From: an uncultured cyanobacterium
Lineage (GTDB): Bacteria > Cyanobacteriota > Cyanobacteriia > CACIAM-69d
Assembly: GCA_937883785.1 (NCBI GenBank)
Contig: CALGDE010000125.1
Location: 1 to 60,542, forward strand
Reading direction: 5' to 3'
Length of the DNA: 60,542 nt
Below the pieces are notes generated by a model that was not told the DNA's origin, searched no databases, and saw nothing but the letters and a program-made list of their open reading frames with translations. Below, in pieces: positions 1-60,542 of this stretch (the first letter of the stretch is position 1; each line of letters opens with the position of its first letter). The position numbers and the translations under genes are program-made.

Positions 1-163
1 GCAGCGAGCTGAGCTGGTTATAGCTGAGGTCAAGTTCTGTCAGGGAGGGTAGGTTTCTAATCTTCGACGGCAATTCCTCCAATCCCAAGCCTGATAGATC
101 TAACGTTTCCCAGCCCTCCACCTTCGCCCGCCCCAACAGCTCCAACAACTCATCCTGCGTCAC
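1..163 (-). CDS. Leucine-rich-repeat protein, N-terminal part only (runs off the window)
   Basis: The complementary strand reads a start GTG at 161-163 followed by 54 codons that run off the left edge. The visible protein begins TQDELLELLGRAKVEGW and continues with LDLSGLGLEELP and LTELDLSYNQLSSL, classical leucine-rich-repeat units. Cyanobacterial LRR and ROCO-type (Roc-COR GTPase) proteins often begin with this DELL-x-L helix followed directly by LRRs, so the missing part may carry more repeats or a GTPase; that is inference. Two stop codons lie in frame shortly upstream, and TTG and GTG codons in between are alternative starts. I chose the GTG because the family usually starts one residue before TQDEL. 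The gene is divergent from the toxin-antitoxin pair next to it. Confidence 0.7.
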   Translation of the reverse strand, partial: MTQDELLELLGRAKVEGWETLDLSGLGLEELPSKIRNLPSLTELDLSYNQLSSL

Positions 164-274
164 AACCCACCCCACCAAAACTCGCCTTCATCATAGCCAG
201 TAGTTTTGTCCGCCCATCAAACCTCACCGAGGGGATTAGCATTGAAGTAGCCCCAATCATCGGCTTAACTCTCC

Positions 275-517
275 ATGACTTTGAAAGACAAACTGCATCA
301 AGCGATTGATGCCCTGCCTGCCCAATACCTAAGCCAAGCGCTGGATTTGCTGCGATCGCTCCAACACCCCCCAATCCAAAGCACCGCCGCCAGCTTCCTC
401 GCCCACCTTCAAACCCTGGAACCCTGGTCCGGGGATGATCTGCCTGAGTGCGCCGAAGCAGTTGCCCACTCCCGAATTGAAGCCCAATTCGACTATAGGT
501 TAGACCCCTTCGAATAA
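275..517 (+). CDS. Putative antitoxin of a VapBC-type toxin-antitoxin pair
   Basis: An 80-residue protein beginning MTLKDKLHQAIDALPAQYL, a short helical N-terminus seen in many small cyanobacterial antitoxins encoded before PIN-domain toxins. The acidic C-terminal half (DDLPECAEAV, LDPFE) would suit toxin wrapping. No AbrB or ribbon-helix-helix motif is obvious, so DNA binding and autoregulation cannot be read from the sequence. The stop codon overlaps the start of the toxin gene by one base (TAATG), the usual translational coupling of such pairs. The call rests mainly on this arrangement. No strong Shine-Dalgarno sequence precedes the ATG. Confidence 0.7.
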   Translation: MTLKDKLHQAIDALPAQYLSQALDLLRSLQHPPIQSTAASFLAHLQTLEPWSGDDLPECAEAVAHSRIEAQFDYRLDPFE

Positions 518-960
518 TGTTTCTGCTGGACACCAACCATTGCAGCGGACTATTGATGGGCAATCCCACCCTGTTGGAAAAATTAAGTGCCTTGGGCGAT
601 CCACCTCTCTCAAGCTGCACCATCGTTGTGGGCGAGCTGGTGGATATGGCAGCTCGGTCCCGCGATCGCCAAACCAATCTAATCCGCGTCCAACAATTCT
701 TCGCCGGCTTACACATTTACCCGTGTGATTCCGAAACCGCAGAAATTTACGGCGTCCTAAAAGCAGACTTTTTTCGCCGCTATGGTCCCAAAGATAAAAA
801 ACAACGGCGGCGCACCACCATTAATCAACTCGGCATTGGCGATAATGACCTTTGGATTGCAGCGATCGCTCTACAGCACAACCTAACCCTCGTCACTGCC
901 GACAGCGACTTTCAACGGTTGCCAACCCCACAGCCCCTACCAATTGAATCTTGGTTGTAA
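517..960 (+). CDS. vapC: PIN-domain ribonuclease toxin (VapC-like)
   Basis: A 147-residue PIN-domain protein. The acidic metal-binding residues of the family are visible: D5 in MFLLDTN, the glutamate of VVGELV near residue 40, the aspartates in GIGDNDLWIAA near residue 110, and the aspartates of LVTADSDF near residue 128. VapC toxins are Mg2+-dependent endoribonucleases that usually cut tRNA or rRNA and are held inactive by the cognate antitoxin. The gene overlaps the antitoxin stop by one base, so the two are co-translated. Length and motif spacing are normal, with no sign of decay. The RNA target cannot be inferred. Confidence 0.88.
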   Translation: MFLLDTNHCSGLLMGNPTLLEKLSALGDPPLSSCTIVVGELVDMAARSRDRQTNLIRVQQFFAGLHIYPCDSETAEIYGVLKADFFRRYGPKDKKQRRRTTINQLGIGDNDLWIAAIALQHNLTLVTADSDFQRLPTPQPLPIESWL

Positions 961-979
961 GGCGATCGCCCCCAGCCCA

Positions 980-2419
980 TTACCCCTTTGCCACAGAGGC
1001 GGATGCCTTTTTTGCGTTTAGCTTGTGGAGAATTTCCGCGTGGAGTTCGGCGGTGATGGGGTAGGAGGACACCAGGTTCATGCCAATGATTAGGGCGATC
1101 GCCGGCAGTCCTCCTGTCAGCAATCGAATGGCTAACAATGCCGAATCGGGCTGCATATCCGGTAGCCCCTGCACATAGCCAGACAGTTCAATCATTTGCC
1201 CCATAAACCACAGGGCGATCGCCAGCCCCAGCTTTTGGAGAAAAATCATCAAAGAATAAAACGTACCTTCCTGACGCTGCCCGGTATTTAGCTCATTGGC
1301 GTCCACCACATCCGGCAACATGGACCAAGGAATCAAATAAGCCGTAGAAACCCCCACCCCCGCCAACATGCACAGGGCATACATCAACAACACCTGCCCC
1401 GGCTGCACCAGCAATAGCCCCACCTGAGCCACCAGCCACACCGACACCCCCATAAAATACGCACCGCACTTGCCAATGGTTTTGCTCAGGCGTCCCCACA
1501 TCGACAGGCAGGCGATCGCCGTTCCCTGAATCGCCAGAGCTGCCTTGGGAAAATCCGCCTCCGCCAGCCCCATCCAGCTCACCACAAAAAACGGCGTCAT
1601 CGCACTAATCAACTGCACAGCGGACCAGGAACAAAGGTAAATGCCCACAACGTATTGGAACGGGCGAAACTTTAAGGCAATGCCGATTTGCTGTTTTAAG
1701 GGGCGAGAATCGCAGGAGAACTTATCCTTCACCTGCTGGGCACGCTCATTAGGAATCACCCGCTGATAGGTACCCATAACGCACAGCACAATAGGCACCA
1801 TCGCCGCGAGACTGCACACGCCCCCCAGCACCAAATGGCTCGCGATCGGATCATCGATGCGCTGGAGAATCTGCTGCGCCAAAATTAAGGACGCAATTTT
1901 GCCGCCAATGGAAAAGGTGAAGCGAAAAGTATTGAGCTGGGTGCGTTCGTTATAGCTGTTGGTAATTTGCGGCGTTAGGGCTGTGTAAGGCAAGGTGACC
2001 GCGTTGTAGGCAAATTTAAACGCAAAAATAATCGCCAGATAATACCCAAACAGCGCCCACTGGTTTTCGAAGGGCACCCACCACAGCAGGAAAAAACACA
2101 GGCTAAAGGGCGCAGCTCCTAGGACAATCCACGGATAGCGACGTCCCCAGCGAGACCGGGTGCGATCGCTCAAAATCCCCACCACCAAAGTGCTAACGGC
2201 GTGTCCAATTTTGTCGGCAAATAAAATAGATCCCGCCATTCCTGGACTTAACCCCGCCACCGCCGTGAGGAAATACAGCCAGAAAAAAATCAGCAAGTTG
2301 GCGGTAATGGCAGGACCAAAGTCCCCCGCCCCGAAGGATAGCTTGGCTGAAAAAGGTAAAGACTGGGGCTGATCAGAGGAAATCTTCCCCTTGGGCAAAG
2401 ACAGAGCAGGACTGGACAT
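980..2419 (-). CDS. MFS sugar:cation symporter, GPH family (paralog 1)
   Basis: A 479-residue membrane protein with about 12 hydrophobic segments. It carries features of the glycoside-pentoside-hexuronide:cation symporter family (MFS_2): KLSFGAGDFGPAI near the N-terminus, a loop DRTRSRWGRRYPW after the second helix, and YNERTQLNTFR before helix 5. Family members couple uptake of a sugar or related solute to H+ or Na+; the substrate here is unknown. It is closely similar over its length to the gene immediately upstream on the same strand, so the pair looks like a tandem duplication. In this copy the second-helix region reads KIGHAVSTLVVG where the paralog has KVGDAINDPIIG, so aspartates often important in the family are lost. 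Confidence 0.85.
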   Translation of the reverse strand: MSSPALSLPKGKISSDQPQSLPFSAKLSFGAGDFGPAITANLLIFFWLYFLTAVAGLSPGMAGSILFADKIGHAVSTLVVGILSDRTRSRWGRRYPWIVLGAAPFSLCFFLLWWVPFENQWALFGYYLAIIFAFKFAYNAVTLPYTALTPQITNSYNERTQLNTFRFTFSIGGKIASLILAQQILQRIDDPIASHLVLGGVCSLAAMVPIVLCVMGTYQRVIPNERAQQVKDKFSCDSRPLKQQIGIALKFRPFQYVVGIYLCSWSAVQLISAMTPFFVVSWMGLAEADFPKAALAIQGTAIACLSMWGRLSKTIGKCGAYFMGVSVWLVAQVGLLLVQPGQVLLMYALCMLAGVGVSTAYLIPWSMLPDVVDANELNTGQRQEGTFYSLMIFLQKLGLAIALWFMGQMIELSGYVQGLPDMQPDSALLAIRLLTGGLPAIALIIGMNLVSSYPITAELHAEILHKLNAKKASASVAKG

Positions 2420-2610
2420 AGATTGCGGCCGCCGATTTTAGGAGTGAGCTATCCCAGTGGGTAACTGTGACAGGTCTCTTAACCTATTCTTAGGCGCGCC
2501 CTTACTTCAGGACTGGTGTGTGCCAGTGTGAAAAAACGTCGATGGAAAATGAATGCTAGGAGCTAAAGCCCTCGCGGCTTTTGACTTGGGGGTTTCGTTG
2601 ACGATCGCCC

Positions 2611-4056
2611 TTAGCTGAGTTCGCCGGATTTTTCTTTCCGCTCTTGCAGTTTTAAGAGAATTTCCCTGTGTAGCTCGGCGGTAATTGGATAAAAGTAGGT
2701 GAGGATGATGCCTGCCACTAGGGCGATCGCTGGCAAGGGACCAATTAACAACCGAATAGCCCACAGCGCCGATTCAGGCTGCACCGGCGGCGGCGCATCG
2801 GGAACGCTTTTGATATAGCCCGCCCACTCGATAATTTGCCCCACAAACCACAGAGCCAACGCCAGCCCCATTTTTTGCAAAAACACCATAAACGAATAAA
2901 ACACCCCTTCCCGCCGCTGCCCGGTTTTTAGCTCGTCCGCATCAATCACGTCCGGCAACATGGACCAGGGAACCAAATATGCCGTGGAGACCCCCGCCCC
3001 CGCCATCACGCACAGGAAGTACATCAGCCCCACCTGTCCCGGCTGAAGAAACAGCAACCCCACCTGGGCAATCAGCCAAATGCCCATGCCCATAAAGTAC
3101 ACCCCCCGTTTGCCTTTGGTTTTACTCAGGCGTCCCCAAATGGGTAAGAAGGCGATCGCCGTCCCCTGCACCGCCAGCGCCACATTAGGAAACTCCGCTG
3201 CATCGAGCCTCATCCAGCTCACCACATAAAACTGCATAATCGCGCCAATGAGCTGCACCGCAAACCAAGAGCACAGGTAAATGCCCACCACATACTGAAA
3301 CGGTCGATTGCCCAGGGCGATTCCAATTTGCTTCACCAGGGGAAGGGGCGCTTCGGTCGTTTCCCCAGCCGCCTCCTGAGCCATTAGAATCCGCTCCTTG
3401 GGCATGGCGCGGCGGAAGGTGCCTGCCACGCAAAGGAAAATGGGAATTATGGAGGCTGCGGTGCAAATCGCCCCAAGGATCAAGTAGCGCTGCACCAAAT
3501 CATCAACGGACTGGAAAATAAGCTGCGCCACCACCAAAGACGCAATGCTGCCGCCGATGGAAAAGGCGAAGCGAAAAGTGTTGAGATTGGTGCGCTCGTT
3601 ATAGTCGTCGGAAAGCTGGGGCGTTAGGGCTGCGTAGGGCAAGGACACGGCGGTGTAAGCCAAGTTAAATAGGGTGGCAATGACCAGGTAATACCAAAAC
3701 AGCGCCCATTCATCTTGAAAGGGAATCCACCACTGCATTAGAAAAAATACGCCGAAAGGAATCGCCCCGCCAATCATCCACGGGTAACGCCGTCCCCATT
3801 TGGACCGGGTGCGATCGCTCATCACCCCAATAATCGGGTCATTAATCGCATCCCCCACCTTGCCAATCAACAAAATCCACCCCGCCAGCCCCGGACTTAA
3901 TCCCGCCACCTCCGTGAGAAAAAACAGCAGAAAAAAGATCAGCACATTAGCCGTAATTGCCGGTCCCAAATCCCCAGCGCCATAGGCCAGCTTGGTGGAC
4001 AGGGACAAAGGCTGGGGCGGCTTATTGTTGGATCCAGAAAAAGCTGGATTGGACAT
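2611..4056 (-). CDS. MFS sugar:cation symporter, GPH family (paralog 2)
   Basis: A 481-residue, 12-helix transporter. KLAYGAGDLGPAI, KVGDAINDPIIGVMSDRTR, and YNERTNLNTFRFAFS are the expected cytoplasmic and helix-2 motifs of MelB-like glycoside-pentoside-hexuronide:cation symporters. The aspartate-bearing GDAINDP segment that commonly takes part in cation coupling is intact. It probably imports or exports a sugar-like solute across the inner membrane, substrate unknown. It lies 191 bp upstream of its paralog on the same strand, and the two may be co-transcribed. The 4057-4339 gap contains the gap2 terminator hairpin; otherwise I see nothing there. Confidence 0.87.
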   Translation of the reverse strand: MSNPAFSGSNNKPPQPLSLSTKLAYGAGDLGPAITANVLIFFLLFFLTEVAGLSPGLAGWILLIGKVGDAINDPIIGVMSDRTRSKWGRRYPWMIGGAIPFGVFFLMQWWIPFQDEWALFWYYLVIATLFNLAYTAVSLPYAALTPQLSDDYNERTNLNTFRFAFSIGGSIASLVVAQLIFQSVDDLVQRYLILGAICTAASIIPIFLCVAGTFRRAMPKERILMAQEAAGETTEAPLPLVKQIGIALGNRPFQYVVGIYLCSWFAVQLIGAIMQFYVVSWMRLDAAEFPNVALAVQGTAIAFLPIWGRLSKTKGKRGVYFMGMGIWLIAQVGLLFLQPGQVGLMYFLCVMAGAGVSTAYLVPWSMLPDVIDADELKTGQRREGVFYSFMVFLQKMGLALALWFVGQIIEWAGYIKSVPDAPPPVQPESALWAIRLLIGPLPAIALVAGIILTYFYPITAELHREILLKLQERKEKSGELS

Positions 4057-4230
4057 ACGCTGGGGCTCCTAAACCGGCGGCAATAACGATCAATCAATGG
4101 GCGATCCCAATGGGCGACGGGCGATCCTGATCGCTCGCTCTAATCTAAACCTTGCTTAGCTGTTGGGCACTACCACAGTGGTCAAAGGGCGAAGCGGCAA
4201 ACTTCAACGATGAAAAGTACCCAAACAAAA

Positions 4231-4267
4231 GCGCTTCGGAATCGCCCATTGGCATCACCCGAAGCGC
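4231..4267 (-). terminator. Rho-independent terminator of gap2
   Basis: A perfect 9-bp inverted repeat, GCGCTTCGG at 4231-4239 and CCGAAGCGC at 4259-4267. Read on the minus strand it is followed by TTTTGTTT. It lies about 70 bases past the gap2 stop codon. Confidence 0.7.
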
Positions 4268-4339
4268 CTATATTTTTAGCAATCTCTCGGTCAGTGTATG
4301 AGTTGCCCCATCGCTCCAACCTCAGTAAGGCTTAAAACC

Positions 4340-5353
4340 TTAGTTCCACTTGGAAGCCACTAGCTCAGCCAAGTCCACAACCCGCTGGCTGTAGCCCCAC
4401 TCGTTGTCATACCAGGACACCACCTTAATCATGTCGCCACCCATGGTCATGGTTAGGCTGGAGTCAACGGCGGTGGACTCATCCATACCCTTGTAATCAC
4501 AGGACACCAACGGCTCGTCGCTATAGCGAATAATGCCCTTCATGCCGTTTTCAGACGCGGTCTTCAGCACTTCATTCACCTGCTCGGCGATCGTGCTCTT
4601 CTCCACCTGCACCACCAGGTCCACCACAGACACGTTGGGGGTCGGTACACGCATTGCAATACCGTTCAACTTACCCGCCATTTCCGGCAGCACCAACGCC
4701 ACAGCCTTTGCCGCACCGGTGGACGTGGGAACAATATTCATCGCCGCTGCACGGGCACGACGCACATCCCGGTGGCTTGCATCCAACAGACGCTGGTCAC
4801 CGGTGTAGCTGTGGGTGGTGGTCATGGTGCCTTTGACGATGCCGAAGTTATCGTTCAGCACTTTCACGATGGGCGCGAGGCAGTTGGTGGTACAGCTAGC
4901 ATTGCTGACCACGTTATGGGCATCGGGGTCGTAATCTTGATGGTTAACGCCCATGACATAGGTGCCAATGTTGCCGCCTTTGCCAGGGGCGGTAATTAGA
5001 ACCTTTTTAGCTCCAGCCTGTAAGTGCTTGGAGGCTCCTTCCTCGGTAACGAATACGCCGGTGGATTCAATGATCAAGTCAATGTCCCAGTCCGCCCAAG
5101 GAAGGTTCAGGGGATTGCGATCGGAGGTGCACTTGATAACGTTGCCGTTAACGGTGATGGTGTCTTCGCCGTAGGAAATATCGGCGTCGAACCGACCCAG
5201 CATGGTGTCGTACTTAAGCAGGTGGGCGTTGGTTTTCGGATCGGATGTGTCGTTTAGCCCCACTAGCTGCAAATTGCTGTCTTTACGGGTTGCTAAACAA
5301 CGGACGAAGTTACGACCAATACGTCCAAATCCGTTAATTGCGACTCTAACCAC
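4340..5353 (-). CDS. gap2: Glyceraldehyde-3-phosphate dehydrogenase, photosynthetic type
   Basis: A 337-residue GAPDH. The N-terminus [15 protein letters not shown] is the Rossmann dinucleotide site, NASCTTN holds the catalytic cysteine, and [10 protein letters not shown] is the C-terminal signature. The sequence is of the cyanobacterial Gap2 type, which uses NADPH or NADH to reduce 1,3-bisphosphoglycerate in the Calvin cycle and can also run in gluconeogenesis. The start codon is GTG at 5351-5353, with GGGAAGG a few bases upstream as ribosome-binding site. The gene appears monocistronic: a hairpin terminator follows it and a TTGACA-containing 29-bp dyad precedes it. The NAD(P)-dual specificity is family knowledge, not read from a residue here. 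Confidence 0.95.
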
Positions 5354-5375
5354 TACGCCTTCCCTCGGGTTGAAA

Positions 5376-5404
5376 TGTTGACAAAGATCTTTCGAATGTC
5401 AACA
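5376..5404 (-). promoter_or_regulatory. 29-bp dyad over the presumed gap2 -35 region
   Basis: TGTTGACA (5376-5383) and TGTCAACA (5397-5404) form a perfect 8-bp inverted repeat with a 13-base spacer, 22-51 bases upstream of the gap2 start. On the minus strand each arm contains a -35-like TTGACA or its complement, so a protein bound here would compete with RNA polymerase. Arm length and spacing would fit a dimeric regulator such as a LysR-type protein; the identity is inference. Confidence 0.5.
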
Positions 5405-6063
5405 AATAATATCCCATGACCTGAATACTTTGAATGCTCTTTGGGCAAGGGCTGTGTGGGTTAGATAACGAATGATGCAATTAAAAAGTAGGGAAAAATG
5501 CAGAAAGCAACCGATATTTCTCGGTTTCAGTGCGTTTGCCCCCTGGTTCCGTGTGCTTCGAACCATTACTGAATCTGATCAGTCAATAAGGGATTGATTA
5601 GGGGAAAAAACGCTAAACGGGAGTAAAAAACATCGAGATTGTTAACGGTTATAACGCTCTATTGAATTGCCTTATGAATTACTCCTGTTGGGGGACATTG
5701 TCTACGGTCAGGGCTTCAATAACACCGTTGACTACCCCCATGCCCAGCCCTTTTAAGGGGGCAAGAGTTAGGTAAAGGTTCAGAGTTACACCACTTTTCG
5801 AAGTCCCGCCCTCTCCTTAGGCACAGGAATTTAGGATGAGGGCTGGAGAAGTTCTGCGTAAGTCCTACTTATTCACAGGGCGTGCTGATGGGATATCACT
5901 TCCCATTGGGTAAAACTTCTGGGGACTCAGTGAGTGTGTATCTCAGTAATCATCAGTAATCAATGGGGGCGTTCCGAGGGGCATTGATGACGCGCCCTAG
6001 CTGATATCATGTGCCGTGTCTTGTAATCTTCGATTTTTAGCGCCTCGGAAGCCAAGTGCGGTA
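5405..6063. other. gap2-murC divergent intergenic region
   Basis: About 660 bases between divergent gap2 and murC. No convincing ORF is seen. It contains a small hairpin, AACCGA at 5509-5514 with TCGGTT at 5521-5526, and a duplicated CAGTAATCA near 5943-5960. If the GTG at 6016 is the true murC start, the last 48 bases are coding. Confidence 0.6.
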
Positions 6064-7485
6064 ATGTTGACCCCGGTTGATTTTAGCGGTCGTCCTTTTC
6101 ATTTTATTGGCGTTGGCGGCATTGGTATGTCGGCGCTGGCTTATGTGCTTGCCCAGCGATCGCTCCCGGTATCTGGGTCAGACCAGCGGGAAAATCGCCT
6201 TACGGAAACGCTGCAGTCGTTGGGGGCAAAGTTTTTTCTAGGGCAAACCGCTGACAATATCCACCAGCTTTTGCCTGGGGCAGAGGTCAATGGGGAAGGC
6301 GCGAACAAAAATGGACTACCTCAAGTGGTGTGCTCCACGGCGATTCCTAAGGACAATGCGGAATATAAGGAGGCGATCGCCCAAGGCTGTCCAATTTTCC
6401 ATCGCTCAGATATTTTGGCGGGGATTATGACCCAGTACCGGGGCATTGCGATCGCCGGTACCCATGGAAAAACAACCACTAGTAGCGCTTTGGGGCAGAC
6501 CCTGTTGAAGGCGGGACTGGACCCCACAGTGATTGTGGGCGGTGAAGTGGCGGAGTGGGGTGGTAATGCCCACTTGGGCAACGGGGATTTGCTGGTGGCG
6601 GAAGCGGATGAGTCGGACGGGTCGTTGGTAAAGCTAACGGCGGATATTGGGGTGATCACCAATATTGAGCTGGATCATCCGGACCATTACGAGTCCCTCG
6701 ATAGCGTGATCAGCATTTTTCGCACCTTCGAGAAAAATTGCACAACCCTGGTGGGTTCCATTGATTGCCCCACGGTGAAAGCCAATTTTAAGCCGGATAT
6801 CACCTACAGCCTTGATCCTAGTTCTGGCGCTAACTACACTGCCGATGGAATCACGCTGGGCAGCCAGGGCGCGGCGGCGGATATTTATGAAAATGGTGAG
6901 CTTCTGGGGCGGCTTCAGCTTCAGCTGCTGGGAGAGCACAACTTAAGTAATGCTTTGGCGGTGGTGGCGATCGCCCGGCATTTGGGGGTGGATTTTTCGG
7001 CTTTGGCGGCGGGACTCGGCAGCTTTTCTGGGGCTCGGCGGCGCTTTGAACATCGCGGCACCCCCAGCGGCATTGCCTTTTACGACGACTATGCCCACCA
7101 CCCCAGCGAAATCCTTGTTACTTTAGCGGCGGCTCGCCAGCGCCTCGATTCCTCTAAGACAGGGCGGGTTGTTGCCGTATTTCAGCCCCACCGATTTAGT
7201 CGGGTTGCAGCATTTTTAGAGGAATTTGCTGTAGCATTTGGCGATGCCCACCGGGTAATCGTTACGGATGTGTATGCTGCCGGCGAGAAGAATGAAACGG
7301 GGCTTGATGGAGCTGCCATTGCCCAGGCGATCGCGAACCATCACCCCGCCGTCGATTATCAAAGCACTTTGGATAATGTGGTGTCGGGACTAACGGAAAT
7401 ATTGCAGTCGGGAGATCTGGTAATCTTTCTGGGGGCTGGCAATTTGAATCAGGTCATTCCAACAATAATTGAACGTTATACCTAA
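6064..7485 (+). CDS. murC: UDP-N-acetylmuramate--L-alanine ligase
   Basis: MurC adds L-alanine to UDP-N-acetylmuramic acid using ATP, the first peptide step of cytoplasmic peptidoglycan synthesis. The N-terminal glycine-rich site FHFIGVGGIGMSALAYVL, the ATP-binding AGTHGKTTTSS, the EADESDGS motif and the DDYAHHPSEI C-terminal motif are all visible and in the family order. The reading frame also opens at a GTG at 6016, giving 16 more residues. I prefer the ATG at 6064 (MLTPVDFSGRPF, 473 residues) because cyanobacterial homologues normally begin only a few residues before VDFSGRPFHF. Neither start has a strong Shine-Dalgarno sequence. murB follows on the same strand after 313 bases. Confidence 0.95.
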   Translation: MLTPVDFSGRPFHFIGVGGIGMSALAYVLAQRSLPVSGSDQRENRLTETLQSLGAKFFLGQTADNIHQLLPGAEVNGEGANKNGLPQVVCSTAIPKDNAEYKEAIAQGCPIFHRSDILAGIMTQYRGIAIAGTHGKTTTSSALGQTLLKAGLDPTVIVGGEVAEWGGNAHLGNGDLLVAEADESDGSLVKLTADIGVITNIELDHPDHYESLDSVISIFRTFEKNCTTLVGSIDCPTVKANFKPDITYSLDPSSGANYTADGITLGSQGAAADIYENGELLGRLQLQLLGEHNLSNALAVVAIARHLGVDFSALAAGLGSFSGARRRFEHRGTPSGIAFYDDYAHHPSEILVTLAAARQRLDSSKTGRVVAVFQPHRFSRVAAFLEEFAVAFGDAHRVIVTDVYAAGEKNETGLDGAAIAQAIANHHPAVDYQSTLDNVVSGLTEILQSGDLVIFLGAGNLNQVIPTIIERYT

Positions 7486-7541
7486 ACAAAAATCAGGTTA
7501 ACTTTGATTGTTTTGCCCCGTTTACTAGCTATTGTTCGAGA

Positions 7542-7581
7542 AAACTGTCATGGATTTATCTAGATAAAGAGAAGACAGTTT
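7542..7581. promoter_or_regulatory. 40-bp symmetric nested dyad between murC and murB
   Basis: Outer arms AAACTGTC (7542-7549) and GACAGTTT (7574-7581) enclose a perfect 14-bp palindrome TTTATCTAGATAAA (7555-7568). The two 5-base spacers are equal, so both dyads share one centre at 7561.5. No T-run follows on the plus strand, so a simple terminator is unlikely. It may be an operator or an mRNA stem-loop. Confidence 0.55.
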
Positions 7582-7782
7582 ACGTGTACTTATCTCCCAC
7601 TAAGAATTCCTAAGTTGATAGGAATAATGTTTAAGGGTCCATCAGGTTAACATCTGAGTGCCCATAGGATTGTGGTGAGAATTCCCGAATAACAACACTT
7701 TTCGTGTTTAAATTTCGATGATTTTGTTTTTGGCAAAATCGGTGCATCAAGGCTGCTAGGTATATTTGCGTTATTTCTGTTG

Positions 7783-7793
7783 GTGTGAGGAGT
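7783..7793 (+). promoter_or_regulatory. murB ribosome-binding site, exact complement of the Yfr1 core
   Basis: GTGTGAGGAGT ends five bases before the murB ATG and includes the Shine-Dalgarno GAGGAG. It is the exact reverse complement of ACUCCUCACAC, the conserved unpaired core of the cyanobacterial small RNA Yfr1. Pairing would mask the ribosome-binding site. The Yfr1 core is from memory of the literature; the role here is inference. Confidence 0.5.
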
Positions 7794-7798
7794 GTTAG

Positions 7799-8713
7799 AT
7801 GGTGACGGATCTTGGGGTCTTTGAAAAGCAGTTGCGATCGCAGGTGTCGCTGGCAAAGTCCACCACATTTCGGGTGGGTGGACCGGCAGAATGGTACATG
7901 GAGCCTGATAGTTTAGATTCCCTAGAAATGGCGATCGCCTGGGCGGACAAGCAGTCGGTGCCCATTACGCCCCTGGGAGCCGGGTCGAATTTACTGGTGA
8001 GCGATCGCGGCATTGATGGTTTGGTGATTGCCACCCGCAATCTACGCCAGGTAACCGTTGACCACGAACGTCTCCAAATTACCGCCACCGCCGGTACGCC
8101 TTTACCGTTGATTTCTTGGAAGGCAGCATCGTTAGGCTGGACCGGTATGGAATGGGCAGTGGGTATTCCTGGCACTGTGGGCGGCGCAGTGGTGATGAAT
8201 GCGGGAGCCCACGGCGGCGATACGGCGCGATCGCTGGCTCAGGTGCGCCTATTAAACCTAGAGACTAATTCCCTACGCCAGGCGGTGCCGGAAGAACTGG
8301 GCTACACCTATCGCACCTCTGATTTGCAAGGCAGCCATCAAATGGTGACCGAAGCCACGTTCCAGTTGGCCATGGGGGAAAGCGTTGAAGCAGTACGCAC
8401 CGTTACCAAGGATCAGCTAAGCCGCCGTCACGCCACTCAGCCCTATCGCTTGCCCAACTGCGGCAGCGTATTCCGCAATCCGGAGCCTCGGAAAGCAGCG
8501 CGGCTAATTGAAGAAGCTGGGCTAAAGGGATTCCAGGTGGGCGGTGCTCAAGTGGCCCATTTGCACGCCAATTTCATCGTTAATATCGACCAGGCAACGG
8601 CGTGGGATATTTCCTCGGTGATTAGTCGGGTGCGGGAAACGGTGTACGAAAAGTGGGATGTGATGTTGCACACCGAGGTGAAAATGCTCGGGCAGTTTCC
8701 GGTGGCGGCATAG
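7799..8713 (+). CDS. murB: UDP-N-acetylenolpyruvoylglucosamine reductase
   Basis: A 304-residue FAD enzyme that reduces UDP-GlcNAc-enolpyruvate with NADPH to UDP-MurNAc, the step before MurC. Family motifs are present in order: TTFRVGGPAEW (FAD domain start), PLGAGSNLLVSD, GIPGTVGGAVVMNAGAHGG (FAD binding), YRTSDLQG, NCGSVFRNP with the catalytic serine, and LIEEAGLKGFQVGGAQV plus the final HTEVKMLG. The start ATG at 7799 has an excellent Shine-Dalgarno (GAGGAG, five bases away). Together with upstream murC it makes a peptidoglycan precursor pair, but the 313-base gap with a strong dyad suggests separate control of murB. Confidence 0.95.
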   Translation: MVTDLGVFEKQLRSQVSLAKSTTFRVGGPAEWYMEPDSLDSLEMAIAWADKQSVPITPLGAGSNLLVSDRGIDGLVIATRNLRQVTVDHERLQITATAGTPLPLISWKAASLGWTGMEWAVGIPGTVGGAVVMNAGAHGGDTARSLAQVRLLNLETNSLRQAVPEELGYTYRTSDLQGSHQMVTEATFQLAMGESVEAVRTVTKDQLSRRHATQPYRLPNCGSVFRNPEPRKAARLIEEAGLKGFQVGGAQVAHLHANFIVNIDQATAWDISSVISRVRETVYEKWDVMLHTEVKMLGQFPVAA

Positions 8714-8722
8714 ATAAAATTC

Positions 8723-8761
8723 GGGCGATCGCTCTCTTTCGTTTGAAAGGGGCGATCGCCC
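8723..8761. terminator. Hairpin built from two HIP1 octamers after murB
   Basis: GGGCGATCGC at 8723-8732 and its reverse complement GCGATCGCCC at 8752-8761 frame a further short stem TTC/GAA. It starts nine bases after the murB stop. There is no T-run, so it may stabilise the mRNA rather than terminate. Confidence 0.45.
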
Positions 8762-8913
8762 GTTCAATGTCCTATGACACGTCGGTTCGATGGCACAAAA
8801 TCAGCTCAAATCCGCTTCTCCCTGATCAAGGGGGGACCGAGGGAGGAGCCTTACGTTACACCCCGTTACCGAGACTTCCCGCTACCGGCTCAAGCCTCAG
8901 AGGATCCCCCCAA

Positions 8914-8932
8914 CCCCCCTCGGCAAGGGGGG
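8914..8932 (+). terminator. C/G-rich hairpin terminator between convergent genes
   Basis: CCCCCCT (8914-8920), loop CGGCA, AGGGGGG (8926-8932), then CTTTTC. It lies between convergent murB and the RTX gene. Related C-run sequences occur at about 12520-12550 and in the menB-msrB gap, so this may be part of a dispersed palindrome family. Confidence 0.55.
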
Positions 8933-8967
8933 CTTTTCGTCGCACTGACGTCTATGAATTTAATCCC

Positions 8968-11900
8968 CTACGAAAATAGGGTGGTGGGATTAAGGGTGTT
9001 GGCGGCGAGGTTTTGTAAGGTGACGGAGCCGCCATTGAATACTAGACGGGTATTGTTGGCGTCGATCGCCGTAATTTGCACCGCCGCTGGAGTCAGCCCA
9101 CCGCCAAGGATGATCGCATCATTAGCTGGGTCAAAATCCGTAATGGCGTCGTTGCCAGAGCCGGGCATCACCATAAACTGATCCTGACCGCTGCCGCCGA
9201 TCAGCAAATCATCGCCCAATTCTCCCAACAGCCGATCATTGCCCGCGCCGCCAGTTAGGGTGTCGTTGCCGCGCCCGCCCTGGAGCAGATCGTTGCCATC
9301 GCCACCATTAAGCTGGTCATCGCCTTGGTTGCCAAACAGATGATCATCGCCGCGATCGCCCCCCATTAGATCACTGCCGCCGTTACCTAGCAGGCGATCA
9401 TTGCCCTGTCCTCCGTTGAGGCGATCGTTTTGGACGCTACCTAAAATCACATCGTCGCCGCCGTTGCCATTAATGCTGAGGGCGGTAGACAGTAATCGCC
9501 GATCTTCAAAGAAGTCGCCGCCGCCGCCGAGCCCCAGGGGAGAAACGCCCGGATTGCTATCCACGGCTCCAGTGAGGCGCACAATATCGCCGCCAGCTCC
9601 CAGCTGCCCAAAAATGGGAGTTTCCGAATCCACCTCAAATGCCAGCCCGGTGCGGCGACCGTCAATAAACACCTGTCCCGCCCCGTCGAAGTTTCGCACG
9701 GTAAACCGACGGCGCAGTTCAGGATTATTGGTCAGACCCAACGGCACCACCACCGTGGCATCGCCGGCAAACTGGTCGCCGTTTAGGTTCACTTCCGTGC
9801 GCGCTTCAAAATCGTTGAAGTTCAGGGCCACATCTTCACCGTTATTAGGCAGGTTGAGTTCCAAGGTGCCGCTAAAGTTACGGTTGCGAACGGATACGCT
9901 GCGATCGCCCCCGCCCAAGTTGGAGAAATCTAACGCCAAGTTGCCTCGCTGGTTAGACAACGGGCGTGGCAAGGTAAAGGATAGGGCTCCCTGGAATGAT
10001 GCTCCCGACAGAGCCACATTGCCCACGGTGTTTTCCAGGTCAATGCTTAAACTGCGGTTGCTGTTGGTTTCCACCGGCAAGTTGACCCGGGTTTGGGGGG
10101 AAATGCGCGGAGCAATGGTGATGGTGGTTTCGTCGTCCGTTAGGGGCGCCACACTAAAGGTATTGGTGGCAGGATTTTCCGTAACCTGGGGCGTGGGAAA
10201 CTGCACCGGATCCCCTGCCGCAACGAAATTAATGGTGCGGGTGCTGATGGCGTTGTCGGCAAAATCCTCCAGCACATTGCCTCGCAGTTCCAGGCGATAG
10301 GTGCTGCCGGGGTTCAGAGCGGGCACCGGATCTAAGGTTACTCGCCGCGCCACTTCGTCATACACACCGTTAAAGGGCACCTCGGCGATGGGGCTGCCAG
10401 ATGAATTAAACTCCGCCAAGGTGAATACTGGGGCGATCGCTGCATTGGTAAAGGGGCGATCGCTGTCGGCAATGCGTATGGGCTCGCTAAATTCAACGGT
10501 GAGGTTGCTGTTGGGGTCGGTGACCGTAGTGCCGTCGTCGGGCACAAAATTCACCCGAGGCGGCGAAACATCCCCTGATTGGGTCACAAAGTCGCGGGTG
10601 ATGGCGCTGGTAATTTCATTGGCGCCGTCGTCTTCCAGCCGATTGCCTGCAATTTCCACCCGGTAAGTGGTGGACGGATCCAGCGTGCCTGACGGCACCA
10701 CGGTAATGCTGCGCTGGGTGGTGTTATTAAAAGTCACCCGCTGGATAGGCACCGTGGCGTTGTCGGATACCCGCCGCACGGAAATAATTCCGGCGTTAGT
10801 GAGGTCCGTACCCAGTGCAGACCCGTTCGTCTGTTGCAGGCGATCGCCAAAATCCAGGGTCAAAGTGGGACCGTCTAGGGGCACGTTTCCAGCGGGGGAA
10901 ACGGAAATATCCCCCGCCAAAATGGACCGATTATCAATTTCCAAGGTGCGGGTGTTGCCCAAGTTGGTGGCGAACGGAATAGTTAGATTTGCCGCCTCTG
11001 CCCCAGCATTGGCCAACGTGGCACCACCCGTTAGGGCGAGGGACGTTACTGATAAGTCCGCCGTGGATTGGTCTGCTGCGCCGATGGAATAGTCCACCGT
11101 TAAAGTGGAGCCGCTGGCGTCGGCCACTAGCCGGGCGATCGCCCCATTATTCAACGTGGCTTCCAACGCCCCGCCATTGGCCGTAAAGTTCACCGACTGG
11201 TCAAAGGTGAACGTCAGACTCAAAATGTTATCGGCAGTGCGGGCGCTATAGACCCCGTTATTTTCCACGGAAGACACCGACTGCAGCACCGGCGGCGCCA
11301 GCACGTGATTATATTGCAGGCGCACCTTACGGCTAACGGCCAAATCAAAGCGCGGCTCACCCACCGTTACATTTAATTCCCAGTTGCCCCCTAGGCTAGC
11401 TGCCCCCACGGGCTGGGATGATGCCGCGATCGCAGCCCCTGTTAGCTGCCCCAACTGCTCCAGAAATGCTTTACCCCCATTACCAGCGCCCACTTCGCAG
11501 CCATAGACAACAACGGTGGGATTTTTAGCTGCTTCGGAAAACCAACGAGATAGGCGATCGCTCTGGGTGGTCAACGCTGCCTGGTCCACGGTGCCGCTGC
11601 CAAAAGCCAATGCTCCCGGCGAACCGTGGGTAAAAATATGCACCGTATCTGCCGGGTGCTGGGCGAGGGATCGGGTAATTTGAGCCAAACTATCGCGGCG
11701 GGAATCGAGCAAAATTACCGGAATTGACGACGGAATGCCGCTCAGCAGCAACACATGGTCGTCCACCGTGCGATCCACAAACGCCACCTGTCGCCGAGGT
11801 CGCCGATTTTTATCCTCCCGATCAAACCAATGCCCCATGGAGACGGGTAAAGCGGGTGTTTTAAACCGAGGAGATTGCGGGGGATGGGCTAAATAGCTGG

Positions 11901-12126
11901 AATGCCCGTTGCGGGACTGTCCTGAGTATTGCCCCAGATATTGCCCCAAATATTGAGCTAAGGATTGAAAGGGGCTCTGGGCGATCGCCGGACTCTCTGA
12001 CGTTGGACCGTTTAATATTTGACTGTTTGGTCTCTGGATATTGGGCGGTTGAGTGCTGAATGCTTGGCTATTAGGTGCCTGTTGAGTTAGTGCCTGTGTA
12101 AGGGGAAAACCTATCCGCTGTGCCAT
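8968..12126 (-). CDS. Secreted DUF4347 / Ig-like / RTX calcium-binding protein
   Basis: A 1052-residue multidomain protein. Residues 1-90 are low complexity, Q/S/P-rich. About 112-265 is a DUF4347 domain (VDDHVLLLSG, then IFTHGSPGAL with H167-G168 and VVVYGCEVGAGNGG with C210). From about 275 to 645 follow Ig-like repeats of the kind with LEIDNRSI, STTYRVEIAGN and GSTYRLELRGN. After a beta-rich region, about 885-976 is a run of RTX nonapeptides (GGxGxDxLxG), then a C-terminal segment of the type used for type I secretion. It is probably exported and bound to calcium at the cell surface. It has no cleavable signal peptide, as expected for type I export. The H-G and C positions of DUF4347 recall clan CD cysteine peptidases; no activity is proven. 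Confidence 0.88.
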   Translation of the reverse strand: MAQRIGFPLTQALTQQAPNSQAFSTQPPNIQRPNSQILNGPTSESPAIAQSPFQSLAQYLGQYLGQYSGQSRNGHSSYLAHPPQSPRFKTPALPVSMGHWFDREDKNRRPRRQVAFVDRTVDDHVLLLSGIPSSIPVILLDSRRDSLAQITRSLAQHPADTVHIFTHGSPGALAFGSGTVDQAALTTQSDRLSRWFSEAAKNPTVVVYGCEVGAGNGGKAFLEQLGQLTGAAIAASSQPVGAASLGGNWELNVTVGEPRFDLAVSRKVRLQYNHVLAPPVLQSVSSVENNGVYSARTADNILSLTFTFDQSVNFTANGGALEATLNNGAIARLVADASGSTLTVDYSIGAADQSTADLSVTSLALTGGATLANAGAEAANLTIPFATNLGNTRTLEIDNRSILAGDISVSPAGNVPLDGPTLTLDFGDRLQQTNGSALGTDLTNAGIISVRRVSDNATVPIQRVTFNNTTQRSITVVPSGTLDPSTTYRVEIAGNRLEDDGANEITSAITRDFVTQSGDVSPPRVNFVPDDGTTVTDPNSNLTVEFSEPIRIADSDRPFTNAAIAPVFTLAEFNSSGSPIAEVPFNGVYDEVARRVTLDPVPALNPGSTYRLELRGNVLEDFADNAISTRTINFVAAGDPVQFPTPQVTENPATNTFSVAPLTDDETTITIAPRISPQTRVNLPVETNSNRSLSIDLENTVGNVALSGASFQGALSFTLPRPLSNQRGNLALDFSNLGGGDRSVSVRNRNFSGTLELNLPNNGEDVALNFNDFEARTEVNLNGDQFAGDATVVVPLGLTNNPELRRRFTVRNFDGAGQVFIDGRRTGLAFEVDSETPIFGQLGAGGDIVRLTGAVDSNPGVSPLGLGGGGDFFEDRRLLSTALSINGNGGDDVILGSVQNDRLNGGQGNDRLLGNGGSDLMGGDRGDDHLFGNQGDDQLNGGDGNDLLQGGRGNDTLTGGAGNDRLLGELGDDLLIGGSGQDQFMVMPGSGNDAITDFDPANDAIILGGGLTPAAVQITAIDANNTRLVFNGGSVTLQNLAANTLNPTTLFS

Positions 12127-12912
12127 GGTGGGGTAGACCTGATAGAGGGGAAATAACCGGAGGAGAAAACGGTTTCCAAATCAGCGCCGCCAAGACTTTC
12201 TGACACAAAGTGCTTTTGACGAGTGCTTTGGAAGAACGGTGGAGAGCCACACCGTCGCAGTCACGTTTCTTTCTTCCGGCTCCATGTCCCATTTCAGGAG
12301 AGCCTATTTCGGGAGGGCAATTTTAGAGAGGACACCCTCTTTCCGCAAGGGCGCATCTTTATTGGCAATGTAAATATCGTTCAACGCAGACGGTGCTTTT
12401 TAACGGTGCTTTCTTCACGGTCAGAACGTACGCAAAGCCACCCTTACCCAGAGACTGAGGGGGAGCCCATACCCTTTACCCCGTTATCCCAACGTCAAAC
12501 AAAACGCTAAATGGTAAGGATCCCCCCTTGGTATCCCCCCCTTGGTAAAGGAGAAAGCCGATGCAACGTTCGTTGTTGTCTTCAAATGTTGTTGTCTTCA
12601 AACAGCATGTCTTGCATAAGTCCTGACGGTGCTTTAGTGGCGCTTTTCTGAAGAGAGACGTTGAGGAGAGACGTTGCTCTGAGGCTTTGTGGTGAGCCGA
12701 CTTTAATCTAAATATTTGGAACGCACAGTTTAGGTTAAGTATTGGTCTTATATCAATTTGCTAATAATCTTGCCCAGAGCCCGGTTCAGCTTGCGCTGCC
12801 TGGGTTTCCTATGTTCCAATAACTGGGAATTTCTCTGAACTCACCGTAATTTGAGTGCACTAACAGGGCAATTTTTCACTGTGTGGTGCAAAACTGAAAC
12901 CTTGGGAACACC
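12127..12912. other. Long non-coding region between the RTX gene and comF
   Basis: About 785 bases between divergent genes. The one longer reading frame here (12223-12510) has composition unlike a protein gene. Visible features are near-duplicate C-runs CCCCCCTTGGTA at about 12514-12547, and a 13-base tandem repeat AGGAGAGACGTTG-like at about 12650-12675. No RNA gene or clear promoter is recognised. Confidence 0.55.
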
Positions 12913-13788
12913 ATGGCGGAAGGCTCCGGTCCAAAATTTTCACTCCAGCGCCTATGGCAATCCCTGTGGCGATCGCTTCGGTCTGCGGCAACGGCGATCC
13001 TTCAGGAGCTGCTGGCGCTGGTTTTTCGCCGCCCCTGTCCCGTATGCGACGAAGACACCGGAGTGGTGCCCTGCCCCCTGTGCCGCAACGATTTAATGGC
13101 GGAGTTCGACGATCAGCATCTGGAGCGGAGGCTGCTGCAAGATCAATTTGCCGCGTCCACGTCGCCGATTATTATTCCTCCGCGCCATCGAGCCACCGCC
13201 AAGCAACCGCGATCGCCCATCCCCCGCCAAGCCTTAGGGTCACCGGTATGGTTTTGGAATATTTACGGCGGTCATCTGCGCAAAACCATTCACGCCTACA
13301 AGTACAAACCAGCAGAATCCTTAACGCCGTGGCTAGGCGATCGCATGGTGGACGCCTGGAATACCCTGCCCAACCATCCAAACTCGGTGCTGCTGGTGCC
13401 GGTGCCCATTCACCACCGCCGCCAGGACAAGCGCGGATTTAACCAAGCAGAACGCCTTGCCCAGCGCCTTAGCGAAAAAACTGGCTATCGATGCCTGACC
13501 AATGGGCTAGTGCGTACCAAAGCAACCCGCGCCCAGTTTAAGCTGACCCCCAAAGAGCGTCGCGCTAACTTAGCGAATGCTTTTGCCCTGGGGCCGGACT
13601 TAAAAAATCTAGGGGAGAGTGAGCGCGATATTCCCATCGTTATCGTGGACGACATTTACACCACCGGTACCACCTCCCAAACCCTGGCTCGCCTGTTGGA
13701 AAAAAATGGATTTACGGTGGCGGGAATTTTGGTACTGTCCCGCGCCCTAAATTTAAACCGACGATCTCGCCCTACTCCTCCTCAGTAA
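12913..13788 (+). CDS. comF: ComF-like phosphoribosyltransferase
   Basis: A 291-residue ComF-family protein. Near residues 39-62 is a four-cysteine zinc site (CPVC ... CPLC), followed by a linker and a phosphoribosyltransferase domain. [13 protein letters not shown] near residue 240 is the PRPP-binding loop, and [19 protein letters not shown] is the typical ComF motif. In naturally competent bacteria ComF helps bring single-stranded DNA into the cytoplasm; in cyanobacteria it is linked to transformation. It is often annotated as amidophosphoribosyltransferase, but it lacks the glutamine amidotransferase domain. The N-terminus before the zinc site is longer than usual. Its last 17 bases overlap the 3' end of convergent gyrA. 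Confidence 0.88.
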
Positions 13789-16411
13789 TCACCTCTCCAT
13801 CCGCTTCTAACTCGTCCAGCACCTCCGTTTCCTCCGGCGGCACCACGGCCACGGCGGCGATCGCATCATCCTTATCCAGACGCTGCAGCCGTACTCCCGT
13901 TGCCCCACGGGACTGGACAGGAATGGCGTCCACGGACTGGCGAATAATAATGCCGCGTCCGGTAACTAGCATAATTTCGTCCCCTTCATGGACCACCAAG
14001 ATCCCTGCCAAAGAATCATCTTGCCCCGCTTTAAACTTGGTGGCGATTTTCCCCTTAGTGGCGCGATTGTAAAACTTAAACTGCTCCACTGGGATGCGCT
14101 TACCGTATCCCTGGGACGTAACCACCAAAATTCGAGGCTCCGATGGATCATCACCCGCAGTTGCTTCAGTCACCTCACCCTCTTCAGCGGTCTCGTCAGC
14201 AGACTCCTCAGTCAACATTTCCTCGTCTGCCTCATCCTCGTCATCGCTGCTGGAGGCTAGAGCATCCGCGATCGCCGCCGGCAAAATATCGATGCCAATT
14301 AGCTGATCTCCAGCCCTTAGGTTCATCGCTCTAACCCCGCGAGCCGTACGCCCCAAGGGGCGCAACTGGGTGCGATCCGCACGGAAATGAATCGCCATTC
14401 CCGACTGGGATCCAATCAAAATCGAGTCCGTCTCTTGGGCCAAGCGCACCCACCGTAGCTCATCACCATCGTTGAGCGAAATGGCAATGAGCCCGTTGGC
14501 GCGAATATTGGCAAACGCCGACAGGGCAGTCTTTTTGATGTAGCCTCCCTGGGTCAACATCACCAAATACTCATCGTCCGTAAACTCTGAAACCCCCTGA
14601 ATAGATGTGATTTTCTCGTCGTGTCCAATGGGTAAAAGCTGTACCAACGGCGTTCCCCGAGCCACCCGCGACGACTCAGGAATCTGATACGCCCGCAGGG
14701 AATACACCACGCCGCGCTCGCTGAAAAACAGCACCGTATCGTGGTCGCAGCAGGTGAGGAAGTGCTGAATCTCATCGTCTTCCTTCATCTTTGCGCCAGC
14801 CTTGCCCCGCGTTGCCCGATTTTGGGTCTCAAAATGGCTCACAGGCATCCGCTTAATATAACCCTGGTCCGTAATAACCAAGGTGGACCGCTCATTGGCG
14901 ATTAAATCAATGTCGTCCAGGTCGCCGCTATTGCGCTCAATCACCGTGCGGCGAGGATTAGCGTGACGCTCCTTCAGAGCCGCAATCTCATCCTTGATAA
15001 TGATGAGCACTCGCTCCCGTCGCGCCAGGATATCTCGCAAATCGGTAATTTTTTCCTGTAGTGCCTGGTGTTCCGTTTCAATTTTGTCCGTTTCCAGCGC
15101 CGTTAGTCGTCGCAACTGCATCTGCAAGATCGCATCCGCCTGCACCTCCGACAGTCCGTAGGTATCCACCAGCTCTGCCTTTGCCGTGGGGGTATCGGCC
15201 GCATTGCGAATAGTGGCAATGACCGCGTCCAGATTTCCCATGGCAATTAGGTAGCCCTGAAGCACATGGTCCCGCTCTTCCGCCTTGTTGAGCTCGTAGC
15301 GCGTACGCCGCTCGACAACGTCAATACGGAAATCTAGAAATACCTTCAAGAACTCCCGCAGGGTCAATGACTGGGGCTCCCCGTCCACCAGCGCCAGCAT
15401 ATTGGCCCCAAAGTTCGTTTGCAGGGGCGTTTGCTTGTACAGATTATTAAGCACCACCTGGGGATAGGCGTCTCGCTTTAGCTCAATCACGATGCGCATT
15501 CCGTCGCGATCGCTCTCATCGCGAATATCGGAAATGCCATCCAGCTTTTTATCGTTAACTAGGTCTGCAATGCGCTCAATCAACGCCGCCTTATTGGTTT
15601 GGTAAGGCAGCTCCGTAATAATGATCGCGTCCTTATCAGGAGCTCCGCGCCGCTCGAGCACCTCAATATCCGCCACCCCGCGCATGGTCACCGATCCGCG
15701 CCCGGTGGTGTAGGCTTCCCTAATTCCCGACGTGCCAAAAATCTGCGCCCCGGTGGGAAAGTCGGGACCGGGCACATACCGCATCAGATCTAAGTTAGTC
15801 AGCTCAGGATCGTCGATAAGCGCCGTCAACGCATCCACCAGCTCACCCAAATTGTGGGGGGGAATATTGGTGGCCATGCCCACGGCAATTCCCGACGACC
15901 CATTGAGCAAAAGCTGGGGCAGGCGAGCGGGCAACACCACCGGCTCCTGCTGGGATCCGTCAAAATTGTCAGAAAAATCAACGGTTTCCGATTCAATATC
16001 TTGCAGCAGGGCGTCCCGAGACAACGCCTGTAGCCGGCTTTCGGTGTAGCGCATTGCCGCCGCCGGGTCGTTGTCGATGGAACCAAAATTGCCGTGTCCA
16101 TCGATTAAAGGGGCCCGCATGGAAAAGTTCTGAGCCATGCGCACCAGGGCGTCATACACCGCTCCATCACCGTGGGGATGGTACTTACCCAGTACTTCCC
16201 CCACCACACGGGCGCACTTACGAAAAGGACGATCCGGTGACAGTCCCAGCTCATGCATGGCGTATAGAATCCGGCGATGGACTGGCTTTAATCCATCGCG
16301 GGCATCCGGCAGAGCCCGACCTACGATTACGCTCATGGCGTATTCCAGGTAGGACCGCGACATCTCGTTTCGCAGGTTGGTGGAAACGATCCGACTATCT
16401 TCGATACTCAT
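13772..16411 (-). CDS. gyrA: DNA gyrase subunit A
   Basis: An 879-residue type IIA topoisomerase A subunit. [19 protein letters not shown], the quinolone-region [20 protein letters not shown] and the catalytic tyrosine Y122 in AAMRYTES match GyrA numbering. The C-terminal beta-pinwheel follows from about residue 500, with [10 protein letters not shown] where other bacteria have the GyrA box QRRGGKG; from memory this replacement is usual in cyanobacteria. About residues 735-780 form a highly acidic insert ([25 protein letters not shown]), and the C-terminus is also acidic. Position 83, serine in E. coli, is glycine here. With GyrB it introduces negative supercoils. The gene is convergent with comF. 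Confidence 0.95.
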
Positions 16412-16678
16412 GCGGACTCGGCGACCTAATAAAGAAAAATTAGCGCAGTCGGACGGGGCTCAATACTTCACTTAAAGCTGATATCAACGGTTATGGGAAG
16501 TAGCTATGTGGCTTTAAGCGTATGTAGTCGTAGGACCGATGGTGGACCTGAAAGTTGGGCTGAAAATGTCCGAGTTTGCTTACTTTTCCATTATCGGCGA
16601 TCACCGCACCAACCTTGCGTGATCGCCAGTAAATTTAACGTATTTAAGCCTCCATTGAAGCTGTCACCTACCCTTTGC

Positions 16679-17857
16679 CTACACCTCTACCAAATGGTGA
16701 GCTGCTCCTAATCCAGCGGCCATTTCCTGAGGCGTAATCTTACCGTCCTGGTTCACATCCAGAGCGTCAAAAACTGCATCGGATCCAGCCCACTCTTCCC
16801 GAGTGATAAAGCCATCACCGTCCAGGTCATACACCAGGAAAATATCGTCAGCAGCATGGTGCAGGGTTTCTTCCCCTTCCAAGGCAGCCAAGCGGCGCTT
16901 TAGCATCGCTTCCAGAGACTCCAACGCCTTAGAAAATCCCGCAATACCCTCCGCCAGCTTTTCCGATGCCATTTGATCTTCCCCGTGCATCTTGTCGAAG
17001 GTGGCTTTATCCATGGGAATTTTTTCAATATCCATGGATTCCACCGCTTCGGGGCAAAGCTTGCGAGGCAGTTCTCCTTCCGTGGACTTTAGCTCCTCCA
17101 GCAGCTTGGGAGAAATGGTGAGCAAATCACAGCCCGCCAGCTCGGTGATTTCACCCGTGTTGCGGAAGCTGGCTCCCATGACCTCAGTGTTGTGCCCAAA
17201 CTTTTTGTAGTAGTTGTAAATCTGGGTGACAGACATCACGCCGGGATCCTCCGCTGACGGATAGCTGTCCCGACCGGTGGACTTTTTATACCAGTCCAAA
17301 ATCCGTCCCACAAAGGGAGAAATAAGGGTTACTTTTGCCTCGGCGCAGGCGATCGCCTGGTGCAGCCCAAACAGCAAAGTTAAATTGCAGTGAATCCCCT
17401 CTTTTTCTAGGATTTCTGCTGCTTTAATGCCATCCCAGGTGGACGCGATTTTAATCAAAATGCGATCGCGAGATACCCCTGCCTTTTCATATTCAGAAAT
17501 TAAAAAGCGCGCCTTTTCCAAAGTTGCATCTTGGTCATAGGACAGCCGTGCGTCCACTTCCGTGGAAACCCGCCCAGGAATAATCTGCAAAATTTTCTTG
17601 CCGAACGCCACCGCTAACCGCTCAAAGGCTAACGACGCCACTTCCGCAGCCGACGCCTCCTGCCCCTTTTCCGCCCGCGCATCGAGCAAGGTTTGGTCCA
17701 CAATTTCCTGATACTGGGGCATCTGCGCCGCCGCCGTAATTAGGGATGGATTAGTGGTGGCATCCCTCGGCGTAAAAGATTCGATGGCCTGAATATCACC
17801 CGTATCTGCCACAACGGTGGTCATCTCACGGAGCCGATCTAGCAAAGTGGTCGCCAT
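16679..17857 (-). CDS. tal: Transaldolase with C-terminal EF-hand pair
   Basis: Residues 1-325 form a class 1 transaldolase, which transfers a dihydroxyacetone unit in the pentose phosphate pathway. Visible motifs are DATTNPSLI near 32-40, the Schiff-base lysine K136 in ILIKIAST, and [10 protein letters not shown]. The last about 55 residues hold two canonical EF-hand loops, [12 protein letters not shown] (344-355) and [12 protein letters not shown] (367-378), which should bind Ca2+. This fusion is known in cyanobacterial transaldolases such as that of Synechocystis. A good Shine-Dalgarno (AAGGAGAG) precedes the ATG. The 16412-16678 stretch upstream of gyrA contains no gene that I can support. 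Confidence 0.94.
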
Positions 17858-18104
17858 GGGGAAAACTCTCCTTAGATATTAAGGAAACATATAAAAAATG
17901 GGGCATTAAAACTGGAGTACTGGGAGTACTAATTCAACGTCCCTATCTTTAGTCTGGCCGATCAATTTGGAGATGGAAACCGTTGCAGGGGTTCGTAACT
18001 TCAACGTTACCAATCGACGTATTATTCAACGCCTCGCAATGGAAGGATCAGCGTTTCTTTTGATCTTCCAGCAGTATTCGTTCTGGGGCATGTCGTCAAC
18101 TGAG
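17858..18104. other. Non-coding stretch upstream of tal
   Basis: With the adjoining repeat copy A this makes a 404-base gap between tal and the next gene. It should hold the tal promoter, but no clear -35/-10 pair stands out. A short GAGTACTGGGAGTAC duplication lies near 17913-17928. Confidence 0.45.
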
Positions 18105-18207
18105 CCTCAGAAGCCTCACGTAGTGGGGAGTACATGTCCTTTTAAGGTGAAAAGTGCTGGGGGCTGAAATCCTCACTGCGTCGGGCTTTGAAGCTTAAAT
18201 GATCACG
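18105..18207 (+). repeat. Dispersed repeat, copy A
   Basis: The core at 18111-18146 includes GTAGTGGGGAGTAC and is followed by GCTGGGGGCTGAAATCC and GGGCTTTGAAGCTTAAAT. It is clearly alignable with copy B near 43.9 kb. It lies in the gap downstream of the hpsL-like gene. Confidence 0.75.
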
Positions 18208-18261
18208 GTCCCGAGTTAAAGGGCTTGCAAGAAGGATGCAGTTACTTCTGAAAGGACCTCG

Positions 18262-19959
18262 CTAATCAGGAGGCTCTTCTCCTGGGACTAAAAGTCCAGC
18301 CGCCACTAATTCTTTCATCCGTTTTTGCTCAATTTTGTCAATCACGGGCAACTTCAAAACCGTTCCCACCATTACCCAGTAGTAAACGGCGACCGGGTCC
18401 ACATCTAGGGGGTAATAGTAAGTTTGGTAGCTAATAAATAGGATAAAAACCCAGTAGCTGGCACCGATTCCCCGTAAACTTGGGGTCTTTAGGGATCGGT
18501 AAGCCTTAAAGGTAATCCAGGTAATGGTGGATACAAATCCTAGGAATGCAGCTAGACCAATGTAGCCCACCTCAAACATGACCTTGGGATACCAAGTTTC
18601 CACAAGTTCCACTTTTCCAAACATCCGAGCTGAATTGGTGGCACGTCCTAATCCTGTGCCAAAGATACGGTCTCTAACGGTTCTGGTGATGCGCTCAAAC
18701 TGTTCCTCAATAAAGTCATTCGCTGGAGACGCTTGCCACCGATCCACAAAGCTATCAATACGCTCTTGAATGACTTCAGGAAAAAGAATAAAAGCCAGAA
18801 TAATGGCAATAACAATTGCCCCGCCAATGGGGAGAAACTTCTTTAAATCTGCAATTTGTCCGGTAATTATTAGGCACAGGATAACGCAGGCGGGAACCAG
18901 TACCAGGGCAATGCGCTGCCCTGAAATTACGGCGTTTATAAACACTCCAGCCAGGGCAACGAGCCCAATGATCCGCCATTTTTTGTCAGGGTCGTTGAAA
19001 GCAGTTGTATAAGTTAAAAACGCGTTGCCAATTAAGAACCATGCCCATTGCCAGGGGGCTACAAAGGTTCCAGGAAGTCGCACAACCCCTTGGGATGGGC
19101 TCCAAAGTAGTGATCCTCCCACAAAACATCGCGCTTCAATGCTGGTTTCAAACAGAGCTGCCCCAGTGAGATGGTCCGTTCCTTGACACCGTCCCGTGGA
19201 CAGCATCATGTATTGAATAAACGCGAGGACAGAGCAGACAATTGCCAGTATTGAGGGCAAGCGAGTGAAGGTTAGCAGCTCTTTTTTATTGCGAATGAAG
19301 TGATAAATAACGAATATTAGGGGGATATACCCGAGAAAGACTTTTGCTCCCAAAACCCCAAGCAAAAGTGGAGATTTATCTTGTCTGAAGGGGAAGCGTT
19401 GCTGGGGATTACTTTTCTCGAAAAAGCCAAGCTGCTGTGGAATATTTTCGAAGAAGAAAGTTGCGAGGCAAAAAGCTAGCAGAATTAGTAAAGGGATTAA
19501 AAGCCGTTTATCAGCAAAAAATTTCTGTCGTCCCTTTTTGCAGGCTTGAAACACTCCGTATAGTCCGGGGATGTAGAATCCGTCTTTGGCGAGCTGGAGG
19601 ACGGCGTTGCCACCAAGCCCGTACACGACTGTGCCAGCAAAGGGCATATAGATTAGAAACGCCCAAATGGCTTGGCGGGGATATTTGAGGGATAGGGCAA
19701 TGATGGGAACGCCCACGACCCCAATTACTGCGATCTTTGGACTAACGGCGATCGCCAGCAGCGCCCCAATAAAAATGCCGAAACCTAGGGATGGCATCAA
19801 ATCAGCGATAAATTTTGAGCGAGCCTTGGCTCGCTTTTTTTGAATCGCTTTTATTTCTTTTTTTGGGCGCTTTTTATTTTTTTTCTTTTCCTTGGCAAGC
19901 TGCTTTTTTACCTTTTGCTTTTGGCGCTTTAGCTTTTGCTTGCTAACGGTTTTAGGCAT
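18262..19959 (-). CDS. hpsL: Polytopic membrane protein of the O-antigen-ligase type, probable HpsL
   Basis: A 565-residue protein. The first about 50 residues are extremely lysine-rich (KQKLKRQKQKVKKQLAKEKK) and would be cytoplasmic. About 11-12 hydrophobic segments follow. The stretch LKYPRQAIWAFLIYMPFAGT and the later SGQRIALVLVPACV and GTGLGRATNSARMFG resemble the cyanobacterial HpsL family (hormogonium polysaccharide biosynthesis) and, more broadly, O-antigen ligase/polymerase-like proteins. Such proteins act in the inner membrane in assembling or exporting extracellular polysaccharide needed for gliding. The hpsL name is from memory of the family. No other hps genes are adjacent, which weakens the context. 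Confidence 0.65.
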   Translation of the reverse strand: MPKTVSKQKLKRQKQKVKKQLAKEKKKNKKRPKKEIKAIQKKRAKARSKFIADLMPSLGFGIFIGALLAIAVSPKIAVIGVVGVPIIALSLKYPRQAIWAFLIYMPFAGTVVYGLGGNAVLQLAKDGFYIPGLYGVFQACKKGRQKFFADKRLLIPLLILLAFCLATFFFENIPQQLGFFEKSNPQQRFPFRQDKSPLLLGVLGAKVFLGYIPLIFVIYHFIRNKKELLTFTRLPSILAIVCSVLAFIQYMMLSTGRCQGTDHLTGAALFETSIEARCFVGGSLLWSPSQGVVRLPGTFVAPWQWAWFLIGNAFLTYTTAFNDPDKKWRIIGLVALAGVFINAVISGQRIALVLVPACVILCLIITGQIADLKKFLPIGGAIVIAIILAFILFPEVIQERIDSFVDRWQASPANDFIEEQFERITRTVRDRIFGTGLGRATNSARMFGKVELVETWYPKVMFEVGYIGLAAFLGFVSTITWITFKAYRSLKTPSLRGIGASYWVFILFISYQTYYYPLDVDPVAVYYWVMVGTVLKLPVIDKIEQKRMKELVAAGLLVPGEEPPD

Positions 19960-20097
19960 AGCGTTGGAAGGGGCAGAAAAATTGGCGCGGTAGGTACTGG
20001 TTGGCGCTACCGATATATACCTACTTTTCCCATCCTATCCGGTTCCTTTAAAGTTCTTCCCCTTAGCTATCCCTCAGCCCGTTTCCTCCTCTCTGCC

Positions 20098-21393
20098 CTA
20101 GGAAACCACTCGCAACACGTTAGCGACGGTGGCCAAGTTGTCATATTGTTCGATCGCCCCCAAGGCTGCGCGGAAATCCCCTTCTTTCACCTGATGGGTG
20201 ACCACCACCACCTGAGCTTTTTCATCGGTCACTTCCGTTTGTACCACCGATTCTAAGCTGACGCCGTTTTTGCCAAACAGGGTGCCAATTTTGCCGATGG
20301 TGCCGGGCTTATCAAAGGTGCTGAAGCGTACAAAAAATCGGGTTGCCAACGTTTCGATGGGGGCGATCGCGCCGTATTCCTTGTGGGAATTGCTCATCAT
20401 CGGGTCCAGGGTATCGCCGGTGTTGCCACTTACGGCGAAGGCAGCGATATTGAGCAAATCAGAAACCACGGCGCTGGCGGTGGGACCTTCACCGGCTCCA
20501 GGACCAAAGAACATGACCTGACCAATGGGCTCTCCTTCCACAAAAATGGCGTTAAATACGCCGTCCACTTGGGCAAGGGGATGGTCGCTGGGGAGCAAGG
20601 TGGGATGCACCCGCAGGGAAAGCTGATTGTCGTCCCCAAGGCGCTGGGCGATCGCCAGTAGCTTAATTACAAACCCCAGGCGATTGGCGTAGCGAATATC
20701 GGTGGCGCTGATGGAGCGGATGCCTTCGCAGTGGATATCGTCCAGGTTAACTCGTCCCCCGAAGGCCAGAGATGCCAAAATCGCCAGCTTGTCGGCGGCA
20801 TCGAACCCGTCCACATCGGCGGTGGGGTCCGCTTCGGCATAGCCCAACCGCTGGGCATCGGCGAGCACATCGGCAAAGTCTGCACCTTCCTGAGCCATAC
20901 GGGTGAGGATGTAGTTGGTGGTGCCGTTGACAATGCCGGTAATGGTGTTGATGCGATCGCCGCCGAGGGAGTGTTTTAGGGGGTGAATAATGGGAATACC
21001 GCCACCGACAGCCGCTTCCAGCAATACATTGACCCCGGCTTCTTTGGCGGCGTCGAAGATTTCAGCACCGTGGCGAGCAATTACGGCTTTGTTGGCGGTA
21101 ACCACGTGTTTGCCCCGGGCGATCGCTTCCAAAATATAGGTGCGAGCAGGCTCAATGCCGCCAATGACCTCCACCACCACGTCAATGTCGGGGTCGGTGA
21201 CGATGGCGTTGAGGTCGGTGGTAAAGCGATCCGAGGGAATTTGCACCGATCGCGGCTTATCCAGGTTTCTGACACCAACGCGATGGATGGTGAGTTGTTC
21301 CAACAAGGGACTTCGTCCCACTGCGTCCGACAAAATCTGCGCAACCCCAGTTCCAACGGTGCCGAGACCCAGTAAACCGACTTTCAACGCCAC
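20098..21393 (-). CDS. hom: Homoserine dehydrogenase
   Basis: A 431-residue monofunctional enzyme that reduces aspartate semialdehyde to homoserine with NAD(P)H, the branch to threonine and methionine. The N-terminal dinucleotide site is VGLLGLGTVGTGVAQIL; GKHVVTANKAVIA, VNGTTNYILTRM and GYAEADPTADVDG are signature segments of the catalytic domain. The last about 80 residues (FSTFDKPGTIGKIGTLFGK ...) form an ACT domain, which in this family mediates threonine feedback. The start codon is GTG. The gene lies 193 bases downstream of dedA on the same strand; a threefold 14-base repeat occupies that gap. Confidence 0.94.
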   Translation of the reverse strand: MALKVGLLGLGTVGTGVAQILSDAVGRSPLLEQLTIHRVGVRNLDKPRSVQIPSDRFTTDLNAIVTDPDIDVVVEVIGGIEPARTYILEAIARGKHVVTANKAVIARHGAEIFDAAKEAGVNVLLEAAVGGGIPIIHPLKHSLGGDRINTITGIVNGTTNYILTRMAQEGADFADVLADAQRLGYAEADPTADVDGFDAADKLAILASLAFGGRVNLDDIHCEGIRSISATDIRYANRLGFVIKLLAIAQRLGDDNQLSLRVHPTLLPSDHPLAQVDGVFNAIFVEGEPIGQVMFFGPGAGEGPTASAVVSDLLNIAAFAVSGNTGDTLDPMMSNSHKEYGAIAPIETLATRFFVRFSTFDKPGTIGKIGTLFGKNGVSLESVVQTEVTDEKAQVVVVTHQVKEGDFRAALGAIEQYDNLATVANVLRVVS

Positions 21394-21524
21394 AGTTTTT
21401 CAATCCAATAATTTTGAATAAAGGTGGGCTGGTGCCCACTGACTGAACCAGAATATCGCGATCGCCGTCCCTTTCCCCGTCTTTCTATAGAGCATGGACA
21501 TAGAGGCGTTTCGGGCAATCTTTC

Positions 21525-21565
21525 GGACTGATTCCTTTGGACTGACTCTTTTGGATTGATTCTTT
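21525..21565. repeat. Three tandem 14-base units in the hom leader
   Basis: GGACTGATTCCTTT, GGACTGACTCTTTT and GGATTGATTCTTT stand head to tail upstream of hom, just past the dedA stop. The units are slightly diverged. Such short tandem repeats can vary in copy number. Confidence 0.65.
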
Positions 21566-21586
21566 AAACCGTTGTGAAAGCTGTTC

Positions 21587-22222
21587 CTAATCAGCGCCTT
21601 GGGAGCTCAGCCGTTCTATCACCATCGGCAGGACAATAATTAAGCCAATTACGGGCACTGCCACCAGGGTAAAGTTGCTTGCCCAGTCGATTAAAGTTTC
21701 CAAGGGCACTAACTGCCCAGCAATAAAGGCGACCGTCACGGTGGCACCGCCCCACACCAGGGCTCCAGCGGCGTTGTAGCCTAAAAACTTGGCATAGGGC
21801 ATACCCACTGCTCCTGCCAGGGGACCAGCGAACACCCGCAGCAGGGCAATAAATCGCCCGAAAAACACTGCCTTGCCCGCGTTTTTTGCAAAGCGATCGC
21901 GAGTTGCGTCCAGCTTTTCCTCAGAAATTCGCAAAAGCTTGCTCAAACCCGATAAAAACTTCCACCCTCCCAAGCGTCCCAGCCAGTATCCACAGCTATC
22001 GCCGATAATGGCTCCGCCCACGGCGCTGCCCAAAACGCCGGGAAGTTTCAGGTCACCGCTCCCGGCCAAAAAGCCGCCCACCAAGGTAATGGTTTCACCT
22101 GGGATAGGAATACCCGCGTTCTCAAGGGCGATGCCAAAGAAAACGCTCCAGTAGCCATAGTCTTGAATGATGGCTTGGATCGCTTCCAGGTCAAAAGTGT
22201 CAGAGATTGCCAAAATCGGCAT
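21587..22222 (-). CDS. DedA-family membrane protein
   Basis: A 211-residue inner-membrane protein of the DedA/SNARE-associated family. Visible family features are GIPIPGETITLVGGFLAGSG, GAIIGDSCGYWLGRLGG, and the FFGRFIALLRVFAGPLAGAVGM segment with its conserved arginines. DedA proteins are now linked to lipid carrier recycling or phospholipid scrambling and to proton-motive-force maintenance; the exact substrate of this paralog is unknown. The ATG start is clear. It is upstream of hom on the same strand and could be co-transcribed with it, though no functional link is apparent. Confidence 0.88.
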   Translation of the reverse strand: MPILAISDTFDLEAIQAIIQDYGYWSVFFGIALENAGIPIPGETITLVGGFLAGSGDLKLPGVLGSAVGGAIIGDSCGYWLGRLGGWKFLSGLSKLLRISEEKLDATRDRFAKNAGKAVFFGRFIALLRVFAGPLAGAVGMPYAKFLGYNAAGALVWGGATVTVAFIAGQLVPLETLIDWASNFTLVAVPVIGLIIVLPMVIERLSSQGAD

Positions 22223-22604
22223 GGCTTACGGCGAGAGAAGTGGGTTGGTGCGGGCTAGGGAACAGGAATGGGAATTAGAAACTAAAAATCTGACGATGTT
22301 TTTTGGGCTGAATTGATTTTTATCGAACTAATTTTTGCTGAACCAATTTTTCAACAGAACCATCAACTTAAGTAGAACCAGCAACGGTGGATATTCAATC
22401 GTGGGTGGGAACAACCCCAATCACAGGCGGAGGCAACGGGGTTACACCATTGATAAGAATTGTACGGCGGTAGTCGCATTTACAAATTGTAACGAGTCTT
22501 TGGGCATTTGAAACGCCGGTTTACTCACCATGGATTGGTTTAGGGTTTCTAGCTAAGGGAATCATGAATTAAATTTTAAAATCGATGACCATAAAGGCAT
22601 TCAG
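22223..22604. other. Divergent intergenic region, dedA to the DUF937-like gene
   Basis: No gene is seen. The part near 22310-22400 is built of imperfect direct repeats around GAACCA and CAATTTTT. Repeat copy F follows it. Confidence 0.45.
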
Positions 22605-22675
22605 TTTTCACTTAAAGAGCATTTGTATCCACAGTGTGACGTTTCTGGAGCCTCATGACACGCGCCTTACGGTGT
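22605..22675 (-). repeat. Dispersed repeat, copy F (diverged)
   Basis: Read on the minus strand it gives GCGTGTCATGAGGCTCCAG, then a CACTGTGGATAC core and CTCTTTAAGTG. It aligns with copies C, D and E but has lost part of the core (GTGGATAC for GTGGGGAGTAC). Confidence 0.6.
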
Positions 22676-22818
22676 CGCCTGATTTTTAAGATGCCCATTT
22701 CTCGCCGAGATCGCCCCTCCGTCCCCGGTGTTGGAGTTATTTGCCCTAGCGACCGTTGACGAGCTGCTCTATAAAGACAAGTATGAGCGCTTAAAGTTTG
22801 AGATTTTTGAGGTTAACG

Positions 22819-23346
22819 ATGGGCTTTTTAAATTCGATTATGTCAGCGGTGGAAGACCCCAATACCATGGGATCCATGGGGCAAGTGGCCGGAATTTTGG
22901 GCGCAGTAAATGGCGTAGCCAACCAGAACGGCGTGGATAAAAACACGATGCAGTCGGTGGTGGGCGTGGTTGGAAAATATGTACAAGGGGGACTCCAGGA
23001 GAAGCGAGCCCAGGGAGGCAGTCAACAGGTGCAGGATCTGGTGAGCCAGTTTGCCGGTACCCAGCCTAGCGAGCAGGCGTTGAACGCTATTCTCAGTGCG
23101 CCCCAAATTAACGGGCTAGTGGGTGAGCTGGAAAAAATGACCGGTTTGGATGCGGGAACGGTGCGTGGTTTGCTGCCAACGGCGGTGCCTTTGGTGTTGA
23201 ACCTTTTAAAAACCGGCGAAACGAAGCAGGAAGGCAGCACCGATAATTCTTTGCTATCCAGCTTTTTGGATCAGGATGGCGACGGTGATACGGACTTGTC
23301 CGATGTGATGGGAATGGCCAATATGGCGTCGAGATTCTTTGGGTAA
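22819..23346 (+). CDS. DUF937/YidB-like protein with an EF-hand-like C-terminus
   Basis: A 175-residue protein starting MGFLNSIMSAVEDPNTMGSM. I chose the ATG at 22819 because it has GAGGT seven bases upstream; the frame also opens at a TTG 21 bases earlier. The region with LVSQFAGTQPSEQALNAIL, then MTGLDAGTVRGLLPTAVPLVLNLL, is the DUF937 pattern, in which short helices alternate and a run of hydrophobics follows LLP. The C-terminus carries DQDGDGDTDLSDV, which looks like a single Ca2+-binding dockerin/EF-hand loop. The function of the family is unknown. It is upstream of menB on the same strand, separated by the perfect hairpin at 23406-23449, which could end this transcript or govern menB. 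Confidence 0.75.
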   Translation: MGFLNSIMSAVEDPNTMGSMGQVAGILGAVNGVANQNGVDKNTMQSVVGVVGKYVQGGLQEKRAQGGSQQVQDLVSQFAGTQPSEQALNAILSAPQINGLVGELEKMTGLDAGTVRGLLPTAVPLVLNLLKTGETKQEGSTDNSLLSSFLDQDGDGDTDLSDVMGMANMASRFFG

Positions 23347-23405
23347 GCCTACCTTGGCGCCTAATGCGGGAGCTGGGGCGATCCCTCGCCAACGGGACCA
23401 CAGTT

Positions 23406-23449
23406 GGCGTTTCGGGGATAATAGCGATGCTCTTTATCCCCGAAACGCC
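23406..23449 (+). promoter_or_regulatory. Perfect 16-bp hairpin abutting the menB start codon
   Basis: GGCGTTTCGGGGATAA (23406-23421), a 12-base loop, and its exact reverse complement (23434-23449). The menB ATG begins at 23452, two bases after the stem. No Shine-Dalgarno lies outside the stem, and no T-run follows it. Confidence 0.75.
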
Positions 23450-23451
23450 GA

Positions 23452-24303
23452 ATGGGCACTGACATCACCAGTACGATTTCCTGGCAATCCACCCGCGATT
23501 ACGAGGATATTCTTTATTCCAAAGGGGCGGGCATCGCCAAAATCGCCATCAATCGCCCCCATAAGCGCAATGCCTTCCGCCCTAAAACCGTGGTGGAACT
23601 GTACGACGCCTTTTGTGATGCCCGTGAGGATCCAGAAATCGGCGTCATATTTTTAATGGGCGTGGGACCCCACACCGATGGGAAATATGCGTTTTGCGCT
23701 GGGGGCGACCAAAGTGTGCGAGGCAAAGCGGGCTATGTGGATGAAGGGGGGGTGCCTCGGCTGAATGTACTGGACTTGCAGCGGTTAATTCGGTCCATTC
23801 CTAAGGTAACGATCGCCCTGGTGGCTGGCTACGCGATCGGGGGCGGGCACGTGCTTCACCTGCTGTGTGATCTAACTATCGCTGCCGATAATGCCATTTT
23901 TGGACAAACCGGTCCCAAGGTCGGTAGCTTTGACGGAGGCTTCGGAGCTAGTTATATGGCCCGGGTGGTGGGGCAAAAGAAGGCGCGGGAAATCTGGTTT
24001 CTCTGTCGCCAGTACGATGCCCAGCAAGCGTTGGAAATGGGCTTAGTGAATACGGTGGTGCCGGTGGAGGAGTTAGAGGCGGAGGGAATTCGATGGGCTC
24101 AAGAGATTCTGACCAAAAGCCCCATCGCCATTCGCTGCTTGAAATCTGCGTTTAATGCCGACTGTGACGGTCAAGCGGGTATTCAAGAACTAGCGGGCAA
24201 CGCCACCATGCTGTACTACATGACCGAAGAAGGAAGCGAAGGAAAACAGGCGTTTTTGGACAAGCGATCGCCCGATTTCAAACAATATCCCTGGCGTCCC
24301 TAA
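23452..24303 (+). CDS. menB: 1,4-dihydroxy-2-naphthoyl-CoA synthase
   Basis: A 283-residue crotonase-fold enzyme that closes the second ring in naphthoquinone synthesis; in cyanobacteria the product is phylloquinone, the photosystem I quinone. Visible MenB features are [48 protein letters not shown] (oxyanion-hole region), [14 protein letters not shown], and [11 protein letters not shown] near the end. An in-frame stop lies about 30 bases upstream within the hairpin loop, so translation cannot begin earlier than this ATG. The start therefore sits directly against a very stable stem. Downstream it converges with msrB across a 120-bp inverted-repeat element. Confidence 0.95.
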
Positions 24304-24308
24304 CTAAA

Positions 24309-24428
24309 AAATATCCCCCCTAACAAGGGAGGATTAAAAGGGGATTTCTTCCGTGGTTATCCTCTGTCGAACTATTGGCAGTGATGACTTCGGAAGATCC
24401 TCTTACCCCCTTAGTGAGGGGGATATTT
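24309..24428. repeat. 120-bp inverted-repeat element between menB and msrB
   Basis: AAATATCCCCC (24309-24319) and GGGGGATATTT (24418-24428) are perfect 11-bp termini. Inner arms GAGGAT (24329-24334) and ATCCTC (24397-24402) are roughly symmetric. It fills the convergent gap. It may act as a bidirectional terminator or be a remnant of a miniature mobile element. Confidence 0.65.
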
Positions 24429-24436
24429 CGCGACTT

Positions 24437-24853
24437 TTATGCGTCACTCTCCGGCACAAAATCCAACGACGCCGAGTTCATGCAGTAGCGTTGACCGGTG
24501 GGCTTGGGACCATCATTGAACACGTGCCCCAAGTGGGCATCACACACGGCGCACAGAACCTCGGTACGCACCATAAACAAGCTGCGGTCCGTCTTCGTGG
24601 CAACATTTTCCTCCACAGACGGAGACCAAAAGCTGGGCCAGCCGGTGCCGGATTCATATTTGGCGTCAGACTTAAACAGTTCGCAGTCGCAGCAAATGCA
24701 GTTGTAAGTGCCCTTTTCTTTATTGTCCCAATATTGCCCGGTGAATGCACGCTCGGTGCCGTGTTGGCGGGTCACCTTGTACTGCTCGGGAGTTAGCTGA
24801 GCTTTCCATTCAGCGTCAGTTTTTTGAACTTTCTTGATATCGGTTTCTGCCAT
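24437..24853 (-). CDS. msrB: Peptide-methionine (R)-S-oxide reductase
   Basis: A 138-residue MsrB, which reduces the R-epimer of methionine sulfoxide in oxidised proteins. Two CxxC zinc pairs are visible (CICC ... [10 protein letters not shown]), with the catalytic-site segments [18 protein letters not shown] and the C-terminal [11 protein letters not shown], whose cysteine is the active-site nucleophile. Length is normal. The enzyme is cytosolic, as no signal peptide is present. The gene is monocistronic by layout, convergent with menB, with the HU gene upstream on the same strand at 113 bases. Confidence 0.95.
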
Positions 24854-24966
24854 GGGTCTAGTAAAAAATTTGGGGAAGTAGCTTGATGAAATAGCTCAGT
24901 CTTCTGGCGATGGTAGCGTAATTACCTAGGACCCGCGCGACGGCAAGTCCCTCTGGAAAACCGAAC

Positions 24967-25245
24967 TTAGTCAGGGCTAATCGCTTCTTTAAATTGCTTT
25001 CCAGCGGAAAAAGCAGGTACTTGGGTGGCAGCAATTTGAAGCTTCTCCCCCGTTTTTGGATTGCGCCCTTCGCGGGCTTTGCGATCACGCCGTTCAAAGG
25101 TGCCAAATCCCACCAGGGTCACCTTTTCGCCAGCAGCCACCGCGTCCATAATCACGTCCACGGCAGCGCTAATCACCGCATCTGCATCTTTTCGAGACGC
25201 ATCGGTGCGATCGGTAATGGATTTAATCAATTCAGCCTTATTCAT
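24967..25245 (-). CDS. hup: HU-family DNA-binding protein
   Basis: A 92-residue nucleoid protein. MNKAELIKSI at the start, VTLVGFGTFERRDRKAREGRNP around the beta-arm with the DNA-contacting RNP, and PAFSAGKQFKEAI at the end match bacterial HU. HU binds and bends DNA without strong sequence preference and compacts the nucleoid. Cyanobacteria usually have one such gene forming a homodimer. The ATG start is clear. The gene is followed by msrB on the same strand. Confidence 0.95.
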   Translation of the reverse strand: MNKAELIKSITDRTDASRKDADAVISAAVDVIMDAVAAGEKVTLVGFGTFERRDRKAREGRNPKTGEKLQIAATQVPAFSAGKQFKEAISPD

Positions 25246-25715
25246 GGGATGGGCAAAGTCTTACTCAGACTGGGATTGTAGCGATTCTTCTTTCAATCTA
25301 GTCAGCTTTTCTTAGACTGACAACGAAAGTGATTATCAAAATAGCGGCAGCGTTTTAGGCTTTCTCAAGGACCTCTAGGGCTTCCCGAAGGCTGTGATCA
25401 ACTCAATTCCAACCTTGTGGGCCGCCAAGTTTATGTCCATAGGCTTATTTTGGGGAACAGAAACGGTGGTTTTGGGTGGGGCAGAAATTCTTGCTGAATC
25501 GAAAAATCGCCCTAAAACACCCCTGAATTCATCTGGAAACTGTCACAAAGTCCCCAAAAAACCTTAAAAATTTCCGAAAACCACTGTAGGAATTTGGCAC
25601 AATAATCCTCCCCAGTGCCACAATTAATAATTAGCTGTATTTGTTAGGGTTTCTGTCACTAACTCCCTGCTTTACCCCCATCACCATGCCCACTTAATTT
25701 GTCCTGGCGTTGCCT
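25246..25715. other. hup-helicase divergent intergenic region
   Basis: About 470 bases without a supported gene. It should contain the divergent promoters of the HU gene and the helicase gene. The part from about 25500 is rich in short A/T runs (CCCCAAAAAACC, TTAATAATTAG). No terminator, RNA gene or repeat copy is recognised. Confidence 0.5.
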
Positions 25716-27347
25716 ATGCGCCCTGCTGCCCAGTCATTTCGCGTCTCTTCTCAGCGCGCACCCTCACCTCACCCCAAAACGCCCCAACCGTCGTCTGCCC
25801 CCACATTGCGCCCTTACCAGGTGAAGGTGGTGAACGGGGTTTACGAAAAGATTTCGGCGGGGTTCAATCGCATTGGCATTTTGGCGGGAACTGGGGCGGG
25901 CAAAACGGTAATTAGCGGTCAGATTTGCGCCCATGCGCGACGGCTGGGGTTGCGGCTAATGTTTGTGGTGCACCTGGATGTGCTGGTGGGGCAGACGGCG
26001 GATAAGCTACGCTCCTTTGGGCTGGACTGCGGATTTATTAAGGCGGGCTGGAAAGAGGATCCCACCGCGCCTATTCAAATTGCCAGTGTGCAAACCCTCG
26101 CCCAGCGGGACTGGTGGCGAGATTGGGAAGCGCAAATTGTGTTTTACGACGAAGCCCACACCACGTTATTTAGCCAGGTGGGGCAGGAAATTCTGGAGGA
26201 GGTGTATCCTCGGGCGGTGCATCTGGCCATGACCGCGACGCCTTACCGACTGGGGCAGGGGCAACTGGGAGACTTTTTGCAAACCTATGTGGCGGCGCCG
26301 GTGCCATCGGAGTTGCAAAATATGGGGTTTTTGGCTCCTATGCGCTACTTCGGGCTGCCGGCGGAGGGGCAGGTGGAGCTGGGGGAGGTGACCCTGGTGG
26401 ATGGGGATTTTGAGATTAAGGGGTTGAAAAATGCCTGCGATCGCCCGGAATTAATCACCCGCGTTGTGGAGGAATGGTGTCGCCTAACCCCCAATAAACG
26501 CACGATCGCCTTTTGCGTTGACGTGGAGCACGCCCGGCACGTGGCGGAGGCCTTTAACGATGCGGGGATTCCGGCGGACCTGGTGGCGGGCAGCACCTCC
26601 CGGAAAGAGCGCCAGCGGTTGTATTCGGCGTTGGGGAGCGGAGAGCTAATGGTGCTGACTTCCTGCAACGTGATTAGCATTGGCTTCGATGAACCCAGCG
26701 TGGAGGTGGGCTTACTGCTACGTCCCACCCAATCAGTGGCTTTGCATCAGCAGCAAATTGGGCGGGTAATGCGAATTTCGCCAAATACGGGTAAAACCTG
26801 CGGCATTATTTTGGACCAGGCCGGTAACCTTAGTCGGCTAGGTTTTCCCGAAGATATCGAACGCTATGACCTACCCGTTAGCGACGATGAGGACCGGAAA
26901 ACGCCGGTGGGGCGGTCTAAGTTAAAGGGCTGTCCCGACTGTGGCGCGTGGGTGCATTTGTCGGCGGTGGATTGTCCGGAGTGTCCCCACTCTTGGGCTA
27001 GCGAACCGACGATTTCTGCCCAGGATTTAATTGAGCTATGGCCCCGAGAGCGGTTTAAGTCCGTGGACGATGTGGCGATTCTCTGCAAGTTGTTTCACTA
27101 TTTGCGCCAGCAGAATTATGCCAAAGGGCGGGCTCCCCACCAGTGCGATCGCGCCTTCTATCAGCTAACGAACCGCCTACCGGAAGAAAATTGGTACTCT
27201 GGCGCAATTTTTGGCACTGAACCCACACGAAATAATTACGTAGACTATAAAACCTACCTGGAACGGGTGGCGTTTCGATTGCAAAAAGACCTGACCTGGG
27301 CGATCGAGGAATTTCAAAAAGAATTTGGACACGTCACCTGGCCTTAA
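25716..27347 (+). CDS. DEAH-box superfamily 2 helicase with zinc ribbon
   Basis: A 543-residue SF2 ATPase. Residues 58-64 (GTGAGKT) are the Walker A, 145-148 (DEAH) motif II, 172-178 (MTATPYR) motif III, 346-353 (QQIGRVMR) motif VI. A four-cysteine zinc ribbon (C406, C409, C420, C423) separates the core from a basic C-terminal region. The layout resembles Rad25/Ssl2-like bacterial helicases with a simple type III-like core. The nucleic-acid substrate and process are unknown. I take the ATG at 25716; a TTG two codons earlier also opens the frame. The gene stands alone, followed by a good terminator, so context gives no partner. Confidence 0.82.
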   Translation: MRPAAQSFRVSSQRAPSPHPKTPQPSSAPTLRPYQVKVVNGVYEKISAGFNRIGILAGTGAGKTVISGQICAHARRLGLRLMFVVHLDVLVGQTADKLRSFGLDCGFIKAGWKEDPTAPIQIASVQTLAQRDWWRDWEAQIVFYDEAHTTLFSQVGQEILEEVYPRAVHLAMTATPYRLGQGQLGDFLQTYVAAPVPSELQNMGFLAPMRYFGLPAEGQVELGEVTLVDGDFEIKGLKNACDRPELITRVVEEWCRLTPNKRTIAFCVDVEHARHVAEAFNDAGIPADLVAGSTSRKERQRLYSALGSGELMVLTSCNVISIGFDEPSVEVGLLLRPTQSVALHQQQIGRVMRISPNTGKTCGIILDQAGNLSRLGFPEDIERYDLPVSDDEDRKTPVGRSKLKGCPDCGAWVHLSAVDCPECPHSWASEPTISAQDLIELWPRERFKSVDDVAILCKLFHYLRQQNYAKGRAPHQCDRAFYQLTNRLPEENWYSGAIFGTEPTRNNYVDYKTYLERVAFRLQKDLTWAIEEFQKEFGHVTWP

Positions 27348-27364
27348 AGGCTGGTCTTAAACGC

Positions 27365-27390
27365 AAAAACCCCCAGATCGGGGGCTTTTT
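27365..27390 (+). terminator. Rho-independent terminator of the helicase gene
   Basis: AAAAACCCCC, loop AGATC, GGGGG (27380-27384), C and TTTTT. The A-run on the left also lets it work on the opposite strand for ppa, which ends at 27462. Confidence 0.8.
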
Positions 27391-27461
27391 AAATGGAGGG
27401 TGGCTAGGGATTTTGGATAGACGTTTAGGCGAGCCAAAAATCTAGGCGCACTAAGCTGGTC

Positions 27462-27971
27462 CTATTTAGCCGCAGCCACAAAGCGATCCACCAAAGGTGC
27501 AACTTCGTCAGCGTCGTGCCAAGCACCAATTTCTACGGCTTTCTTCTGCAAGTTCTTATAGGTGCGGAAGAACTCAGCGATTTCCTCCAGGCGGTGGGGA
27601 GCAATGTCCTTGATGCTCTTGACTTCCGCATAGCGAGGATCGTCAGCGGGCACACACAGCATTTTCTCGTCCGCTTCGCCGCCGTCGATCATGTCCAGAT
27701 AGCCAATGGGGCGAGCCGCAATGACGCAGCCGGGGAAGGTGGGCTCGTCCATAATCACCATGCCGTCTAGGGGGTCGCCGTCGTCCGCCAAGGTGTTAGG
27801 TACAAAACCATAGTCGAAGGGATACACAACCGAGGAATACATCACCCGATCTAGCGCAAACGCCTGCATATCCTTGTCGTACTCGTACTTGTTCTTGGAA
27901 CCGCCGGGGATTTCAATCAGCACGTTGACAATGCCGGGCTTGGGTTGAGCAGGGATTTTGGACAGATCCAT
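27462..27971 (-). CDS. ppa: Inorganic pyrophosphatase
   Basis: A soluble family I pyrophosphatase, which hydrolyses PPi to drive biosynthesis. [32 protein letters not shown] (the Asp-rich Mg2+ site), and VPADDPRY are diagnostic. The frame is open for 28 more codons upstream, but I set the start at the ATG at 27969-27971 ([15 protein letters not shown]). This gives 169 residues, the usual cyanobacterial length, and the upstream residues have no family match. Confidence 0.95.
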
Positions 27972-28088
27972 GAGGCTTGAATTTAATGACAATAACTCGT
28001 GTTGAGCGCTCCAATAATCCCACGGACTGAGGGCGATCGCCACAAAACCATCCAAAAGTCCCTGGAACAGGCTATTTCAGCCGGTAAT

Positions 28089-28601
28089 CTACACGCCAAA
28101 CTCGGACTTGAGCTGAGCCACCCACTGCTTAATTCGCGGCTCGCTGAGTTCCGACTGATTATCTTCATCCAGCGCTAAGCCCACAAACTTGCCACCGCGA
28201 TCGCCCAGGGACTCGATAAAGTCGTAGCCTTCGGTGGGCCAATAACCAACCGTTTCCCCTTTCAAGCTGGCAATCTTCTGTTCAATAATGCCGATCGCAT
28301 CCTGAAAAGTTGCAGGATAACCAACCTGGTCGCCGGTGCCGAAGTAAGCCACCTTTTTGCCATCGAAGGAAACGCCGTCCAACTGCTTTAAAAAGCGGTC
28401 CCAATCGGGCTGTAAATCACCCACATCCCAGGTCGGGCAACCGACGATAACGCACTGATAATCAGCAAAGTCGCCAACGCTGCACTCGCCGACGTTATGG
28501 AGAGCCACAGCGCCGTCGCCACCAAATTCTTTCTGAATCTTCTGGGCCGCGTTTTCAGTTTCGCCCGTAGAACTCCCGTAGAACAGTCCGATTTTCGCCA
28601 T
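28089..28601 (-). CDS. isiB: Flavodoxin, long-chain
   Basis: A 170-residue FMN protein that replaces ferredoxin as photosystem I electron acceptor when iron is scarce. The FMN phosphate loop is GLFYGSSTGETEN near residues 4-16; the 50s loop is CPTWDVGDLQPDW and the 90s loop YFGTGDQVGY, typical of long-chain flavodoxins. The gene is not next to isiA, unlike in some cyanobacteria, so it may not be strictly iron-stress controlled. A 7-bp inverted repeat sits 21-55 bases upstream of the start. ppa follows on the same strand but probably forms a separate unit. Confidence 0.95.
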   Translation of the reverse strand: MAKIGLFYGSSTGETENAAQKIQKEFGGDGAVALHNVGECSVGDFADYQCVIVGCPTWDVGDLQPDWDRFLKQLDGVSFDGKKVAYFGTGDQVGYPATFQDAIGIIEQKIASLKGETVGYWPTEGYDFIESLGDRGGKFVGLALDEDNQSELSEPRIKQWVAQLKSEFGV

Positions 28602-28621
28602 TTTCTTGTCTTTGCCTGTGG

Positions 28622-28656
28622 CTTGTAAGTTGTTTTTACTGCTTCGTTGTTACAAG
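28622..28656 (-). promoter_or_regulatory. Inverted repeat upstream of isiB
   Basis: CTTGTAA (28622-28628) and TTACAAG (28650-28656) with a 21-base spacer, immediately upstream of the flavodoxin start. It does not look like a classical 19-bp Fur box. The position suggests an operator or a 5' UTR stem. Confidence 0.4.
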
Positions 28657-28707
28657 TTTTAGAAACAACGTTTAGAAAAATTGTGACAGTAAGCTGAGTT
28701 GAAATTT

Positions 28708-30150
28708 CTAATCTTGGGCGATCGCCAAAGCACTTTCCAACCGAGCCTTAGCCACGCCCCGCTGATGCAAAATCAACCATGACGGCACCATCTCTGGCCC
28801 CTGCATGGTTCCCATCAGCGCCGCCCGCAGCGATCGCATCACCAACCCTTTTTTGACGCCCTTCTCTTTGGTGACCTGCTTAATCAAGCCCATCGCCGCG
28901 TCAGTATCCAAAGTGTCTGGCAGCGCTGCCAAAATTCCTTCGAGTACCTGGTCCACACCATCGTTTGCTAGCTGCGATCGCGCCTTCTCGTCATAGTCCA
29001 CCGCGTCCTTAAAGAACAACTCCGCCGTGGGCGCAGCTTCGTCCAACCGCGTCAGAGAGGTGCGCAATAGCTCCGCCAACGGATTTAGCCACGGTGCATC
29101 GGCATCCAGATCAAAGGTAAACCCAGCCTCTTTCCAATAGGGATCCACCAGCGGCAACAGCTCAGCGGGCTCCAGCTTGTGCAAATATTGCGAGTTTAGC
29201 CAATTCAACCGGTCCCAATCAAACTTTGCGCCTGCTTTGTTAACGCGGTCAAAACTAAAGCCTGTCGCTGCGTCCGCCAGCGTAAACACTTCCTGAGTCG
29301 AATCTTCCGGGGACCAACCCAGCAGGGTCATATAGTTACCCAAGCCATCGGCCGTGTAGCCCATGGACTTAAAGTCGGAAATGGAGGTGACGCCGTCTCG
29401 CTTCGACAGCTTGCGTCCCTCCGTATTCAGAATCAGTGGGGTGTGGGCAAACTCAGGAACGGTGCCGCCCAGGGCTTCGTACAAAAGAATCTGCTTGGCG
29501 GTGTTGGCAATATGGTCTTCCCCACGAATCACGTGGCTGATATTCATATCTGTGTCGTCTACCACCACCGCCAAGTTGTAGAGGGGCTGACCAATACCAT
29601 CACCCGCCGCCCGCGCAATCACCATATCGCCGCCCAAGTCAGCAGCTTTCCAGGTAACCGTGCCGCGCACCATATCTTTCCAGGAGATCACGCGGTTATC
29701 GTCAATTTTGAAGCGAATTACCGGTGATCGCCCCTCATCGATATACGCCTGCTCTTGCTCCGGCGTCAGGTTGCGGTGTCGGTTGTCGTAGCGGGGCGCC
29801 TCCTTCCGTGCCTTCTGGGCGTCTCGCATCGCCGTCAATGCTTCCGCGCTGGTGTAGCACTTGTAAGCTAGCCCGGCATCCAATAGCTTTTGAATTGCCG
29901 CTCGGTACAGGTCTAGGCGCTCAGACTGGTAGTAGGGACCCTCATCCCAATCCATCCCCAGCCATTTCAGACCCTCAAAAATATTGTCGGTATATTCCTG
30001 GCGCGATCGCTCCTGGTCCGTGTCTTCAATACGCAAAATAAACGTGCCCTGGTGATGGCGGGCGAACAACCAGTTGAACACAGCGGTGCGAGCCGTGCCA
30101 ATGTGCAAATTTCCAGTGGGGCTAGGAGCCAAACGTACGCGAACAGACAC
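28708..30150 (-). CDS. gltX: Glutamyl-tRNA synthetase
   Basis: A 480-residue class I synthetase that charges tRNA-Glu; in cyanobacteria Glu-tRNA also feeds tetrapyrrole synthesis. The HIGH motif is [12 protein letters not shown] near the N-terminus and the KMSKS equivalent is [11 protein letters not shown] near residue 245. The C-terminal anticodon-binding domain is complete (ending [15 protein letters not shown]). The start is GTG at 30148-30150, matching the family N-terminus [11 protein letters not shown]. With ho1 divergent from it, two tetrapyrrole-linked genes flank this intergenic region. Whether this enzyme also charges tRNA-Gln cannot be read here. Confidence 0.95.
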
Positions 30151-30473
30151 AGGGTTCTCTACTCTTGGGGCTTAAACAACAGCGAAATTTCCCAGCGCGG
30201 CCCTAGGCAGCTGGCAGGGATTTTCGATTGTAACGTTGGGGTGGCGATCGCCGACGAAGACTTTTCACCATGTGCCTCCCCCAGGGCGACGTAGCAAACG
30301 TTGAAGCCCCTATCAGAATCCTCTACTGATTCCCAACAGAGACGCTTATTGCCACCATTTAAAACGTGTCAATCTTTACAGTTAATGTTACAGACCCTCA
30401 AGATTTTTATAGTCAGTTCCCCAATGACGCGATAATTTGAACTACTTCAAAGCGCGAAAGAGTTGCGAATAAT
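30151..30473. other. gltX-ho1 divergent intergenic region
   Basis: No gene is visible in the 408 bases between gltX and ho1. From about 30340 the base composition turns A/T-rich, as expected for promoters. The ho1-proximal part carries the palindrome listed next. Confidence 0.45.
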
Positions 30474-30488
30474 TCGCATTAAGACTCT
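30474..30488 (+). promoter_or_regulatory. Palindrome upstream of ho1
   Basis: TGCGAATAATTCGCA is a perfect 7-bp dyad around one central base, 71 bases before the ho1 ATG. It is a candidate operator. Nothing identifies the binding protein. Confidence 0.4.
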
Positions 30489-30558
30489 TGGCTCTGAATG
30501 GCGCACGAGTGATGCATAACTTAGGCCACGTTTTAGATAACCACTGGACCGTTTAAAT

Positions 30559-31275
30559 ATGAGCAGCAACCTAGCAACAAAACTACGCGAAGGTACTCAG
30601 GAAGTTCACACCATGGCAGAGAACATGGGCTTCATCAAGTGCTTCCTGAAGGGCGTTGTTGAGAAAAAATCTTATCGCAAGCTGGTTGGCAACTTTTACC
30701 ACATCTACTCTGCAATGGAAGAAGAGATGGATCGGCATAAGGACCATCCAGTGGTGTCCAAGATTTATTTCCCTGAGCTCCACCGCAAGGAGAGCCTAGA
30801 GAAGGATATGGAGTACTACTTCGGCGCTGATTGGGAGGAGAATTTCAAGCCTTCCAAAGCAGCGGTGGCATACGTTGATCGGATTCGCGAAGTGGGCAAC
30901 GACAATCCCGAGCTATTGGCGTCCCACTCCTACACCCGCTACATCGGTGATCTGTCTGGCGGTCAGATCTTGAAGAAGATCACCGTTAACGCCATGGGGC
31001 TTGATGAGGGTGAAGGCACTGCATTTTATGAGTTTGATGCGATCGACGACGAGAAAGGATTCAAAGATGGCTACCGTGCTTCTTTGAATGATGCTCCCGT
31101 TGATGACGCAACTGCTGATGCAATTGTCGAGGAAGCTAAGGATGCGTTCCACATGAACATGGAGCTATTCCAAGAGCTTGAGGGCAACTTGGTTAAGGCG
31201 ATCGGCAAAATGTTGTTCAATAGCTTGACCCGCCGCCGGGCTCGGGGCAGCACCGAAGTGGCGATCGCCGAATAG
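30559..31275 (+). CDS. ho1: Heme oxygenase 1
   Basis: A 238-residue heme oxygenase that opens heme to biliverdin IX-alpha with reduced ferredoxin, the entry to phycobilin and phytochrome chromophore synthesis. The proximal histidine is H17 in EVHTMAENMGF, as in Synechocystis HO-1. The distal helix SYTRYIGDLSGGQILKKI is intact. The sequence follows cyanobacterial HO-1 over its whole length, with the common NMELFQELEGNLVKAIGKMLFN near the end. A strong terminator follows, so it is probably monocistronic. Confidence 0.95.
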   Translation: MSSNLATKLREGTQEVHTMAENMGFIKCFLKGVVEKKSYRKLVGNFYHIYSAMEEEMDRHKDHPVVSKIYFPELHRKESLEKDMEYYFGADWEENFKPSKAAVAYVDRIREVGNDNPELLASHSYTRYIGDLSGGQILKKITVNAMGLDEGEGTAFYEFDAIDDEKGFKDGYRASLNDAPVDDATADAIVEEAKDAFHMNMELFQELEGNLVKAIGKMLFNSLTRRRARGSTEVAIAE

Positions 31276-31320
31276 GGTTTGGTTTCCGTGATCGTATTTG
31301 CTGTAGCGATTAAATAAGCG

Positions 31321-31356
31321 AAAAGCGCCGGTCAATTAGAAAACCGGCGCTTTTTT
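31321..31356 (+). terminator. Rho-independent terminator of ho1
   Basis: AAAAGCGCCGGT (31321-31332) pairs with ACCGGCGC plus TTTT (31343-31354), followed by more T residues. It is 45 bases past the ho1 stop codon. Confidence 0.88.
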
Positions 31357-31420
31357 GCGTTTATTTTTTTCGGTAAAACCAACTACCTTTGTGCAGGCTA
31401 GGGGGCGTCATTATTTGAAC

Positions 31421-31545
31421 TTCACAGCCTTTAATGACAAATATTTTAGCCTCTTTAGCCTCTAGACTGTTTGATTTAAGAGTGCGTGTACTCCCCACTG
31501 TGTAGAGCTTCTGGCACCTAAATGAGATACGCCCTAGGGTGTGAA
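31421..31545 (-). repeat. Dispersed repeat, copy C
   Basis: On the minus strand it reads AGGGCGTATCTCATTTAGG, GCCAGAAGCTC, ACAGTGGGGAGTACACGC and then AAATCAAACAGTCTAGAGGC. It begins about 15 bases past the stop codon of the gene at 31560 and points the same way as that gene. Confidence 0.75.
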
Positions 31546-31559
31546 CTGGGGGCTTTGCC

Positions 31560-32528
31560 CTAGCGAATTCGGCGCACTTGGGTGTTGCCAGACTTGCCGG
31601 TCCTTGATCGAGTGCCTTGGGATTGCCCGCCAGTGCGTCCCCTAGTGGCGGTGGTGCCACCGGTTGCGCCATTGCGAGTTTGGGGCTCAACGGTGCGCTG
31701 TCGCACTTTGCCCCGGGTTCCCCCCTGAGTCTGCTGTGCTGGTGCGGGCGATCGCCCACGGACGGCCGTCACGTCTCTGCGGCGGCTGCGCATGGTCACA
31801 TTCATACCTTCTTGGGACTGATTCATCACCAAGAGCGGCGTCGGCTTCGCCTTCTGGTCCCAACTAATGGTGGCGATACGCCCCTGAAGGGTTGGCTGCC
31901 AACGATCTTCATCATCATCAGAACAACTGAGATAATGCTCCAAACACTTAATAATTTCCTCAATAGTTTTCGAGGTGGGCTGGGTGGGCAGCTTCATTAG
32001 GGAAATTTGCACCCGGAACAACACCCGCTTTTTCCGCTTGCTACCGTCATTGGTTTCGTATTCCACATCAAATGTGTGGTCCACTTTGCGATTAGTACCA
32101 GCGTTGCCCTGCCTTAAGGAGCCTGCCTGTTTTTGAGTGGGTCGCAGGGCCAGAGACACCAGCATTTTGATTTTCATCTTGATTTGGTTCACGATCGCAA
32201 AATGGAAGGTTTCCTCTTCCATGCGCATTCGTAAATAATCCAAATTAAACTCCCGAGAGTGGACCAGGTCCGGGTTCCGCTCCATTTTTTGCACCAGCTT
32301 TAGCGCCGTATCCAGACGCTTTTTCAGCTCTCGCGATCGAAACTCCTCCATACGTATCTGCTTTTGCAGCTTGTCCCACTGAACCTTGCCGAGAACGGCT
32401 CCGGTGATAAGCATCAGCGCCAGAGCTCCCGTGCCTACCATCCAGATTTGAGAATTACCGCCAGCGGGTGCAGGGGGCGGCTGAGCTTGACTCAAAATGG
32501 GAACGGTGGTGGTGGATTGGCTAAGCAC
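31560..32528 (-). CDS. Membrane-anchored protein with coiled coil and basic tail, function unknown
   Basis: I do not recognise the family, but the 322-residue protein looks like a real gene. After a proline-rich N-terminus there is one transmembrane helix (about 28-47). Then come a charged, helical, likely coiled-coil segment (about 51-115, KLQKQIRMEEFRSRELKKRL) and a mixed domain to about residue 225 with the acidic SCSDDDEDRW. The last about 90 residues are a low-complexity tail of R, G, T and Q with strong positive charge, as in proteins that bind nucleic acid or acidic polymers. The start is GTG. The gene stands alone, with repeat copy C directly after it. Confidence 0.7.
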   Translation of the reverse strand: MLSQSTTTVPILSQAQPPPAPAGGNSQIWMVGTGALALMLITGAVLGKVQWDKLQKQIRMEEFRSRELKKRLDTALKLVQKMERNPDLVHSREFNLDYLRMRMEEETFHFAIVNQIKMKIKMLVSLALRPTQKQAGSLRQGNAGTNRKVDHTFDVEYETNDGSKRKKRVLFRVQISLMKLPTQPTSKTIEEIIKCLEHYLSCSDDDEDRWQPTLQGRIATISWDQKAKPTPLLVMNQSQEGMNVTMRSRRRDVTAVRGRSPAPAQQTQGGTRGKVRQRTVEPQTRNGATGGTTATRGRTGGQSQGTRSRTGKSGNTQVRRIR

Positions 32529-32900
32529 AACAAACAGTTTTGGGAGTGGACAAAAAGGGACGGTTTGAAGGAGCGACTTTCAGAACTCACGTCCTGACGG
32601 GGTAATTGTCTTTACGGGAAATCTTGCGGGGGTGTCTTGATCCCTTACTCAACCCCTTGACAAGGCTTTCTTTAAGCACCCTGTAAAAAGTGTAAGCCTT
32701 TATCTCTTAAAGTTAGCTGACGTTTCCGTTTAAGAAATATTTCGGCGCTATCATCTCGCATCAGTAATGTTGTGGGTAAATCACAAATGCATTGGCGGGC
32801 TGCGATTTGGCTGTGAGTGTGTAGCGATGGCATCTTGGTAAGCCCTCTCTGCTCCAGTGTGGTGCCGCCACCGAAGCCACCGCTAGTTTTGTTACTAAAG
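32529..32900. other. Non-coding region upstream of the anchored protein gene
   Basis: A 372-base gap with no convincing ORF; the frame that crosses it on the minus strand is a shadow of the next gene. No repeat copy or terminator is recognised. Confidence 0.45.
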
Positions 32901-35060
32901 TTAGCTGTAGTTCCAGCGGGCGCGGTAGCCACGGTTATCCATATGGGTAAAGTTGGGACCGTAGCCGAGGCCGCCAGGCCACCAAGGATCGAGGATGCGC
33001 TGGGCGGATCGGGCTGATAAACCCACCACAATAAAGTCCACCCCATGCCCGTACAGGTGAGTGGAGTTGCGGGCTCCGCCAACGGCACGGTTAATGGCGG
33101 GAGGACGGTACCAGCTCGTAATGCGCATGGGACGGTTACCCAGGCGGGCGCGAATGTCCTCCATTCGGCGAGCCATGGTGATGATGTTGCGGCTAATGGT
33201 GGCGTTGGCGGGGATGCGATCGCCCCCTTTGGTGGCTTCCCCCCAGGTAAAGTTACCGCCAGGCACAATTAAGTCGTTAGTGCCCACTAAACCAACGCCG
33301 GGCACCCGAATGCCGCGACCACGCTTACGGGGAGGGGGACTGGGGGCAGGGGCTGGAGCCGGAGTGGGATCAGGCTTTGGGGTGGGCTCTGGAGCTTCGT
33401 CTTTGGGGGCAGGGTAATCGTCCACATTGAGAAGCTCGATATGCCCCTTGTAAACAAACCAAACCAGTCGATCTTGAATGGGGGTAACCAGGCGAATGCG
33501 CAGGTGGGCACCCGAATCCTCATAGCTGCGAAGGTTAAATTCTCCCGGAGGCACAGACACTTTGTCGGCATCGCTCAGGCTAGAGGATGATACGGGCTTG
33601 GTTTTAAATACCGTGCTGTTTTTAATTAGCATGGTGGCGGGCTCCAGGAAGCCCACGTGCCCGCGATACACGTACCATTGACGGCGACCGTTAATGGGCT
33701 CCACCGTCACAATGCGATAGTGGCTGCCTTCGGACACGGACTCCAGCAGAGACAGCTCCCCCCGGGGCATTTTCACCTGTTCATCGTCGGGCAAATCGCC
33801 AGATTGGATGGGGCGGGTTTTAAAAGTGGTGCTGGTATTAATCAACATCACTGTCCATTCCAGCCCCTGCAGGTCCGCTTCCAGGCTGCCCAATGCCTGC
33901 TGCCGCGTATCCAAATCCCGCCACAGCTGCACCATGCGAATCACCGCACCGCGCTCCTGGGGGCGACCGTTATACACCGCCGGTACCCGCTGGAGAAATC
34001 CGATAAGCTCCCGATCCAGTTGCCCTAGGGTGTCCTGGCGCATGGCGGTGGGGCGATCGCTGGCAAATTTGGCCGGGTCAATGCCTAGGCTATTAATGGC
34101 GGCGCTGCGGCTTTCTAAATTCCGCCATACCCGCACCATTTCTGCCAGGGCATTGCGCTGCATACCGGTGCCTTTATAAAACTGGGGCAGTCGCAAAATA
34201 AAGTCCAGCGCCGCCAGGTCGTAAGCTTCCGTGGGAAAAGTGGGGGTGGTGCTGGCGGCCAAAGATTCGATCGCCGCCTGCCGACTGTTGAGCTGTCGCC
34301 ACAGTTGCACCAGCCGCAGCAGCGCCTCCCGCTGTTGGGGATAGCCGCCGTAATATTGGGACACTCGCGCCGTAAAGTTCAGCAGCACCTCATCTGCCTG
34401 CTGGTTGGAGAAATTAATGGGGGGTAGGTCCAAAGCGTCCACGGTGGCTTCGTAGCTGTCTAACCCCCGCCAAATTTGCACCATTTCAAACAAAGCCTGC
34501 CGCTGGTGGGCCAGACCCTTGTAAAACTGAGGCACCCGCTCCACTAGGTCCAACACTCCCTGATCCACAAAGCCATAGTCCAAGGTGCTAAAGCGATTGG
34601 CGATCGCCGCACCGCTAGCTTGGGATTGTTTCCAGGCGGGGGTGGCCAGTTTAGTGCGCTCGGCGGCGGCAATGCGTCGATAGCTGGCAATGAGGCGATC
34701 GCCTTCGCAGGGGGCCAGCCCTGCTTGATCCGCCGTCGGAGAAATACCCGCTGCAATTTGCTCAATAAATTCCCCCTGGTACTGCCCGCCGATGGCGTCC
34801 CAAAACTGGGACGGTTGCCACCGCTGTCGAGCCAAGCTGTCATTAAGCCGCCGCACCGCCGCCGCCGCCAGGCGCGATCGCTCTGCCAAATCACCTTCTT
34901 CGGGGGACGCCGCCGGCAGTACCCCCAAGGTCCATTCCAAGTTGGGCACATTGGGCACCGCTGGACCGTGGGTGTCCTGAAGCGCCGCCAAAATCGGCCA
35001 GTGAATGCCCATACGCTGGGCGGTGAGCTGGAAAAGGTAGCGATTCGCTGCACTTGTCAT
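32901..35060 (-). CDS. M15-family peptidase with four helical repeats and two SH3-like modules
   Basis: A 719-residue protein. Residues 158-395 hold four copies of a roughly 57-70 residue helical unit, each with a pattern like RVPQFYKG, QR.AL.EMV.IWR.L and a closing A...SL. About 402-472 and 475-545 are two related beta-rich modules (TTFKTRP / TVFKTKP, then WYVYRGHVGFL / WFVYKGHIELL) that look like SH3-type domains. After a Pro/Ala linker (555-577), residues 600-719 are a peptidase M15A domain with zinc ligands H668 and D675 in STHLYGHGVDF and H706 in THMDNR. It probably trims peptidoglycan stems. No signal peptide is seen. The role of the repeats is unknown. Confidence 0.8.
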   Translation of the reverse strand: MTSAANRYLFQLTAQRMGIHWPILAALQDTHGPAVPNVPNLEWTLGVLPAASPEEGDLAERSRLAAAAVRRLNDSLARQRWQPSQFWDAIGGQYQGEFIEQIAAGISPTADQAGLAPCEGDRLIASYRRIAAAERTKLATPAWKQSQASGAAIANRFSTLDYGFVDQGVLDLVERVPQFYKGLAHQRQALFEMVQIWRGLDSYEATVDALDLPPINFSNQQADEVLLNFTARVSQYYGGYPQQREALLRLVQLWRQLNSRQAAIESLAASTTPTFPTEAYDLAALDFILRLPQFYKGTGMQRNALAEMVRVWRNLESRSAAINSLGIDPAKFASDRPTAMRQDTLGQLDRELIGFLQRVPAVYNGRPQERGAVIRMVQLWRDLDTRQQALGSLEADLQGLEWTVMLINTSTTFKTRPIQSGDLPDDEQVKMPRGELSLLESVSEGSHYRIVTVEPINGRRQWYVYRGHVGFLEPATMLIKNSTVFKTKPVSSSSLSDADKVSVPPGEFNLRSYEDSGAHLRIRLVTPIQDRLVWFVYKGHIELLNVDDYPAPKDEAPEPTPKPDPTPAPAPAPSPPPRKRGRGIRVPGVGLVGTNDLIVPGGNFTWGEATKGGDRIPANATISRNIITMARRMEDIRARLGNRPMRITSWYRPPAINRAVGGARNSTHLYGHGVDFIVVGLSARSAQRILDPWWPGGLGYGPNFTHMDNRGYRARWNYS

Positions 35061-35303
35061 AGGTCGACGCAGATTCCGATAGGGCGCAAAAATACCGGCC
35101 AGGAAAAACAGAGGCTCATTAGTCGTTGTTCACTAAATGTTGCCTATTTGGGTATAACCGATCGCCACGGTGCTTCAGTGATCTTTAACCTAATTCCTCA
35201 AAATTCCTTAGACTTTGCGGGTATCTGTCTGCGCCCTATTTGCAGGTCTGTGTGGGGCGACTGAGACCCTAGATACCCCTCGGGTAGACCTTTGGTAACC
35301 TTT

Positions 35304-36869
35304 CTAAGGCTCAGGGTGTGTGGTTCCCTGGGGGGGAAGAGGGGCACTGATGGGGCGATCGCCTCCCTTCTCCACTACCGCCTTATCCACGGCATCGGCA
35401 GGAGCTTCTAACGCTGGCAGGGGCGCATCCAGCTCTTGACGCTGAATTAGAACGCGATCAATACGGGGACCATCGGTGGACTCCACGGTGAAATGCCAAT
35501 TGCCGTAGGTGAACGTGGCGTCGGGCTGCGGAATACGTTGAAGCTGATAAATAACAAACCCTGCCAAAGTCTGATAATCCTCTCCCAAAGGCAGTTCTAA
35601 ACCCAGCAGCTCATTGGCTTCGTCCACGTCAATTTGCGCCCGCACCCGGAACATTTGCTCCTCCAAAAACTCCACCATCGGCCCCTCTTCCCGCTCAGAG
35701 TCATCTGCTGGACCGATAATTTCCTCAATCACATCCCCTAAGGTTGCTAGCCCCGCCGTACCGCCAAAATCGTCCACCACAATCACCATTGGCGTGCGAT
35801 TGCGCTGCATTAACTTCAACAGCTCGTCCAAAGTGATGGACTTTGCCACAAAGCGCACCGGGCGAATCCAGTGGGTAATAGGGGCATCTAAGTTATTGTC
35901 CGGGTTGGCTAGTGCGGCAACCATTATCTTGGTGGGCACCATGCCGCAAATATCATCAATGGATTCGCCACTGACCGGATAGCGGGTGTACTGGGTGATG
36001 GCAATTTCCTGAAGCAGCTCTCGCAACGTGGCGTCCCGCTGAATGCAAGCCATGCTGGGGCGGGGGGTCATCACCTCTTCAACGGTCACATCTCCAAATT
36101 CGAAAATATTTTGCAGCAGCTCTCGCTCGTCCGCTTCCAGCCCGGTGGATTCGTTATCGGTGGCAATAATTAACTGCAGCTCTTCGGGGGTGACGCGGCT
36201 GTGCCAGCTTTGGCCACCGTAGTCGATGCCGAGCCAGCCGAGTAAACAGCGGGTGGAGCGGTTAAGGATCCAAATAAACGGGTGGAAGATGCGGGCGATC
36301 GCCACACTGGGGGGACCCAACACCCGGGCCAACTGTTCCGCATGGAGCAACGCCAACGACTTTGGACATAATTCCCCCAGCACAATTTGCAAGTAAGCGA
36401 CCACCGTAAATGCAATAACGATGGCAATGCTGTGGCTGGCAAAGGAAATGGGCAACCATGGGGGTAAAGACTGCTGTTGCAGCCAAAAGGCTAAGGGCTG
36501 GGCGATCGCCCGTTCTCCAATCCACCCCAAAGCCAAGCTGGACAGGGTAATCCCCAGTTGGGTGGTGGACAGCAACCGCTCAATATCCTGCTGGAACTGC
36601 TGCACCGTCCGCGCCGATGCATCTCCTTCCTCCACCAGTTGGTTAATGCGCGATCGCCGTACGGACACCATGGCGAATTCGGCGGTGACAAAAAATCCGT
36701 TGATGGCGATCAGCACCAGCACCGATAGGCTACGAACAATAACGCCACCTGCGTCTGGCATTGTGTTCTCCGCAGCCTGGGCCACATCAGGAAATACAGC
36801 CCAGTAGAAACTGAGGGTGGCGATCGCCCAAAACGTCCAATGCCTCCTCAACACTTGGCATTTAGACAT
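35304..36869 (-). CDS. CNNM/CorC-type membrane protein with CBS pair
   Basis: A hemolysin C-like protein of 521 residues from the ATG at 36867-36869. The N-terminus gives a signal-like segment ending AQA-AEN. A CNNM membrane domain with about four helices follows (INGFFVTAEFAMVSVRRSRI is typical), then two CBS domains (EVMTPRPSMACIQ..., the ADP-binding pair) and a C-terminal CorC/HlyC domain (IDVDEANELLGLELP). Homologues take part in Mg2+ and Co2+ efflux or homeostasis. A TTG at 36968 would add 33 residues and overlap the stop of the upstream gene (TTGA). I prefer the ATG because the extra residues come from a short DNA repeat (TTGGCATTnAGAC, twice). Confidence 0.85.
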   Translation of the reverse strand: MSKCQVLRRHWTFWAIATLSFYWAVFPDVAQAAENTMPDAGGVIVRSLSVLVLIAINGFFVTAEFAMVSVRRSRINQLVEEGDASARTVQQFQQDIERLLSTTQLGITLSSLALGWIGERAIAQPLAFWLQQQSLPPWLPISFASHSIAIVIAFTVVAYLQIVLGELCPKSLALLHAEQLARVLGPPSVAIARIFHPFIWILNRSTRCLLGWLGIDYGGQSWHSRVTPEELQLIIATDNESTGLEADERELLQNIFEFGDVTVEEVMTPRPSMACIQRDATLRELLQEIAITQYTRYPVSGESIDDICGMVPTKIMVAALANPDNNLDAPITHWIRPVRFVAKSITLDELLKLMQRNRTPMVIVVDDFGGTAGLATLGDVIEEIIGPADDSEREEGPMVEFLEEQMFRVRAQIDVDEANELLGLELPLGEDYQTLAGFVIYQLQRIPQPDATFTYGNWHFTVESTDGPRIDRVLIQRQELDAPLPALEAPADAVDKAVVEKGGDRPISAPLPPQGTTHPEP

Positions 36870-36964
36870 TTGGCATTCAGACGTTTGAAACCAACGCCCT
36901 TGGACCAAGTTTCCGTGGGGACCGCAACTGCTGATAAACCATCGTCGCCGCTTCCGATGGGGAA

Positions 36965-37642
36965 TCAAGGGTTCGTTGCCTCCTGGGAAATTGGAATACT
37001 ATCCAGACTCAGTTCCAAAGACTGTTCTGGGTAATCCGTTAGCTGTAAATCCACCGCCAGCACGCCGTCAAGCAAAATACTGGGAATGCTAATCACTCCC
37101 CGTGCCGACACATTTCCCGGGGGCAACTCATTGGGCAAATCTTCCACGATCGCGCTTAATGGTCGCCCCAATTCGTCGGTCACTTCTAAAAAGCTGTAAA
37201 GAAACTGCACCATTCGCTGGCCGCGATTTTTTAGCTCCACATCCAACAGCACCGTGCCTCCCTGGGAGCGCACCCCCGTCACCGAAAAGGTGACATTTCT
37301 CGATGTGGCGGACCGAGGGAGCGATCGCACCGGACTGGACGCCTTAGGCTCTGTGGGCTCCGGGGATGCCGCTACGGGAGTAGGATTTGTGGATGGCGTA
37401 AACTGCCCGGTAATTTGACCTTTAACCTGACTAAGCACCGTCTTTTCGTCGATTAACACCAACGGCTGAGGCGTCTTTTCAGCTTCGGGCGCATCAGCAG
37501 CGTCGCTATCCGGGCGCGAATCGGGAGATGTAATTCCTTGGAGGGCTTCCTTTCCCAGGTTGTATCCCCAGGAGGTGCTTATCGCTCCAGCAATGCCCAT
37601 GGTGAGCAGCAACAATAAAGTTAATCCAACGGTGGAATTCAC
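36965..37642 (-). CDS. Membrane-anchored conserved protein of unknown function
   Basis: A 225-residue protein. The first 24 residues are a hydrophobic anchor or signal (NSTVGLTLLLLLTMGIAGAI). A disordered, Pro/Ser/Glu-rich region runs to about 115, then a beta-sandwich-like domain (NVTFSVTGVRSQGGTVLLDV, VQFLYSFLEVTDELGRPL) that resembles extracellular DUF4352-type modules. The start is GTG. It is directly upstream of the CNNM gene on the same strand, and the long form of that gene would overlap its stop, so the two are probably co-expressed. A linked function in envelope ion handling is inference. Confidence 0.65.
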   Translation of the reverse strand: MNSTVGLTLLLLLTMGIAGAISTSWGYNLGKEALQGITSPDSRPDSDAADAPEAEKTPQPLVLIDEKTVLSQVKGQITGQFTPSTNPTPVAASPEPTEPKASSPVRSLPRSATSRNVTFSVTGVRSQGGTVLLDVELKNRGQRMVQFLYSFLEVTDELGRPLSAIVEDLPNELPPGNVSARGVISIPSILLDGVLAVDLQLTDYPEQSLELSLDSIPISQEATNP

Positions 37643-37881
37643 AATGGTTTCAAGTACGAGTCAAACCGATTAACCAAACTGTCGCCGAAAATTGCCGCCA
37701 TGAAATTGTCGTTACAAAGTTGGCTCGTTGTCTGCCACTTCTGCCTGTTACTTTAGCTGACAACTGTGTAGCCAATTCACAATGGACAACCTAATTTGGA
37801 TGGCTTGAGATTGATATGATAATACAGACGCAGGGGCGAAATCCCACAGCATGATTCTATCCCCCTTGTTTGTTTATTCCA

Positions 37882-37954
37882 CCAGGGTTGGCCGAGCGGT
37901 TTAGGCAGCGAACTCATAATTCGCCTCAGACAGGTTCAATTCCTGTACCCTGGA
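37882..37954 (+). tRNA. trnI-CAU: tRNA-Ile (anticodon CAU, lysidine type)
   Basis: A 73-nt tRNA with acceptor stem CCAGGGT/ACCCTGG, anticodon stem-loop GCGAA-CTCATAA-TTCGC, and T arm ACAGG-TTCAATT-CCTGT. The anticodon is CAU. The body (TGGCCGAGCGGTTTAGGC, AACTCATAATT) resembles plastid trnI-CAU rather than elongator tRNA-Met, so the C34 is likely modified to lysidine to read AUA. CCA is not encoded. A T-run follows at once and may terminate. Confidence 0.85.
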
Positions 37955-38059
37955 TTTTTTTAAATACGCTCCATAGTTCCAGGCTTCGCCAGAAGGGGCT
38001 ATTTCCAGCTGACTCTCCAAACCAACAGTGGCCAAAGTCACTGTCTCCAGTTCGATGGA

Positions 38060-38130
38060 CTTTGAAAGGGCTTGTACTCCCTGCTGTGTGAAGCTTCTGG
38101 CGTTTAACTGAACACACGCTCTAGGATTGG
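38060..38130 (-). repeat. Dispersed repeat, copy E (first half)
   Basis: On the minus strand it reads GCGTGTTCAGTTAAACGCCAG, AAGCTTCACACAGCAGGGAG, TACAAGCCCTTTCAAAGTC. The second half of the element is not clear. It lies between tRNA-Ile and the methyltransferase gene. Confidence 0.7.
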
Positions 38131-38190
38131 TACGGAGCCGCATTGATTTTGTCGGCATAAGCCAAACCCGTTTAGGACAGAAACATCACT

Positions 38191-38811
38191 ATGGGATTTT
38201 ATGGGAGTCGTATTTTTCCGTATTTGCTGGACTGGGGAATGGCGGGGGAGCCATTTTCTTCCTACCGGCGATCGCTCCTAGCTAACGTATCAGGCGATGT
38301 TTTAGAAATCGGCTTTGGCACTGGTTTGAATTTGGCTTACTATCCCGATTCAGTGCAATCCTTAACGGTTATTGACCCTAATCCAGGGGTGCATCGTTTG
38401 GCGAAGAAGCGATTAGCAAAAGCCCCCATGCCCATTACAAAAGAGCAAATTGGTGGGGAATCTTTGCCCTTTGGAAATAATCAGTTTGATAGCGTGGTTA
38501 GCACCTGGACCCTGTGTAGTATTCCGGCGGTGGACCGGGCGATCGCCGAAGCCCATCGGGTGTTAAAACCGGGCGGGCGATTTTATTTTATTGAACACGG
38601 CCGCAGTGATCGCCCAGGGGTTCAAAAATGGCAGGATCGGGTTACGCCGTTGCAAAAAGTCATTGCCGACGGGTGCCATTTGAATCGTCCCATTAGCGAT
38701 TTAGTGGGCGCTAAATTTTCCCAGTCAGATATGCAGCTTAAAACCTATGTGGCGAAAATGCTGCCGGAATTTGTGGGTTATTTTTATGAAGGTGTCGCCA
38801 TTAAAGGTTAA
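38191..38811 (+). CDS. Class I SAM-dependent methyltransferase
   Basis: A 206-residue methyltransferase of the type 11 group. VLEIGFGTGLNLAYYP is the SAM-binding motif I near residues 37-52; LTVIDPNPG is motif II; FDSVVSTWTLCSIPAVDRAI and VLKPGGRFYFIEHG are motifs post II and III. The N-terminus MGFYGSRIFPYLLDWGM resembles a bacterial group related to METTL7 and UbiE-like lipid or quinone methyltransferases. The substrate cannot be told. Its last 11 bases overlap the convergent metB-like gene. Confidence 0.85.
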   Translation: MGFYGSRIFPYLLDWGMAGEPFSSYRRSLLANVSGDVLEIGFGTGLNLAYYPDSVQSLTVIDPNPGVHRLAKKRLAKAPMPITKEQIGGESLPFGNNQFDSVVSTWTLCSIPAVDRAIAEAHRVLKPGGRFYFIEHGRSDRPGVQKWQDRVTPLQKVIADGCHLNRPISDLVGAKFSQSDMQLKTYVAKMLPEFVGYFYEGVAIKG

Positions 38812-39961
38812 TTTGCAACGAATTAAGGGCTTGGTTAAGGTCAGCAATTAGGTCATCGGGATGCTCTAGTCCAATGGAAATTCGTAGCAATGTTTCCGGT
38901 GTTTTAGTGTCAGGACCTTCGATGGAGGCGCGATGTTCAATAAGGCTTTCGGTGCTGCCTAAACTGGTGGCGCGGGTCAATAATTTGCAGCGGCCTACTA
39001 TGTCCATGGCGGTCTGGCGGCTTCCCCGCACCTCCGCCGAAATCATGCCCCCAAATTGTTTCATTTGCTTGGCGGCGATGGCGTGACCGGGATGGCTGGG
39101 TAAGCCAGGATAGTGCACCTGGGCGATCGCCGAGTGGTCTTCCAAAAACTTCGCCACTGCCATGGCATGGTCACAGTGGGCTGCCATGCGCACCGGCAGC
39201 GTCTGCAAACTGCGGCTCAGCAGCCAACAGTCAAAAGGAGACGGGATAGCACCGGCGGTTTGTTGAATCTCCCGCAGTCGGGCAAATTTTTCGTCGGCGA
39301 TCGCCCCAACCACTGCCCCGCCCGTAATATCCCCATGCCCGCCCAAATATTTCGTGGTGGAATGGAGCACCCAGTGGATGCCCAGCTTGATGGGATTTTG
39401 CAGCGCTGGCGTTGCCCAGGTGTTATCGCACAGGGTTTGAATATTATGGAATTTTGCCAGGGTCGCCACCGCCGCCAAATCGGTAATTTGCAGGCGCGGG
39501 TTGGAGGGCGTTTCTAGCCAAATCAATGCCGTTTTTGAGGTGATTTTCTGGGCGATCGCCTCCACATCCGTTGCATCTACCATCACCATCTCCAGCCCCC
39601 ACGGCTCCCCAACGCGCTGCAAAATCTGGTGATTACCGTGGTACGCATCTTGAGCAATCAGCACCTGATCCCCCGGCGACAACGTTTGCAACACCGCCAT
39701 CGCCGCCGCCGCTCCCGAGGAAAAAGCGATCGCCCCTGCCCCCCCTTCTAGCTGCGCCAAATGGTTTTCCAGGGTTTGCCGATTGGGATTATCCAGCCGC
39801 CCGTACACATAGCCGCGCGGATACTCGCCAGTGGCATCCCGTTCGAAGGTGGTGGACAGGTGAATAGGAGCCGTCACTGCTCCTGTGCTGAGGTCCACGG
39901 ACCGCCCCCCTCGAACGGCGATCGTTTGCCAATGGCCAGCGGGCTCAGAAAATTCACCCAT
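38801..39961 (-). CDS. metB: Cys/Met metabolism PLP-dependent enzyme, probably cystathionine gamma-synthase
   Basis: A 386-residue member of the cystathionine gamma-synthase/lyase family. YVYGRLDNPNRQTLE is the usual N-terminal segment, AIAFSSGAAAA lies by the cofactor, and the PLP lysine is in HSTTKYLGGHGDITGG. In cyanobacteria these enzymes make cystathionine from activated homoserine, or act as gamma-lyase or O-acetylserine-type sulfhydrylases; the sequence alone does not separate these. hom, which supplies homoserine, is in the same window at 20 kb but is not linked. The start ATG is clear. Confidence 0.85.
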   Translation of the reverse strand: MGEFSEPAGHWQTIAVRGGRSVDLSTGAVTAPIHLSTTFERDATGEYPRGYVYGRLDNPNRQTLENHLAQLEGGAGAIAFSSGAAAAMAVLQTLSPGDQVLIAQDAYHGNHQILQRVGEPWGLEMVMVDATDVEAIAQKITSKTALIWLETPSNPRLQITDLAAVATLAKFHNIQTLCDNTWATPALQNPIKLGIHWVLHSTTKYLGGHGDITGGAVVGAIADEKFARLREIQQTAGAIPSPFDCWLLSRSLQTLPVRMAAHCDHAMAVAKFLEDHSAIAQVHYPGLPSHPGHAIAAKQMKQFGGMISAEVRGSRQTAMDIVGRCKLLTRATSLGSTESLIEHRASIEGPDTKTPETLLRISIGLEHPDDLIADLNQALNSLQINL

Positions 39962-39985
39962 TAAAATTGCTCCTAAAGTTCACCC

Positions 39986-41821
39986 CTATTCAGCACTAAG
40001 CTGCTCCTCCAGTTGCAGGGAGTCTAAATTCCATAGCGCCCCGCCCAAAGCGTTATAGTCCACCCCAATTAACGAATCGCGCACCGCTCCAATGGACAAT
40101 GGCGCAATCAAATGGATTAGCGGCAACTGCTCCTGAATAATCCGTTGAGCCTCCCCATAAATTGCCTTGCGCTCCGCCTCGTCCACCGTTTGGCTGCCCG
40201 CCACGTACAAATCAGAAATTTCCCGTTCCCAATCTGAAGCCACCCACCCTTCCAAATCTTCTCCCAAAGGCGGCGACTGGTTAAACATATGCAGTCGCCC
40301 GCGCGTGCTCCACATAACACTGCCGCCGTGAGGTTCAATGCCGCCGGTCAGCCCCAGTAGGCAAGCCTCCCAGTCCAAAGTTGTGTCCAACTTGTCCACC
40401 AACGTACCGAATGCCAGCGCCTGAATATCCACTTGAATTCCGACCTTGCTCAAATCTTGCTTAATTTGGGAAACCATTGCCTCGCGAATTTTGTTGCCTG
40501 CATTGGTCGTCAGCGTAAACCGCACCTCATTACCGTCGCTGTCGTAAAGAATCTCGCCGCGATGCTCAAATCCCGCTTCGTTCAATAGCTGCTGCGCCCG
40601 TTCCAAGTCGTAATCATAAACGGGCAAACCGTCAGATTTGTAATAAGGACTTTGCACTGACAAGGGAGAGTTTTGCGGTTCTCCCAGCCCCCGGTAAATG
40701 TTATTGATTAATGTGGAGCGATCAATTGCGTAGGCGATCGCCCGACGAAAGCGCACATCGTTGAACCAGGCAGATTTATAAGGTGCCACCACCGGCTTTC
40801 CGTTCTTTTCTCTCTTACTTAAATTAAAGAAAACAAAGGACTTTGACGACACGGGGCCGTCTTCGTAAAGGGTAAAGTTTCCCCGATCCTCTTCTTTCTT
40901 CAAGAGAGAATAATAATCTGGAGTTACTCCGAATAGATCCAATCCGCCGGACCTAAACTTCAGTAACGCCGTATCGGCTGACTCCACAATTTGCCAAATA
41001 AATCGCTCAATTTTGGGCAGGGAATTACCGTTCTCATCTTTCTCCCAGTAGTAAGGATTCTTAGCGAAAATAACTCGCTGACTTGTGGCGTAAGATTCAA
41101 CTTTATAGGAACCATTCGACACTAAATCTTTCGGGTTTGTATCCAGTCCCCAAGTGGTTAAAAATAGGGGCTCTCCCTTTGAATTAGTTTCAGTGACCGT
41201 AGATTTTAAAATATGTTCTGGCAAAACTTCGACGCCCATTGAATTAAGCAACGGAGCAAAAACCTCCGGCAGAACCACTTCGATTCGCCTAGAGTCTATT
41301 GCTTTTACCGTGGGAAACTTTCCCTCTGGACCGATACGAAAAACATCCCCAGCAGGGGTCGGAATTTTAGGGTTAAAGTAAACGTCGTTAAAGCTAAAAA
41401 CCACATCTTTGCTAGTAAGAGGCTCCCCGTCAGACCAGCGCAAATTTTCCCTAAGTGTGAAAATATAGCGCAGCCCGCCGTCAAGAATTTCCCAGCTTTC
41501 TGCTAGAGACGGCACCAGTTTTTCTGCCTTTGGATCCAGCTTTACCAGCCCCTCGTAGGTTAAGGTAAAAACGTTGGGAGATTCGGCACTCAATGCGGGA
41601 TTAAAGGTTTTGGGATTGCTTAAAACGCTGGCTACCACGCGAGGAATAGCGGCTTCGGTGGATTTGCGCGGCAGGCTGTCGGCAAAGTTGGCGCAGCTTA
41701 CGGTAATCCAGGCGATCGCCCCCACTAACGCCACCCATGACAGTCCTTTCGAAAGACCTTTCAATAATCCTTGCTGGGGCGATCGCCCTTCTCCCTCCAA
41801 TTGCCAACCCCATCTACCCAT
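39986..41821 (-). CDS. Oligopeptide/dipeptide ABC transporter substrate-binding lipoprotein
   Basis: A 611-residue SBP_bac_5 protein (DppA/OppA-like). A hydrophobic signal (residues 28-42) ends in the lipobox ITVSC with C43 as the lipid-bearing cysteine. Hallmarks of the family follow: ESPNVFTLTYEGLVKLDP, LTSKDVVFSFNDVYF, VRFRRAIAYAIDRSTLI, and the C-terminal AQRIIQEQLPLIHLI. It would capture peptides or a similar solute outside the inner membrane. No permease or ATPase genes are adjacent, so the transporter must be encoded elsewhere. It lies just upstream of metB on the same strand, with a 24-base gap, so co-transcription is likely. Confidence 0.9.
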   Translation of the reverse strand: MGRWGWQLEGEGRSPQQGLLKGLSKGLSWVALVGAIAWITVSCANFADSLPRKSTEAAIPRVVASVLSNPKTFNPALSAESPNVFTLTYEGLVKLDPKAEKLVPSLAESWEILDGGLRYIFTLRENLRWSDGEPLTSKDVVFSFNDVYFNPKIPTPAGDVFRIGPEGKFPTVKAIDSRRIEVVLPEVFAPLLNSMGVEVLPEHILKSTVTETNSKGEPLFLTTWGLDTNPKDLVSNGSYKVESYATSQRVIFAKNPYYWEKDENGNSLPKIERFIWQIVESADTALLKFRSGGLDLFGVTPDYYSLLKKEEDRGNFTLYEDGPVSSKSFVFFNLSKREKNGKPVVAPYKSAWFNDVRFRRAIAYAIDRSTLINNIYRGLGEPQNSPLSVQSPYYKSDGLPVYDYDLERAQQLLNEAGFEHRGEILYDSDGNEVRFTLTTNAGNKIREAMVSQIKQDLSKVGIQVDIQALAFGTLVDKLDTTLDWEACLLGLTGGIEPHGGSVMWSTRGRLHMFNQSPPLGEDLEGWVASDWEREISDLYVAGSQTVDEAERKAIYGEAQRIIQEQLPLIHLIAPLSIGAVRDSLIGVDYNALGGALWNLDSLQLEEQLSAE

Positions 41822-42195
41822 AGGTTCTCTTTGCCCAGTGCGTATTGCCAGTTTGTTGTTTCCGTATCCTATCCCGGTTATCTAGGCTCTGTTGCAAAGC
41901 CTGGAGTACATAAAAATATAGCGACAAATAGCGACGAATAGCTTTAAAAAGCGGCTTTAAATGTCTATTTGATAGTGTTCTCCGATCCTTCTTTTCCTGG
42001 CGATTATTACAGTGGCGATTATCGCCGGTTTATGGGAGAAACGCCCTCTCAGGCTAGTGATTAAGCCCCGATAATCAACTAGCAACAACTAATGAATAAA
42101 GAAACGAATAAAGAATAGTTAATAAAAGAGCCGTGACGTTGGAAAAAAGGGAGCCTAGGATTAGGACAGGTACCCACTTAGAGATGTAAGGGTTT
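41822..42195. other. Divergent intergenic region, lipoprotein to histidine kinase
   Basis: A 374-base gap. There are short reiterations ATAGCGACAAATAGCGACG near 41920-41938 and AATAAAGAAACGAATAAAG near 42093. No gene, terminator or repeat copy is recognised. Confidence 0.45.
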
Positions 42196-43818
42196 ATGTC
42201 GGGCATTGACCCTCACCGCAATACCCCCAGTGATCAGAGTTCTAATCGAATGATCGCGGCAGAACTCCGAAAGTTGCAATCGCAAAACGTTGCCCTGCAA
42301 AAGCGACTAGCGCGGTACGAACAGGAATCCACCATCCAATCTAGGCAGTTGGCGGCAGCCCTTGCGGACTCCACACGGCGGGCAAAGGCGCTGGAACGAT
42401 CTCAAGAGGCCCTGGATAGCCTTAAGACAATTTTGGAGCGCATGGGCGATGGACTGGTGGTGGTGGATACCAAGGGCGCAGTGCAGTTCGCCAATCCGGC
42501 AGCTCAGTCCCTACTGGGCAATATCGCCATGATGGTGCCCTTGGAAACTTGGGTTAAACGGTGCGAATTTTACATTGAGGAAGAAGCTAACACCCCCTGT
42601 CCCCTGGAGTATTTTCCTTTAACGCGGGTGCTGGCGGGGGAGCCCATCGCAAAAGCAGAGCTATGGATGAATCGTCCTTCTCCTAATGCGGCCACGTTTC
42701 AAGATGCGGCGGCGGCAGGGCAATGGGTGAGTATTCAAACAAGTCCTTTGTACTCAATGGCAGGGCACATTAGCGGCGGCGTTGCCATTATTCGAGATAT
42801 TACGACCCAAAAACAAGCGGCAGAATTGTTGCTTCAATCGAGCATGGATGCCCAGGAGCAAGCATACGAGCTATCTCAAAACTTAAAGCAGCTTCAGCAG
42901 GCTCAGGCGCAATTAATCCAAACGGAGAAAATGGCGAGCTTGGGGCAATTAGTGGCAGGTGTTGCCCATGAAATTAATAATCCCATTAGTTTTATTTACG
43001 GCAATTTAGAACATCTTAGGGAATATATTGACGGACTCGGCAAGCTTATTGAATTATATCGTCAGCGTGAGGGAAATATGCCGTCTTTGCCCTCTCCAAT
43101 CCAGGATCAAACTGATGATATTCGAACCTTTGAAGACGACCTGGATCTGGATTTTGTGCTGGATGATTTGCCGAAAGTGATTGAGTCAATGCACAACGGA
43201 GCGGATCGGGTACGAAATATTGTGCGATCGCTGCGGCAGTTTTCTCGATTAGATGAAGCCACTCTTAAAACCGTTGATATCCATGAAGGATTAGACAGTA
43301 CCCTGGCGATTTTACAGAACTGCCTGTTGGGAAATGACAGTCGATCGCCAATTCGCGTATTGAGAAACTACAGTGAACTACCGAAAATCGAATGCTATGC
43401 CAGCCAAATTAATCAGGTATTTTTAGAAGTTATTCGTAATGCGATCGATGCTCTTACGGCAAGACATACGGCCCAAAGGGCGCTGGAGAAAATCACCACT
43501 GACTTGGAAGATGAACTGCCGGAACCACCCTATAAACCTCAGTTAACTATTACCACTGAATGCTTAGAAAATAATCAAATTGCCATTAGAATCACTGACA
43601 ATGGAATGGGCATTGAAGAGGAGGTGCGATCTAAAATCTTTGACCCATTTTTTACCACTAAGCCAGTGGGACAAGGCACAGGGCTTGGACTATCAACGTG
43701 CTATCAAATTGTGGCAATCAATCATAGGGGGCAGCTTCATTGTTTGTCTGCATTGAACCAAGGAAGCAGCTTTATTATTGAGCTGCCAGTACGTTTATAT
43801 GAATCACCTTTGGTTTAG
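42196..43818 (+). CDS. Cytoplasmic PAS-type sensor histidine kinase, orphan
   Basis: A 540-residue kinase without membrane segments. An N-terminal coiled coil (about 20-80) leads to a PAS domain (about 78-205, [20 protein letters not shown] ... [12 protein letters not shown]). Another coiled coil carries [17 protein letters not shown], and H258 in GVAHEINNP is the phosphorylation site. The HATPase domain shows N ([10 protein letters not shown]), G1 (ITDNGMGI), F (FDPFFTTKP) and G2 (GTGLGL) boxes. No response regulator is near. The core is very similar to that of the kinase at 49.1-51.7 kb. Ligand and target are unknown. Confidence 0.92.
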
Positions 43819-43828
43819 GAAAGCAGAA

Positions 43829-43856
43829 GTGAAGAGTCGCATAATTCTTCGCTTTT
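43829..43856 (+). terminator. Possible terminator after the first histidine kinase
   Basis: GTGAAGA (43829-43835) and TCTTCGC (43846-43852), pairing with one G-T wobble, then TTTT. It starts 11 bases past the stop codon. Confidence 0.4.
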
Positions 43857-43867
43857 AACCTTAATGA

Positions 43868-43998
43868 AAGCCCCTAGATCGTGTCATCAATTCAGGATTA
43901 AAAGCCTTACGTAGTGGGGAGTACGCGCCTTTCTAACGCAAGGAAGGCTGGGGGCTGAAACCCTTGCAGCTAAAAGCTTTGAACTTTAAATAACGACA
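43868..43998 (+). repeat. Dispersed repeat, copy B
   Basis: It begins near GTGTCATCAATTCAGG and has the core AAAGCCTTACGTAGTGGGG, then AGTACGCGCC, GGCTGGGGGCTGAAACCC and AAGCTTTGAACTTTAAATAA. It follows the kinase gene in the same orientation and ends just before the convergent cytochrome gene. Confidence 0.78.
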
Positions 43999-44002
43999 GC
44001 CC

Positions 44003-44698
44003 TTAATCTTGGGAGGCGTTATTGAATAGGCGGAAGTTAAAGAACTCTGCCCGTGGATGGCAGGTGGCACATTGGTTAACCCGCACTGGTTTTGGGAAAG
44101 AAACGTCTGGATGGAGCGATCGAAAAAACCGAGACTTATCAAGACGATAGGGGATGGACTCTTCTTCCCGTAGCGGTCGTGAGTAGTCGCGAATATAGGA
44201 CCAAATAAGATTGGTGGTGGCGCGGGGAGGCGGCTGAATTACCTTGCCGTAATGTTGCTCTGAGGTGAGCAACTCGCGCCAGGTTTGGACGGGAAGAGTG
44301 GCGGGGGGAAGGGCGAGATGACAGGTGCCGCAGTTCTCCCGATATAAGTCTCGAGCAAGCCAGTAGGAAGCAGGCACAGGATCAACGGTGCCGTTGGGGT
44401 CCGCTGGCGGCAAATCAGGGTTTAGTCCTGGACCAGTTTTGGTGGGGGATAAAAAGTCGCTGGTGTCTTTTCCCAACAGCTCCTTTTCCAGTTCCTGGCG
44501 GCCGAGAAACTCATCGCCGATCGCCTCAACGGCTAAAAAATCAGGGGACAAAGCGGGCTCAGGAGCAATAGGAGGGTGCAGCGCTTGGGCTAATCCACTG
44601 CCGATCGCCCCGGAAAACAACACCACAGCAACTAAGACAAATAGCAACGATAATCGTCGCGATCGCCGCCTAAAGCGCCTTCGTCTCAGTTTTTCCAT
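44003..44698 (-). CDS. Membrane-anchored diheme cytochrome c
   Basis: A 231-residue protein with an arginine-rich N-terminus and one hydrophobic signal or anchor (about 17-38). The two heme sites are C123-C126-H127 (CGTCH) and C210-C213-H214 (CATCH). A pattern of REEESIPYRLDKSRFF between them matches the dihaem cytochrome c family known from cyanobacteria. It would act on the lumenal or periplasmic side in electron transfer, partner unknown. A very good Shine-Dalgarno (GGAGAGGAG) precedes the ATG. The gene is convergent with the kinase across repeat copy B. Confidence 0.88.
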   Translation of the reverse strand: MEKLRRRRFRRRSRRLSLLFVLVAVVLFSGAIGSGLAQALHPPIAPEPALSPDFLAVEAIGDEFLGRQELEKELLGKDTSDFLSPTKTGPGLNPDLPPADPNGTVDPVPASYWLARDLYRENCGTCHLALPPATLPVQTWRELLTSEQHYGKVIQPPPRATTNLIWSYIRDYSRPLREEESIPYRLDKSRFFRSLHPDVSFPKPVRVNQCATCHPRAEFFNFRLFNNASQD

Positions 44699-44950
44699 GG
44701 TTCTCCTCTCCTGTAAACATCAACCATGGTAAACGGAAAAGCTTAGGTAACCGCACGATATAGAGCGCTATCTAAACTGCTACACCAAAGCTGTTGCGCC
44801 ACCGTAAGCTTCACTTTAGAGACCATTAAGCGCCCTTCAACAGAACACTTGAATAGATTGTTGACGCTGCTGAACCACAAAAGTGAGGCAGTGACACCAA
44901 TCAAATCCTTATCTTCCTAAAGCCAGCAACGTTGCATATTACGCTAGCGC

Positions 44951-45862
44951 CTAAACCTCCACAGGAACCGACTGCAAAAGCCGCTGGATAATCGTTTCTG
45001 CCCGCTTACCGCCTGCCGGGATTAGACGGTGGGCCAACACCGACTCCGCTAACGCTTTCACATCATCGGGAGACACAAAATCCCGTCCCTGTAGAAATGC
45101 CAACGCCTGGGATGCCCGCTGCAGTGCCACTGCTCCTCGAGGGCTAACGCCTAAGGTCACTTCCTCGTCAGTGCGAGTGGAGCGCACTAGCCGCAGTAAA
45201 TAGCTTTGCAGGGTTTCATCCACCCGCACCGCCGCGCAATCTTGTTGGAGCTGTCGCACTTCCTCCGGCGTAATGCAGGCTTCTAGCCTTGCCCCTGGCC
45301 TCCCTGCCTGGTGCTGCTGCAACATTTTCAGCTCTTCGTTTTCGCCGGGATAGCCCAGGGAAAAGGACACCATAAACCGATCCATCTGCGCTTCCGGTAG
45401 CGGAAATGTGCCCTGATATTCAATGGGGTTTTGGGTGGCAATGACAAAAAATGGCTCCGGCACCGATCGCGATACACCGTCGGTGGTCACCTGATGTTCC
45501 TCCATCACCTCCAGCAGCGCTGACTGGGTGCGCGGCGTGGCGCGGTTGATTTCATCCGTTAAAAACACATTGGCGAAGGCAGGACCAGGGATAAATTCAA
45601 ACTGTCCCCCCTGGGGATTCCAAATGCTGCTGCCGGTAATATCTGCGGGCAATAGATCCGGTGTACACTGCACCCGCTGAAATTTGCCGTCAATGGACCG
45701 GGCTAGGGATTTTGCTAACAGGGTTTTTCCCACGCCAGGCACGTCTTCCAGCAGCGCATGACCGCCCCCCAATAGCGCCACCAAAATTAAATCCACTTTG
45801 TCGGGCTTACCCACCAGCGCTTGGTTAAGATTGCCCTGTAGGGCTTGTAGGCGATCGCGCAC
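44951..45862 (-). CDS. MoxR-family AAA+ ATPase
   Basis: A 303-residue AAA+ ATPase. Walker A is EDVPGVGKTLLAK near residues 39-51, Walker B LTDEINRATPRTQSALLE, sensor 1 VIATQNPIEYQGTFPLPEAQ, and the arginine finger region DRFMVSFSLGYP. MoxR proteins work as chaperones that mature or activate enzyme complexes, often with a DUF58/VWA protein encoded next door; no such partner is here. The start is GTG with a GAGGTG Shine-Dalgarno five bases upstream. The gap 44699-44950 before it holds nothing I recognise. Confidence 0.92.
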   Translation of the reverse strand: MRDRLQALQGNLNQALVGKPDKVDLILVALLGGGHALLEDVPGVGKTLLAKSLARSIDGKFQRVQCTPDLLPADITGSSIWNPQGGQFEFIPGPAFANVFLTDEINRATPRTQSALLEVMEEHQVTTDGVSRSVPEPFFVIATQNPIEYQGTFPLPEAQMDRFMVSFSLGYPGENEELKMLQQHQAGRPGARLEACITPEEVRQLQQDCAAVRVDETLQSYLLRLVRSTRTDEEVTLGVSPRGAVALQRASQALAFLQGRDFVSPDDVKALAESVLAHRLIPAGGKRAETIIQRLLQSVPVEV

Positions 45863-45991
45863 AACAGCACCTCAAAAATTACGGCGTCAAATTTACAGCA
45901 GTGGCAACAGCGCCACCCTATTCCTGATTCTCAGCTCTAGAATGCCCACTGCCCAAGGATAACCATCACTGGTGGAGGCTCGTTGGCACCC

Positions 45992-46996
45992 TTAGCAACA
46001 GGTGATGGCCACCTGATCCCGTGCCACCTCACAATCTTTGGCAATTTGTGCCTTGAGAGCCTCCAACGATTCAAAAGGCTGCTCCGGTCGAATAAAGCCC
46101 TTGAGCTTAATGGTCAACAGTTGTCCGTACAAATCCCCGGACCAGTCAAATAAATGGGCTTCCACCGTTGGTGCTTCTCCCGCCACCGTGGGGCGACAGC
46201 CAATATTCACGACGCCCCCCAGTTTTTCCCCCGATTCCAAATGGGCGCAAATGCTGTAAACCCCAAACCGTGGCAGCAATTTTTCCGTTTCCACCTGAAT
46301 ATTGGCCGTGGGAAAGCCAATGGTGCGCCCCACTTGCTGCCCCTTAACCACCCGCCCCGTTAACGAATAGGGACGATCCAAAAGCTGATGCACGGTGCGC
46401 ACCTCCCCTAACTCCAAACACTCCCGAATGCGCGAGCTGCTGATGCGATCGCCCGCCGCTGCCGCCATGGGCACAATGGTCACCGGCACCCCAAACTTTG
46501 CCGCCAATTCCTGAAGGGCGATCGCCGAGCCTGCTCGACCGCGCCCAAAGCGAAAATCTTCCCCCACCGCAATCATTCTTGCTTGGAGTTGATCCAACAA
46601 AATTTTCTCTAAAAACTCTTCCGGTGTTAACTGCTGCAAGGCGCGATTGAAAGGCAGCAACACCAGTTGCTCCACCCCTAACCCCTGCAAACATTGGGCT
46701 TTTTCATCTGTGGGAGTTAATACTGAGCGCGACGCCCCTCGTAAAACCACTTGAGGATGGGGATAAAACGATACCACCGTCGGGCGAAGAGTTTCAGCGG
46801 CAATAGGATTTGCTGGGGCACTTGAAGCGGATCCCACAGGCGCGCCGAACGCCAACGTTGAGGCGGCTTTGGACCGGGCTGCGACATCGAGCACCGGGCG
46901 AATCACCTGGGCGTGCCCTCGATGGATGCCATCAAAATTACCGAGGGCGATCGCCGTTGGCTTCAACACCGTAGACAAAGAAGACGTCACCCACAC
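45992..46996 (-). CDS. ribF: Bifunctional riboflavin kinase / FAD synthetase
   Basis: A 334-residue RibF, making FMN from riboflavin and then FAD. The N-terminal nucleotidyltransferase carries ALGNFDGIHRGH, SFYPHP, and ISSSRIRECLE; the C-terminal flavokinase shows GRTIGFPTANI and PRFGVYSI. An unusual Ala/Ser-rich insert (SKAASTLAFGAPVGSASSAP) lies at about 42-62 between the first motif and SFYPHP. The start is GTG at 46994-46996, with a GAGG upstream. The flavin supply suits a window with MurB, flavodoxin and phytoene desaturase, but no operon link exists. Confidence 0.92.
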   Translation of the reverse strand: MWVTSSLSTVLKPTAIALGNFDGIHRGHAQVIRPVLDVAARSKAASTLAFGAPVGSASSAPANPIAAETLRPTVVSFYPHPQVVLRGASRSVLTPTDEKAQCLQGLGVEQLVLLPFNRALQQLTPEEFLEKILLDQLQARMIAVGEDFRFGRGRAGSAIALQELAAKFGVPVTIVPMAAAAGDRISSSRIRECLELGEVRTVHQLLDRPYSLTGRVVKGQQVGRTIGFPTANIQVETEKLLPRFGVYSICAHLESGEKLGGVVNIGCRPTVAGEAPTVEAHLFDWSGDLYGQLLTIKLKGFIRPEQPFESLEALKAQIAKDCEVARDQVAITCC

Positions 46997-47251
46997 AGAG
47001 AAACCTCGTTTGTTTGCTTAACAATTCTGCCACTCCAGTATTGTGACATTCTTTTCTCAGAATCTCTCTTCACTGGTCAAAATCAAGAGCTTTTGGCACT
47101 TCTGGTGCGATCATCCCAACTCACCAATAAGAAACACCAAACAAAATTTTTTAATAGCTTTCCACCCTAACTCCCCGTGGAAACGCTTCTGTTGCCAGAG
47201 CGTATCGTCGTTTCCGTTGCTCAGCTGCGCTTACGCCGCACCTGCCTATAC

Positions 47252-48151
47252 CTATGACACCATCGTCACATTAACTGCCTTCGACTTCCCCTTTAAGGGC
47301 GACGGACACACCTCCACCATCATGCCCTCCATTGCCACCACCCCCCCCGGCAGCTCCTGATCCAGCTTGCTACTCACATCATCCAAAAATAAATCCGTAT
47401 GGGTTGGCTCGTGATGGAAAATAATTAGCTGCCTTACCCCAGCCACCTTGGCAATTCTTACCCCCTCTTGCCAACTGGCGTGGCTCCACCCGCCGTTACA
47501 ATTCACCTTCTCCAGGTAAGAATCGCAGGTATAGCTCGCATCATAAATCAACACATCTGCACCCTGTGCCACCCTCAAAATATGCTCATCTAGATCGCCA
47601 GGGCGATTTTCAATATCAGTCACGTAAGCCACGCAGCAGTCGTTCCAAGACACCCGGTAGCCCAGCGCTTCTCCAGGATAGTGCAGGCGATCATTTTCCA
47701 CCCGCACATCACCAATTTGCACCGTCTCCGTTGCTCGAAGATCGTGAAACTGCAAGTCAGCCCCCATCACCTGGAGCGGCACCGGAAAATTAGGGTGCAG
47801 CATTTGGTCATGAAGACGCTTCTTAATGGTTGTGCCGTTGGGAGAAGGCGCTCCATATATATGGAAGCGATTTCCCTTTACAAAAGCTGGAACAAAGAAA
47901 GGAAAACCTTGGGTATGGTCCCAATGAGCGTGACTAAAAAATAAATGGGCTTCGACGGGCATTTCCCGCAGCATCGCCTGTCCAAGCACCCGTAATCCAG
48001 TGCCGCCGTCAAACACAAGGCGTTGCTCACCAATCTGCATTTCAATGCAGGGGGTATTTCCGCCGTATCTCACGGTTTCATCACCGGGACAAGGAACGCG
48101 GCCACGTACCCCCCAAAACCGAATTAGGAATTGACCTGATTGACTGGACAT
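47252..48151 (-). CDS. Metallo-beta-lactamase-fold hydrolase
   Basis: A 299-residue protein. IRFWGVRGRVPCPG near the start is typical of an uncharacterised bacterial group of MBL-fold phosphodiesterase-like enzymes, close to RNase Z and PhnP. FSHAHWDHTQGFPF is the HxHxDH metal motif near residue 73; other ligands are in VTDIENRPG, IYDASYT, WSHASWQ and IFHHEPTHTD. Two metal ions and a cyclic or linear phosphodiester substrate are likely; the true substrate is unknown. The Pro/Lys-rich C-terminus is not conserved. The ATG start is clear. The 255-base gap before it (46997-47251) has no supported gene. Confidence 0.85.
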   Translation of the reverse strand: MSSQSGQFLIRFWGVRGRVPCPGDETVRYGGNTPCIEMQIGEQRLVFDGGTGLRVLGQAMLREMPVEAHLFFSHAHWDHTQGFPFFVPAFVKGNRFHIYGAPSPNGTTIKKRLHDQMLHPNFPVPLQVMGADLQFHDLRATETVQIGDVRVENDRLHYPGEALGYRVSWNDCCVAYVTDIENRPGDLDEHILRVAQGADVLIYDASYTCDSYLEKVNCNGGWSHASWQEGVRIAKVAGVRQLIIFHHEPTHTDLFLDDVSSKLDQELPGGVVAMEGMMVEVCPSPLKGKSKAVNVTMVS

Positions 48152-48968
48152 CGGTTACAAAATGCAAGACTTGGCCGGATTGTCAGCACACAACCATCTT
48201 ATCCAATCCGCTCCTAAGGCAGCTCAGGTTGAGATGGGGTGGGGACGTTCCCCAAAGTTCGGTCTAGGCTTTGCCTAATTTAACACTTCTATTGCAGGTC
48301 TTATGGAATTTGACCCCTAAAGTGCTCACGAAATGGTGATCGCCAAACAACGAAGGATTAAAGCTTCAAAGGCTGATTTTTGTTCTAAAAACCGCCTTTA
48401 AATTTGATCTCAGCCTGGGTATAAATAAGCACTGATTGACTCAGTGATTATTTAAGCTTAACGGTTGCTATTTCAACCCTGGCCGGATTGTAGCACGGGC
48501 ATTTTGGTGCCTTTTCATGGCTGATTTTTAACCTAGGCTTAAGGTGAAATGTCGGCACGGGGCGTTGAAGGCAGGCAGTTGAGCCAAGTTTCCCAGATTC
48601 ACTCCCATGGCGCTTAAAAGCCAATGTCGCCGATGCGTTGCCCCTTTGGAGACAATCCCCTTGGAGAAATACATTGAAGGCGACAACGCTGTGACATCTA
48701 ACTGTCTTTCAGTGCCAATTAGAGGGCGCTTTTGAGATCCAGTAAGGCTGATGGCGAAATTAGTGGCTGTTTTCTTATTCCGTTGCCAGTGGGTACAAAT
48801 CCGGAGCCGTTGGTGTTGATTCCATGGCGAGTTGTCTGGGGGGATCTCGTGGATCGGCAGAGAAAAAGGATGGGTCCACGGGAAGGGCAAGGAGTGGAGT
48901 GACTCAGGACGGGAGATGAAGCTGGGTGTCTTCGAAGGCGAGGGACTGTGCTCAGTTAAATTTAAAAC
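48152..48968. other. Long non-coding region between MBL gene and second kinase
   Basis: About 820 bases with no supported gene. A 186-codon frame at 48528-49088 takes its first part from repeat copy D and is low-complexity; I reject it. A duplicated TGGCCGGATTGT (about 48172 and 48480) brackets 300 bases that include short direct repeats. Confidence 0.55.
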
Positions 48969-49090
48969 CCAATGATAGCGAGGGTTAAAGCCCCTCGCCT
49001 GTGCCCCTAGTTTGTTTGATTTGAGAGGGCGTGTACTCTCCACGGTGTAAGGCTTCTGGTGCCGAACTAAGCACGCGCCCCAAGACACCT
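48969..49090 (-). repeat. Dispersed repeat, copy D
   Basis: On the minus strand it reads GGGGCGCGTGCTTAG, GGCACCAGAAGCCTTACAC, GTGGAGAGTACACGCCCTC, AAATCAAAC and then AGGCGAGGGGCTTTAACCC. It begins six bases past the kinase stop and has the same orientation as that gene. The outer CGCGTG and CACGCC parts form a hairpin. Confidence 0.78.
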
Positions 49091-49095
49091 GTAAG

Positions 49096-51723
49096 TTATA
49101 CCTGGACGGCAGTGCGGATGGTTTGCCCCTGGGTTTGGGCCTTCGCAGGGAGGTTTTGGGGTTGGGGCAGGTGAATGGTGAAGGTGGTGCCGTGCCCTAG
49201 CTGCGACTCGCAGCTTAGGGTGCCTTTGTGGTTTTCCACAATAATTTGGTAGCTGATGGATAGCCCTAATCCGGTGCCTTTTCCCACCGGTTTGGTGGTG
49301 AAGAAGGGATCGAACAGTTTGCTTTGGGTTTGGGCGTCCATGCCGGTGCCGTTGTCTGAGATTTCTACCTCCAGTTCGCGACGATCGCTATCCCAGGAGG
49401 TGCGCACAGTAATGGTGGGGACTTTCTCACCCCAGGCGGGATCGTCGCAGGCGCTTTCCAGGGCATCGATGGCGTTGGCCAGTAGATTCATAAATACCTG
49501 GTTAAGGAGCCCCGGATAACATTCAATGTCCGGCATTTCCCCGTAGTCCTTGATTAGCTCAATGGCGGGGCGATCGCCTTTAGTCTTAAGGCGACTAGCC
49601 AAAATCATTAGAGTACTTTCCAGACCCGAATGGATATCCACTGATTTTTGTTCTGATTCGTCCAGCCGCGAAAAGGTGCGCAGGGACTTCACAATTTCTC
49701 GAATGCGGTCCGCGCCCATATGCATTGATTTCAGCACCTTGGGCAAGTCTTCCTGAATAAAGTCCCACTCGAAATCTTCCTGCATGGCCTCTAGCTCAGC
49801 CGGCAGCAGTGAGAAGTGGCTTTGGTATCCCTTCACCATCTCCAGTAAATCGTTTACGTAGTCGGTGACATATTTCACGTTGCCGTAGATAAAATTCACC
49901 GGATTATTGATTTCATGGGCAACTCCCGCCACCATTTGTCCTAAGCCGGACATTTTTTCACTATGAATAAGGTGAGTTTGGGCCTTTTTCAGTTCTGTTA
50001 GCGCGTTATGAGCTTCAATGGCGTTTCTCTGGGACATTCGAAACAGTTCTGCCTGGTTTAACGCGATCGCCACCTGTTCCGACACCCCTTTCAAAAGCTC
50101 AATATCCAGAGTGTTCCAGGCTCGGGGCTCCGCTAATCCGCAAAGTAATACCCCAACCTTTCTCGCCTGAGTCGTAATGCGACTTGCCAAAACGGCACTG
50201 TGACCATACCTTTCCAAGATTGCCTTAATGTCTCGGTTGGCCAAGCAGGCCACATTATCGATGCACAGTAACTCACAGTCCTCAAATGCTTTGATTAAGG
50301 GCGTGCGATCAAATGTTTCGCTGGGTAACTCTGAAAGGTGCTCTCTTTTGGCTTCGTAAACCACGTCCCACAATCCTTGGTCAGAATCGATCCAGGCGAA
50401 GCTACAGCGATCGCTCCTTAGTAGGTTAGACACCTCAGTAATAGCTGTTGTGATGACCGCTTGAGCATCCAATGAATCACGAATTTGGCTAGATAGCCGC
50501 TGACTCAAAACATCTGCCTGCTTTTCCTGAAGAGCCAGTTCCTCTTGAGACTCAACCAGTTTTTGCTGTGCCTTTTCCTTGTCTTGTTGAGCTAATAGTC
50601 GGTTCCAAATCAAAGGAGCAAAAAGGGCGGAAAGCCCGATCCAAGACAGCGCAAGCTGCCGAATTAAGGGACGCATTTGCTCCGCCAGGGCCATTCTGGG
50701 CGTCACAATCAACACTCGCCAGTTATATCCGTGGGCCGCTCGATGGTTCACTACGATTTTGCCTAGGCGATTATAGTCTTGCACCAGGCTGAGAAGTGGC
50801 AGCTTAAGGAAAGTGTAGATATTCTTATCAGATACAAAAGACCCTTGGGATTGGCGTTTCATCGCATTCCATAGTTCTGGTCTCTGCTCAGGCAGGGACT
50901 GATCACTGCGCTCCTCCAATGCAAACCCCCACTCACGGCTTGGATCATGATGGTTAAGCCAGTACCCAATGCCATTTATTAAATGGGATCGAGTGGGCAA
51001 TTTATCGGGATCAACATTGCCTAAATAAGACGCATGTTTCTCCTTTGCATCAAAATGTCGCAGGAGACGAGTGCCGCGATAATTCAACACCAACACTCCC
51101 TGACACTTGCCCTCGTCGTCAATAAGGGGCGTTGCAAAGCGAATTACAGGAACTAAAGGATTTTCAATAACGCCATCTTCACGATTCAAATCGAAGGGAG
51201 AGATATAAACTTCTCCTTCGGCTAGGTCCTTAGATCGTTGAAAATAAGGGCGATCGCTCTTGTCTTGGAGCTTTTCCTTTGGCACAATCCGCGCAGGCTC
51301 TTGACGCCGCTGGTTAACCCGGAAAACTTCGCGACCCTCACGGTCCAGGAGCCGTGCCTGGTGATACAAGCTTTTGCTTGACATAAAAGCCAACAGCTGA
51401 GACTCAATGTGTTCCGAGTCGCTATGGCTGACCAACGTTTCCTCAACCCTTGCGCGGCTGCCTTCAATCGCAAGGACCTCAACGAGCCCAGGATCTCCCG
51501 CAAGAATCTGTAGATCAGCGATCGCCGTTTCAAAATCGCTCAGGATAAATTGCTGCTTTTGCTCTTGCTCTTGCTCCTGATCAATTTTTATAGTTCGCTT
51601 GAGAGCTTGTAGCTCGCCATAGTAAATTGCGCCACAAATGATACTGATTGCCGCAGTGCTCGACGCAAGAATCCACAGAAATTGACTGCGATATTTACTG
51701 GACAGAGAGGGAAAGCGACCCAT
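49096..51723 (-). CDS. Membrane sensor histidine kinase with Cache-like and GAF domains, orphan
   Basis: An 875-residue kinase from the ATG at 51721-51723, which has GAGG five bases upstream; a TTG 33 bases earlier also opens the frame. TM1 (about 13-34) and TM2 (about 355-375) frame a large extracytoplasmic Cache-type sensor with DRPYFQRSKDLAEGEVYISPF. A coiled coil, a GAF domain (about 419-554) and a second coil follow. H603 in GVAHEINNP is the phospho-site; the HATPase domain has [29 protein letters not shown] and GTGLGLSISYQI. A Gln/Glu run EQEQEQKQQ sits after TM1. No regulator gene is adjacent. The core matches the PAS kinase at 42.2 kb closely. Confidence 0.92.
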   Translation of the reverse strand: MGRFPSLSSKYRSQFLWILASSTAAISIICGAIYYGELQALKRTIKIDQEQEQEQKQQFILSDFETAIADLQILAGDPGLVEVLAIEGSRARVEETLVSHSDSEHIESQLLAFMSSKSLYHQARLLDREGREVFRVNQRRQEPARIVPKEKLQDKSDRPYFQRSKDLAEGEVYISPFDLNREDGVIENPLVPVIRFATPLIDDEGKCQGVLVLNYRGTRLLRHFDAKEKHASYLGNVDPDKLPTRSHLINGIGYWLNHHDPSREWGFALEERSDQSLPEQRPELWNAMKRQSQGSFVSDKNIYTFLKLPLLSLVQDYNRLGKIVVNHRAAHGYNWRVLIVTPRMALAEQMRPLIRQLALSWIGLSALFAPLIWNRLLAQQDKEKAQQKLVESQEELALQEKQADVLSQRLSSQIRDSLDAQAVITTAITEVSNLLRSDRCSFAWIDSDQGLWDVVYEAKREHLSELPSETFDRTPLIKAFEDCELLCIDNVACLANRDIKAILERYGHSAVLASRITTQARKVGVLLCGLAEPRAWNTLDIELLKGVSEQVAIALNQAELFRMSQRNAIEAHNALTELKKAQTHLIHSEKMSGLGQMVAGVAHEINNPVNFIYGNVKYVTDYVNDLLEMVKGYQSHFSLLPAELEAMQEDFEWDFIQEDLPKVLKSMHMGADRIREIVKSLRTFSRLDESEQKSVDIHSGLESTLMILASRLKTKGDRPAIELIKDYGEMPDIECYPGLLNQVFMNLLANAIDALESACDDPAWGEKVPTITVRTSWDSDRRELEVEISDNGTGMDAQTQSKLFDPFFTTKPVGKGTGLGLSISYQIIVENHKGTLSCESQLGHGTTFTIHLPQPQNLPAKAQTQGQTIRTAVQV

Positions 51724-51776
51724 GAAACCTCGTCTCCAAAAATAACGAAACGCCAAGATGTATCATCAATCACCTC

Positions 51777-51872
51777 TAAAGCCCTGTACGTCGGAGAAAA
51801 GAGCACCCAGGTTAAAAAAAGAAATTAGGGACTATAAGTCTCACGGTGCAGGACCTTGGAATTAAGTTGATG
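51777..51872 (+). repeat. Dispersed repeat, copy G (degenerate)
   Basis: Preceded by TATCATCAATCA, it reads AAAGCCCTGTACGTCGGAG, then TTAGGGACTATAAGTCTCAC and GACCTTGGAATTAAGTTGAT. These align with copies A and B at the same spacing with many substitutions. It lies upstream of the second kinase gene. Confidence 0.55.
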
Positions 51873-52386
51873 GCACTCCCCAAAAAAGTAGCCTCGTCAT
51901 GCTGAAAGTGTATTTAAAACTGACAAGTAAAAGTACTTACTGTATTTAATCCATACCCACACTGATTAAGCTTCCAACTATTTAGTTGTGGGCAAAAAGA
52001 CCAGACTTCGAAGTAATCAATCTGAAAGACGTCAGAAGCGCACCTTTTAGATGATGTTCTCAGCATTAACACTAGAAAGTGAAAAAAATATTGCTGTAAC
52101 TCTTCTGGTCGATTACTTGGGGTTGAATGTTCCCAAGAGATTAGATCGGTTTAAATGGTGCTGCCGTCAAGTTAATGATGCAAGCAATTAGGTAGGCAGC
52201 AGACAAAGGAAATCCTTACGACATTTGTCGCGGCTTTTCCCTGTTGCTTTTTTCCCTGACAAGTTTCTTGATGGTCACTGTTTATAGGGCTTTTTTATAG
52301 GCATTTGCTCTCTCTTATTTAGAGCATTGCCTCTGGCTTCATTCTATCTAATTAATCTGTATTTTTGCTGAAGCAGGGTGGAGGTA
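51873..52386. other. A/T-rich non-coding region upstream of the RodZ-like gene
   Basis: This stretch is visibly richer in A/T than the rest of the window. The only clean frame is 46 codons at 52051-52191 (ATGATGTTC...), without a Shine-Dalgarno. No recognisable promoter is fixed. Confidence 0.45.
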
Positions 52387-52420
52387 GAAATATGTAAGAC
52401 ATACTGTCTTTTCATATTTC
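52387..52420. promoter_or_regulatory. Interrupted 14-bp hairpin upstream of the RodZ-like gene
   Basis: GAAATATG, T, AAGACA, loop TAC, TGTCTT, TT, CATATTTC: two perfect stems on a common axis with a small internal bulge. It is about 200 bases before the ATG. No T-run follows on either side, so it may be an operator or RNA structure. Confidence 0.5.
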
Positions 52421-52619
52421 AATTGTATGCAGGTTTATAGCCTTTTGATGTGTGAGCGCTAATTTCCAAAGCTTATTTGCCGGGATTCTTTGCCGGAAAG
52501 GCACCAAGACCATTGTGAATGCTACGAAGTGTGTTGGGTTTTAAGGGGGATTTGGTGAAACTCCGGAGTGGGGCGCTGATTTTAGAAAGACTAATCAGTT
52601 TGCGTCAGAGTCAGAGCCC

Positions 52620-54287
52620 ATGGTTAGTTCGCCCCTTTCCCTTGTCAACGTATCGACGACTGTTCCAATTACCCAGCCGTCCACTCCGAATCCGGATCCC
52701 CCCCAAGGAATATCACCGTTGCGATCGCCCTATCCTACGGAAGGGAAATCTCCGCAACATTTGGTAGAGGGGGCTTGTAACGATTCCTGCGCCGTTCATC
52801 GGTTTAGCGACGACTGCCTGGCCCAAAATCCTTTGTACCAACAGGTATTAAATCAACTAATTGAAGGGGCGGCTCCCGAAACCACTGCCCAGTTGCTGCG
52901 GACTTTAGCCCTGGCAGCCTTTGATGCCGGGGTGGCTCAGGGCGATCGCCCCCCAGTGCCCCCAGCCCGAAAAAGTGATCCTGCACCACCGGATATGATG
53001 TCGCCTGGCGTGGCGCCGAAAACCTGCTCAGTGTCGAAAGTTCAAGAATCTCGCGGGCGATCGCCAACGGGGCGCACGGCCCCCCTCGCCGCCGCTGAAA
53101 ATTCCGAAATTGCGTCGACGGTCCTGACCTTAGAAACAGAGCTGCGGGAAATGGAACAGTGTGATCCGGAGGCGGTGGGATTATGGACCGCTGTCCCCAC
53201 AGCCATCCCGATCTCCCCAATCCCAGCGCCATCGCCAAAAGCAACGGGATTCCCCTCAGAAAGATCTGCGCCCTTAAATGGCGTAAATGGCGCTCGAAAG
53301 AATTCCCTGGAAAATTCTCCGAAGAATTCACCCAGTAATCCCTCAGGAAACTCTGCGGACACTTACGCTAAGCAACCTGCCCACCCCTCCTCTAGCCCCA
53401 CCACTGTTATGTCTTACGCTTCTGCCTCTGGTTTCCCTGCCCCCTTCGCCAACCCTTTCGATATGCCCGAATTGATTGGTCAGATTTTGATTGATGTGCC
53501 TCGCAAAGTGGCCCACCCGGTGGTGTGGGAGTCGAACCCTGCGCCCCGCCCCAAGGCGGTGGAAAAGAACAGTCGCAAGGTCAGTAAAAAGCGGGATAAG
53601 GTGACTCATCACCACCACCATTTTCAGATGGCAGCCAATAAAACAGAGCGATCGCGCTACCTTAGCCAAAGTGATCGCGCCAGCCAGGATAAAGAATTTT
53701 ACGATTCCGATAGCGCCGTTTTTCTCCGGAGTGCTGTGCCGGCGATCGCCCCAGCTCCCTGCCCAGTGCGAGACCAATGGGAAAGCCATCTGCAAACCTT
53801 GGGGCAATATTTCCGAACCGAGCGTCGTCGCCGTGGCATTAGCCTGGGCACCTTAAGCAGCCGCACCTATATTCCGCTACACCACCTGGTGTCTCTAGAA
53901 TCCGGCTCCCCTGAGCAGCTGCCCCAAGCAATTTACGTCAAAGGCTTTATTCAGCGCATTGCCCAAGACTTGGGGCTTAACGTGAACGCCATTATGGCGG
54001 ATCTACCTCCGCTGCCCGCTGCCGCCGTGGTACCAAGCTGGCTGCAAAATCAATCCACGTCCACCTCCGCCATTGCCCTACGATCCTGGCATTTGTACTT
54101 GGGGTATAGTGCTGTTCTCGCGGGCAGTTTGGCGTGGGTGGCCCAGGATTTACAAACGTCCCAGATGCCGGTCATTGAGCCCACCACCCAAGATTCCGCT
54201 TCCCAAAGCGACGCCACCTCGGCAGAACTGCCCGATATTGACGAGGATTTGTCTAGCTTGGCTCCTCCCGAGGCAATTCAGCCGTAG
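52620..54287 (+). CDS. rodZ: RodZ-like helix-turn-helix membrane protein with long N-terminal extension
   Basis: A 555-residue protein. Residues 388-462 form a HTH_25 domain (LGQYFRTERRRRGISLGTLS, AIYVKGFIQRIAQDLGL) as in RodZ, which links MreB to the wall machinery. A transmembrane helix (about 490-509) follows, and about 45 residues would be outside. Unlike usual RodZ, some 387 residues precede the HTH: residues 51-110 look ordered and contain C53-x3-C57-x2-H60-x5-C66; about 111-380 are Pro/Ser/Ala-rich with a histidine run (HHHHH, 330-334). The ATG is taken on frame and composition alone, as no good Shine-Dalgarno exists. Its last 35 bases overlap the convergent trhO gene. Confidence 0.7.
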   Translation: MVSSPLSLVNVSTTVPITQPSTPNPDPPQGISPLRSPYPTEGKSPQHLVEGACNDSCAVHRFSDDCLAQNPLYQQVLNQLIEGAAPETTAQLLRTLALAAFDAGVAQGDRPPVPPARKSDPAPPDMMSPGVAPKTCSVSKVQESRGRSPTGRTAPLAAAENSEIASTVLTLETELREMEQCDPEAVGLWTAVPTAIPISPIPAPSPKATGFPSERSAPLNGVNGARKNSLENSPKNSPSNPSGNSADTYAKQPAHPSSSPTTVMSYASASGFPAPFANPFDMPELIGQILIDVPRKVAHPVVWESNPAPRPKAVEKNSRKVSKKRDKVTHHHHHFQMAANKTERSRYLSQSDRASQDKEFYDSDSAVFLRSAVPAIAPAPCPVRDQWESHLQTLGQYFRTERRRRGISLGTLSSRTYIPLHHLVSLESGSPEQLPQAIYVKGFIQRIAQDLGLNVNAIMADLPPLPAAAVVPSWLQNQSTSTSAIALRSWHLYLGYSAVLAGSLAWVAQDLQTSQMPVIEPTTQDSASQSDATSAELPDIDEDLSSLAPPEAIQP

Positions 54288-55155
54288 CTGGAGCGTTTTG
54301 ATCCTTCCCTTGAACTTCTAATAAATCGCTGTGCTCTGTTGGGGCACAGTGAGGGCACTGAACGTCAGGCTGGTACTGGGGCGATCGCTGTTCCTCCCGG
54401 GAAACGGGCCTCCCGCACGCTTGACACATACGGTAGCTGCCGGTTTGTAGCCCGTGGGTTAGCGCCACCCGTTCATCAAAAACAAAACATTCCCCCCGCC
54501 AGAGACTCTCTTCGGGGGGAATTTGCTCTAGATAGTTCAAAATTCCGCCTTCGAGCTGGTATACCGCCTCGAAGCCTTGATCTAATAAGTATGCAGAGGC
54601 TTTCTCGCAGCGAATGCCACCGGTGCAAAACATGGCCACTTTTTGATGGCGATCGCCCTTAAGCATTTCCTGTACGTGGGCGGGGAAGTCACGAAAAGCC
54701 ACCGTTTCCGGGTCCAGCGCCCCTTCAAAACTGCCCACACTCACTTCGAACTGATTGCGGGTGTCAATAACCACCACATCCGGGTCCGAAATCAAGGCAT
54801 TCCACTGGGTCGGGGGCACATGCTCCCCAGTGCGGCGCATTGGGTCCACCCCGTCCACCCCTAGGGGCACAATTTCCCGCTTAATTTTTACCTTCATTTG
54901 CTGAAACGGCATGGTGACTGCCGTTGATTCCCGCACCGGCAGCAATTCTAACTGGGGCTCCCGCTGGCGCAAAAACTCCAGCATTCGATTGATGCTTTCA
55001 CGGCTCCCAGCGACGGTGCCGTTAATTCCCTCCGTTGCCAGCAGCAATGTCCCCCGCAGCTCCAGTTCCCGACATTTTTCCAGCAGGGGGGATCGCAACC
55101 CCTGCACATCCTCTAGGGGCACAAACTTGTAGAGAGCCGCCACCGTCACCGACAT
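54253..55155 (-). CDS. trhO: tRNA uridine-34 hydroxylase (rhodanese-type)
   Basis: A 300-residue TrhO/YceA-family protein that forms 5-hydroxyuridine at position 34 of tRNAs. The N-terminal ferredoxin-like domain (VTVAALYKFVPLED, ATEGINGTVAGS) is followed by a rhodanese domain with the active-site loop CTGGIRCEKA, and a C-terminal CQACGRPV ... CPHC zinc-like site. The frame is open 55 codons further upstream, but the family begins at MSVTVAALYKF, so I take the ATG at 55153-55155. The extra codons have no protein-like character and would reach to the tRNA-Ala gene. Confidence 0.92.
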   Translation of the reverse strand: MSVTVAALYKFVPLEDVQGLRSPLLEKCRELELRGTLLLATEGINGTVAGSRESINRMLEFLRQREPQLELLPVRESTAVTMPFQQMKVKIKREIVPLGVDGVDPMRRTGEHVPPTQWNALISDPDVVVIDTRNQFEVSVGSFEGALDPETVAFRDFPAHVQEMLKGDRHQKVAMFCTGGIRCEKASAYLLDQGFEAVYQLEGGILNYLEQIPPEESLWRGECFVFDERVALTHGLQTGSYRMCQACGRPVSREEQRSPQYQPDVQCPHCAPTEHSDLLEVQGKDQNAPATAELPREEPS

Positions 55156-55321
55156 GTTTAATTTCTTTCTAAGATCGTCAGCTCTAGGGTAGGACCTCAA
55201 GGGTCCTCCAGCGTTGTTTTTGCGGTTATTTTTATGAAAGGGGTTGCGATCGCCCAATTTCCCTGTAATATATTTTGGCGGACACGGGCAAAACGCTGAA
55301 AGCGGCTTGTGTCGGAGCACT

Positions 55322-55394
55322 GGGGGTATAGCTCAGTTGGTAGAGCGCCTGCTTTGCAAGCAGGATGTCAGCGGTTCGAGTCCGCTTACCTCCA
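55322..55394 (+). tRNA. trnA-UGC: tRNA-Ala (anticodon UGC)
   Basis: A 73-nt tRNA: acceptor GGGGGTA/TACCTCC, D arm GCTC-AGTTGGTA-GAGC, anticodon arm CCTGC-TTTGCAA-GCAGG, and T arm CAGCG-GTTCGAGTC-CGCT. CCA is not encoded. Outside rRNA operons here, unlike the common spacer tRNA-Ala of cyanobacteria. Confidence 0.95.
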
Positions 55395-55545
55395 TAAAAG
55401 TTGAATGGTTTGGCGTGCCCCTGTCGATCACCAGACTGTGATTGACTGTTCAGCTTAAATATGTACACAGCGAACAGTCAGGTAATCCAGGGCTTTCGAG
55501 GCAATCCAGTTTTTCAGGACCTCGTGAACGTAACACTTCTTAAAC

Positions 55546-55551
55546 TATAAT
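55546..55551 (+). promoter_or_regulatory. Possible -10 box of crtP
   Basis: TATAAT lies 137 bases upstream of the crtP ATG. No good -35 sits 17 bases before it, so this is only suggestive. The 293-base gap between tRNA-Ala and crtP has no gene or repeat copy. Confidence 0.35.
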
Positions 55552-55675
55552 AAGGATTCAAACGCAGGGATACAGGGTTTGGAGTTTTCCCAATACCTAT
55601 TGCTTGTATCCAATATTTAGCGGCTAGACCGTTAAGTTTTTAAGGTCAGAGCTTTTTGGGATTCAGAGTTTCTAG

Positions 55676-57094
<1,419 letters not shown>

Positions 57095-57313
57095 GCTGCG
57101 TCGAAAGTTTTCCCGTTCGGTTGCTGGTGACTCCATAGGATTTGCACATAGCGTCCTGCACGTATTTTTGCTTGCGTATGGTCAGCCGGTAACCGACTCT
57201 TGTGTGTGGGTCGTCCGTGGAGTGATAGGGCTTCCCTTTCCCGTTAATCCGTACAGTACGTCGAGCCAATCCCATTGAATTTAGATTCCCTGCCTCCCAG
57301 CGACCCCTCTTCC

Positions 57314-58315
57314 ATGTTGCACCTGCCCGATACCCCGAGCACTAGACAGTTGATTTCTTTGGAAGAGTCTTACGAAGCCTGTCGTCAGGTGACAGCGGAG
57401 TATTCAAAGACGTTTTACTGGGGCACGGCGTTGATGTCGCCGGAAAAGCGTCGAGCGATTTGGGCGATTTATGTGTGGTGTCGCCGCACCGATGAGCTGG
57501 TGGATGGTCCGTTGGCTGCCGCAACAACGCCGGAAACACTGGATCAGTGGGAGCGGGATTTAGAGAGGATTTGGGGTGGTACGCCGCTGGATGATGCGGA
57601 TGTGGCGCTGGTGGACGCGGTGCAGCGGTTTGGGTTGGACATTCAGCCGTTTCGGGACATGATTGCTGGGCAGCGGATGGATTTACACCGCAGCCGCTAC
57701 GAAACCTTTGATGATTTATATCTGTACTGCTATCGAGTTGCGGGCACTGTCGGTTTAATGACGATGCCGGTGCTGGGTACCTTGCAGGATGGTGATCAGG
57801 AACCTGAGCCTCCCGCTTGGAAAGCTTCATTGAGCGGTTACTTAAGCAATCTCAATTTTGATAGCCTCAACCTGGGCGATGTTGACGATGATGCTGATGA
57901 TGATCCTACTCAGGAGGCGATCGCCCTAGGTATCGCTAATCAGCTAACTAACATCCTGCGCGACGTAGGAGAGGATCGGCAGCGGGGGCGGATTTATTTG
58001 CCTCTGGAAGATCTAAAGCGATTTGACTACACCGAGCAGGATTTGATGGATGGGGTGATTGACGATCGCTGGCGGGCATTGATGCAGTTTGAAATCAAGC
58101 GGGCGCGGGAGATCTTCGCGAAAGCCAGCAAAGGAATTCGCCGGTTAAATCGCGATGCACGGTGGCCGGTTTGGGCGGCGCTAATGCTCTATAGCCGCAT
58201 TTTGAATTCCATTGAGCGCAACGACTACGACGTCTTTAACAATCGGGCGTTTGTTTCCACCTGGGGTAAGGTGCAGTGTTTGCCGGTGGCGCTAATTCGC
58301 GCTCAGATGCTGTAG
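57314..58315 (+). CDS. crtB: Phytoene synthase
   Basis: A 333-residue enzyme that condenses two geranylgeranyl diphosphates to phytoene. Asp-rich motif 1 is DELVD (60-64) and motif 2 lies in NILRDVGED (213-221). WCRRTDELVDGP, YCYRVAGTVGLM and RGRIYLPLEDL are family segments. A segment of about 40 residues at 158-198 (LQDGDQEPEPPAWK ... DVDDDADDDPTQ) is longer and more acidic than in homologues I remember. I set the start at the ATG (MLHLPDTPSTRQL), where the cyanobacterial family begins; a TTG at 57275 would add 13 residues. It follows crtP. Confidence 0.95.
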   Translation: MLHLPDTPSTRQLISLEESYEACRQVTAEYSKTFYWGTALMSPEKRRAIWAIYVWCRRTDELVDGPLAAATTPETLDQWERDLERIWGGTPLDDADVALVDAVQRFGLDIQPFRDMIAGQRMDLHRSRYETFDDLYLYCYRVAGTVGLMTMPVLGTLQDGDQEPEPPAWKASLSGYLSNLNFDSLNLGDVDDDADDDPTQEAIALGIANQLTNILRDVGEDRQRGRIYLPLEDLKRFDYTEQDLMDGVIDDRWRALMQFEIKRAREIFAKASKGIRRLNRDARWPVWAALMLYSRILNSIERNDYDVFNNRAFVSTWGKVQCLPVALIRAQML

Positions 58316-58370
58316 TCGCCCAATCCATAGTTTTGGAATCTGTAGTTGTTAACGGAATTGAGCGGGCTGT

Positions 58371-60110
58371 ATGGCAACCGTTAAGACCAACGCGGAGCTA
58401 AGACGAGAACTGAATCGCTTGGACGGTAAGGGCTATAAAGCTTACCGAGATATCGAAGGCGTTTGGTACGAGTTTGAAAAGTTTGATCTGCGCATTGACC
58501 GGGCTCAGGGGGATCCTTTCGCTGCGCCTAGTGCCTGTCGAGTGTGGGTTCCGCCGGAGATTGGGGGCTTTCCCCAGGATTGCTTTGGGTCGGCAATTCG
58601 GCAGGTCGCGTTTCGAGATTTCTTGAATCGTAAGTTTGCGGCGGCGGCGTTTTCTGCGTCTCGAGGCGGCGGCGATCGCGGTTCAGGAAAAAGCGGTCAA
58701 ATTTCCATCGAACGTCCTAGCCAGGCAATTTTGCCACGGTCTTCAGTGGTTCTGCTCCCTGACGAACAACAGTTGGGCGTCGAAGTGCGATTTACGGTGG
58801 GGCTGCCGGCGTTTGGGCGGCGTATCGCTGGGCGACAGGCGGAAAGTTTGTTGTGCGATCGCCTGGTGCAGGTGGTGGAGCGATCGCTATTGGCAGCGTC
58901 GTTGAATTTAAAGGCGTTAAAGCAGCATCTGGATACGGCGGAGGATAGCCATTGGTTGCGATCGCAGCTTGCCGATAAAAATCTGGTGGCATTTGTGCCC
59001 AATGGCGCGTGTCTTCCTCGGCGGAGCGGCAGTGACGATCGCCCAGCGGAAGGGGATGTGGTGCAATTCCAGTCGCCGCCCAGTTTAGGCGTTACCTTCA
59101 ACTGTCCACACACAGGCGAGATTGCAGGGATGGGCATTCCCCAAGGCATCACGCTGCTGGTGGGGGGCGGCTATCACGGAAAATCCACGCTGCTTCAGGC
59201 GATGGAGCGAGGGATTTACGACCATATTCCCGGCGATGGGCGCGAACGAGTAGTGACCGATCCCAACGCTGTAAAAGTGCGGGCGGAGGATGGGCGGTCC
59301 ATTGTGGGCACTGATATTTCGGCGTTTATCAATGGCTTACCCCAGGGCACCTCGACGAAATCCTTTGTGACTCCTAATGCTAGCGGTAGCACCTCCCAAG
59401 CGGCGGCAATTATGGAGGCGGTGGAGGCAGGCACTACGCTATTGCTTGCTGATGAGGATTCCTGTGCGACGAATTTGATGGGGCGCGATCGCCGGATGCA
59501 AACTCTGGTGGCGAAGGATAACGAACCCATTACGCCGCTGCTGGATAAAATTCGGCTGCTGTACCAGGAGCGTCAGGTGTCGTGGGTGTTGGCTATGGGG
59601 GCAAACGGCGATTATTTCGATGTGGCGGATACGATTATTGCCATGGAGTCCTATCGCCCAGTGGATGTAACTGAGCGGGCGAAAACCATTGCCCAAGAGC
59701 AGCCGTCAGGGCGGGCAGCGGAAGGGGGCGATTCTATTGGACAGCTAACGGAACGCTTTTTTGATGCCGCCAGTATTGACCCCAGTCGCGGCAAGCGGGA
59801 TGTGAAGTGGACCGTGCGGGATACGCGCCTGCTATCTTTTGGGACCGAAGATATTGATCTAACGGCGATCGCCCAGCTAGTGGAACCGGCCCAGTTACGG
59901 GCGATCGCCTTGGGATTACTGGCGGTCAAGGAAGAGCTGAAATCCCAGCAGTGCGATATGCCCACCATCTTGGATGCGGTGTTGGGGCATGTTTCCGAAA
60001 AAGGCTTGGATGGGTTGATGGAAAGTCGCCCCCGAGGAGATCTGGCACAGTTTCGGCGGTTTGAGTTGGCAGCTGCGCTCAATCGATTGCGATCGCTCCG
60101 ATTGCGCTAG
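58371..60110 (+). CDS. P-loop ATPase of the ABC-ATPase (PF09818) family
   Basis: A 579-residue protein. The core (about 255-430) is an ABC-class ATPase: LLVGGGYHGKSTLLQAM (Walker A, residues 265-272), a signature-like SGSTSQAAAIMEAVEAG, and Walker B TTLLLADEDSCATN with D361/E362. The N-terminal YKAYRDIEGVWYEFEKFDLRIDR and C-terminal LTAIAQLVEPAQLRAIALGL are family-specific and match a soluble ABC-ATPase group with eukaryotic relatives; their function is poorly known, and RNA-related roles have been proposed. There are no membrane segments, so it is not a transporter subunit. A Ser/Gly-rich insert sits near 96-110. It begins 55 bases after crtB and may be co-transcribed. Confidence 0.82.
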   Translation: MATVKTNAELRRELNRLDGKGYKAYRDIEGVWYEFEKFDLRIDRAQGDPFAAPSACRVWVPPEIGGFPQDCFGSAIRQVAFRDFLNRKFAAAAFSASRGGGDRGSGKSGQISIERPSQAILPRSSVVLLPDEQQLGVEVRFTVGLPAFGRRIAGRQAESLLCDRLVQVVERSLLAASLNLKALKQHLDTAEDSHWLRSQLADKNLVAFVPNGACLPRRSGSDDRPAEGDVVQFQSPPSLGVTFNCPHTGEIAGMGIPQGITLLVGGGYHGKSTLLQAMERGIYDHIPGDGRERVVTDPNAVKVRAEDGRSIVGTDISAFINGLPQGTSTKSFVTPNASGSTSQAAAIMEAVEAGTTLLLADEDSCATNLMGRDRRMQTLVAKDNEPITPLLDKIRLLYQERQVSWVLAMGANGDYFDVADTIIAMESYRPVDVTERAKTIAQEQPSGRAAEGGDSIGQLTERFFDAASIDPSRGKRDVKWTVRDTRLLSFGTEDIDLTAIAQLVEPAQLRAIALGLLAVKEELKSQQCDMPTILDAVLGHVSEKGLDGLMESRPRGDLAQFRRFELAAALNRLRSLRLR

Positions 60111-60136
60111 AGCTTTAGCAACGTACACTCTAGATG

Positions 60137-60475
60137 TTAAGTGTTTAATGTGTACCGAAGTACATCTCTTTCTTCTACAGGAAGAAAGGGAAAGTATTCT
60201 CCTATCAAACCTGCCAATAAGTGATCGTATTTCCACTTAGACTTCAAGTAGCACCATCCTAATGAACAACCACCGTCTTGCTGTCTAACGAAAAATATGC
60301 CTATACATTTATCTAGCCTCTGCTCGTACTTATTAGCTGCAGTTAGATAATCAAGCAAACGTAGAGCATCCTTTTCATCCTTGCGAGTTAAGGGAATAAA
60401 GGCGAAGCCACACCCTGTAGTCGGTGATGTAAACCGATACGGAGATGTTTGTTCATCAGTAATCGTCTTACGCAT
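60137..60475 (-). CDS. Hypothetical protein, possibly truncated
   Basis: I do not recognise this gene. From the ATG at 60473-60475 it gives 112 residues, beginning MRKTITDEQTSPYRF, with GFAFIPLTRKDEKDALRLLDYL, GIFFVRQQDGGCSLGWCYL and PVEERDVLRYTLNT. The composition is protein-like. The frame continues upstream through a TTG at 60500-60502 to an in-frame TAA at 60533-60535, near the window edge. The residues between (LLAFLSPRQYELS) also look protein-like, and no good ribosome-binding site precedes either start. It may be the C-terminal part of a larger gene broken by a stop or frameshift. Confidence 0.45.
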   Translation of the reverse strand: MRKTITDEQTSPYRFTSPTTGCGFAFIPLTRKDEKDALRLLDYLTAANKYEQRLDKCIGIFFVRQQDGGCSLGWCYLKSKWKYDHLLAGLIGEYFPFLPVEERDVLRYTLNT

Positions 60476-60542
60476 TGACAATTCATACTGACGGGGTGAC
60501 AAGAAGGCTAAAAGGCTTCCTGTATCTTCCTCTTAGCCCTTT

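Follow-up and report, generated by a model that had tools for sequence, protein, structure and literature searches.

The small RNA Yfr1 is present across nearly all cyanobacteria. Its validated targets in Nostoc sp. PCC 7120 include, among others, murC, mraY, an alanine racemase gene, amiC2, and Omp85; through the conserved motif, Yfr1 reduces expression from the leaders of the first three, and the murC and mraY mRNAs increase upon Yfr1 depletion (PMC6974561). In Prochlorococcus MED4, the conserved motif pairs within the 5′ UTRs of the outer-membrane genes PMM1119 and PMM1121 (PMC6778093). The original prediction for the DNA analyzed here, a stretch of 60,542 nt from an uncultured cyanobacterium (hereafter the window), was that the ribosome-binding site of murB is a target of Yfr1. 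It rested on the premise that the reported Yfr1 targets are porin mRNAs, which is outdated as murC, mraY, and alanine racemase have already been validated in Nostoc (PMC6974561). Given these precedents, finding a peptidoglycan gene among the targets is not in itself an extension of the regulon, and judged by its sequence murB is a new predicted target within the known Yfr1 regulon, in a kind of system that is already known. A literature text search covering few subscription papers and no supplementary tables found no report of murB as a Yfr1 target.

The locus resembles the Yfr1–murC (alr5065) case of Nostoc sp. PCC 7120 in the small RNA, the adjacent gene pair, the location at a ribosome-binding site, and the predicted translational block (PMC6974561), but here the gene is murB and the predicted duplex is one contiguous stretch of 15 bp, whereas the common murC site of the relatives is two-part. 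With the Prochlorococcus MED4 case it shares pairing of the conserved motif in a 5′ UTR, and porins of this genome bear the site too, whereas the target considered here is a cytoplasmic peptidoglycan enzyme.

The murB gene (7799–8713, + strand) codes for a UDP-N-acetylenolpyruvoylglucosamine reductase of 304 amino acids (Pfam MurB_C, 1.4e-32; FAD_binding_4, 5.3e-23) and follows murC (6064–7485, +; 473 amino acids; Pfam Mur_ligase, Mur_ligase_M, and Mur_ligase_C), whose start codon ATG 6064 was set by alignment with relatives. The sequence GTGTGAGGAGT at 7783–7793 (+) is an 11-nt complement of the Yfr1 core and is separated from the murB ATG (7799) by the five bases GTTAG, exactly as had been predicted. 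Since an in-frame TAG occupies 7796–7798, an upstream murB start is excluded and ATG 7799 is fixed. The leader reads ...GTTATTTCTG TTGGTGTGAGGAGTG TTAG ATG, and the element TTGGTGTGAGGAGTG (7780–7794, +), which overlaps the murB Shine-Dalgarno sequence, is the exact complement of CACUCCUCACACCAA in the genome's own Yfr1. The true match thus encompasses 15 contiguous bases and is longer than the 11 initially described; about five of these bases (AGGAG) are needed for the Shine-Dalgarno sequence and about ten are surplus to that need, compared to the five of 11 claimed before. Apart from 7783–7793, the window contains no match to the 11-mer with fewer than two mismatches. The murC–murB intergenic region including the murB leader (7486–7798, +) is present in a single copy, and a genome search found no second one. 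A consensus scan of this 313-nt gap, of a kind that is weak for cyanobacteria, yielded no terminator-like or sigma-70-like match, and the murB leader contained no known structured RNA of Rfam and nothing credible at a relaxed threshold either. Convergent with murB lies an ORF of 1052 amino acids (8968–12126, −) that by eye has a DUF4347-like N-terminal part and C-terminal GGxGxD-type calcium-binding repeats.

A yfr1 gene is present in the same genome in one copy (C157:16472–16534, L001), which was found by an Rfam RF01116 search with a score of 57.5 bits against a gathering threshold of 38; the ORF upstream of it is read as a putative IMP dehydrogenase. The gene reads ...GTTCACTCCTCACACCAAACTG..., and in the predicted fold the ACUCCUCACAC core is unpaired between two hairpins. 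Predicted binding of this Yfr1 to the murB leader is strong (−19.0 kcal/mol over the 15 complementary bases just upstream of the start codon) and ranks first among the 36 ORF starts of the window (mean −4.1 kcal/mol, sd 3.2; second best −10.4). On these predictions, murB is computationally well supported as a Yfr1 target.

The comparison with other genomes, which had been suggested as a check on conservation and, if conservation failed, as a refutation, gave a divided answer: the murB site is kept in one sister genome, and every other genome examined lacks it at murB and usually has it at murC. Among 130 murB leaders, each scored at every in-frame start, only the two of this genus fell below −12 kcal/mol (−22.1 and −17.3), followed by a next best value of −11.9 and a median of −4.1. 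In the sister, the last T of the 11-mer is replaced by C; with only two genomes and intergenic regions that are similar overall, conservation within the genus is weak evidence if taken alone. The lack of conservation outside the genus reflects a difference in location: the site of the relatives is at murC and that of this genus at murB. Predicted Yfr1 binding below −12 kcal/mol was obtained for 102 of 113 cyanobacterial murC leaders (median −20.0 with a typical Yfr1), although several offsets were tried around each start, which biases the values toward stronger binding. The arrangement with a site at murC and not at murB was seen in Nostoc, Moorena, Microcoleus, Kamptonema, Limnothrix, and others. 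The usual murC site in relatives consists of GTGTGGTGT plus GAGGAG, an example being GGTGTGGTGTGTGAGGAGTaaaaATG in genome G023. About 100 cyanobacterial murC leaders (e.g., L071, L087, and L196) show a strongly conserved GGTGTGGTGTGGTGT repeat before the Shine-Dalgarno sequence that is able to pair with the Yfr1 3′ flank ACACCACAC, which makes the murC site two-part, and this pairing may be why the 3′ flank of Yfr1 is conserved.

The murC leader of the genome studied here (6020–6063, +) is without the Yfr1 site of the relatives; its best match is 7 of 11 bases. Predicted binding at the annotated start is −4.4 kcal/mol here and −3.4 kcal/mol in the sister, which reaches −8.5 kcal/mol if offsets are allowed. 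Both leaders have kept a TGATATSATGTG-like promoter element and miss the GTGTGGTGTG stretch. Weak murC leaders were otherwise found in Pseudanabaena, the small-genome family f2, and a few others. Pseudanabaena-like (L206, L212, and L104) and f2 genomes (L194, L207, and L213) have no strong Yfr1 site at either murC or murB. A general rule by which loss at murC is compensated by gain at murB was rejected for this reason.

The MurC tree, with G018/G050 as the root, joined the genus first with its sister species G001 (support 1.0), next with G002 (0.85), and then with Limnothrix-like genomes (0.96). A strong murC site is kept in G003–G005 and Limnothrix. As the tree nests the genus in this site-bearing, Limnothrix-like family, its state, with the murC site lost and the murB site gained, is derived. 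A better description of the murB site is that a known Yfr1 input was displaced, within a single genus, from murC to the neighboring murB.

Yfr1 itself differs in the same lineage. The stretch after CTCCT is CACACCACAC in ten of 13 Yfr1 genes, CACACCAAAC in this genus (flank CCAAAC vs. the usual CCACAC), and CACACCACTT in G002, where the flank is altered to CCACTTTTTC. At the murC leaders of relatives, predicted binding by the Yfr1 of this genome falls approximately 2 to 8 kcal/mol short of that reached by the Yfr1 native to each relative. Strict co-variation of the changed base with the murB site was rejected, because the Yfr1 of relatives is predicted to bind the murB leader of this genome equally well (−19.5 to −23.1 kcal/mol). 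According to these energy models, the CCAAAC flank would weaken pairing with the usual murC sites and leave pairing with the murB site unaffected; the base change would fit a relaxed pressure from the lost murC site, and murB pairing does not need it. That the small RNA input to this two-gene wall unit was transferred to the neighbor gene, together with a matching change in Yfr1 (CCAAAC for CCACAC), is a tentative reading to which we lend somewhat less than even credence.

A competitor to such a transfer is that two separate events took place, the murB site having been gained independently and the murC site lost for unrelated reasons. Pseudanabaena and family f2, which lost the murC site without a gain at murB, speak for this possibility, as does the nearest other genus, G002, with a weakened murC site (−10.1 kcal/mol at the annotated start) and no murB site. 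So does the masked murB leader, which in local alignments showed no detectable homology to 76 murC promoter regions (p ~0.26 against shuffles) and for which an origin as a copy of the murC promoter-leader was rejected, in a test of little power since the positive control, with the murC promoter of this genome, gave a weak result too (p ~0.10). On the other side, both changes fall in one lineage, and the two genes concerned are neighbors that belong to one pathway. We judge separate origins to be doubtful, at roughly one chance in three; moreover, they concern history, lead to the same present-day arrangement, and are compatible with the present function proposed here for the murB site.

A different objection is that murB simply has a strong Shine-Dalgarno sequence whose likeness to the Yfr1 complement arose by chance. 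Because the Yfr1 core contains CUCCU, any AGGAG ribosome-binding site pairs partly with it, and 300 shuffled murB leaders in which the Shine-Dalgarno sequence was kept averaged −9.6 kcal/mol (sd 2.4) with a lowest value of −23.6, so that the binding energy taken alone is no proof. Likewise, the pattern GKKKKAGGAGT-N2-10-ATG occurs ten times genome-wide and its reversed control 11 times. Without such an excess, one AGGAGT site whose 5′ bases are rich in G and T does not stand out, and it is the particular sequence that is of note. However, about ten of the 15 matched bases lie outside the Shine-Dalgarno core. The exact 11-mer occurs four times in the 4.84-Mb genome, compared to none for the reversed control pattern, namely in the murB leader, in Yfr1's own complement, within a 510-amino-acid ORF, and on contig C167 without a start codon after it; by these pattern searches, on which all genome-wide statements are based, murB is the sole gene start preceded by an exact 11-mer. 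A further repeated sequence of this genome, GTTTGAGGAGTTTCAATG, is identical at C23:549, C86:6649, and C149:99 and is probably a repeated element.

The shorter pattern GTGTGAGGA-N2-14-ATG has 11 matches in the genome vs. two for its reversed control. Nine of them start long ORFs, which are six TonB-dependent receptors (with a TonB-dependent receptor plug domain and mostly also AMIN), two SLH/OprB porins, and murB; the other two are Yfr1's own complement and the start of an 8-codon ORF. The same pattern recovered an equivalent set in G001 (four receptors, two porins, and murB), and in this genus GTGTGAGGA-ATG therefore marks a set of envelope genes that includes little else, within which murB has the strongest predicted Yfr1 pairing. 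By sequence resemblance, the pattern preceded porin-like ORFs in two other family members, and porin-like ORFs and murC, plus several matches with short ORFs only, in G023. The six receptor genes with GTGTGAGGA at the ribosome-binding site (L053, L054, L056, L057, L061, and L062) are located on contigs C10, C12, C72, C78, C142, and C150 of this genome, suggesting Yfr1 control of a whole receptor family in this genus. mraY, a validated target in Nostoc, was considered and rejected as a target here, as it has no site and its predicted binding did not go beyond −8.2 kcal/mol. That the 9-mer sites at the remaining long ORFs all belong to envelope genes, and that the neighboring murC bears an equivalent site in most other cyanobacteria, further argue against coincidence, which we regard as improbable, and the claim that murB is a target is, as far as sequence can tell, likely correct. 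Activation or stabilization of murB by Yfr1, for which the activated Nostoc target amiC2 would be a precedent, is very improbable, because the amiC2 interaction lies further upstream and nearly all repressed targets are bound just upstream of the start, as would be the case for murB (PMC6974561).

We consider it quite probable that the murB leader is a Yfr1 target whose site would lower MurB synthesis, and that the Yfr1 input to murC–murB has moved from murC to murB. By analogy with the described targets, pairing would occur in cells and repress murB. Pairing would involve 7780–7794 on the murB side and, in Yfr1, the unpaired core together with the 3′ flank, and would cover the murB Shine-Dalgarno sequence; this masking would block 30S binding and lower the amount of MurB, and the murB mRNA would probably be destabilized as well. 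In most other cyanobacteria the input would act on the preceding gene, at the ribosome-binding site of murC, and in this genus at murB. If murC and murB are cotranscribed, Yfr1 would now affect only murB and leave murC alone, provided that mRNA decay does not extend in the upstream direction.

The arrangement suggests that the same stretch of wall building is still under Yfr1, via a different gene. Ortholog-based searches would miss murB, since murB genes elsewhere do not share the site. The transfer together with the change in Yfr1 would, if true, be a documented re-wiring of a small RNA and its target in which the regulated pathway segment is preserved. The predicted murC sites in most cyanobacteria and the swap to murB in a lineage that lost the murC site would together point to control of early peptidoglycan synthesis as one of the Yfr1 functions maintained by selection, and the genus and its relatives would form a clean natural pair for studying how a small RNA regulon is re-wired.
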